Origin: an uncultured Eubacteriales bacterium
GTDB lineage: Bacteria > Bacillota > Clostridia > Christensenellales > UBA1242
DNA length: 33,212 nt
Direction: 5' to 3'
Assembly: GCA_900321185.1 (NCBI GenBank)
Contig: ONVD01000040.1
Location: forward strand, 1-33,212
This document shows, piece after piece, positions 1-33,212 of this stretch. Made by a program: the position numbers and the translations under genes. Under the pieces are notes generated by a model that worked only from the letters and a program-made list of their open reading frames with translations, was not told where the DNA came from and made no database searches. Every line of letters begins with the position of its first letter. Position 1 is the stretch's first letter.

Positions 1-462
1 GACCTTGTCAACAAATTTGGTAATTTTGTCAATCGTACAATTAACTACAAAGGTTGGGATAATGTTATACCTAATGCGCAAGTAGATAAGAGCATAAAAG
101 ACCTAGTGGCAAAAACTTTTGAAACAGCAGGTGAGGACATTGAACACACCAATTTCCGTGATGCTTTGGGCAAAGTCATGTCTCTAGTGGAAGCTGGTAA
201 CAAATATTTTGATGAAAAGCAACCTTGGGTGCTATTTAAAAATGACAAACCAGCATTTGACGAAGTTATTTATACTTGTTGCTATATTATTCAAAATCTC
301 GGCATACTTATGGAGCCATTTGTACCATTTAGCGCAAAAAAGATTAGAGATGCGTTCCATCAGGACAAAGTTGTTTGGTCTCCTACAGATTTGACAGTAG
401 GAACAACAATAGAACATATGCCAATATTGTTTGAGCGTATGACTGACAAGGATGTTTTGTAA
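1..462 (+). CDS. metG: Methionyl-tRNA synthetase, C-terminal part (5' truncated)
   Basis: The frame is open from the first base, so the start lies outside the window. The visible 153 residues are the end of a class I methionyl-tRNA synthetase, which charges tRNA-Met with methionine in the cytoplasm. The opening stretch DLVNKFGNFVNRT matches the family's conserved helix after the catalytic core (usually LVNKFGN.VNR), and the helical anticodon-binding domain follows (FRDALGKVMSLVEAGNKYFDEKQPW). The protein ends soon after the family's usual LFPRI-like segment (here ILFERM), so this copy lacks the C-terminal EMAPII-like tRNA-binding domain that many Firmicutes enzymes carry. The two downstream tRNA genes, one of them initiator tRNA-Met, suit a translation locus. 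The gene identity is firm; the missing domain follows directly from the stop position. Confidence 0.93.
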   Translation, partial: DLVNKFGNFVNRTINYKGWDNVIPNAQVDKSIKDLVAKTFETAGEDIEHTNFRDALGKVMSLVEAGNKYFDEKQPWVLFKNDKPAFDEVIYTCCYIIQNLGILMEPFVPFSAKKIRDAFHQDKVVWSPTDLTVGTTIEHMPILFERMTDKDVL

Positions 463-569
463 TATCCAAAACTCAACTCGAAGATACAGATAAATTCACG
501 AATAATTGTTATGTTTGGATACCTAGACGTACTGTTTATTTTAATAATCAATGGATTGTTTATTTTGGG

Positions 570-598
570 TTGACTAATTGTACAAAATATGCTAGTAT
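570..598 (+). promoter_or_regulatory. Promoter of tRNA-Gly
   Basis: A TTGACT -35 box (570-575) and a TAGTAT -10 box (593-598) are separated by 17 bp, with an extended TG just upstream of the -10 box. Transcription would start a few bases before the tRNA. The -10 box lies inside a perfect inverted repeat (589-610). Confidence 0.6.
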
Positions 599-610
599 TG
601 ATACTAGCAT
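589..610. repeat. Perfect inverted repeat over the tRNA-Gly -10 box
   Basis: The arms ATGCTAGTAT (589-598) and ATACTAGCAT (601-610) are exact reverse complements separated by TG. The repeat covers the -10 box and ends four bases before the tRNA. It could be an operator or, as RNA, a hairpin in the tRNA leader. It resembles, but is not the same as, the GTGCATAGTAC palindromes found elsewhere in the window. Confidence 0.6.
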
Positions 611-613
611 TAT

Positions 614-687
614 GCAGGTGTAGTTCAATGGCAGAACACGAGCTTCCCAAGCTTGATACGAGGGTCCGATTCCCTTCACCTGCTCCA
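614..687 (+). tRNA. tRNA-Gly (anticodon CCC), CCA encoded
   Basis: A full cloverleaf can be drawn. The acceptor arms GCAGGTG and CACCTGC (677-683) pair, the D stem is GTTC/GAAC, and the anticodon stem CGAGC/GCTTG closes the loop TTCCCAA, giving anticodon CCC. The T stem is GAGGG/CCCTT. The discriminator is T684 and CCA is encoded at 685-687. The T loop reads TCCGATT, so the near-universal T55 (pseudouridine) is replaced by C. The 3' end (667-689) is repeated exactly at 862-884. Amino-acid identity is secure; normal use in translation is likely but the T-loop change leaves some doubt. Confidence 0.93.
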
Positions 688-689
688 TT
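667..689 (+). repeat. Direct repeat copy 1: 3' end of tRNA-Gly (att-like)
   Basis: This 23-bp segment, from the T loop to two bases past CCA, recurs without mismatch at 862-884. A duplicated tRNA 3' end is the classic footprint of a tyrosine integrase inserting at a tRNA gene. Only 172 bp separate the copies and no integrase is present, so it would be a remnant or a very small non-autonomous unit. Confidence 0.75.
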
Positions 690-740
690 CAAGCAGAATA
701 AGCTTGATTTTTTTATACCTAGATGATGAGAGAAGAGCAA

Positions 741-871
741 AAGGGAATCGAACGGGCGGAACAGAAAATGCGAGCAAATCGCAGCATTTTCCCGCCCCGG
801 CGTGAAAGCGAACACGAAAGTGCATCCTAGAACAAAGAGAGTAAGTGATATGTGAGCGGAGCGATTCCCTT
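741..871. other. Structured insert between the tRNA-Gly repeats
   Basis: The insert is richer in G+C than its flanks and is full of inverted repeats. AAGGGAATCG (741-750) is the reverse complement of CGATTCCCTT, which occurs both in the tRNA T arm (667-676) and at 862-871. Inside, CGGGCGG (753-759) faces CCGCCCCG (792-799), enclosing TGCGA/TCGCA (769-773, 779-783) and GAAAA/TTTTC stems. No plausible protein is encoded. It may be a folded RNA or a decayed integrated element. Confidence 0.5.
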
Positions 872-884
872 CACCTGCTCCATT
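862..884 (+). repeat. Direct repeat copy 2: displaced tRNA-Gly 3' end
   Basis: Exact copy of 667-689. The sequence upstream does not form the rest of a tRNA, so this is a 3'-end fragment rather than a second gene. It would be the distal attachment site in an integration model. Confidence 0.75.
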
Positions 885-982
885 TATAGTGCCATTATCT
901 TGTAGTGGTGCTTTTATTTTTAATGAGTGACATACATTTTTTGATTTTTTTTAAAATATTTTGTGTTTTTTGCATTTTGTTA

Positions 983-1012
983 TTGACAAATACATATAAT
1001 AGGTGATATAAT
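983..1012 (+). promoter_or_regulatory. Promoter of initiator tRNA
   Basis: A perfect TTGACA (983-988) and a perfect TATAAT (1007-1012) are separated by 18 bp. The boxes end 26 bp before the mature tRNA, as expected for a strong stable-RNA promoter. Confidence 0.85.
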
Positions 1013-1038
1013 TAACCTACCAAGTTAGGGTAGTATGT

Positions 1039-1115
<77 letters not shown>

Positions 1116-1120
1116 TTCAA

Positions 1121-1150
1121 GAGTCTTGCTGATGCAAGGCTCTTTTTTTT
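1121..1150 (+). terminator. Terminator after initiator tRNA
   Basis: The stem GAGTCTTGC/GCAAGGCTC with loop TGAT is followed by a run of nine T, a textbook intrinsic terminator starting six bases after the tRNA CCA. Confidence 0.9.
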
Positions 1151-1297
1151 TGTAAATAATCATATTTAATTCTTTATTCTATTTTAATATTCTTTGTTCA
1201 TTTTGAAAAAGGCATATTGTTTTGGTTTGTTGGTACAAAATTTTATCTTTAGCAATGAATAATCTATAAAAAAATGTCGAAAAAAGTCTAAATCTGC

Positions 1298-1326
1298 TTG
1301 ACGTAGTATAAGCCAAAATGTTAAAT
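1298..1326 (+). promoter_or_regulatory. Possible promoter of the Ig-like lipoprotein gene
   Basis: TTGACG (1298-1303) and TTAAAT (1321-1326) are 17 bp apart. The -35 box is good and the -10 box weak. The stretch 1152-1297 otherwise shows only AT-rich DNA with no gene or strong structure. Confidence 0.4.
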
Positions 1327-1356
1327 TAAAAATAGCATAAATTTTGGGTGAACGCT

Positions 1357-3228
1357 ATGGTTTTTAATGTTAAATCTAAGATAAATGTTTTGCTGGCAAT
1401 ATTGTGTTTGTTGCTGGCTGTCTTGTTGTGTGGTTGTAACGATGACACTCAACATTCTACAACCAACATTACAGATAGTAAAGAATACGAAGCAGGTAGG
1501 GAGTGTAGTTTTGATGATGCTAGCGATGTGATTTTAACTTTGGGATTAGTGGGACAAGATTCTGTACCTTTAAAAATACAAGGTACTAACTACACTCTTG
1601 ATTATAATGAGCAAATAATAAATATTATAGACAATTGCATAGTTGCTGTCGGTGTGGGAGAGACCACCATAAAACTTAATTACACTGTTGCCGACAAAAC
1701 CTTGACTGCCACTAAACACGTATTAGTCAAGTCTCCAGTGTTTTGTGGCAATGCCAGCATATTACCTAAATATATTTTTACATTAGATGGTGGAGCTAAA
1801 ACAATAGATATTCAAGACTTAAATGCAGATTATATGTTTGATGTCGAGTATTCTACTGCAGGCAAGTGTTTTAGTGTCAACAATCTTGGTAATGTTACAC
1901 CACTTAGTTGCGGTAATGATTGGTTGTATGTTCGCGTCGTATCTGGCGTGGACGCGGAAAAGAGGTTAATATACAAAACTTTGGAGACGGAGATTATTGT
2001 TATAGACCCAGATTATGATATCAATCTAAGTGTACTTGATGCTCAAGATAACGTACTTTTGGATAATGGAGATAATTATACACTTTATTCCAACCCAACT
2101 GGTATATCTTATAAATTAAAGTTGTATACAGGGGTGTTTGCGGAAAATATTGTAGACGTTGTCATAAATACAAAGACTGAGAAAAATTTGGTAAAAGACG
2201 ATAAATCTTTATTGCATTTTGGTAGTAAGCAAATTACAGATAATTACGTTTATTTACCTTTGACTATTTATGATGCTGGTACTACACAACTATCCTTATC
2301 TTTGTCATTTGTTGCATATAATCTAGTGTCAAAGTGTGAATACAACGACATAACGTTGAATGTCTACAGACAAACCACTGATTTTGAATTAACAGCGTAT
2401 TCACTCACTGATTATTCTGTTATTGCTGATGATAGTTTTAGTTTGTATGTGTTTAATACGGAGTTTACAGAACAAGCCAATGCTGATTTAATTTATGACA
2501 AAACTTTGGTCACGTTTAAGACAAATGATTATACTGACCAAGTGATGAATATCGAATGCATACCTAACGCCGAAGTTGAAGTCCGCGAAGATGGTTTTGT
2601 CATCATTCCAACGCACGCTCAAACGATAAATTTTAGATTAACGGGGTCATATGGAAATTACACCAAAACTTTTACAATAGAAGTTTTGGAGTATTTGCCT
2701 CAAAATGTAGAATTTTATTCACCAAATGATATAGATCTAACATTGAACGTAGGTGATGCTATGGATATTACTCCCGTTATTACTCCTATTTATGCTTTAG
2801 CAACTATTGAATATGTTTTTGACACTGATATATTTACGATTAACAATGGCGTTCTGTTTGCTAAGAGTGCTGGAGACGCTACATTAACCATAAACGTAGG
2901 TAGCATATCTAAAAGTTATGCAATTCACATTCTAGATAATAATATCAAGATAGATATTATATCTGAAACAAATATTGAGGGCGGTGTTCAATTATCTTAC
3001 AAAGTTTATGCAGGGAATATTACTAAATATACAGATTACGAACAAAAATTAGAGTTGTATTTTTATGATACCAATGGTAATTTGATAACATCAAAGGATA
3101 CTGTAGAATATGAGATGTTATCTAACAAAATCAACATCTATCTTAGTCCAGGTACTAAGTGTCATGTGAGATTGTATAGTAAGACGTATGATATCTTTAG
3201 CGAATACTATTTTTTGAGCAATAATTAA
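1357..3228 (+). CDS. Surface lipoprotein with BIG2/Ig-like domains
   Basis: A 623-residue protein of no named function. A hydrophobic signal peptide ends in a lipobox, LCGC, with Cys27 as the predicted lipidated residue, so the mature protein should sit on the outer face of the membrane. The body is beta-rich. Two stretches look like bacterial Ig-like (BIG2) domains: GVGETTIKLNYTV near residue 100, and a clearer one around residues 460-540 (LNVGDAMDITPVITP, then NNGVLFAKSAGDATLTINVG). Such domains usually act as spacers or adhesion modules. ATG at 1357 is preferred because GGGTG lies six bases upstream; a GTG at 1348 is in frame but has no ribosome site. LspA, which would cleave the signal peptide, is encoded at 7110. 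Lipoprotein assignment is strong, the function unknown. Confidence 0.82.
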   Translation: MVFNVKSKINVLLAILCLLLAVLLCGCNDDTQHSTTNITDSKEYEAGRECSFDDASDVILTLGLVGQDSVPLKIQGTNYTLDYNEQIINIIDNCIVAVGVGETTIKLNYTVADKTLTATKHVLVKSPVFCGNASILPKYIFTLDGGAKTIDIQDLNADYMFDVEYSTAGKCFSVNNLGNVTPLSCGNDWLYVRVVSGVDAEKRLIYKTLETEIIVIDPDYDINLSVLDAQDNVLLDNGDNYTLYSNPTGISYKLKLYTGVFAENIVDVVINTKTEKNLVKDDKSLLHFGSKQITDNYVYLPLTIYDAGTTQLSLSLSFVAYNLVSKCEYNDITLNVYRQTTDFELTAYSLTDYSVIADDSFSLYVFNTEFTEQANADLIYDKTLVTFKTNDYTDQVMNIECIPNAEVEVREDGFVIIPTHAQTINFRLTGSYGNYTKTFTIEVLEYLPQNVEFYSPNDIDLTLNVGDAMDITPVITPIYALATIEYVFDTDIFTINNGVLFAKSAGDATLTINVGSISKSYAIHILDNNIKIDIISETNIEGGVQLSYKVYAGNITKYTDYEQKLELYFYDTNGNLITSKDTVEYEMLSNKINIYLSPGTKCHVRLYSKTYDIFSEYYFLSNN

Positions 3229-3287
3229 AAAATTGTATATTATGACACAATAATAAACAAATAGACACAAAAATAATATTTAAATAT

Positions 3288-3334
3288 TTTTTGATAAATC
3301 TCTTTTACGTTATAATTTACTAAAAGCGTAAAAG
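3288..3334 (+). promoter_or_regulatory. Promoter with flanking inverted repeat
   Basis: A perfect TATAAT lies at 3311-3316, with a poor T-rich -35 region. Exact inverted arms CTTTTACG (3302-3309) and CGTAAAAG (3327-3334) flank the -10 box and end at the ribosome site of the next gene. They could be an operator or a leader hairpin controlling the gene at 3341. Confidence 0.5.
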
Positions 3335-3340
3335 GGATTT

Positions 3341-3943
3341 ATGTTTATTAGGATAGAAGATAAAAACTTTAGTTTTACTAGCACAGTTGACATTAGTTCA
3401 ACTGAATTTGACATCATAGATAATCGGTTTGTCGGTACTATGCACATGGTTGTCAAATATAATACTGAAATATATAATTACAGAGATTTTTCACTTTTTT
3501 GGTGCATAGTACCTCAAAAACCACTGCACAGCATTCGTTTTGTGCTTTTTAATATGCAAAAACAAGTAGCATATTGCTTATTGGAGCATAATATTTGTAA
3601 AAGCGTAGTTATTCGTAGATTAAATAATCAAGTTTTTTTAGTACTATGCACTGGTAAAACATCTTTTTTGTATATTTGCAAATTAGAGCAAAACAAAGTT
3701 TTGCGTAAATGTATAATACTACACGAAATTAAACAAATAATGTTTGTCGAACAACAATTTGTAGTCGTGCATAGTATTAATGGGCAAAGACATACCTTGG
3801 GCATTGCGGATATATTTAATCTAAATTTTACTCCACTCATTAATATAACGACAGAGCAATCACTAACACTAAAATATATCCAGCACAAGATTGTTATGTA
3901 TAATAATTTGGGGCAACTCATATTTAAAAAATCATTAAAATAA
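3341..3943 (+). CDS. Hypothetical protein carrying four GTGCATAGTAC motifs
   Basis: A 200-residue protein that I do not recognise. It has no signal peptide or clear membrane segment. The pattern of short hydrophobic strands (VFLVLCTG, SFLYICKLEQN, QFVVVHSING) suggests a beta-rich fold, perhaps propeller-like, but that is only an impression. The ATG follows AAAGGGA by three bases, and a TATAAT box flanked by an inverted repeat lies upstream. The oddity is at DNA level: four copies of the GTGCATAGTAC motif, in both orientations, sit inside the coding region and are read in different frames, so they encode different residues (GTMH, WCIVP, LVLCT, VHSI). The gene converges on the ferritin-like gene across a shared hairpin terminator. 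The ORF is likely real; its function is unknown. Confidence 0.65.
   Translation: MFIRIEDKNFSFTSTVDISSTEFDIIDNRFVGTMHMVVKYNTEIYNYRDFSLFWCIVPQKPLHSIRFVLFNMQKQVAYCLLEHNICKSVVIRRLNNQVFLVLCTGKTSFLYICKLEQNKVLRKCIILHEIKQIMFVEQQFVVVHSINGQRHTLGIADIFNLNFTPLINITTEQSLTLKYIQHKIVMYNNLGQLIFKKSLK
3435..3776. repeat. Cluster of four GTGCATAGTAC motifs
   Basis: Exact 11-mers occur at 3435-3445 (minus), 3502-3512 (plus) and 3641-3651 (minus), and a ten-base copy GTGCATAGTA at 3767-3776 (plus). All lie within one coding region, in three reading frames. Copies at 12.7, 13.8 and 16.6-16.8 kb belong to the same family. Confidence 0.85.
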
Positions 3944-3946
3944 AAA

Positions 3947-3968
3947 AAACATAACATAAGTTATGTTT
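3947..3968. terminator. Bidirectional terminator between convergent genes
   Basis: Perfect 9-bp arms AAACATAAC and GTTATGTTT surround ATAA. A-rich sequence on the left and T-rich on the right let it work on both strands. It overlaps the stop codon of the minus-strand gene. Confidence 0.75.
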
Positions 3969-4407
3969 ATAGATTTTTTAAAAAAATCTTTAGATTGTTA
4001 AAATGTTTTTCTTCCAAGGCTAAGAGCTCTTCACACATTTGCAGGATTTCTTTTGATGCATCTTTGTGGTCGTGTAAATCTTTGTAGCACTGTGTTGTAC
4101 CCATAACCGTGCCTAGCAAGAGCATCTCGGTTAGGTGTCTAGTAGTTTTATTAAACATAGTGCTAAATTTTACAGAAAACCACAAGCGCATTTTTTCGAA
4201 TATATTGTTTTCGTTTAGACAAACTCCTTTTTGTTTGGCATAATCCAAGCATTTTTCGATAAACTCTATATAGTTGTCATATTCGCTTTTTAATTCTTGC
4301 AACAAACCAACATTCAATACTCGAGGCATGAGGTCGTGAATGCTTTGTGTAGCAGTTTTGCAATTTTGATAAATAGAAGTAAGTAGCAAAGTATCTGTTT
4401 CGTTCAT
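3967..4407 (-). CDS. Ferritin-like four-helix protein, function unknown
   Basis: A 146-residue soluble protein that reads as four long amphipathic helices. The layout recalls small clostridial hypothetical proteins with a ferritin-like fold: an N-terminal helix (LLTSIYQNCKTATQSIHDLM), a second ELKSEYDNYIEFIEKCLDYAKQKG, a third with FSTMFNKTTRHLTEMLLLGTVMG, and a last rich in Glu (EILQMCEELLALEEKHFNNL). I recognise the family by this pattern, not by a named domain, and do not see a convincing full set of iron ligands. An excellent ribosome site (GGAGGGAG) precedes the ATG. A hairpin terminator lies upstream, separating it from the lipoprotein gene at 4610, so it is probably a single-gene unit. 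Function cannot be assigned. Confidence 0.75.
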   Translation of the reverse strand: MNETDTLLLTSIYQNCKTATQSIHDLMPRVLNVGLLQELKSEYDNYIEFIEKCLDYAKQKGVCLNENNIFEKMRLWFSVKFSTMFNKTTRHLTEMLLLGTVMGTTQCYKDLHDHKDASKEILQMCEELLALEEKHFNNLKIFLKNL

Positions 4408-4453
4408 ATTCTCCCTCCAGATGTAGTTTATACAAAATACGCTAAATAATACA

Positions 4454-4495
4454 AAAAAAATAAAGAATACCTAAGTTTTGTATTGGATATTCTTT
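4454..4495 (-). terminator. Terminator after the minus-strand lipoprotein gene
   Basis: Read on the minus strand, AAAGAATATCC pairs with GGTATTCTTT (one bulge) and is followed by a T-rich tract. It lies about 115 bp after the stop of the gene at 4610-5485. The rest of 4408-4609 is AT-rich with no gene. Confidence 0.65.
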
Positions 4496-4609
4496 ATAAA
4501 TTTATTTTTTGAACAATTGATTTATTTTATTTAAATGTATATATTTATAATATTGCTAATATTATTAAGATTTTGTGGTCGCAATTTATTTGAAATAATT
4601 ATTAATTTT

Positions 4610-5485
4610 TTAATTTTGATTTTCTACATTTTGACCTGTGTTAAAGTTGTTTTGCGGTGAGCTAGGGTCGTCAATATTGTGTGTTGTTTTTTTGTTTCTT
4701 TTCTTAAGATACAACACTCCGAATAAAATTCCACCAAATACAAATGTTGCAACAATGGCGGTTAGATACCATGCTAATCTGTTTTCGTTAGTGTAGACAC
4801 TTTGCCAGATTTTTATATTTTGTGGTGAATCACTCACTTCTTGAGCCAAGGTGCTTTCCCAAATATATATATCATAATTATCGATAATTCGGTGGTAAGT
4901 AGCATTGCTATTTGTACGATAAGTAGTGGGATAAACATAAGTTGTACCAACTGTGATATCATCAAAATATGCTGATAGTTTGCTAGTATCACCATCAAAA
5001 TAAGTATTTGCTATATACGTTGAAAGCGTGGTATAGATTTGGGTGTTGAGTGTGTTTGTGTAAGTACTGTTACCATCGAATATTATATATTTGTTAACAT
5101 ACAAACCTTTTTGTACATTTCTTTTAGTATTAGACGAATCATCAATTTCATAAAATTTTGCATAATCTTTATAAGATGCAAAAGTTATGGTAAACAAACG
5201 TCCATTTGTTGCGTTTTGTGTGTTTACTGTAATGCCAGTTAGGTCTTTGTCGTTTGAAACGTTCGTCCATTGAGTGTTAATGACTGAATCTATTTGACTA
5301 AGTAAATCATCTTTGTTAATACCCATGCTATCTAGTTCGGTAGGCTCAAGCGTGACTTCGTATGCTTGAGTAATAGAACCATCTTGATATAAATATATCG
5401 AAACATTTATCGTGGAGCATGCTGAAAATCCACAGCAACACAAAATTGATGCAAAAATAGTCAGCAGTTTGGCAAACTTATTCAT
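4610..5485 (-). CDS. Lipoprotein with C-terminal membrane segment
   Basis: A 291-residue envelope protein of unknown function. The signal peptide ends in lipobox FSAC with Cys23 as the likely lipidated residue. A large extracytoplasmic region follows, with a short hydrophobic strand and SITQAYEVTLEP near the start. Close to the C terminus is one transmembrane helix (about residues 236-260, LAWYLTAIVATFVFGGILFG), then a basic stop-transfer stretch KKRNKK and an Asn/Gln-rich cytoplasmic tail. A protein held at both ends, by lipid and by helix, is uncommon but recurs in Firmicutes lipoproteins of unknown role. The ribosome site TGGAGGGA decides the start. It is divergent from the surface protein at 5655. 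Topology is well supported. Confidence 0.82.
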   Translation of the reverse strand: MNKFAKLLTIFASILCCCGFSACSTINVSIYLYQDGSITQAYEVTLEPTELDSMGINKDDLLSQIDSVINTQWTNVSNDKDLTGITVNTQNATNGRLFTITFASYKDYAKFYEIDDSSNTKRNVQKGLYVNKYIIFDGNSTYTNTLNTQIYTTLSTYIANTYFDGDTSKLSAYFDDITVGTTYVYPTTYRTNSNATYHRIIDNYDIYIWESTLAQEVSDSPQNIKIWQSVYTNENRLAWYLTAIVATFVFGGILFGVLYLKKRNKKTTHNIDDPSSPQNNFNTGQNVENQN

Positions 5486-5507
5486 ATTCCCTCCAAATTA
5501 TTGTAAT

Positions 5508-5539
5508 TAAATATTGCAAAACAAACCAAAAATTGTCAA
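5508..5539 (-). promoter_or_regulatory. Possible promoter of the lipoprotein gene
   Basis: A perfect TTGACA is present on the minus strand (complement of 5534-5539). No good -10 box sits at 17 bp; only weak AT-rich candidates lie at 16-21 bp. Confidence 0.3.
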
Positions 5540-5597
5540 CAAAAAACACTACATTAAACTTATTTTATTGTTGAAAATAAAAATGTAGAATATTTAT

Positions 5598-5626
5598 TTG
5601 ACTAAAATTTTTGAATATACTAAAAT
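5598..5626 (+). promoter_or_regulatory. Promoter of the anchored surface protein gene
   Basis: TTGACT (5598-5603) and TAAAAT (5621-5626) are separated by exactly 17 bp, about 30 bp before the start codon. Confidence 0.75.
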
Positions 5627-5654
5627 TTAAACAAAGCTAATACAAGGAGCAATT

Positions 5655-6620
5655 ATGAAAACTAAAACTCTGTTCATAAGTGTAGTTTCGGGTGTAGTGG
5701 TAATTTGCTTGATTGTTGCATTGGTGCTTGTTTTTAATGTCAGACAACCTTATGTGCCAAGCGAGTCTACTATAGAGATAGTTGATACTACTGAGTGGGG
5801 CAACCTAGAGGCCAACGTCACCACATCTGGTGGCACTGTGCAACAAAGTGATGTCGAGACTGCCGAGGGTAAGTATTATCGCACACTGACAGCAGTTCCT
5901 AGTGAAGGTTATACATTTGCTTATTGGAAAAATTCTTCCATAAAACTAAGTGGTGATTTGCAACTAACTTTGGGTGCTAGTTCTCTAACGGCTCTAAATA
6001 CTGTCGTTAGTGCTTGTACGCCTGTGTTTGTAGAAGATGCTAACGTGTTTGAAATTACTGACATTTCAACTTTTCAGTCAATTTTGATAAACGATATTAG
6101 TCAAGATTCCACAAGTGGCAAGATATACAAATTAACTACAGACTTGTTTGGTGTTAGTGACAAAACAAGTGGAATTAGTGAGTCTTTGGGCGTTTTTAGG
6201 GGGGTGCTAGATGGTAACAATCATTCGTTAAGTGGCATTGATATTAATGGGGTTGGACTATTTACTAGCCTTGATGACGCAGTTATCAAAGATTTGGTTT
6301 TGTCAAATGGCAATATTAATGGTGACGGTTCGGAGTATATAGGTTCGTTTTGCGGTAGTATCAACAATAGTTTGATAAGCCGTTGTTTGTCTTACTTAAA
6401 TATCACCAATTCTAATGACAATGGATTTGCTGGTGGTATTGTGGGTGTTTGTTCATCTACTACCCAAAAATCTCTGTTGTTTAGTTGTGGTTTTTATGGG
6501 GTAGTGCGTGCCACCAACCCTCAACAAATGATTGCGTTTAATACCAAACTAGCCAGTTTGGGTACAGATAGCTGTTCTGTCTTTAGGCCCAAAAATAACG
6601 GTGCCATCAACACACTGTGA
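5655..6620 (+). CDS. Membrane-anchored surface protein, InlB/GLUG-like repeats
   Basis: A 321-residue protein with an N-terminal uncleaved signal anchor (residues 7-28, ISVVSGVVVICLIVALVLVF) and a large outside domain. Residues about 70-100 resemble an InlB B-repeat (YYRTLTAVPSEGYTFAYWK). The second half carries Gly/Ser-rich strands of the type seen in GLUG-repeat adhesins (FRGVLDGNNHSLSGIDI, GLFTSLDDAVIKDLVLSNGNI, EYIGSFCGSI, GFAGGIVGVC), which usually form a beta-helix. No sortase motif or second membrane segment is visible. It has its own promoter and an AAGGAG ribosome site. A role in surface adhesion or wall interaction is an inference from the repeats. Confidence 0.78.
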   Translation: MKTKTLFISVVSGVVVICLIVALVLVFNVRQPYVPSESTIEIVDTTEWGNLEANVTTSGGTVQQSDVETAEGKYYRTLTAVPSEGYTFAYWKNSSIKLSGDLQLTLGASSLTALNTVVSACTPVFVEDANVFEITDISTFQSILINDISQDSTSGKIYKLTTDLFGVSDKTSGISESLGVFRGVLDGNNHSLSGIDINGVGLFTSLDDAVIKDLVLSNGNINGDGSEYIGSFCGSINNSLISRCLSYLNITNSNDNGFAGGIVGVCSSTTQKSLLFSCGFYGVVRATNPQQMIAFNTKLASLGTDSCSVFRPKNNGAINTL

Positions 6621-6682
6621 TAAGCACTGTTTGTTTTTGTGTATTTAGGCCATTATTCGACACAAAATCTTGGCGCTTTTGA

Positions 6683-6711
6683 TTGTCAATATGGGTTTTG
6701 TTTGGTATAGT
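6683..6711 (+). promoter_or_regulatory. Promoter of the sepF operon
   Basis: TTGTCA (6683-6688) and TATAGT (6706-6711) have 17-bp spacing. The -10 region reads GTTTGGTATA (6700-6709), identical to one half of the operators at 29605 and 29634, though the left half-site is missing. Confidence 0.65.
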
Positions 6712-6729
6712 TGACTAGTGAGGCGCGTT

Positions 6730-7113
6730 ATGAAATTTTTGGAACATTTGTTTAAGGGACTAGAGAGTTTTAGCGTTTACAACCCGCCAGACAAACAAGT
6801 CAACATACACACAACTAAAAACGCAAAAATCCCCTCTAATATGGTCAAGCAACCAGACAAAACGGTTGCTGTTATTCAACCATTTGATTTTGATGATGTG
6901 ATAAAATTTGTGGATTTTATCTCAGGCAATCGTTCGGCGGTGGTGGACTTTAACACGTTACCAAATGATGAGTTAGAGCGTTCAATTGATTTTGTAAGTG
7001 GGGCAGTATGTGCTTTGCATGGAGAGATGCAAAATATCTCAAATGGCATTTATTTGTTTGCACCTAATTGTACAAAACTAGTGACAAACAAAAGGAAGAA
7101 AAGCAGAAGATGA
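6730..7113 (+). CDS. sepF: Cell division protein SepF
   Basis: A 127-residue SepF (DUF552) protein. SepF binds the membrane by an N-terminal amphipathic helix and links FtsZ filaments into the Z-ring. Visible here are the N-terminal helix MKFLEHLFKGL, a variable basic linker, and the conserved core: VAVIQPFDFDDVIKFVDFI, SAVVDFNTL, and the family signature SIDFVSGAVCALHGEM followed by NGIYLFAP. ATG 6730 is chosen because GAGG lies six bases upstream; the in-frame GTG at 6718 overlaps that site. The stop overlaps the lspA start in ATGA, implying translational coupling. FtsZ and FtsA, its partners, are encoded at 22-24.6 kb. Confidence 0.9.
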   Translation: MKFLEHLFKGLESFSVYNPPDKQVNIHTTKNAKIPSNMVKQPDKTVAVIQPFDFDDVIKFVDFISGNRSAVVDFNTLPNDELERSIDFVSGAVCALHGEMQNISNGIYLFAPNCTKLVTNKRKKSRR

Positions 7114-7592
7114 AAAACAAATTTTGGTATTTTTTGGCTTTGGGGCTATTTGTCCTAGATCTAATCACGAAATATGCTACAGATGGACTAAACATAGTCG
7201 GCACCAATGTTTTTGTGGATATCATATCTGTACACAACTACGGCGCTAGTTGGGGGATGATGGCAGGCCACGGAGTATTGTTTATCGTGTTGGGTATAAT
7301 ATTTGTAATAGGAATGTTCTGTTACGATTTTTTAGTCAAAAAAGACTATCACGAAAACGGTTGGTTTTTTGTAGGATTTAATCTAATCTTGGCGGGCATA
7401 ATGGGTAACATGTATGATAGGATAATTTTTGGCTATGTTAGAGACTTTATTTCATGTGCTTTTATAGATTTTCCAGTCTTTAATGTTGCAGACGTGTGTT
7501 TAACTATCGGTACAGGTTCTATGCTTGTGTGGCTGTTATTTTTTTGTGGCAAACCACGAAAAAATTTAAAAGGACAAAACAATGAAGGTTAA
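7110..7592 (+). CDS. lspA: Lipoprotein signal peptidase (signal peptidase II)
   Basis: A 160-residue, four-helix membrane aspartyl protease that removes signal peptides from diacylglyceryl-modified prolipoproteins. Family motifs are intact: HNYGASWGM, GNMYDRIIFGYVRDFI with catalytic Asp112, and FNVADVCLTIG with catalytic Asp128. ATG 7110 overlaps the sepF stop as ATGA; an earlier in-frame ATG at 7068 would only add a polar extension inside sepF, so it is not used. The 3' end overlaps rluD by 11 bp. Likely substrates in this window are the lipoproteins at 1357 and 4610. In many Firmicutes ylmG, ylmH, divIVA and ileS lie between sepF and lspA; here they are absent. Confidence 0.95.
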   Translation: MKNKFWYFLALGLFVLDLITKYATDGLNIVGTNVFVDIISVHNYGASWGMMAGHGVLFIVLGIIFVIGMFCYDFLVKKDYHENGWFFVGFNLILAGIMGNMYDRIIFGYVRDFISCAFIDFPVFNVADVCLTIGTGSMLVWLLFFCGKPRKNLKGQNNEG

Positions 7593-8487
7593 TGTAAAAA
7601 CACAAGAGTCGAGCATGCGTCTAGATGTGTATCTCTCTCAACATATGGATGGTTTGAGTCGTAGCGCTGTAAAAAAACTTATTGATGAAAATCTCATAAA
7701 AGTAAACAACAATATAGTCGCAAAGGCTGGCACCGAATTAAAAGTAGGTGACCAGATTGAGTTTGAGTTGCCACAACCAGTGCCAACCAAGGCGGTTGCA
7801 CAAGATATCCCGCTGAATATTGTGTACCAAGACGAAGACTTGCTGGTTATTAACAAGCCACAAGGTATGGTAGTGCATCCCGCTAATGGTAATTATAGTG
7901 GTACACTTGTTAACGCCTTATTGTATAGAGTCAAAGATTTGTCGAGTATTAATGGTGAAATGCGCCCAGGTATTGTGCATAGATTGGACAAGGATACATC
8001 AGGTCTCATGCTTGTGGCAAAAAATAACATGGCACATCAAAATCTTAGTAAACAAATATCCGACAAAACTTGTATTCGTGAATATCAAGCCCTGCTAGAA
8101 GGTGTGCTAAAGCAGGAAAAGGGTGAGATTGTCACACACATAGGTCGTGACCCACATGACCGTAAAAAAATGGCAGTTTTGCCTAACTTTGAAGGGCGTG
8201 AGGCAATTTCTGATTTTGAGGTGTTGCGTCATTATGCACATTACACACTAGTAAAGTTTAGACTCAAAACTGGTAGGACTCACCAAATAAGAGTGCATGC
8301 CAAATATCTAGGACATCCCGTAGTAGGCGATTTTACTTACAACCCACATCCGGACAAATTTGGTTTGCATGGTCAATTATTGCATTCTTATTATATTGAG
8401 TTTACACATCCACGCACTGGTGAGCGAATGCACTTTGAAAGTGACCTACCAGATTATTTTAACGAAGTATTGCAAAAACTTGACTAA
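7582..8487 (+). CDS. rluD: RluD-type ribosomal large subunit pseudouridine synthase
   Basis: A 301-residue RsuA/RluA-family enzyme that converts uridines to pseudouridine in 23S rRNA. An S4 RNA-binding domain occupies about residues 10-70 (RLDVYLSQHM, RSAVKKLIDENLIKVNN). The catalytic domain begins near residue 85 and carries the signature HRLDKDTSGLM with catalytic Asp136, followed later by LKTGRTHQIRVH. Length matches RluD/YlyB. The start overlaps the end of lspA by 11 bp, with AAAGGA as ribosome site, so the pair is coupled. The lspA-rluD order is widely conserved in Firmicutes. The exact target uridines cannot be read from sequence. Confidence 0.93.
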   Translation: MKVNVKTQESSMRLDVYLSQHMDGLSRSAVKKLIDENLIKVNNNIVAKAGTELKVGDQIEFELPQPVPTKAVAQDIPLNIVYQDEDLLVINKPQGMVVHPANGNYSGTLVNALLYRVKDLSSINGEMRPGIVHRLDKDTSGLMLVAKNNMAHQNLSKQISDKTCIREYQALLEGVLKQEKGEIVTHIGRDPHDRKKMAVLPNFEGREAISDFEVLRHYAHYTLVKFRLKTGRTHQIRVHAKYLGHPVVGDFTYNPHPDKFGLHGQLLHSYYIEFTHPRTGERMHFESDLPDYFNEVLQKLD

Positions 8488-8508
8488 AATCATATAAAAT
8501 GCAATAAT
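8480..8508 (+). promoter_or_regulatory. Internal promoter before the small membrane protein genes
   Basis: TTGACT (8480-8485) overlaps the rluD stop, and AATAAT (8503-8508) lies 17 bp on. It would allow the next two genes to be transcribed apart from the sepF operon. Confidence 0.5.
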
Positions 8509-8528
8509 CTTTTTACAGGAGGGGTGTT

Positions 8529-8840
8529 ATGGCTAATTATAATTTTCGAAAAGTTCTGAATTTTTTGGGGTTTATTGCCACGATGCTTATTGGTATAGCA
8601 ATGATTTTGGCGATGATTGTCAATGGCACAACAGGTGGTACAATTGCAGGGTTAAACTTGCGCAACGCTTCTGTCTCTACTGTCATTGTGTTTATTGCTA
8701 ATTTGTTCGCCTATTTTATCACAATTATTGCAGGTTTTTGTTATGCAAAGAGCAAGCGAAGTGTTTGGTATATGGTGGCACAGATAGTCGCCACAGTAGT
8801 TATTGTGATATTGTTGGTGCTTTGCAATGTTATTAACTAA
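8529..8840 (+). CDS. Small integral membrane protein, unknown function
   Basis: A 103-residue protein with three predicted membrane helices: about residues 10-32 (VLNFLGFIATMLIGIAMILAMIV), 47-70 (ASVSTVIVFIANLFAYFITIIAG) and 80-100 (WYMVAQIVATVVIVILLVLC). The segment between helices two and three is basic (YAKSKRS), consistent with a cytoplasmic loop. AGGAGGGG precedes the ATG. No family is recognised. It is 11 bp from the next gene, which also encodes a small membrane protein, so the two may form a complex or a two-gene unit. Confidence 0.75.
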   Translation: MANYNFRKVLNFLGFIATMLIGIAMILAMIVNGTTGGTIAGLNLRNASVSTVIVFIANLFAYFITIIAGFCYAKSKRSVWYMVAQIVATVVIVILLVLCNVIN

Positions 8841-8851
8841 GGAGAAGAGCG

Positions 8852-9235
8852 TTGAAAGTTGGGACAATCGTTTCGCTCACATGTTTGACGGTGGGTATAG
8901 TGTTTTTGGCGCTAATGTCAGTTTGGACGCCATTTTGTTTGTTTGCTAGCATGTGCTTTGTGGTAGGTATCGCTATTCCCACATATAAAATGTTAGTGGA
9001 CTATCTGACCTATAACAAACGACTCAAAGAACAACGTTTTGTAGACGCGTATATATATGCAGATGAACAAAATGACGCAAATCAAATCAAAAACTTTAGC
9101 TACGACAAAAAGACCGAGCGAAAATTAAAAATGACCAAGTACAATAACTTTACAAGTCTTTTTTCGCTAAGTGCTTTGCTTGTACTTGCTATTATTTTGC
9201 TAATAATATCCATAAAAATTGTATTTTTTGGATAA
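8852..9235 (+). CDS. Small membrane protein with basic cytoplasmic loop
   Basis: A 127-residue protein, not recognised. Two close N-terminal helices (residues 5-25 and 26-46) form a hairpin. A charged loop of about 50 residues follows (NKRLKEQRFVDAYIYADEQ, then KKTERKLKMTKYN), and a final helix lies at about 103-125 (LFSLSALLVLAIILLIISIKIVFF). The start is TTG at 8852, chosen because AAGGAG lies seven bases upstream and overlaps the previous stop. Translation is probably coupled to the gene at 8529. A weak terminator follows. Confidence 0.7.
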   Translation: MKVGTIVSLTCLTVGIVFLALMSVWTPFCLFASMCFVVGIAIPTYKMLVDYLTYNKRLKEQRFVDAYIYADEQNDANQIKNFSYDKKTERKLKMTKYNNFTSLFSLSALLVLAIILLIISIKIVFFG

Positions 9236-9263
9236 AAGGTGATTAAGAACTATTCACTTTTTT
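9234..9263 (+). terminator. Weak terminator after the membrane protein pair
   Basis: AAAAGGTGA pairs with TCAC plus a T run, with one bulged G, around an 11-base loop, right after the stop codon. It overlaps the possible -35 box of tig. Confidence 0.45.
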
Positions 9264-9281
9264 GATTTTTTATGATAAAAT
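9253..9281 (+). promoter_or_regulatory. Likely promoter of tig
   Basis: TTCACT (9253-9258), 17 bp, then TAAAAT (9276-9281) with an extended TGA just before it. A TTGATT at 9262 is an alternative -35 box but has no well-spaced -10 box. Confidence 0.5.
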
Positions 9282-9309
9282 ATAACCTATATACTATAAG
9301 GAGAAAACC

Positions 9310-10809
9310 ATGTACACAATTAACAAACCAAACAAAACAACAATTGAGATAAAGATTAGCACCACGCCACAAGAGTGGCAAGATGCTGTTTCAAAAGTTT
9401 ACGAAAAAACAAAAAATAAATACTCTGTTCAGGGCTTCCGCAAAGGACATGTTCCTCAAAAAGTTATCGAAAAAACCTATGGCGAGGCAGTATTTTTTGA
9501 AGATGCTTTTGCTGACTTAGCAGAAGATGCTTATCGCAAGGTGTTGAGCGAGGACGATACCATTCACCCATTCGGTGAGCCAAGCCTAAAACTTGACAAG
9601 TTTGTAGAAGGTAAATTGGAGGGTACACTTACTTTGACTGTTATCCCACCTGTAAAGTTGGGTAAATACAAAGGTCTCAAAGTTAATGCTCACCTTATGG
9701 AGTTTGATGACCATATGGTAGATGATGAGTTAGAGCACGCTCGTCAAGAGAATGTAAAGTTAGAGCCAAAAGATGGTGCTAGCAAAATGGGTGATGTCGT
9801 AACTATTGACTTTAAGGGTAGTGTAGACGGAGTGCCTTTTGACGGCGGTACAGCGACTGACTATGACCTCCATTTGGGCTCAAAGACATTTATTGATAAT
9901 TTTGAGGAACAGTTAGTAGGCAAAAAGGCTGGTGAAAAGGTCGATGTCAACGTAACATTCCCCAAGAATTACAACGTTAGTTCTTTGGCTGGCAAAAAGG
10001 CATTGTTTGAATGTACTGTCAAAGCGGTCAAATCTCGCACATTGCCAAAACTAGACGATGCTCTAGCAAAAGAGGTTGCCGATGTAGACACAGTAGATGC
10101 TTGGCGCAAAGAGATTAAGGATGCTTTGGTAAACCAAATCGAAAAGCAAAATAGGACCATTTGCGAAGACGCTATTGTTGATGCAGTAGTCAAATCTAGT
10201 GAGATTGACTTGCCAGAACAAGTGATAGACAAGCAACTAGATGATGTGATGCAAGACCTTAACTACAGACTTGCTTATCAAGGGCTAAGTTTGGAAGATT
10301 ATGCTAAGTATCAAGGTATAACTATGGACGAATTACGCAAGCAACGTCGTGCTGATGCTGAACGTATTGCTAAAATGCGCCAAGTATTAGAAGAAATTGT
10401 GCGTGCGGAAAAATTTGAGGTTTCCGATGCCGAAATCGATGCAAAACTCGAAGAATTCGCCAAAATGGAAAATAAATCTCTAGAAGAATACAAAAAAACC
10501 ATGGAACAACGCAGATTAGATTATGTCTACAGTGATATACTTATGAACAAGGTAATGGATATGTTGACATCTCAAAACACAGTTGTTAACAAAGTAGAAT
10601 CTACAAAAGATAAAAAGTGCGAGTGTGGTGATGATTGCAATTGCGGTGATGACGCTCATGATTGTAACTGTGATGATGATTGTGAATGTAAAGGCAAAAA
10701 GGTTAAAAAAACTGCCAAAAAGTCAACAACAAAATCTGCAAAGACATCCACTACAAAGAGCACTGTAAAAAAGAGTGCTACAACAAAATCTAAGAAAACA
10801 ACTAAATAA
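9310..10809 (+). CDS. tig: Trigger factor with CxC-rich and Lys/Thr-rich tail
   Basis: A 499-residue ribosome-bound chaperone and peptidyl-prolyl isomerase that meets nascent chains at the exit tunnel. The N-terminal ribosome-binding domain carries the signature GFRKGHVP. An FKBP-like isomerase domain follows at about residues 155-240 (GDVVTIDFKGSVDGVPFDGG, LGSKTFIDNFEEQLVG). The helical C-terminal chaperone domain runs to about residue 425. Trigger factors usually end near 430. This one continues with four Cys-x-Cys pairs between residues 437 and 460, spaced by Asp/Gly/Asn-rich segments, and then a tail to 499 made almost only of Lys, Thr, Ser and Ala. The CxC block could bind metal and the tail could bind RNA; both are inferences. 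It is followed by clpP and clpX, the common order. Confidence 0.95.
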   Translation: MYTINKPNKTTIEIKISTTPQEWQDAVSKVYEKTKNKYSVQGFRKGHVPQKVIEKTYGEAVFFEDAFADLAEDAYRKVLSEDDTIHPFGEPSLKLDKFVEGKLEGTLTLTVIPPVKLGKYKGLKVNAHLMEFDDHMVDDELEHARQENVKLEPKDGASKMGDVVTIDFKGSVDGVPFDGGTATDYDLHLGSKTFIDNFEEQLVGKKAGEKVDVNVTFPKNYNVSSLAGKKALFECTVKAVKSRTLPKLDDALAKEVADVDTVDAWRKEIKDALVNQIEKQNRTICEDAIVDAVVKSSEIDLPEQVIDKQLDDVMQDLNYRLAYQGLSLEDYAKYQGITMDELRKQRRADAERIAKMRQVLEEIVRAEKFEVSDAEIDAKLEEFAKMENKSLEEYKKTMEQRRLDYVYSDILMNKVMDMLTSQNTVVNKVESTKDKKCECGDDCNCGDDAHDCNCDDDCECKGKKVKKTAKKSTTKSAKTSTTKSTVKKSATTKSKKTTK

Positions 10810-10815
10810 AAGTAC

Positions 10816-10851
10816 AAAAGAAACCAAATATTATTTTAGGAGGTTTCTTTT
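10816..10851 (+). promoter_or_regulatory. Hairpin holding part of the clpP ribosome site
   Basis: AAAAGAAACC (10816-10825) pairs perfectly with GGTTTCTTTT (10842-10851) around 16 bases, and more T residues follow. It looks like an intrinsic terminator for tig. The clpP ribosome site AGGAGG (10838-10843) is half in the loop and half in the 3' arm, and the TTG start follows at 10852. The hairpin may set the tig to clpP ratio by attenuation or by hiding the ribosome site. Confidence 0.6.
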
Positions 10852-11472
10852 TTGTTAGTACCAACAGTAATTGACAAAACATCAAATGGCGAATGTGCCT
10901 ATGACATTTATTCTAGGTTGCTAGATGACCGCATAATTTTTATAACAGGTGAAATCAATGATATGGTTGCCAATACCGTGATTGCACAAATGTTGTATCT
11001 AGAATCCAAGTCCTCAAAAATGCCTATTAGTTTGTATATCAATTCTCCAGGAGGCGTATCTCAAGCGGGTCTGGCTATTCTGGATACCATAAATTTTGTA
11101 AAGTGTCCTGTCTCAACTATTTGCATAGGACTTTGTGCCTCGGCAGCGGCACTATTGTTGGCGGGTGGGCAAAAAGGTAAGCGATTTAGTTTGCCAAATG
11201 CAAAAATCATGATACATCAACCATGGGGTGCGGTACAAGGACAAGTGACCGAAATAGAGATATATTACAAAGAGGGCAAAAAGGACCGTAACAAATATGC
11301 TAGTTTGCTAGCACAATTTTGTGGTAAACCCGAAGATACTGTAAATCATGACATAGAGCGGGATAATTATATGTCAGCACAACAAGCGCTCGAATATGGG
11401 CTGATTGATGAAATTTTGTATTCCAAAAAGTATATACACTCGGCTAAAAATAACACAAAAAATAAAGTCTAG
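10852..11472 (+). CDS. clpP: ATP-dependent Clp protease proteolytic subunit
   Basis: A 206-residue serine peptidase forming the tetradecameric chamber that degrades proteins fed by Clp ATPases. The triad is Ser97 (GLCASAAALLLAGG), His122 (MIHQPWG) and Asp171 (ERDNYMSAQQALEYGLID), in the family's standard positions. The N terminus VPTVIDKT...AYDIYSRLLDDRIIF is typical of ClpP. The start is TTG with AGGAGG eight bases upstream. The 3' end runs on to a Lys/Asn-rich tail. clpX follows after nine bases, its ribosome site overlapping the clpP stop, so the two are probably co-translated and act as ClpXP. Confidence 0.97.
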   Translation: MLVPTVIDKTSNGECAYDIYSRLLDDRIIFITGEINDMVANTVIAQMLYLESKSSKMPISLYINSPGGVSQAGLAILDTINFVKCPVSTICIGLCASAAALLLAGGQKGKRFSLPNAKIMIHQPWGAVQGQVTEIEIYYKEGKKDRNKYASLLAQFCGKPEDTVNHDIERDNYMSAQQALEYGLIDEILYSKKYIHSAKNNTKNKV

Positions 11473-11481
11473 GAGGATATT

Positions 11482-12741
11482 GTGGAAAATACTTTTTGTG
11501 CTTTTTGTGGAAAATCCCATAACGAAGTGCGAAAACTAATTGCTAGTCCTGACGGCACAACGTATATTTGTGATAGTTGTATCCAAATTTGTCAAGAGAT
11601 TGTTAATGAAAATACTTTTAAAAAAAGTGGTACAACACTAAATTTGCCCAGCCCACAACTAATTAAATCGGAGTTAGATGAGTATATTATTGGTCAAGAT
11701 GATGCAAAGCGCGCTATCGCAGTGGCTGTCTACAATCATTATAAGAGGGTAAATTACAATCTCATCAATCACAATAATGCAAAACGCGTTGAGCTTGACA
11801 AATCAAATATATTATTGATAGGGCCGACAGGTGTAGGCAAAACGTTAATTGCAAAGACCTTGGCAAATATTCTAAAGGTACCTTTTGTGTGTGTGGATGC
11901 TACAACTTTAACTGAGGCTGGTTATGTAGGTGAAGACGTTGAGAGTATTCTTAACAAACTTTATCAAAACGCCAACGGAGATATCCGCAAAGCTGAAATG
12001 GGTATTGTGTATATAGATGAAATAGACAAGATAGCCAAAAAAGTTGATTCGCGCACACTTACTCGTGATGTGTCAGGCGAGGGTGTGCAACAAGCATTGT
12101 TAAAAATACTAGAAGGCAATGATGTGAGTGTAGCTACCAGTAGTTTTAAACGTGCGCCACATCAAGAGACTATTCAAATGAATACACAAAATATATTATT
12201 TATTTGTGGTGGTGCTTTTGTAAAACTAAACGACATCTTAAAAGCAAAACACACTGTACAACATTTAGGATTTGAAAACAACAAAAAGCATCTGCCACAA
12301 ACAGCAAAATATCAATTGGGTGATGGTGTTACGCCAGACGATTTGGTCGAATTTGGACTCATACCAGAGTTTGTTGGTAGATTACCTATAGTAGTCAAAT
12401 TGGCAAATTTGGATAAACAAGCCTTGGTAGATATTCTCAGTCTGCCAAAAAATAGTTTAATCAAGCAGTACAAGACTATATTTAAATTGGATGGAATAGA
12501 TTTGGATATACAGCCATCAGCTGTTGATGCTATTGCCAACAAAGCCATAAGATTAAATTTGGGGGCGCGTGGTTTACGAACCATACTAGAAGGTACATTG
12601 TTGGATACTATGTACAATTACAGTGCACAAAACAATCTATCCAAAGTAATAGTTACTCGCGACTGCATAATATCCAATGCAAAGCCGACACTAGTGTACA
12701 AAGAGAATAATATATATTCAAAAAATTTACAAAATGCATAG
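11482..12741 (+). CDS. clpX: ClpX, ATP-binding unfoldase subunit of ClpXP
   Basis: A 419-residue AAA+ unfoldase that recognises substrates and threads them into ClpP. The N-terminal zinc-binding domain has Cys6, Cys9, Cys30 and Cys33. Walker A is GPTGVGKT (114-121), the pore-1 loop GYVG follows in TEAGYVGEDVE, and Walker B ends in Asp179-Glu180 (IVYIDEIDKI). RDVSGEGVQQALLKILEG is a ClpX signature. LGF in HTVQHLGFENN fits the ClpP-docking loop. The start is GTG with AGGAGG five bases upstream. The stop codon TAG lies inside a palindrome of the GTGCATAGTAC family, which likely also ends the transcript. Confidence 0.97.
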   Translation: MENTFCAFCGKSHNEVRKLIASPDGTTYICDSCIQICQEIVNENTFKKSGTTLNLPSPQLIKSELDEYIIGQDDAKRAIAVAVYNHYKRVNYNLINHNNAKRVELDKSNILLIGPTGVGKTLIAKTLANILKVPFVCVDATTLTEAGYVGEDVESILNKLYQNANGDIRKAEMGIVYIDEIDKIAKKVDSRTLTRDVSGEGVQQALLKILEGNDVSVATSSFKRAPHQETIQMNTQNILFICGGAFVKLNDILKAKHTVQHLGFENNKKHLPQTAKYQLGDGVTPDDLVEFGLIPEFVGRLPIVVKLANLDKQALVDILSLPKNSLIKQYKTIFKLDGIDLDIQPSAVDAIANKAIRLNLGARGLRTILEGTLLDTMYNYSAQNNLSKVIVTRDCIISNAKPTLVYKENNIYSKNLQNA

Positions 12742-12759
12742 TATTAGTACTATGCATTT
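12732..12759. repeat. Palindromic GTGCATAGTAC-family element at the clpX stop
   Basis: The 12-bp arms AAATGCATAGTA (12732-12743) and TACTATGCATTT (12748-12759) are exact reverse complements around TTAG. The clpX stop codon is bases 12739-12741. A T-rich stretch follows, so as RNA it should act as a terminator for clpX. Confidence 0.8.
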
Positions 12760-12775
12760 ATTTTTATATAGTAAA

Positions 12776-12826
12776 ATAGTGTTTTTTTAACACTATATAG
12801 TGGTAAAACGCATTTTTTGAATGCGT
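12776..12826. repeat. Two further hairpins downstream of clpX
   Basis: ATAGTGTT/AACACTAT (12776-12783, 12789-12796) has a T5 loop. ACGCATT/AATGCGT (12808-12814, 12820-12826) has loop TTTTG and is followed by T-rich DNA. With the palindrome at 12732 this makes three hairpins in 95 bp before the next promoter. Confidence 0.65.
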
Positions 12827-12843
12827 ATTTTATATTTTTAGTC

Positions 12844-12871
12844 TTGACAAAAAGTTTTTTTGTGCTATACT
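12844..12871 (+). promoter_or_regulatory. Strong promoter of the gene at 12897
   Basis: Perfect TTGACA (12844-12849), 16 bp, TATACT (12866-12871) with extended TGC. The -10 region TGTGCTATACTAAA recurs at the promoter of the Sel1/HEPN gene (24701). Confidence 0.8.
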
Positions 12872-12896
12872 AAAGCATTAAATTTTGGAGAACAAT

Positions 12897-13646
12897 ATGC
12901 AATTTATTTGGAAACAATACAAAAACCAATATGACAAATTATTTAAGTTAAAAAAACAATTAAAACATGCAGAGATTAAATATCTCAGTAAACAAATTAC
13001 TTTGCAAGAATTAAATTCAATTAGACAAGAAAAACACAATATCGAAAAATTTTTAACTAGTTGTGAAAAGACTTTTTGGCAAGCAATGGGCGAACAAAAT
13101 AGTTCTAAAAGTTTAATTTTGGACTTAGATACCGAAGTGTTACGTTTTGTCCTAAAAAAGTATTTTAAAGATGATTACCATGATAATATCAAAAAAGTTA
13201 AGCATGATGAACGTGGCACTACGTTTGTAACTTATTACAATTTGACACCAGCGGTTGAATTGACGTTTGACAAAAAATTGTATTATTACAAACTGATAGG
13301 TGAAAATACTCATTTTGCCAATAAAATATATCCTACATTCGATTTAACAAAATACAATCCTCAAGGGTGTAACAAAGACCTTTACAAAAAGTTACGCAGT
13401 GTAATGTGGGATTGCGCAAAAATCATGTTAAATAATCTTATTCGTACAAAAATTAAACAAAAGCAAAGTGTTGTAGAAAGTTGTAACGCTCTAATGAATC
13501 AAATAGACAATAGCGACGTAGGCAGTGCACAATTAAGGTATAGGATAAAGGCCAAACAAGCGCGCATTCTATCTAGTATGGTGGCTCTAAATAACTTTAG
13601 CAAAGGTCAAATGGGGACAAATAATATTTTGAACCAAAGTATCTAA
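12897..13646 (+). CDS. Hypothetical basic protein with N-terminal coiled coil
   Basis: A 249-residue soluble, Lys-rich protein that I do not recognise. The first 60 residues are strongly helical and charged (YDKLFKLKKQLKHAEIKYLSKQ, then LNSIRQEKHNIEKFL), typical of a coiled coil. The middle part is mixed alpha/beta with aromatic clusters (TTFVTYYNLTPAVELTFDKKLYYYKLIG). The C-terminal third is helical and basic (LYKKLRSVMWDCAKIMLNNLIRTKIKQKQ). No signal peptide or membrane segment is present. ATG 12897 is chosen since TGGAG lies six bases upstream; a TTG at 12885 overlaps that site. It has its own consensus promoter and a terminator, so it is monocistronic. The high positive charge would suit nucleic-acid binding, but that is a guess. 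Confidence 0.7.
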   Translation: MQFIWKQYKNQYDKLFKLKKQLKHAEIKYLSKQITLQELNSIRQEKHNIEKFLTSCEKTFWQAMGEQNSSKSLILDLDTEVLRFVLKKYFKDDYHDNIKKVKHDERGTTFVTYYNLTPAVELTFDKKLYYYKLIGENTHFANKIYPTFDLTKYNPQGCNKDLYKKLRSVMWDCAKIMLNNLIRTKIKQKQSVVESCNALMNQIDNSDVGSAQLRYRIKAKQARILSSMVALNNFSKGQMGTNNILNQSI

Positions 13647-13755
13647 TATTTGTTTTAGTTAATATTCTAAATGCTAATGCATAAAAATTAATTTATATCG
13701 TAATATAAAACTAAAAATTCAGTTTTTGTGACAATTTTTGGGAATGATGTTGTTT

Positions 13756-13778
13756 GAGTCCGTTGTGGACTCTTTTTT
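13756..13778 (+). terminator. Terminator after the gene at 12897
   Basis: GAGTCC/GGACTC with loop GTTGT and six T residues, about 110 bp past the stop. The DNA between (13647-13755) is AT-rich with no gene. Confidence 0.8.
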
Positions 13779-13813
13779 GTTTTATAGATTTATGCTAATT
13801 GACATTCTGTCTT

Positions 13814-13824
13814 GTGCATAGTAC
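13814..13824 (+). repeat. GTGCATAGTAC motif abutting the uppP stop codon
   Basis: Exact 11-mer that ends one base before the uppP stop codon (13825-13827 on the minus strand). Seen from uppP, the motif starts immediately after TAA, while the last sense codons themselves read CTATGCA, half of the motif. Confidence 0.85.
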
Positions 13825-14595
13825 TTATGCATAGATTAGTGTTAACACGCCCAAAACTACCAAATAAGGCACAAACCAAAAAAGTTTTGACTTTTTCATA
13901 ACGTTTTGCATGAGTTTGATGCTCAGTAGTGCGGTAAAAAATGCAATAGCGAATCCTAGGATAATTGGTAAAACGTCCGCACTGGTCAATGATGTAGCAA
14001 AAGCGTTTTTGCTGATTATCTCATACACTAGACTGCCTAATATGATAGGTATGGACATTAAGAAACTAAAATCTAGCGCCTCTTCTTTGTTTACACCTGA
14101 CATTAAACCAAATGCAAGAGTCGTCCCACTGCGACTAAGCCCGGGGAAAATTGCTAATGCTTGAGCAACGCCAATAACGGCGCTGTTCAAATAGTTAATA
14201 TTCGTATGATTTAACGTTTTTTTGCTAACAATTTCTGCAACAATTAGTAAGACCGCGGTTAGTAAAAAACCAATGCCAACAAATGTTAGGCTAGATAAAT
14301 TGCTTTCGACAAAATTATTACATAATAAAACAAAAATAACAGCAGGTATCGTGGCAATTACTAGATATTGCATTTGCTTGGATAGTGGATGTTTGACTAA
14401 ATTCCACAATCTTTTTCTGTAAAACCAACAAACTGCTAACAGTGTGGCAAAGTGTAAAACTACATTCAAAAAAGTATAGTCTAAGGTTACATCAAAAAAT
14501 TTTTCGAGCAAGACTAAATGCCCACTACTTGAGACCGGCAAAAATTCGGTAAACCCTTGTACCAATCCCAAAACGATTGCTATCCAAAATGCCAT
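13825..14595 (-). CDS. uppP: Undecaprenyl-diphosphatase (BacA/UppP)
   Basis: A 256-residue integral membrane phosphatase that recycles undecaprenyl diphosphate to the monophosphate carrier used for peptidoglycan; extra copies give bacitracin tolerance in known cases. The first motif GLVQGFTEFLPVSSSGHL is intact with its glutamates and serines, and the second, FPGLSRSGTTLA, contains the conserved Arg. Eight or so hydrophobic segments are visible. It is slightly shorter than the usual 265-275 residues. GAGGCG serves as ribosome site. It is divergent from glyQS. It fits with the MurA and flippase genes in the window as part of wall precursor metabolism. Confidence 0.95.
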   Translation of the reverse strand: MAFWIAIVLGLVQGFTEFLPVSSSGHLVLLEKFFDVTLDYTFLNVVLHFATLLAVCWFYRKRLWNLVKHPLSKQMQYLVIATIPAVIFVLLCNNFVESNLSSLTFVGIGFLLTAVLLIVAEIVSKKTLNHTNINYLNSAVIGVAQALAIFPGLSRSGTTLAFGLMSGVNKEEALDFSFLMSIPIILGSLVYEIISKNAFATSLTSADVLPIILGFAIAFFTALLSIKLMQNVMKKSKLFWFVPYLVVLGVLTLIYA

Positions 14596-14676
14596 GCTCG
14601 CCTCTTTTTTAGTTTTTTATTAGTGTATGTTTGAGTATTCCTAAATATACAAATTTAGTATTTTAAATGAATGTTA

Positions 14677-14705
14677 TTGACTAAAATTAAGTGTTTTGTT
14701 ATAAT
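14677..14705 (+). promoter_or_regulatory. Promoter of glyQS
   Basis: TTGACT (14677-14682) and a perfect TATAAT (14700-14705) with 17-bp spacing, 32 bp before the start codon. The leader is too short for a T-box. Confidence 0.85.
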
Positions 14706-14737
14706 TATAAAATAAATGTATTTGAGAGGACAATAAC

Positions 14738-16138
14738 ATGAAAGAATTAACAATGCAAGATTTAGTATCATATTGTAAGACCATGGGTTTTATTTTCCCT
14801 GGTAGTGAGATTTATGGTGGGTTAGCAAATAGTTGGGATTATGGCCCACTTGGAGTAGAATTAAAAAATAATATAAAATCCGCTTGGTGGAAACGTTTTG
14901 TACAGACTGAGCCTAACAATGTAGGGCTTGACAGTGCTATAATAGCCAGTCCTCGTATTTGGGAGGCAAGTGGACATTTGGCAAGTTTTTCTGACCCCTT
15001 AATGGATTGTCGTGCCTGCAAATCTCGTCACCGTGCAGACAAATTAATTGAAAACTGGCTGACCGAACAAGAGCAAAAGGGCAACCACATAGAGACCAAA
15101 TCTAGCGAGGCAATGTCAGATGCCGAAATGGAAGAGTTTATCCAAGCTCACAAAATACCTTGTCCAGATTGTGGTAAGTGTGACTTTACACCTATTCGCA
15201 AGTTTAACTTGATGTTTAAGACCTTTATGGGTGTAACCGAAGATGCCAAAAGTACTGTGTATTTACGTCCAGAAACATGTGCATGTATCTTCACAAACTT
15301 TAAGAACGTGCTTCGCTCTACACGTGCTAAATTGCCTTTTGGTATTTGCCAGATAGGTAAGTCATTCCGTAATGAGATAACACCTGGTAACTTCATCTTC
15401 CGTACACGCGAGTTTGAACAAATGGAAATGGAGTTTTTCTGTCATCCTAATGATGCCGAAAAATGGTTTGAGCATTATCGCCATGAATGTATGGAATTTT
15501 GTAAAAATATCGGCGTAAACCCAGAAAAATTGCGTTTCCGTGACCACGACAAAGAAGAGTTGGTATTCTATTCGAAAGCAACAACTGACATCGAATTTAA
15601 TTACCCATTTGGTTGGAGTGAGTTGTGGGGTATTGCCAACCGTACCAATTATGACTTGACACAGCATCAAAAATTTAGTGGAGAAGACCTTACTTACACT
15701 GACCCATTTACTAACGAAAAATTTACTCCTTTTGTAGTAGAGCCTAGTGTAGGAGTAGATAGATTATTGCTTGCAGTGCTTTGCAGTGCTTACACCGTGG
15801 AAGATTTGCCAGATAATGACTCACGCATTGTGTTAAAATTACACAAATCTTTGGCACCAATTAAAGTGGCAGTGTTACCTTTGTCCAAAAAATTGGAGGA
15901 TAGTGCTCAAAAATTGTATGCTGACCTTAGTCAAGATTATCGTGCACAATATGATGCATCTGGCTCTATTGGTAAGCGTTATCGTAGACAAGATGAAATA
16001 GGTACACCATATTGTGTAACCGTAGATTTTGAGACCGAAACCGACCAGAGTGTGACCGTTAGAGACCGTGATACTATGCTACAAGAACGAGTAAAAATAA
16101 CCGAATTAAACGATTGGCTACGTAATCATTTAAAATAG
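14738..16138 (+). CDS. glyQS: Glycyl-tRNA synthetase (single-chain, class II)
   Basis: A 466-residue class II synthetase of the alpha-2 type, which charges tRNA-Gly in the cytoplasm; a tRNA-Gly lies at 614. The N terminus GFIFPGSEIYGGLANSWDYGPLG is diagnostic. Two CxxC pairs (CRACKSRH and CPDCGKC) frame an insertion and probably bind zinc. FRNEITPGNFIFRTREFEQMEMEFF holds motif 2, and EPSVGVDRLLLAVL is motif 3. The C-terminal anticodon-binding domain starts near residue 370 (LAPIKVAVLPLSKK) and ends with the usual GTPYCVTVDFET...VTVRDRDT. GAGAGGA is the ribosome site. It has its own promoter and a strong terminator. Confidence 0.97.
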   Translation: MKELTMQDLVSYCKTMGFIFPGSEIYGGLANSWDYGPLGVELKNNIKSAWWKRFVQTEPNNVGLDSAIIASPRIWEASGHLASFSDPLMDCRACKSRHRADKLIENWLTEQEQKGNHIETKSSEAMSDAEMEEFIQAHKIPCPDCGKCDFTPIRKFNLMFKTFMGVTEDAKSTVYLRPETCACIFTNFKNVLRSTRAKLPFGICQIGKSFRNEITPGNFIFRTREFEQMEMEFFCHPNDAEKWFEHYRHECMEFCKNIGVNPEKLRFRDHDKEELVFYSKATTDIEFNYPFGWSELWGIANRTNYDLTQHQKFSGEDLTYTDPFTNEKFTPFVVEPSVGVDRLLLAVLCSAYTVEDLPDNDSRIVLKLHKSLAPIKVAVLPLSKKLEDSAQKLYADLSQDYRAQYDASGSIGKRYRRQDEIGTPYCVTVDFETETDQSVTVRDRDTMLQERVKITELNDWLRNHLK

Positions 16139-16275
16139 TCATATATCAATGGCTTTAGCAATATACGATAAAATATCTCGATATTGGATGTATCTATGCC
16201 GATTAATATTAATATCAAAGTAAAAAAACGTTCAACCCTTTCGCCTTAACAGTTTATTTGCTTTGTTAATAGAGT

Positions 16276-16309
16276 AAAAAAATAACTAACGTACCTTAGT
16301 TATTTTTTT
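16276..16309. terminator. Terminator of glyQS (bidirectional form)
   Basis: Perfect 14-bp arms made of an A run plus TAACTAA (16276-16289) and TTAGTTA plus a T run (16296-16309) enclose CGTACC. It lies 138 bp past the glyQS stop. Confidence 0.8.
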
Positions 16310-16380
16310 GTTTTAAAAATTCGTTATTGAGTGTATTGTAGTGATAGAATAAATATCTAAAAAAATCCAAAACACTTAAC

Positions 16381-16389
16381 TGTGGATAA
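16381..16389 (-). promoter_or_regulatory. Consensus DnaA box
   Basis: TGTGGATAA is the exact complement of the DnaA-box consensus TTATCCACA. No second box was found nearby, and dnaA is not in the window, so this is not evidence of an origin. Confidence 0.4.
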
Positions 16390-16580
16390 GTTTTACAAAA
16401 TCGTCATATAATTTGATAAAGTTTTAATACAAAAAGTATTTGGCATGAATGGGATATAGAGGGCTAATTCTTGATTTATCTTAGTATACCACCATTATAT
16501 TCTGTAAGCATAAATTAGTAAAATTGCAACATACGTTTTTTTAATAAAAATATTATTGGTTTACTCTGTTTTGTATGGTG

Positions 16581-16670
16581 GTGCATAGTACTTGGTTAAT
16601 TATAGTGTATAGTATATTAGAATAAAAATAAAAGACGTGCATAGTACCGTCTAAAATCTAATGCATAGTA
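16581..16670 (+). repeat. Three GTGCATAGTAC-family motifs in tandem orientation
   Basis: Exact copies lie at 16581-16591 and 16637-16647, and ATGCATAGTA at 16661-16670, all on the plus strand. Spacing is irregular (56 and 24 bp), unlike a CRISPR array. Confidence 0.85.
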
Positions 16671-16746
16671 TTACTTAAATGTTTTTAGATAATATATAAT
16701 GTGTATGATAATGAAAATATTATATAGCAAAAATCAGAGGTTAAGT

Positions 16747-16770
16747 GTGCATAGTACTAGTACTATGCAC
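16747..16770. repeat. Perfect 24-bp palindrome of GTGCATAGTAC
   Basis: GTGCATAGTACT (16747-16758) is followed directly by its reverse complement. It lies 42 bp past the LysM gene stop. A T6 run follows on the plus strand, so it could end leftover plus-strand transcription, but the absence of any loop is unusual for a terminator. Confidence 0.85.
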
Positions 16771-16812
16771 ATGTTTTTTGTTGGTTAAGTGTATTTTTTG
16801 TAATAGATATTG

Positions 16813-17118
16813 TTAATATTCTAGTTTTTGACCTATATACAATTTTGTTATTTGGTTTTTATCTTTTAAATTTTGTTTGGTTGTATTTAATTTTTTAGCA
16901 ATACTATCTAAAGTATCTAGAGGTTTTACAACATAAATATGTGTATTAGTAGTGTTGATATACAACACACAACCGTCATAGACTTGGTCTACAGGATTGT
17001 CTAGTTTTAGACGTTGAATACTAACACCAAATTTTTGTGCTATACCTTCGAATGTGTCTTCGGGTAGCGCTCGGTACAAAAATTTTGTTACAAATGGCTT
17101 GTTACATACTTTTAACAT
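16813..17118 (-). CDS. Two-LysM-domain protein without signal peptide
   Basis: A 101-residue protein made almost wholly of two LysM modules, which bind N-acetylglucosamine polymers such as peptidoglycan. The first is FLYRALPEDTFEGIAQKFGVSIQRLKLDN...VYDGCVLYI, and the second IYVVKPLDTLDSIAKKLNTTKQNLKDKNQITKLYIGQKLEY. There is no signal peptide or membrane helix, so export is unclear. In spore formers, LysM proteins without a signal peptide are often spore-coat or cortex proteins made inside the mother cell; with the SpoVB-like and YetF genes next door that reading is attractive but unproven. No good ribosome site precedes the ATG. Domain assignment is firm. Confidence 0.85.
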   Translation of the reverse strand: MLKVCNKPFVTKFLYRALPEDTFEGIAQKFGVSIQRLKLDNPVDQVYDGCVLYINTTNTHIYVVKPLDTLDSIAKKLNTTKQNLKDKNQITKLYIGQKLEY

Positions 17119-17223
17119 AATGATATTTTATTTTTTGATTTTTTTAAATATGTAAAATTTTTGTATTTTTCATATTAATAATTTTTTTGTAATAGAATAA
17201 TTAAAAAACTCTGGAGGTGCGTC

Positions 17224-18744
17224 ATACCAAAATCTTCTGTTTTTCGCGCAGTGTTGATTGTTGCTTTGTTTTCTATTTTGACGCGCTTACTTGGCTTTTT
17301 ATTTCGAATTTATCTATCTCGTGAACTAGGTGCTGAGATGTTGGGTATTTATCAAGTGGCATTTAGTATTTTTATGGTGTTGACCATATTGGTATCTAGT
17401 GGATTGCCTCTCACTGTGTCCAAACGCACTGCACGTTACCAAGTCCTTAATGACAAAAAGAGTCAATATGGCATTGTGTCGTCTTCGTTAGTAATTGGGC
17501 TAAGTATTTCTGTTGTGATTTGTTTGGTTTTTGTAATTTTTCAAAATTTTATTGCTAATTTATTTACAGATGCACGAGCTATGACAATATTGCTCACGTT
17601 GTTGCCAGCCGTCGTATTTAGTGCTGTCTACTCATCTTTCCGTGGTTCATTATGGGGGACGAAAAATTATTTTTTTGTATCCTTAGCGGAGTTTGTAGAG
17701 CAAGTGGCACGCATAGTGTTCTTTGTGTTGTTGCTAGAGTGTCTATTGCCAAATGCGAATGGCGGTGTTGTGGCTGGTCTAAGCATGACATTTGGATGCA
17801 TGGTTTCTATGGTGTTTGTGGCCATTGTCTATTTTGCGGACAAGCGTAAGTTAACTAGTCCGAGAGGGTATTACAAAGAGATATGGCATAGTGCTTTGCC
17901 CATCACTGGTGTGCGTACCGCCACCAGCCTCATTCAACCGCTGATTGCTGTGTTGTTTCCATTTATGTTAGTGTTGTCGGGACACACTAGTGAGCAGGCC
18001 ATGAGCTTATATGGTATTGTCATGGGAATGGCATTTCCATTGTTGTTTTTGCCCTCAACTATTGTAGGAGCAATGAGTTTCACACTCATTCCTGATTTAT
18101 CTGTAAGTATTGCCAAAAATGACACTTTGGATGTGGCACAAAAGATTAAATCTAATTTGTTTTTTGCTATGCTTGTTAGCGTTTTGTTTGTACCTTTTTA
18201 TTTGGGTGCAGGGACTGAGATTTGCGAGTTTTTATTTGGCAATAGTTTAGCAGGAGTTTATCTTGCGCGTAGTGCATTTGTTATGTTACCTTTGGGGCTC
18301 TCTAACATAACAAGTAGTATTCTTAATACTTTTAATCTAGAAGTAAAATCTTTTGTCAACAATATTGTTGGTGGTGCGTTGTTGATTGTGTGCGTAGTGT
18401 GTTTGTCTGGCATTATGAGCGTAGATGCATTGATATTAGGGTTCTTTTTGTGCATGACTGTCACAACAGTGCTCAATCTACTAATGTTAAAACGTCATAC
18501 ACATTACAAATTAAATATATTTAGGCCTATGCTATTAATGATTTTGTTCGTTATTCCTAGTGCTATGCTGTGCAAGTTTGTTTGTGGCATTGTTACAACA
18601 TATTTGGGCTTGTTTTGGGGGATTGCGTTTGGAGGAATAGTAAGTATATTGGCGTTTTTGGTCTTGTGTTGGGCTTTTAGGTTGATTGATATTATTTCGC
18701 TTTTTTGTAAATTTTTACCAAAAAAGTTTAAAAAACATGCATAA
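17224..18744 (+). CDS. MOP-family flippase, SpoVB/MurJ-like, apparent ATA start
   Basis: A polytopic membrane protein of about 506 residues in the MOP superfamily (polysaccharide exporters, MurJ, SpoVB). It probably flips a lipid-linked oligosaccharide, possibly lipid II. The N-terminal motif ILTRLLGFLFRIYLSRELGAEMLGIYQ is typical of SpoVB-like proteins, and hydrophobic segments continue to the end, consistent with 12-14 helices. The start is odd. A perfect GGAGGTG (17213-17219) is followed four bases later by ATA at 17224, in frame, giving xPKSSVFRAVLIV, the expected N terminus. The first normal start, GTG 17251, has no ribosome site and would cut off nine residues. A yetF-DUF4363 pair and murA follow, which suits either a sporulation or wall-synthesis role. 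Confidence 0.85.
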   Translation: MPKSSVFRAVLIVALFSILTRLLGFLFRIYLSRELGAEMLGIYQVAFSIFMVLTILVSSGLPLTVSKRTARYQVLNDKKSQYGIVSSSLVIGLSISVVICLVFVIFQNFIANLFTDARAMTILLTLLPAVVFSAVYSSFRGSLWGTKNYFFVSLAEFVEQVARIVFFVLLLECLLPNANGGVVAGLSMTFGCMVSMVFVAIVYFADKRKLTSPRGYYKEIWHSALPITGVRTATSLIQPLIAVLFPFMLVLSGHTSEQAMSLYGIVMGMAFPLLFLPSTIVGAMSFTLIPDLSVSIAKNDTLDVAQKIKSNLFFAMLVSVLFVPFYLGAGTEICEFLFGNSLAGVYLARSAFVMLPLGLSNITSSILNTFNLEVKSFVNNIVGGALLIVCVVCLSGIMSVDALILGFFLCMTVTTVLNLLMLKRHTHYKLNIFRPMLLMILFVIPSAMLCKFVCGIVTTYLGLFWGIAFGGIVSILAFLVLCWAFRLIDIISLFCKFLPKKFKKHA

Positions 18745-18772
18745 ATTATAATTATTTTCACAAATTTAGTGT

Positions 18773-19492
18773 ATGTTAATAATTGTTTTTAGAGTTTTGA
18801 TTATTTATTTAGTGGTGTTATTTTACTTGCGTGTCATGGGCAAACGACAACTCGGGGAATTGCAACCTTTTGAGTTGGTTGTCACTCTGTTGATAGCAGA
18901 TATTATTTCGTTGCCTATGACACAAATCAGCATGCCACTATTGTTCTCATTAGTACCGCTAACTACACTTGTGTTAGCACATTATCTAGTATCCCTCATA
19001 ACGCGTAAATCTATAAAATTGCGCAGTTTTGTCAATGGTAAACCTGTGATAGTTGTTAGCCCGCAAGGTGTACAATTTAATGCACTAAAGTCTTTGAATA
19101 TGAATATGGACGATTTAATAGAGGGTTTGCGTTCGTGTGGATATTTTAAGATTGAAGACGTTCAGTATGCGATTGTCGAAAATAACGGCACACTGACGGT
19201 TATTCCAAAGTCTGGGTCCGCCCCCGTAGTTAATCAAGATGTGGGTATAGAGTTACCCGAAAGCTCGTTGCCACTCAACATCATAACAGCGGGGAAATTA
19301 AATAAAGCGAACTTGCAAATCAGTGGAATAGATGAAACGTTCATTCAAAAAGTGCTAAAACAAGCAGATATTAAGAACTTTAAGAAAGTGTTACTTTTTA
19401 CTCTAGATATGAATGGTAAGGTATATATTCAAGACTATACTCACGAGGGCAAGGTGTTGAATACGGATTATCAAGGGCAAGGTAGGTGGTAA
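18773..19492 (+). CDS. YetF-family (DUF421) membrane protein
   Basis: A 239-residue protein with two or three N-terminal membrane helices followed by a soluble domain. The motif LRVMGKRQLGELQPFELVVTLLIADI is diagnostic of DUF421/YetF. The soluble part shows the family's two strand-rich halves: PVIVVSPQGVQFNALKSLNM and LIEGLRSCGYFKIEDVQYAIVENNGTLTVIPKS. In clostridia and bacilli these proteins are often sporulation-associated; their exact job is not known with certainty. No ribosome site is evident before ATG 18773, 28 bp after the flippase stop. The next gene encodes DUF4363, the usual partner of clostridial YetF. Confidence 0.9.
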   Translation: MLIIVFRVLIIYLVVLFYLRVMGKRQLGELQPFELVVTLLIADIISLPMTQISMPLLFSLVPLTTLVLAHYLVSLITRKSIKLRSFVNGKPVIVVSPQGVQFNALKSLNMNMDDLIEGLRSCGYFKIEDVQYAIVENNGTLTVIPKSGSAPVVNQDVGIELPESSLPLNIITAGKLNKANLQISGIDETFIQKVLKQADIKNFKKVLLFTLDMNGKVYIQDYTHEGKVLNTDYQGQGRW

Positions 19493-19493
19493 A

Positions 19494-19877
19494 ATGAAAT
19501 CCAGAGTAATTATATTGTTTGTTATGCTTGCGGTACTTGTTGGCACTGTGGTATGGGAACAAGTTTATATTGACAACACTGTTAGTAAGTTGCAAAACTT
19601 GTCTAATGACTTATATACTAATCTTGAGCAAGAAAATTTAACTGAGTCCAAGGCGTTGGCAAACGAGGTACATAACTACTGGAATGATAGGCAAACTGTT
19701 ATTACGCTAATGCTTGACTTTAGGGATATTGAACAAATTGGTCGGCAATCTAGCTACATTATCTCATACCTTGATGACGAAGATTTTGAATTAGCTCGCA
19801 GTGAGTGCCAGCAGTTTATACATTTGCTTGAAAATTTTGGTAACATGACTCATTTTGATATACACAATGTTTTGTAA
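19494..19877 (+). CDS. DUF4363-family protein, partner of YetF
   Basis: A 127-residue protein with an N-terminal signal anchor (residues 4-22, VIILFVMLAVLVGTVVWEQ) and a helical outside domain. The heptad-like pattern (TVSKLQNLSNDLYTNLEQENL, AKEV-like ALANEVHNYWNDRQTVITLMLDFRDIEQI) and the final DFELARSECQQFIHLLENFGNMTHF match the DUF4363 layout, which in clostridia lies directly after a DUF421 gene. AGGTGG overlaps the yetF stop, and one base separates the genes, so translation is coupled. Function unknown, probably tied to YetF. A weak hairpin (19880-19895) follows. Confidence 0.85.
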   Translation: MKSRVIILFVMLAVLVGTVVWEQVYIDNTVSKLQNLSNDLYTNLEQENLTESKALANEVHNYWNDRQTVITLMLDFRDIEQIGRQSSYIISYLDDEDFELARSECQQFIHLLENFGNMTHFDIHNVL

Positions 19878-19879
19878 AT

Positions 19880-19905
19880 ACGTTTTTTCAAACGTGTTTA
19901 TTTTT
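19880..19905 (+). terminator. Weak terminator after DUF4363 gene
   Basis: ACGTTT/AAACGT with loop TTTC, then GTTTATTTTTG. The stem is short and AT-rich. Confidence 0.4.
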
Positions 19906-19910
19906 GTATT

Positions 19911-19939
19911 TTCACACAAAAACCTTGTTCGCATATAAT
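19911..19939 (+). promoter_or_regulatory. Promoter of murA
   Basis: TTCACA (19911-19916) and a perfect TATAAT (19934-19939) are 17 bp apart, about 33 bp before the apparent murA start. Confidence 0.7.
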
Positions 19940-19972
19940 AGTTATTGAAAATGTTTTTTGGAGGAAAAATAT

Positions 19973-21226
19973 ACGGATAAATTTTTGATTAATGGTGGGC
20001 GACCACTTTGTGGCCAAGTAGAGATACCTTGTAGCAAAAATGCCTACCTACCTATTTTGGCGGGATGTATTTTGTGTGATGGCAAGATAGTTTTGCACAA
20101 ATGTCCACGTTTTAGTGATATCGATGCAATGTTAAGGGTGTTGGAGACCCTTGGGACTGTGGTAGTTAAACAAAATGATGATTTATACATAGATTGTACA
20201 AAAATAAAATTTAGTTACATACCAAGCGAACTAACCAAAATAATTCGTTCGTCTATTTTTACTTTGGGGGCTTTGTTAGGTAGACTTAGACGTGCCAAAA
20301 TTGCATATCCTGGCGGTTGTGATATCGGTGTACGACCCATAGATTTGCATCTAAAAGGTTTGCGTGCACTAGGAATTAAGGTAGAGGAAAGGCATGGATA
20401 TATTTCTTGTGAGTCTACCAAATTTTGTGCGGGGAGCGTAGACTTGGATTATCCCAGTGTTGGTGCAACCGAAAACTTAATGATGGTTGCTGTTTTGTCA
20501 AGTGGAGTGACTACTATTCGCAACCCAGCCAGAGAACCTGAGATTGTGGACCTCCAAGATTTTTTAAACTCCATGGGGGCAAAAATCTCGGGTGCTGGTA
20601 CTAATGAGATAGTGATACAGGGTGTGGACAAACTGCATTCAACAGAATATACCCCAATGCGAGATAGAATTGTGGCAGGAACATTGTTAGTTGCTTGTGC
20701 TATGACTGGTGGCGAGGTGACACTAACACACTGTAACCCAGAACATTTCTTGCCAATAGTAAACAAATTGGTAAAAAGTAGTTGCAAAATTGAGGCAAAT
20801 AATGATAATATTTGTATATCCAGTGATGGATGTCTACAGAGTTTCGGCGAACTGGAGACAGGGCCATATCCAGCGTTTCCTACAGACATGCAGACGCAAA
20901 TGCTAACTATGTCTACAATTTGCAAGGGAAGTACACTGGTGACCGAGAATGTGTTTGAGTCGCGTTTTAGGGTAGTGCCCGAACTTAGTAAAATGGGTGC
21001 TGACATTGTGGTGCAAGGACGTACTGCCTTTGTGCGTGGAGTGGATAGGTTGCTAGGTGCGACAGTTTATGCACATGATTTGCGGGGCGGTGCTGGGTTG
21101 GTACTGGCAGGACTGTGTGCAGTAGGATATACTACAGTTTATGATGTATGGCATATAGACCGTGGGTATGAGCAATTGGACCAAACTTTGGCATCCTTGG
21201 GGGCGGACATTCATCGCTTAGATTAA
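19973..21226 (+). CDS. murA: UDP-GlcNAc 1-carboxyvinyltransferase, apparent ACG start
   Basis: A 417-residue enzyme that adds enolpyruvate to UDP-GlcNAc, the first committed step of peptidoglycan synthesis and the fosfomycin target. Catalytic Cys116 lies in GGCDIGVRP, and the substrate-binding Lys-Asn pair is in SKNAYLP. The start is unusual. GGAGG (19960-19964) is followed eight bases later by ACG in the position where MurA has its Met: ACG then DKFLINGG, against MDKF in E. coli MurA. With ACG as codon one the Lys falls at residue 22, as in E. coli. A TTG at 19958 is in frame but overlaps the ribosome site and has none of its own. Next come ftsQ, ftsA and ftsZ. Confidence 0.93.
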   Translation, partial: TDKFLINGGRPLCGQVEIPCSKNAYLPILAGCILCDGKIVLHKCPRFSDIDAMLRVLETLGTVVVKQNDDLYIDCTKIKFSYIPSELTKIIRSSIFTLGALLGRLRRAKIAYPGGCDIGVRPIDLHLKGLRALGIKVEERHGYISCESTKFCAGSVDLDYPSVGATENLMMVAVLSSGVTTIRNPAREPEIVDLQDFLNSMGAKISGAGTNEIVIQGVDKLHSTEYTPMRDRIVAGTLLVACAMTGGEVTLTHCNPEHFLPIVNKLVKSSCKIEANNDNICISSDGCLQSFGELETGPYPAFPTDMQTQMLTMSTICKGSTLVTENVFESRFRVVPELSKMGADIVVQGRTAFVRGVDRLLGATVYAHDLRGGAGLVLAGLCAVGYTTVYDVWHIDRGYEQLDQTLASLGADIHRLD

Positions 21227-21239
21227 AAGAGGTGTGGGT

Positions 21240-22028
21240 ATGACAAAGAATAAAACTCTAGCTGTGGTGCTGGTTATTTTGTTTGTACTTGCTTTGTTGA
21301 TTGTGTTAGGACAAAGCGTGTTTAGGGTAGGCAAAGTTGAATTAGTAGCACACACTACCACACACTATCTGTCTACACTTACCGAAGACAGTGTGCTGTC
21401 TGGTAGTAAGTTAGACAAAGGCAAGAGTGTATTTTTGTTAGATAGAGATGATTACAAGGCCAATCTTGAGGCTAGTCAGCCTTACATACAAGTACTAGCT
21501 ATTGAGGTTGTTTGGCCTAATACGGTCAAGTTTCATTATGCTGAGCGAGTAGAGATATACGCTTTGCAATTAAGTGATGGCTATTACGCATATTTGGATG
21601 AAAATTTTAAGGTCTTGAGAGTAAGCCAAGCAGAATTTAACTCAACTCAACAAAATTGCATTTTATTAAATCAATCGTTGGATAAGACTGTTTTGGACGT
21701 GCATGCTGGTGATTTTTTGAACAAAGATGATTTTGCTGATTTTGTTGGTTTGGTCGAGGCGTACGCTAGTTTGGGATACTCTTTGACACAAATGGAGTCT
21801 ATGATTAGTTCGTTAAGTATTACAACAGATGATGATGGACGAAAGTTAAACATACAAACTTTTTTGGGGGTAAACATTCAAATCTTAAACAGTGCATACC
21901 ATACAACACAAAAGGTGTCTTTGGCTTACCAAATGATGTCGCAATTGACCGAATCTGAGCGTGCTAGAGGGACAATTTATGTATTCAAAAACAATCTAGA
22001 TGTGCTTGAAACAAGATATATTGCATAA
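21240..22028 (+). CDS. ftsQ: Cell division protein FtsQ/DivIB
   Basis: A 262-residue single-pass protein of the divisome. It has a short cytoplasmic N terminus, a membrane helix at about residues 6-27 (LAVVLVILFVLALLIVLGQSVF) and an outside POTRA-like domain (FRVGKVELVAHTTTHYLSTLTEDSVL, then VLAIEVVWPNTVKFHYAERVEIYALQL). The following YYAYLDENFKVLRV is the FtsQ beta domain. In other bacteria it links FtsB/FtsL to wall synthesis at the septum. ATG 21240 is preferred over GTG 21234, because GAGGTG is spaced well for ATG. It begins 14 bp after murA and ends in a strong terminator. Confidence 0.85.
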   Translation: MTKNKTLAVVLVILFVLALLIVLGQSVFRVGKVELVAHTTTHYLSTLTEDSVLSGSKLDKGKSVFLLDRDDYKANLEASQPYIQVLAIEVVWPNTVKFHYAERVEIYALQLSDGYYAYLDENFKVLRVSQAEFNSTQQNCILLNQSLDKTVLDVHAGDFLNKDDFADFVGLVEAYASLGYSLTQMESMISSLSITTDDDGRKLNIQTFLGVNIQILNSAYHTTQKVSLAYQMMSQLTESERARGTIYVFKNNLDVLETRYIA

Positions 22029-22044
22029 AAATACGTAAAAATAC

Positions 22045-22077
22045 GATGTAAAATGAATAATTTTACATCTTTTTTTA
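22045..22077 (+). terminator. Terminator after ftsQ
   Basis: Perfect 10-bp arms GATGTAAAAT/ATTTTACATC with loop GAATA, then eight T residues. It separates murA-ftsQ from ftsA-ftsZ. Confidence 0.85.
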
Positions 22078-22097
22078 TAAATATTACTCAATTTTGT

Positions 22098-22126
22098 TTG
22101 ACTAAATGTTGATTGTTTTTTATAAT
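22098..22126 (+). promoter_or_regulatory. Promoter of ftsA-ftsZ
   Basis: TTGACT (22098-22103) and a perfect TATAAT (22121-22126), spacing 17 bp, 52 bp before ftsA. Confidence 0.85.
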
Positions 22127-22178
22127 ATTATAACAACAATATAGTTTAATTTCCTGAAAGTTTTGTAGGAGGCAGTTT

Positions 22179-23339
22179 ATGGCAAAAAAGAATGTTGCTG
22201 TTCTAGATTTTGGCACAAGCTGTATTTCTGTCATTATAGGCGATAGAGGCATCAATAATACGTTTGATGTTAAAGGCTTTGGTGAAATTAACTATGCTGG
22301 CTATATGGATGGGCAATTTTTGGAGCCACAACGGTTGCCAGACACTGTCCGCACGGTGCTGGCCATGGCAGAAAATAATGCTAGATGCCGCATTACTGAC
22401 CTATATGTTGGAGTGCCAGCCGAGTTTTGTGTGGCCGCTGTTCGTAGCACGCAACGCAATTTTCCTAAAAAACATAAAATAAGCGAACAGGATATTCAAT
22501 CTATGTATGATGAGGCTGACGAGTTTGGTGCTAGCACAACTCACAATGTCATCAACCGCAGTCCTATCTACTTTACACTTGATGACAATCGCCGAGTCAT
22601 AGACCCAAAAGGTGTCGTGACGACACGTATTGGTGCCATGTTTAGTTTTGTGTTAGGAGAACGAGATTTTTTGAACGTTGTGTCTAGCATTTTGGAACCA
22701 CTAAAACTCAAGTATGTTGACTTTATCTCTGAGCCTTTGGCAGAGGGATTGTATCTAGTAGAGCCAAGCGAACGGGATGCTTGTGCAATATTGGTAGACT
22801 GTGGCTATTTGTCTACATCAGTCAGTATTGTAATGGGTGACGGCTTAGTTAGTTTGAATAGTTTTTCGTTAGGTGGTGGTCACATTGTGGCAGACCTTGC
22901 GGAGCAATTTGATTTGCCTTTTGCCGTTGCAGAACAACTAAAACGCAAAGTTGTGTTGTCCTTCCAGCCCGAAAAAGGTGATTATTATGAAGTGACTCAG
23001 GGCGAACAAGAATACAAGATTGACGCTGGTATTGCTAATGCTGTCGTGGCTGGTAGGGTAACACAGATTGCCAAAATGGTGGCAAAGTGTTTGAATAACT
23101 GTAAGTTCGAATATCCCGACTATTTGCCTATCCTGCTAACAGGTGGGGGTGTGAGTTACTTAAAGGGTGCGCGTGACTTGATTAGTAAGGTGCTCAACAA
23201 AGATACTCGCATCGTTGCACCATCTGTCCCACAATTAGACAAACCGCACGTCTCGGGCATCTTGGGACTTTTGGATGTGGCACTCAAGCAAAACAAACTA
23301 AACAATTCTTTCTTAAGTAAATTATTCAAAAAGTCATAA
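22179..23339 (+). CDS. ftsA: Cell division protein FtsA
   Basis: A 386-residue actin-like ATPase that tethers FtsZ to the membrane. The first phosphate motif is VAVLDFGTSCISVIIGD, the second ACAILVDCGYLSTSVSIVMGDG, and the adenosine motif ILLTGGGVSYLKGARDL. The FtsA-specific 1C subdomain occupies about residues 85-165 (PAEFCVAAVRSTQRNFPKKHKISEQDIQ). The C terminus, SFLSKLFKKS, is a short amphipathic helix suited to membrane binding. GTAGGAGGC is the ribosome site. ftsZ follows after 12 bp with its own GGAGGAG, the classic ftsAZ pair. Confidence 0.95.
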   Translation: MAKKNVAVLDFGTSCISVIIGDRGINNTFDVKGFGEINYAGYMDGQFLEPQRLPDTVRTVLAMAENNARCRITDLYVGVPAEFCVAAVRSTQRNFPKKHKISEQDIQSMYDEADEFGASTTHNVINRSPIYFTLDDNRRVIDPKGVVTTRIGAMFSFVLGERDFLNVVSSILEPLKLKYVDFISEPLAEGLYLVEPSERDACAILVDCGYLSTSVSIVMGDGLVSLNSFSLGGGHIVADLAEQFDLPFAVAEQLKRKVVLSFQPEKGDYYEVTQGEQEYKIDAGIANAVVAGRVTQIAKMVAKCLNNCKFEYPDYLPILLTGGGVSYLKGARDLISKVLNKDTRIVAPSVPQLDKPHVSGILGLLDVALKQNKLNNSFLSKLFKKS

Positions 23340-23351
23340 TGGAGGAGAATT

Positions 23352-24614
23352 ATGGAAAACAATAATATATATCAACCACAAAACCAAATTAATCCAGTGG
23401 TAAAAATTAAGGTTATTGGCGTAGGCGGTGGTGGTGGAAATGCTATTAACCGAATGATTAATGCAGGAGTAAACGGCGTAGAGTTTATTGCCGTCAATAC
23501 AGATAAGCAAGCGTTGCAGATTAGCAAGGCTGATTATCGTATACAGATAGGTATCAAACTAACACACGGTTGGGGTGCTGGCTCTGAGCCTGATGTTGGT
23601 TACAAGGCTGCAGAAGAAAACTACGAAGAGCTAAATCAAGCAATTAATGACGCAGACCTAGTATTTGTTACCGCTGGTATGGGTGGAGGTACTGGTACAG
23701 GTGCCGCACCTTTGATTGCGGGATTAGCCAAAGAAAAGGGTATTTTGACAATTGCAGTAGTTACAAAGCCATTCTTGTTTGAAGGTGCAAAGCGTATGTC
23801 AAATGCCGAAAAAGGAATAGAAGCATTGAGCAAAGTGGTTGACTCAATTATCATTATCCCTAACGAAAAATTGTTTAAGATTGTTCCAAAAGGAACAGGC
23901 ATTGAGGACACTTTCCGTTATGCTGATGATGTATTGCGTCAAGGTGTGCAAGGTATCAGTAACTTGATTATCGAAAACTCTCTTATCAATCTTGACTTTG
24001 CTGACGTGCGTACAACCATGTTAAATCGTGGTAGAGCACATATGGGTATTGGACGCGCACATGGTGAGCACAAGATTTTTGAGGCTTTATCTCAGGCTGT
24101 ATCTAGTCCATTACTAGAGACGACAATAGAGGGCGCTACTGGCGTTATCTTTAATGTTAAAGGTGGTGTAGATTTGCCTCTAGACCAAGTTCACGAGGCC
24201 GCTGATATGATGCGTGAGATTGTGGACCCTAACTGTAATATTATTTTTGGAGCAAGCGTGAGTGATGACATGGAAGACGAGGTAGAAATAACTGTCATTG
24301 CAACAGGTTTTAAGGGTAAAGGGGAGGCTGAGGAAAAGGAAGAAGAGACTCAAGATACAGAGTCCGACCAAGACCAAGAGACCGAAGATGATGAGCCAAC
24401 CAAGCAAGACTATGCTGACTTTATTAACAAGCGTATCAAGAGTGGTAAGGTTTCACCAACATCATATGACGAAGATGAACGTTCTATGGCAAATTCCGAA
24501 GGGCGCGAAATTCGTAGTTCTGCCCCTCGTAACGAGCCTATGACCAGCCGTATTAGAATTGACGAAGACGACATTCCTCCATTTGTTGATAGACTTCGTA
24601 AAAAGCGTAAATAA
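23352..24614 (+). CDS. ftsZ: Cell division protein FtsZ
   Basis: A 420-residue tubulin homologue that forms the Z-ring. The GTP-binding glycine loop [13 protein letters not shown] and tubulin signature [16 protein letters not shown] are intact. The T7 loop [11 protein letters not shown], which completes the GTPase site of the next subunit, is canonical. The T3-region loop is not: [14 protein letters not shown] replaces the usual LTRGLGAGANPEVG, with Arg to His and Asn to Glu. After residue 320 an acidic linker ([17 protein letters not shown]) leads to the C-terminal peptide [15 protein letters not shown], the docking site for FtsA and SepF, both encoded here. Confidence 0.97.
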
Positions 24615-24624
24615 ATAAATATAG

Positions 24625-24657
24625 AGGACCTACGTCGGTAGGTTCTTTTATTTTTTG
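24625..24657 (+). terminator. Terminator after ftsZ
   Basis: GGACCTAC/GTAGGTTC (one G-T pair) with loop GTCG, then a T-rich tract, ten bases past the stop. Confidence 0.8.
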
Positions 24658-24677
24658 ACAAAATTCACCCCTAGATA

Positions 24678-24706
24678 TTGAAAATTACTGTGTTATGTGC
24701 TATACT
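24678..24706 (+). promoter_or_regulatory. Promoter of the Sel1/HEPN gene
   Basis: TTGAAA (24678-24683), 17 bp, TATACT (24701-24706) with extended TGC. The downstream stretch TGTGCTATACTAAA is shared with the promoter at 12844. Confidence 0.8.
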
Positions 24707-24740
24707 AAATCTAATTAAATATTAAAGGTGGGTATAACCT

Positions 24741-26936
24741 ATGAAGCATTATGCTAATTTCCATAACTCAAAGACTGTACCCGAAGTCACACAGGCATTG
24801 TACGAATGCAACGAAAAATCTTTGCCTTATTTTTTGACTTTGGCAAAAAATGGAGATGTGATTGCACAGTGCATTGTAGGTGATTATTACCATTTTAGTA
24901 AATTACATGACGACGTGACAGCCTTTACTTGGTACCAGCGTGCGGCGCTACAAGGTGACCCCACTGCCCAATTTAACATGGGTGTGTTTTATTTAAAAGG
25001 TTTTGGTTCTGTTCAACGTAACTACACTATGGCACTAATGTATTTTAGAGAAAGTGCCAAATTAGGCAACCCAGGCGCATTAAATAATCTTGGAGTTATG
25101 CGTGCAATGGGGTGGGGGTCTTCACAAAATTTGCAAGACGCCAAACAGTATTGGTACAAAGCTGCTAACAAAGGTAACGAAAGAGCAAAACGTAATTTGC
25201 AACTTAACAAAGAGTACCTATATCGTCGTTCAGATGTACCGCGCAAAGGTAGCAAAAAAGCACAATACATAGTGAGACATCAAAACGATATGCCTATATC
25301 ATCTATTGAGCCAGTTTTGGGATTTAGACAAGACAAGATTTTGCAAACGACATGGTTTGCTAATGCATTGTATACCAACTCTTTTAGTGATTTTGTCAAT
25401 TCAAATAATAGTTTTATTGAGGCGTTTTGTTATCCGCGTAACAACGAAGGGGTAGGTGAGGATTTTTATCAACATTTGCATCTAAGATCTATACATTCGT
25501 TTACTCCATTAGTGTTGCATTCGCTTATTTCTCAAGCGTTGTTTATCTTGGACAGTTTACCAATTTACAATTATATCCAAAATTTTAAGGACGAGGTCAT
25601 ACCGGCGGACAAGTATGGTCAAATCGTCAAGATGATTTACAATATTTGTGGTGCGACCGTAGATGAACAAGGTAACATGCAACTCTTACCCAAGGCTAAC
25701 GCACGTGAGCTGGATGACATTGTAAATACCCTATACCCAAATGACTCTAACAATGGTTTTGTGCAACTCAAACTACGTATATTATTGTTACACAAGATAC
25801 GTTGTTCTATTGCACATGACAACGAAGTTTGTAATCGTGATGGACAACTAAACAACCCAGATAACAGACAAAATATCAAACTCACTAAAAAAAATGGTGA
25901 ATACTTTTTGTCAATCGGTTTGGTAGAGCATTTTTCTGAGCGTAACAAAGCCAACAAGCCAGAATTTAATATTTCGCTAAATAAGTTTTTGGAACTTTTG
26001 AAAATCTATTCGGATATTGGTATTGATGCAAACAAAAAAGATTTTAAGCAGTTGTTAGTTTCAATATCTCCGCAAAAAGATGAATCGCAAAGACATAGTT
26101 TGTCCAACCAAGACTTGGCTAGATTAGCGGACGTATCGTCTACGGACACACTGCGTTGTGAACAACTGAGGTCTAATATACATGCTATCGTGTCTGCGGG
26201 TATGCATTGTTTTAATCAACAAAAAATTGCTAACAAACTGGCAACTAGTATGTTGCCAAATCAACAAAATCTAACTAGTTACTTGTTGGCACAATTTAAT
26301 CAGATTGTAGATACTATTAACGTGCTTAATAAATTGGAGCACAATCCAAACGTTTTGCCACATGACGCCCCAACTATTAATGATGGTGAACATGGTAGGA
26401 GTTATTTACGCATTTTGCAATTGAATACTTTTTTTGAGGTCTTGTCTTCCAAAGAGTTTGGTTTATGCTGTGGTGACAACAATCAATTATTGTCGGCGAC
26501 AAATATGCACACTATGATGCCAACTTTGTGTAAAAACGAAAACAACGAAATATATATCGGAGACCACTCAGACCCTAATGTCATAAAAAAGACTAAAGAT
26601 ATCTTGGAGTTAAAGAGGCACATTCGTAATTCTGTGACACATTGCAAATATATATTTGCGGATAATTTTAAGAACGTCATATTTTATGACAACATAACTA
26701 CCGAGCAAAATGACCCTGACCAGTGGCACGAGATTTGTAAGATTAGTTTTAACACCATGCAACGTATTACAAATCATTTATGCAATCAACTTAATGAAGT
26801 TGATGAGCATGATTATATTAATCACATTTTGCAAGATAAACAGTCCCACACTCAAACTTTGGCAATGGATGCCGTAGACGAAAATTGTATGCTAGCAGAC
26901 AAATATCTCGGTTGCAGTTTGTCCTACAAAAGATAA
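24741..26936 (+). CDS. Sel1-repeat protein with two HEPN-type RxxxxH motifs
   Basis: A 731-residue soluble protein not matching any named family I know. Residues about 41-146 form three Sel1-like repeats (TAQFNMGVFYLKGFGSVQRN, PGALNNLGVMRAMGWGSSQN), a protein-binding solenoid. The rest is mostly helical and contains two Arg-x4-His motifs 275 residues apart: R354-C-S-I-A-H359, after LLLHKI, and R629-N-S-V-T-H634, before CKYIF and NVIFYDN. Each sits at the end of a helix and is followed by strands, as in HEPN ribonuclease domains, where the Arg and His are catalytic. RNxxxH is the exact HEPN signature. It is monocistronic, between the ftsZ terminator and the ASCH gene. I infer a regulated RNase or toxin-like effector; the repeats are well supported, the nuclease role is not shown. 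Confidence 0.75.
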   Translation: MKHYANFHNSKTVPEVTQALYECNEKSLPYFLTLAKNGDVIAQCIVGDYYHFSKLHDDVTAFTWYQRAALQGDPTAQFNMGVFYLKGFGSVQRNYTMALMYFRESAKLGNPGALNNLGVMRAMGWGSSQNLQDAKQYWYKAANKGNERAKRNLQLNKEYLYRRSDVPRKGSKKAQYIVRHQNDMPISSIEPVLGFRQDKILQTTWFANALYTNSFSDFVNSNNSFIEAFCYPRNNEGVGEDFYQHLHLRSIHSFTPLVLHSLISQALFILDSLPIYNYIQNFKDEVIPADKYGQIVKMIYNICGATVDEQGNMQLLPKANARELDDIVNTLYPNDSNNGFVQLKLRILLLHKIRCSIAHDNEVCNRDGQLNNPDNRQNIKLTKKNGEYFLSIGLVEHFSERNKANKPEFNISLNKFLELLKIYSDIGIDANKKDFKQLLVSISPQKDESQRHSLSNQDLARLADVSSTDTLRCEQLRSNIHAIVSAGMHCFNQQKIANKLATSMLPNQQNLTSYLLAQFNQIVDTINVLNKLEHNPNVLPHDAPTINDGEHGRSYLRILQLNTFFEVLSSKEFGLCCGDNNQLLSATNMHTMMPTLCKNENNEIYIGDHSDPNVIKKTKDILELKRHIRNSVTHCKYIFADNFKNVIFYDNITTEQNDPDQWHEICKISFNTMQRITNHLCNQLNEVDEHDYINHILQDKQSHTQTLAMDAVDENCMLADKYLGCSLSYKR

Positions 26937-27047
26937 CAATCAAAGCAAGTTTGTTAATAAGGGCTAAATGTTAGTCATTATAACTGTGTATTTGTGTGTT
27001 AAGTTGACAACCTAAATAAGATTTATGTCGTTTTTTTGCTCAAATTG

Positions 27048-27053
27048 TATAAT
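27048..27053 (+). promoter_or_regulatory. -10 box before the ASCH gene
   Basis: Perfect TATAAT. No good -35 box is 16-18 bp upstream; TTGACA at 27004 is 38 bp away and cannot pair with it. Confidence 0.4.
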
Positions 27054-27082
27054 CTTAGTACTAACAACAAAGGAAAGTGGAT

Positions 27083-27430
27083 ATGTTGCACGAAATGAAA
27101 TTACAAAGGAATTATTTTGATTTGATTAAATCAGGTCAAAAAATTTATGAAATTAGATTGAAAGATGAAAAAAGGCGCTTAATTAGTGTTGGAGATGTTA
27201 TTTTTTTTAAAAAAGAGCCTAATTTGGCAGAACAGATAAAGACCGAAGTAAAAGACCTAATTTATTTTGATACTTTTGACGAAATGCTAGATACTTTACC
27301 TCTAGATAAGATTGGCTTTTGTGGTAAAACAAAAGAGGAAGTGAAAGATATTTATCACAATATTTATCCTAGAGATAAAGAGATTGAATATGGCATAGTA
27401 GCAATAAAAATTCGATTGTTAGGGATTTAA
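27083..27430 (+). CDS. ASCH-domain protein
   Basis: A 115-residue protein spanning one ASCH domain, a PUA-like beta-barrel thought to bind RNA; some members (YqfB) hydrolyse N4-acetylcytidine. Family features are MKLQRNYFDLIKSGQKIYEIRLKDEKRRLISVGDVIFF at the N terminus, where the KxxEIRL segment and the GD turn are characteristic, and the final strand EYGIVAIKIRLLGI. ATG 27083 is preferred over GTG 27077, as AAAGGAAAG lies just upstream. It lies 146 bp after the Sel1/HEPN gene, on the same strand with no clear terminator between, so joint transcription is possible and an RNA-related link can be imagined. The enzymatic role is not established. Confidence 0.8.
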   Translation: MLHEMKLQRNYFDLIKSGQKIYEIRLKDEKRRLISVGDVIFFKKEPNLAEQIKTEVKDLIYFDTFDEMLDTLPLDKIGFCGKTKEEVKDIYHNIYPRDKEIEYGIVAIKIRLLGI

Positions 27431-27463
27431 CAAAAAAACAATTTGTATGCTTAATATTGTTTA

Positions 27464-27540
27464 TGTAATACAACCTCTAACTGCACCTATATTCAAACAG
27501 TTAAAATTTATGCTTTGCAAACGAACGCAGTTGTATTATG
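27464..27540. other. Possible structured RNA or complex leader
   Basis: TAATACAAC (27466-27474) pairs perfectly with GTTGTATTA (27530-27538), extended by two wobble pairs. Inside, TAACTG (27478-27483) pairs with CAGTTA (27498-27503), and TGC/GCA can close a second hairpin. A terminator-like stem follows at 27568. This forms a three-way-junction shape in a non-coding gap. No known family is recognised. Confidence 0.4.
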
Positions 27541-27567
27541 AAGTATATTAAATTGAAAGTAACAAAC

Positions 27568-27599
27568 AAAAACAACGTCTAAAATTTGACGTTGTTTTT
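27568..27599. terminator. Bidirectional terminator between convergent genes
   Basis: Perfect 12-bp arms AAAAACAACGTC and GACGTTGTTTTT with an 8-base loop. It can serve the ASCH gene (or the RNA before it) on plus, and the Fur-family gene on minus. Confidence 0.85.
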
Positions 27600-27685
27600 G
27601 CGTGATATGTAGGCTTGTGAAACATAGATACAAATAGTTAATTAGTTTTTATAAATGCAAACAGTAAGGACTTAATGCGTTTTTG

Positions 27686-28069
27686 TTAGTTAGAGGATTG
27701 CTTTTTGTTACAATCATTGCATACACCGTACAAAATATGGTCATCACTAAGCACAAATCCACTTTGTTTTTCTATTTGTTTCTTGATTTCGTGATAGGGG
27801 CAAAAATCTATCTTGACACGTTTGTGACAGCCGGTGCATTCCAAAAAATGTGAGTGCAAGTCATGTTGAATATAATATAATGCGACTCCGTTGGTGTCTT
27901 CCATTTTGCTAATTATATTGTTATCTACAAATGTAGATAATGTGCGATAGATAGTCGACAGGGTGATACCTTGGCGTTTTAGTGCGCAAAAAATGATATT
28001 CGCTGACACTGGCTCGGTGCATTGTGTAATATAGTTGTAAACAATCTGCCTTGTTTTTGTATTTTTCAT
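27686..28069 (-). CDS. Fur-family metalloregulator, Zur/PerR-like
   Basis: A 127-residue winged-helix repressor. The DNA-binding part contains VSANIIFCALKRQGITLSTIYRTLSTFVDNNII, the family's recognition region with STIYRTL. A metal-sensing half follows with HSHFLECTGC, where H72, H74, C78 and C81 are seen, and the second CxxC at C117 and C120 completes a structural zinc site. The DFCP segment (residues 88-91) resembles Zur proteins more than Fur or PerR, but the metal cannot be assigned from sequence. AAGGGG is the ribosome site. It is divergent from the ArsP_2-type permease, with back-to-back promoters and a 7-1-7 palindrome between them, the standard architecture for Fur-family control. Confidence 0.9.
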   Translation of the reverse strand: MKNTKTRQIVYNYITQCTEPVSANIIFCALKRQGITLSTIYRTLSTFVDNNIISKMEDTNGVALYYIQHDLHSHFLECTGCHKRVKIDFCPYHEIKKQIEKQSGFVLSDDHILYGVCNDCNKKQSSN

Positions 28070-28101
28070 AACAACCCCTTACATACTCAAATTATCATAA
28101 A

Positions 28102-28130
28102 TTTTATATTTTTAAATAAATTTTGTCAAC
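28102..28130 (-). promoter_or_regulatory. Promoter of the Fur-family gene
   Basis: On the minus strand TTGACA (complement of 28125-28130), 17 bp, TAAAAT (complement of 28102-28107). Its -35 box is the mirror of the permease -35 box, five bases apart, giving a palindrome at 28122-28144. Confidence 0.75.
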
Positions 28131-28135
28131 TCTCT

Positions 28136-28163
28136 TGACAAAATAACAAAAACTTGTATAATC
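28136..28163 (+). promoter_or_regulatory. Promoter of the permease gene
   Basis: Perfect TTGACA (28136-28141), 16 bp, perfect TATAAT (28158-28163). TGTATAA-TC-TTATACA (28156-28171), a perfect inverted repeat, covers the -10 box. Confidence 0.85.
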
Positions 28164-28179
28164 TTATACATATGTTATT

Positions 28180-28194
28180 GCGAATTATTCGCAT
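28180..28194. promoter_or_regulatory. 7-1-7 palindrome, likely Fur-family operator
   Basis: TGCGAAT-T-ATTCGCA is a perfect inverted repeat with one central base, the Fur/Zur/PerR box layout; the Bacillus Zur box is TCGTAAT-N-ATTACGA. It lies just after the -10 box of the permease gene, where a repressor would block transcription. Confidence 0.65.
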
Positions 28195-28211
28195 TTACGT
28201 TAGGAGAAAAT

Positions 28212-29168
28212 ATGGATTATCTACAAGAAGTATTGTTAGACTCGGTTATAGACTCACTCAGACTCTTGCCTTTGTTATTCCTAGTATATCTATTGATTGA
28301 GTTCTTGGAATACAAGCAAGTTTTTAAGTTCGAAAAATCTAAATTGTTAAAGGGACGTGCTAGTCCTGTTATGGGTGCGCTGTTTGGTAGCGTGCCACAA
28401 TGTGGGTTTTCGATTATTTCTACCGATCTTTATGCTGAACGCAAAATTTCGGTAGGCGCCTTGATCGCTGTATACATTGCCACGAGTGACGAAGCTTTGC
28501 CTATTATGTTGTCTCAACCCAAAGCAATACCAGCGCTAGTTGTATTGATATTAGTAAAAATTGTCTTTGCTATCTTAGTTGGTTACCTTAGTATGTTTTT
28601 GTATGACAAAGTATTTTTTAAAAACCAAAAGTTAGCAACTGCTACGGTCACGACGCAGCCTACAATAGCAAACCAAGAGATAGATTCTCAAAAAGAACAA
28701 GAAAAAGCGACTGACAGTACTCACGAAAAGGGGTGTTGCCACCACGATGTCAAGCCTACTAAATTTGAGTGGATGCACCCAATTGTGCACTCGCTAAAAA
28801 TCTTGTTGTTTATCTTTATTGTCAACCTAATCTTTGGCACAATTGTTTATTTTGTTGGCGAAGATAATCTTGCTAGTTTCTTGAGTTCTAGTTACGTTTG
28901 GCAACCTTTATTTTCTGTATTGATTGGGCTCATACCAAACTGTGCCTCGTCTGTTATTCTGACCGAACTTTATCTATCTGGCGGGCTTAGTTTTGGTGCA
29001 ATAGTTGCTGGTCTTAGCGTTAATGCAGGTCTTGGACTCGTGTTTTTGTTTAAGCAAAACAAAAACATTAAGGAGATTATCTTTATTATCTGTATGCTTG
29101 TTATTCCAAGTTTAATTTTGGGTTACGCTTTACATTATATCCCTATAGACCTACTAAGTATTGTATAA
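28212..29168 (+). CDS. ArsP_2-type heavy-metal permease
   Basis: A 318-residue membrane protein with about ten predicted helices in two similar halves. The halves each carry a signature with Pro and Cys, GSVPQCGFS (59-67) and GLIPNCASS (239-247), which is characteristic of the ArsP_2 putative metal exporter family. The central loop is hydrophilic and ends in CCHH (175-178), a probable metal-binding site. TSDEALPIML after helix three is another conserved segment. Divergent transcription from a Fur-family regulator and the palindromic operator suggest metal-responsive control. The transported ion and direction cannot be read from sequence. TAGGAGA is the ribosome site. Confidence 0.85.
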   Translation: MDYLQEVLLDSVIDSLRLLPLLFLVYLLIEFLEYKQVFKFEKSKLLKGRASPVMGALFGSVPQCGFSIISTDLYAERKISVGALIAVYIATSDEALPIMLSQPKAIPALVVLILVKIVFAILVGYLSMFLYDKVFFKNQKLATATVTTQPTIANQEIDSQKEQEKATDSTHEKGCCHHDVKPTKFEWMHPIVHSLKILLFIFIVNLIFGTIVYFVGEDNLASFLSSSYVWQPLFSVLIGLIPNCASSVILTELYLSGGLSFGAIVAGLSVNAGLGLVFLFKQNKNIKEIIFIICMLVIPSLILGYALHYIPIDLLSIV

Positions 29169-29172
29169 TAAC

Positions 29173-29200
29173 AAAAAATATCTATCTCTAGATATTTTTT
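29173..29200. terminator. Terminator after the permease gene
   Basis: Perfect 12-bp arms AAAAAATATCTA/TAGATATTTTTT with loop TCTC, right after the stop. The gap 29201-29350 holds no gene; AGATATAT/ATATATCT arms at 29308-29341 are weak. Confidence 0.85.
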
Positions 29201-29350
29201 ATTTTTAATATATATTGTTTGCATGCTTGGTTGTTGTGGTCAAAGATAGTTGTAATTAGCGAATCAAAAGCAAAGGTATGTTCGTACTTGTGTATTATGC
29301 TCACTAGATATATTAATAATTTGTATGTAGTATATATCTAAAATTTCGTT

Positions 29351-29557
29351 TTACGGCTCTACTGAGAACATATCCACTACATGCGTGTTTAGTGTATATG
29401 CGACACGCCCCAGCACTCTTACACAAACTTTGTCGTTGCGCATTAGGTTTTCAAAATCTTTAATCGTTATGTCACATTTGTTGCAAAATTCTTGCATACT
29501 CAAGTTGTTTTGACTTAGATAGTCAGATAGCATATATGTTTTGAATATATGGCGCAT
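29351..29557 (-). CDS. Small helix-turn-helix protein
   Basis: A 68-residue protein. The segment LSDYLSQNNLSMQEFCNKCDITIKDFENLMRNDKVCVRVLGRVAYTLNT reads as a Cro/CI-type helix-turn-helix domain and fills most of the chain; no other domain is present. AGGAGG before the ATG is ideal. Its promoter on the minus strand (29598-29626) contains an operator between the -35 and -10 boxes that is a near copy of one near the divergent regulator, so the two genes form a compact switch. It is small enough to be a Cro-like or antirepressor partner. No phage or plasmid gene lies next to it. Confidence 0.75.
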   Translation of the reverse strand: MRHIFKTYMLSDYLSQNNLSMQEFCNKCDITIKDFENLMRNDKVCVRVLGRVAYTLNTHVVDMFSVEP

Positions 29558-29597
29558 ATATACCTCCTAGATAATATTTTGTATATTGGATAATATA

Positions 29598-29626
29598 AGT
29601 ATAGGATACCGTTTGGTATATGTCAA
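29598..29626 (-). promoter_or_regulatory. Promoter of the small HTH gene, operator in its spacer
   Basis: On the minus strand TTGACA (complement of 29621-29626), 17 bp, TATACT (complement of 29598-29603). Operator 29605-29620 fills the spacer. Confidence 0.8.
29605..29620. promoter_or_regulatory. Operator O1 of the divergent HTH pair
   Basis: Inverted repeat ATACC-GTTT-GGTAT (29606-29619). The 16-bp block GATACCGTTTGGTATA is repeated at 29634 with one change, 29 bp away, about three helical turns. Confidence 0.75.
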
Positions 29627-29633
29627 GATTTTA

Positions 29634-29649
29634 GATACTGTTTGGTATA
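29634..29649. promoter_or_regulatory. Operator O2 of the divergent HTH pair
   Basis: GATACTGTTTGGTATA, one mismatch to O1. It overlaps the likely -10 box (TATACA/TACAAT, 29646-29653) of the XRE gene at 29677, so occupancy should repress that gene. Confidence 0.75.
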
Positions 29650-29676
29650 CAATGTTACTATCTCAAGGAGTAACAT

Positions 29677-29880
29677 ATGAATAAATTTGCCGAAAGATTA
29701 AAAGAATTACGACTCGAAGCAAACCTTAGCCAGCGAGATTTGGCAAAGGCGCTTGGAGTCAGTCAGCCAGCAGTCGCACGCTGGGAAGCAAATTTGCAAA
29801 CGCCTAATATAGATGTTCTTATGGCTGTTGCAAAGTTTTTTGACGTTACTACAGATTATTTATTAGGACTAGAAGATTAA
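29677..29880 (+). CDS. XRE-family transcriptional regulator
   Basis: A 67-residue protein consisting of one canonical HTH_3 domain: FAERLKELRLEANLSQRDLAKALGVSQPAVARWEANLQTPNIDVLMAVAKFFDVTTDYLLGLED. The recognition helix is SQPAVARWE. It likely dimerises on the two 29-bp-spaced operators upstream, repressing itself and the divergent small HTH gene. AAGGAG precedes ATG 29677. A terminator follows. The adjacent phosphoketolase promoter has TTTGGTATA in its -10 region, one half of the operator, which may hint at a wider role but could be chance. Confidence 0.92.
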   Translation: MNKFAERLKELRLEANLSQRDLAKALGVSQPAVARWEANLQTPNIDVLMAVAKFFDVTTDYLLGLED

Positions 29881-29881
29881 C

Positions 29882-29908
29882 AAAGGGTTGGTGCAAAATC
29901 CTTTTTTT
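29882..29908 (+). terminator. Terminator after the XRE gene
   Basis: AAAGGGTT/AATCCTTT (one G-T pair) with loop GGTGCAA, followed by a T run. Confidence 0.7.
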
Positions 29909-30000
29909 GTTTAATTTAATTTACAAAAATCATTTTGTATCGTGTGCATTCCAAATATTTTTTGTTTTTGTATACGTTTTTGTTTCTAAAAATAAATTTA

Positions 30001-30011
30001 TTTGGTATAAT
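30001..30011 (+). promoter_or_regulatory. -10 region of the phosphoketolase promoter
   Basis: Perfect TATAAT (30006-30011) preceded by TTTGG. The -35 region (TTTCTA at 29983) is poor. TTTGGTATA matches the right half of operators O1 and O2. Confidence 0.45.
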
Positions 30012-30040
30012 AATTAACAATATATAGAGGTAGGTGCGTT

Positions 30041-32380
30041 ATGGACAAATTTAGTACGAACGAATATTTTAAAAAGCTCAATGCATATTTTGATGCGGTT
30101 AACTATGTATCCGCTGGGCAGTTGTACTTGCAGGATAACCCTTTGCTCGAACGTAAACTCGAACGAGAAGATATCAAGGCTCGTATTGTGGGACATTGGG
30201 GTACAGTCCCAGGTCAAAACTTTGTATATGTGCATTGTGACCGAGTCATAACAAAATATGACCTTTGTATGATGCTTATTTCTGGACCAGGTCATGGGGG
30301 CAATTTTTACATAGCTAATAGTTATCTTGAGGGCGTTTATTCGCAAGTTTACCCAGAGATAACTTATGACCGTGAAGGGTTAAAGAAATTATTCAAGCAG
30401 TTTTCATTTCCTGGTGGGGTATCCAGCCACGTCTCGCCCGAAGTCCCTGGCAGTATTCACGAAGGAGGCGAGTTGGGTTACAGCCTTGCACATGCCTTTG
30501 GCGCAGTGCTAGACAACCCCGACCTTATCGCCACAGTTATCGTAGGTGATGGTGAAGCAGAAACTGGGCCACTGGCTACATCTTGGCATCTCAATAAATT
30601 CATTAACCCCGCTACAGACGGAGTCGTTTTGCCGATTCTTCATCTCAATGGCTACAAGATTAGCAATCCTACAGTGCTGTCTCGTATCTCAAATGACGAG
30701 CTTTTAGACTTGTTCCGTGGCTATGGTTACCAACCTATTGTGGTTGCTGGAGATAACCCTATATCTATGCACCGCTCAATGGCAAAAGCGATGGACAAAT
30801 GCATTGAGAGTATTATGCGTATTAAACAGTCTGCTCAACGCCCTAGTTATCATAGACAACCTTTCCCTATGATTATCTTGCGTACACCTAAGGGGTGGAC
30901 TGGACCAAAAGTTGTAGACGGCAAACAAATTGAGGGTAGTTTTAGGGCTCATCAAGTGCCAGTAGATATGTCCAAACCCGAGCATGTCGCCATAGTCGAA
31001 CAATGGCTTAGGAGTTATCACCCCGAGCAATTATTCGTCAATGGTAAATTGCGACAAGATTTGCAAGATATCTTGCCAAAAGGCGACAAGCGTATTAGTG
31101 CTAATCCAAACGCCAATGGCGGTCTATTACGCAAGGACCTAAACTTGCCCCTCACTACCGAGAGCGCTACATTGCTTAAATCTCGTGGGGCAGATTATGC
31201 CCAAGATATGCTCGTTTTGGGGGACTACTTAGGTAAAGTGTATGAGCGCAACCCTCACAACTTCCGCATTTTTGGACCAGACGAGGCTATGTCAAATAGG
31301 CTGTATCACGTATTCGACAATCAAACTCGTGCCTTCGATGCCAATATTTTGCCAACCGACGAATATGAATCTCGCTCTGGACGTGTAATGGACGCATTTT
31401 TGTCCGAACACGCTTGCGAAGGTATGCTAGAGGGGTATTTGCTGACTGGTAGACATGGATTAATACACAGTTATGAGGCATTTATGCGTATCATAGATAG
31501 TATGGTGGGTCAACACGCCAAATGGCTCAAAATTTGCTCGCAACTAGATTGGCGTGCAGATATCTCTAGCCTCAATATAATACTAACTAGTACAGTTTGG
31601 CAACAAGACCACAACGGCTATACCCACCAAGACCCAGGATTTTTGGACCAAATCTGTAACAAAAAGCCTAACATCGTACGTATCTATTTGCCACCAGACG
31701 CCAACACTTTGCTTTGCGTAGCTTATCATTGTCTAGAGACCAAAAATAGGATAAACACAATAGTTGCATCAAAACATCCAACCCCACAGTGGCTGACTAT
31801 CAAAGAGGCAAGACAACATTTCAAAAACGGCGTTTCTATTTGGGATTGGGCTTGCACGGGTGACCCAAACAATCCAGATATAGTCATCGCTAGTGCTGGT
31901 AGTAGCCCAACGCTCGAAGCTTTGGCTTGCGTAAAGGTTTTACACGAACTTTTGCCCGAGATTAGCATTAGATTTGTTAATGTTGTAGACCTTATGCGTC
32001 TTGTGTCACCGCAATATCACCCACACGGACTCTCGGATGAGGATTTTCAAGCAATATTCACACGCGACAAACCTATTTTGTTTAACTTCCATGGTTATCC
32101 ACATTTGATTCACGAACTCATTCATAAACGCCCCAACAACGATAATTTTCACGTTCGTGGATACATCGAGGAGGGAACTATCACCACACCTTTTGACATG
32201 CGTGTTCAAAATGGTACAGATAGATTTAGTCTTGTTCTGCTCGCTCTCAAATATTTGTCTATCCCAGGCGCGCGCAAGGGGCATATTAGACGTATCATGG
32301 AGCAAAAACTTCAACAGCACCATGACTATATCCGTGAACATGGCGTAGATATGCCCGAAATCACCCAGTGGCATTGGTAA
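30041..32380 (+). CDS. xfp: Phosphoketolase (xylulose 5-P / fructose 6-P)
   Basis: A 779-residue thiamine-diphosphate enzyme that splits xylulose 5-phosphate, and in many cases fructose 6-phosphate, with phosphate to give acetyl phosphate and glyceraldehyde 3-phosphate or erythrose 4-phosphate. It lets a fermenter make acetyl phosphate, and so ATP, without pyruvate. SGPGHGGN (81-88) and GDGEAETG (169-176) belong to the thiamine-diphosphate site, LHLNGYKISNPT follows, and the middle and C-terminal domains include FGPDEAMSNRL and WQQDHNGYTHQDPGF. The length matches the family (about 790). AGAGGTAGG is the ribosome site. A small gene follows at 15 bp. Dual specificity is likely but not provable here. 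Confidence 0.96.
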   Translation: MDKFSTNEYFKKLNAYFDAVNYVSAGQLYLQDNPLLERKLEREDIKARIVGHWGTVPGQNFVYVHCDRVITKYDLCMMLISGPGHGGNFYIANSYLEGVYSQVYPEITYDREGLKKLFKQFSFPGGVSSHVSPEVPGSIHEGGELGYSLAHAFGAVLDNPDLIATVIVGDGEAETGPLATSWHLNKFINPATDGVVLPILHLNGYKISNPTVLSRISNDELLDLFRGYGYQPIVVAGDNPISMHRSMAKAMDKCIESIMRIKQSAQRPSYHRQPFPMIILRTPKGWTGPKVVDGKQIEGSFRAHQVPVDMSKPEHVAIVEQWLRSYHPEQLFVNGKLRQDLQDILPKGDKRISANPNANGGLLRKDLNLPLTTESATLLKSRGADYAQDMLVLGDYLGKVYERNPHNFRIFGPDEAMSNRLYHVFDNQTRAFDANILPTDEYESRSGRVMDAFLSEHACEGMLEGYLLTGRHGLIHSYEAFMRIIDSMVGQHAKWLKICSQLDWRADISSLNIILTSTVWQQDHNGYTHQDPGFLDQICNKKPNIVRIYLPPDANTLLCVAYHCLETKNRINTIVASKHPTPQWLTIKEARQHFKNGVSIWDWACTGDPNNPDIVIASAGSSPTLEALACVKVLHELLPEISIRFVNVVDLMRLVSPQYHPHGLSDEDFQAIFTRDKPILFNFHGYPHLIHELIHKRPNNDNFHVRGYIEEGTITTPFDMRVQNGTDRFSLVLLALKYLSIPGARKGHIRRIMEQKLQQHHDYIREHGVDMPEITQWHW

Positions 32381-32395
32381 AAGGAGATTAACTTA

Positions 32396-32653
32396 ATGAT
32401 TCATTCTCTCTCTGGAGGAACTATCCAAGATGTTGGTTATTACAACTTTGCCAAAGTCCAGTTAGACACAGGCGAAATTATGTATTATATATACAATATT
32501 CCATTAACTATCGGTCAACATGTCCTAGTGCCAGTGGGCAAAGCAAATACTCCCACTCGTGCCACCGTGCTCGAACTTAGACCCAATGTCTCCAAAAGAC
32601 TTGCGCCATTTCCTGTTAAACACCTAAAAGAGATTATTCGCCCTTGCGATTAA
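32396..32653 (+). CDS. Small hypothetical protein co-transcribed with xfp
   Basis: An 85-residue protein, beta-rich, of no recognised family. It shows FAKVQLDTGEIMYYIYNIPLTIGQHVLVPVGKANTPTRATVLEL, a pattern like a small beta-barrel: the VPVGKANTPTRATV part resembles the N-terminal 3'-DNA-end-binding domain of PriA helicase (usually VPFGxRxxxGxV). That likeness is suggestive only. AAAGGAG precedes the ATG, 15 bp after the xfp stop, so it is likely in the same transcript. No signal peptide is present. Confidence 0.7.
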   Translation: MIHSLSGGTIQDVGYYNFAKVQLDTGEIMYYIYNIPLTIGQHVLVPVGKANTPTRATVLELRPNVSKRLAPFPVKHLKEIIRPCD

Positions 32654-32958
32654 CCTCTTTTTGTATTTTTGTTAGATTTTGTCGTATACTAAATGTACCA
32701 AAAAAACGGCAAAAATATACAAATTCACCCTAAAATAAAGAAATATCAAAAAAAATGTAAAAATATTTTACAAACTAGTATAATCTGCTAGATTTTTGTT
32801 TAATTATTTAGTATACTAGTCCTAGCACAAAAAACCTAACTATATGTTGTTTTTAGGTGCACTTTGGGGTAGATTTTGCTCTACTTTATGCATTTTTTGG
32901 GTAGTTTGGGCGTAAGTGCTCGGTGCAACACACCGCAAAAAATATGTGAGGTAAGTAT
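32654..32958. other. Gene-free region with possible promoters and folded leader
   Basis: No gene seen. Candidate -10 boxes are TATACT (32685-32690) and TATAAT (32779-32784), neither with a strong -35. Perfect arms ACTAGTATA (32774-32782) and TATACTAGT (32812-32820) interlock with GCTAG (32787-32791) and CTAGC (32822-32826), a pseudoknot-like order. ACCTAA/TTAGGT at about 32837-32858 follows. Confidence 0.45.
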
Positions 32959-33212
32959 ATGCACACAAAGAACAGTTTAAATGCAAAAATGTTTTTTACA
33001 ATATGCTTTATGCTTGTTTTTTGTGCTTGCATATTTTTTTGTTTATATGCGCCTCGCAACTCTACCCAAAATCTAATTTCTACATCAGATACCACAGCCA
33101 ATGCAGATAGCACCACAGATGATACTACCGAGGCTGACACTACAGACACAGCCGACGCAACTACTAACTCTGACGCTACCAGCGATACCGCAGATGCAAG
33201 CACTGACGACGA
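32959..33212 (+). CDS. Thr/Asp/Ala-rich surface protein, N-terminal part (3' truncated)
   Basis: An open frame of 84 codons runs off the window. GAGGT lies before ATG 32959. A basic N terminus (MHTKNSLNAKM) leads to a hydrophobic signal-anchor segment (FFTICFMLVFCACIFFCLY, residues 12-30), and then a low-complexity region of Thr, Asp, Ala and Ser (TTANADSTTDDTTEADTTDT). Such regions are stalks or linkers in wall-exposed proteins, or translocation segments before an enzymatic domain. The opposite strand is also open here, but only because of the biased composition. The rest of the protein, and so its function, is outside the window. Confidence 0.7.
   Translation, partial: MHTKNSLNAKMFFTICFMLVFCACIFFCLYAPRNSTQNLISTSDTTANADSTTDDTTEADTTDTADATTNSDATSDTADASTDD

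Follow-up and report, generated by a model that had tools for sequence, protein, structure and literature searches.

The murA gene of the window, by which we mean the whole 33,212-nucleotide stretch of DNA that was analysed, is probably translated from an ACG codon at position 19973. This codon would be a genuine start of low efficiency, probably sensitive to IF3, and would restrict peptidoglycan synthesis at its first committed step. ACG is absent from the start codons of NCBI table 11, and natural ACG starts are very rare in bacteria.

Anatomy of the murA start site

The start region was read on the forward strand, with the following features.

19911–19939 (+), sigma-70-type promoter, TTCACA-17-TATAAT, 11 of 12 consensus matches
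19946–19948 (+), TGA that closes the murA frame upstream
19958–19960 (+), TTG, the sole in-frame ATG, GTG or TTG upstream of the ACG
19960–19964 (+), Shine-Dalgarno (SD) sequence GGAGG of murA
19965–19972 (+), 8-nt spacer, AAAAATAT
19973–19975 (+), ACG, the proposed start codon, aligned with the Met position of family MurA
19973–21226 (+), murA, encoding UDP-N-acetylglucosamine 1-carboxyvinyltransferase, 417 residues counted from the ACG
19985–19987 (+), second in-frame TTG, downstream of the ACG at residue 5

The earlier note had described a perfect GGAGG followed after eight bases by ACG at the methionine position of MurA and then by DKFLINGG, and the sequence confirmed this arrangement: the middle base of the ACG, at 19974, is C, and the codons that follow are GAT AAA TTT TTG ATT AAT GGT GGG. 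Its numbering was also borne out by the translation, in which the conserved lysine of the SKN motif is residue 22 if the ACG is residue 1. The further claim that the TTG at 19958, overlapping the SD, is the only normal in-frame start holds upstream of the ACG, with the other TTG lying downstream.

Duplex energies with the anti-SD were computed as −9.3 kcal/mol for the ACG, −3.3 kcal/mol for the TTG at 19985 and −0.9 kcal/mol for the TTG at 19958. As a reference, the median over genes in the genome was −8.2 kcal/mol, and random genome positions gave a median of −1.8 kcal/mol and a 1st percentile of approximately −9.5 kcal/mol. The duplex at the ACG is stronger than that of the median gene and lies near the random 1st percentile. 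Among the candidate murA starts, a strong SD is present at the ACG alone; no canonical start has an SD of its own, the TTG at 19958 being present and SD-less. Transcription is predicted to start at approximately 19946, which leaves about 12 nt to the TTG at 19958 and about 27 nt to the ACG. Judged by this anatomy, the ACG is probably the murA start.

The start codon in relatives and the competing readings

The murA start was read in 70 genomes of the family, which included the source genome (G000) and the only two same-genus relatives compared, namely the sister species G001 (68% identical) and G002. A canonical start was found at the Met position, or at most four codons from it, in 68 of these genes. 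The two exceptions were the source genome, with ACG, and G002, in which AAGGAGG is followed after seven bases by ATC at the Met position. In G001, the promoter TTCACA-17-TATAAT was read with equal spacing upstream of murA, and the ATG, preceded by an SD of its own, is shifted upstream by 12 nt to stand where the source genome has GGAGG. By this alignment, the family ATG of murA is lost in three of three genus members, while the other family members have retained canonical starts.

The main rival reading is a start at the TTG at 19958, which would add a five-residue extension (MEEKYTDKF) and place the GGAGG inside the coding sequence. This TTG is canonical and in frame upstream of the ACG, and a MurA started there would not look odd, since MurA from G001, whose ATG occupies almost the same site, carries an extension of similar length (four residues, N-terminus MKEDLQKY). 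However, the duplex upstream of the TTG is weaker than the background median, so that it has no SD; the codon lies very close to the predicted transcript start; and the perfect SD would be wasted within the gene. Moreover, in G002 the in-frame TTG precedes the ATC by nine codons, a still greater distance, and likewise lies upstream of the SD. A start at 19958 is accordingly considered unlikely.

Slightly less probable again is a true T at base 19974, giving ATG, with an assembly consensus that is wrong or derived from a minor strain. A single C/T change would yield a textbook ATG, the source genome is a draft of 60 contigs (906 kb, 97% complete), and no conspecific copy was found in the viral contigs or genus genomes searched. 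Nevertheless, one wrong base in the source genome could not explain the absence of the family ATG from all three genus members, with G002 independently carrying ATC and G001 having moved its start. In addition, the site lies mid-contig with intact neighbouring frames, and the proposed ATA start of a MurJ-like gene, common to two species, indicates that non-canonical starts exist in the source genome. The earlier note had weighed a T-to-C error against a near-cognate start and had proposed a comparison with close relatives; this was run, and the ATC at the equivalent codon of G002, together with the relocated ATG of G001, favoured the near-cognate reading. The ACG thus appears to be a genuine start of low strength rather than a sequencing slip.

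Decay of murA, with the start lost by drift and MurA made poorly or not at all, would suit a reduced genome and a weak start but is very improbable, given a full-length intact frame (469.3 bits against TIGR01072, curated cut-off 392.7, residues 2–415 of 417 covered), retention of SK22N and of the catalytic Cys loop AYPGGCDIG, a conserved promoter, an intact SD, the lack of any second MurA in the draft genome, and the presence of murD, mraY, murG, ftsZ and further wall and division genes.

A translational frameshift was also considered. An out-of-frame ATG mini-ORF of nine codons (MFFGGKIYG and a stop, 19951–19980, +) spans the SD and the ACG of murA, and a similar out-of-frame mini-ORF crosses the ATC of murA in G002. 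As the frame offset differs between the two genomes, there is no shared mechanism, and a shift from the mini-ORF into murA was rejected.

Relatives of the source genome are small-genome Clostridia, with named matches labelled, for example, as uncultured Clostridia or Christensenellaceae. Two side observations on the draft were recorded. The genes of one contig (G000:C1, locus L112) look far higher in G+C than the rest, a possible contamination, and positions 30041–32380 of the window hold a phosphoketolase gene, here in a relative of small-genome Clostridia.

Candidate non-canonical starts elsewhere in the genome, in the genus and in cyanobacteria

Across 324 homology-supported genes of the source genome, only four have a non-canonical codon placed behind a strong SD and no SD-bearing canonical competitor. 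These include murA (ACG) and MurJ (ATA); an in-frame ATG stays plausible in the remaining two. Of 492 long ORFs scanned under strict criteria, murA, the MurJ/SpoVB-like gene and a GlmU-like gene stood out as convincing, and a looser scan yielded mainly internal chance matches. A genome-wide habit of near-cognate starts was therefore rejected, as canonical starts dominate and only a handful of genes pass the strict scan. Within the wall pathway, murD, mraY, murG, ddl and glmS have ordinary starts.

The MurJ/SpoVB-like gene lies in the window upstream of murA.

17213–17219 (+), SD sequence GGAGGTG of the MurJ/SpoVB-like gene, −13.0 kcal/mol
17224–18744 (+), MurJ/SpoVB-like flippase gene with a proposed ATA start at 17224, the ATA being common to G001

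The mechanical start of this gene, GTG at 17251, is without an SD, and the ATA stands nine codons earlier, behind GGAGGT in both the source genome and G001. At the aligned Met of MurJ, ATA was also found in the genome G010, where its relatives have ATG, and apparently likewise in G015. For the GlmU-like gene (L147:8091–9038, −), ATA behind GGAGGT is proposed as the start; the encoded protein is short (315 residues), with most of the acetyltransferase domain missing. For infC, each of the three genus members has AUU or AUA at the SD-spaced position (L230, L231 and L232). No canonical infC start is possible in G001, and the in-frame ATG of the source genome overlaps the SD and has none of its own.

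Near-cognate murA starts were also found in cyanobacteria. All six murA genes of Nostoc and Desmonostoc seen among the control loci carry ATT or ATC after GGAGGT. Within one cyanobacterial order (Nostoc and others), 45 of 50 genomes, which were drawn evenly over the order but with the 30 best-matching read first, have ATT, ATC or ATA 7–8 nt after GGAGG (loci L098, L100, L101, L108, L109, L110 (at 2935) and L333–L384). The starts comprised ATT (39), ATC (5), ATA (1) and GTG (1), with four left unassigned by the automatic rule; inspection showed ATT in some of these four. No canonical codon close to the start is conserved in this order. Among distant members of the phylum, no convincing SD-backed near-cognate murA start was found and canonical TTG, GTG or ATG codons lie nearby; these served as a negative control, indicating that the method does not simply invent near-cognate starts. 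Judged from these sequences, the cyanobacterial order is a case independent of the clostridial one. Together with MurJ ATA in two species and infC AUU or AUA in the genus, the AUU and AUC starts of cyanobacterial murA lend further support to the near-cognate reading of the ACG.

Proposed mechanism and comparison with known near-cognate starts

Under the proposed mechanism, the initiator fMet-tRNA would read the ACG despite mispairing with its middle base, and the perfect GGAGG at 8-nt spacing would rescue initiation. We expect initiation to be several-fold weaker than at AUG and to be discriminated against by IF3, such that the output of MurA, the first committed peptidoglycan step, would stay low and follow the status of IF3 or the ribosome, in the manner of infC and sigR. 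The initiator tRNA of the source genome is ordinary.

1039–1115 (+), initiator tRNA-fMet (CAT), with ordinary GGG/CCC anticodon-stem pairs

IF3 is present, and each of the three genus members has an infC that scores above the cut-off. The idea that start selection has become lax because IF3 is missing or the initiator tRNA is unusual was therefore rejected, and near-cognate starts in the source genome should face the discrimination that IF3 is known to exert. The MurJ-like flippase and GlmU-like genes, both with AUA, may share the throttle of murA.

A near-cognate start on an essential wall enzyme in two unrelated lineages suggests that start weakness is used to set the dosage of wall synthesis. 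We tentatively extend this to murA as a recurrent near-cognate target, reached independently in one clostridial genus, with ACG and AUC, and in one cyanobacterial order, with AUU and AUC, in which a weak, IF3-sensitive start possibly ties wall synthesis to translation capacity. Because the cyanobacteria concerned can be cultured and manipulated genetically, the idea is open to immediate testing. As gene callers reject ACG and rarely place AUU, AUC or AUA starts, such genes are mis-started in annotations. No report of a murA gene with a non-canonical start was found in the literature searched, which is not proof of novelty.

By its anatomy, murA fits the kind of IF3-sensitive near-cognate start represented by several known genes. 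IF3 represses the non-canonical starts of infC and of sigR (GTC) in Streptomyces (PMC5472188). One close parallel is infC (AUU/AUC/AUA, IF3-autoregulated), which shares with murA a near-cognate codon, a strong SD and an essential gene, and whose AUU/AUA occurs in the same genus; it differs in encoding a translation factor rather than a cell-wall enzyme, in its codon, and in having a known feedback. In sigR, as probably in murA, a near-cognate start limits the output of a dosage-relevant gene, although sigR is a regulator with demonstrated IF3 repression, whereas murA encodes an enzyme for which such repression is predicted. In Staphylococcus aureus, extended SDs precede infC (AUA), ccpN (AUA) and cvfC1 (AUU), and reporters carrying the non-canonical sites tested reach approximately 10% of the AUG level in poor medium (PMC13009471). 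The ccpN and cvfC1 starts, which are conserved and were validated by initiation-ribosome profiling (PMC13009471), resemble that of murA in pairing a non-canonical codon with a strong or extended SD, and differ from it in gene, in codon and in that ribosome-profiling validation.
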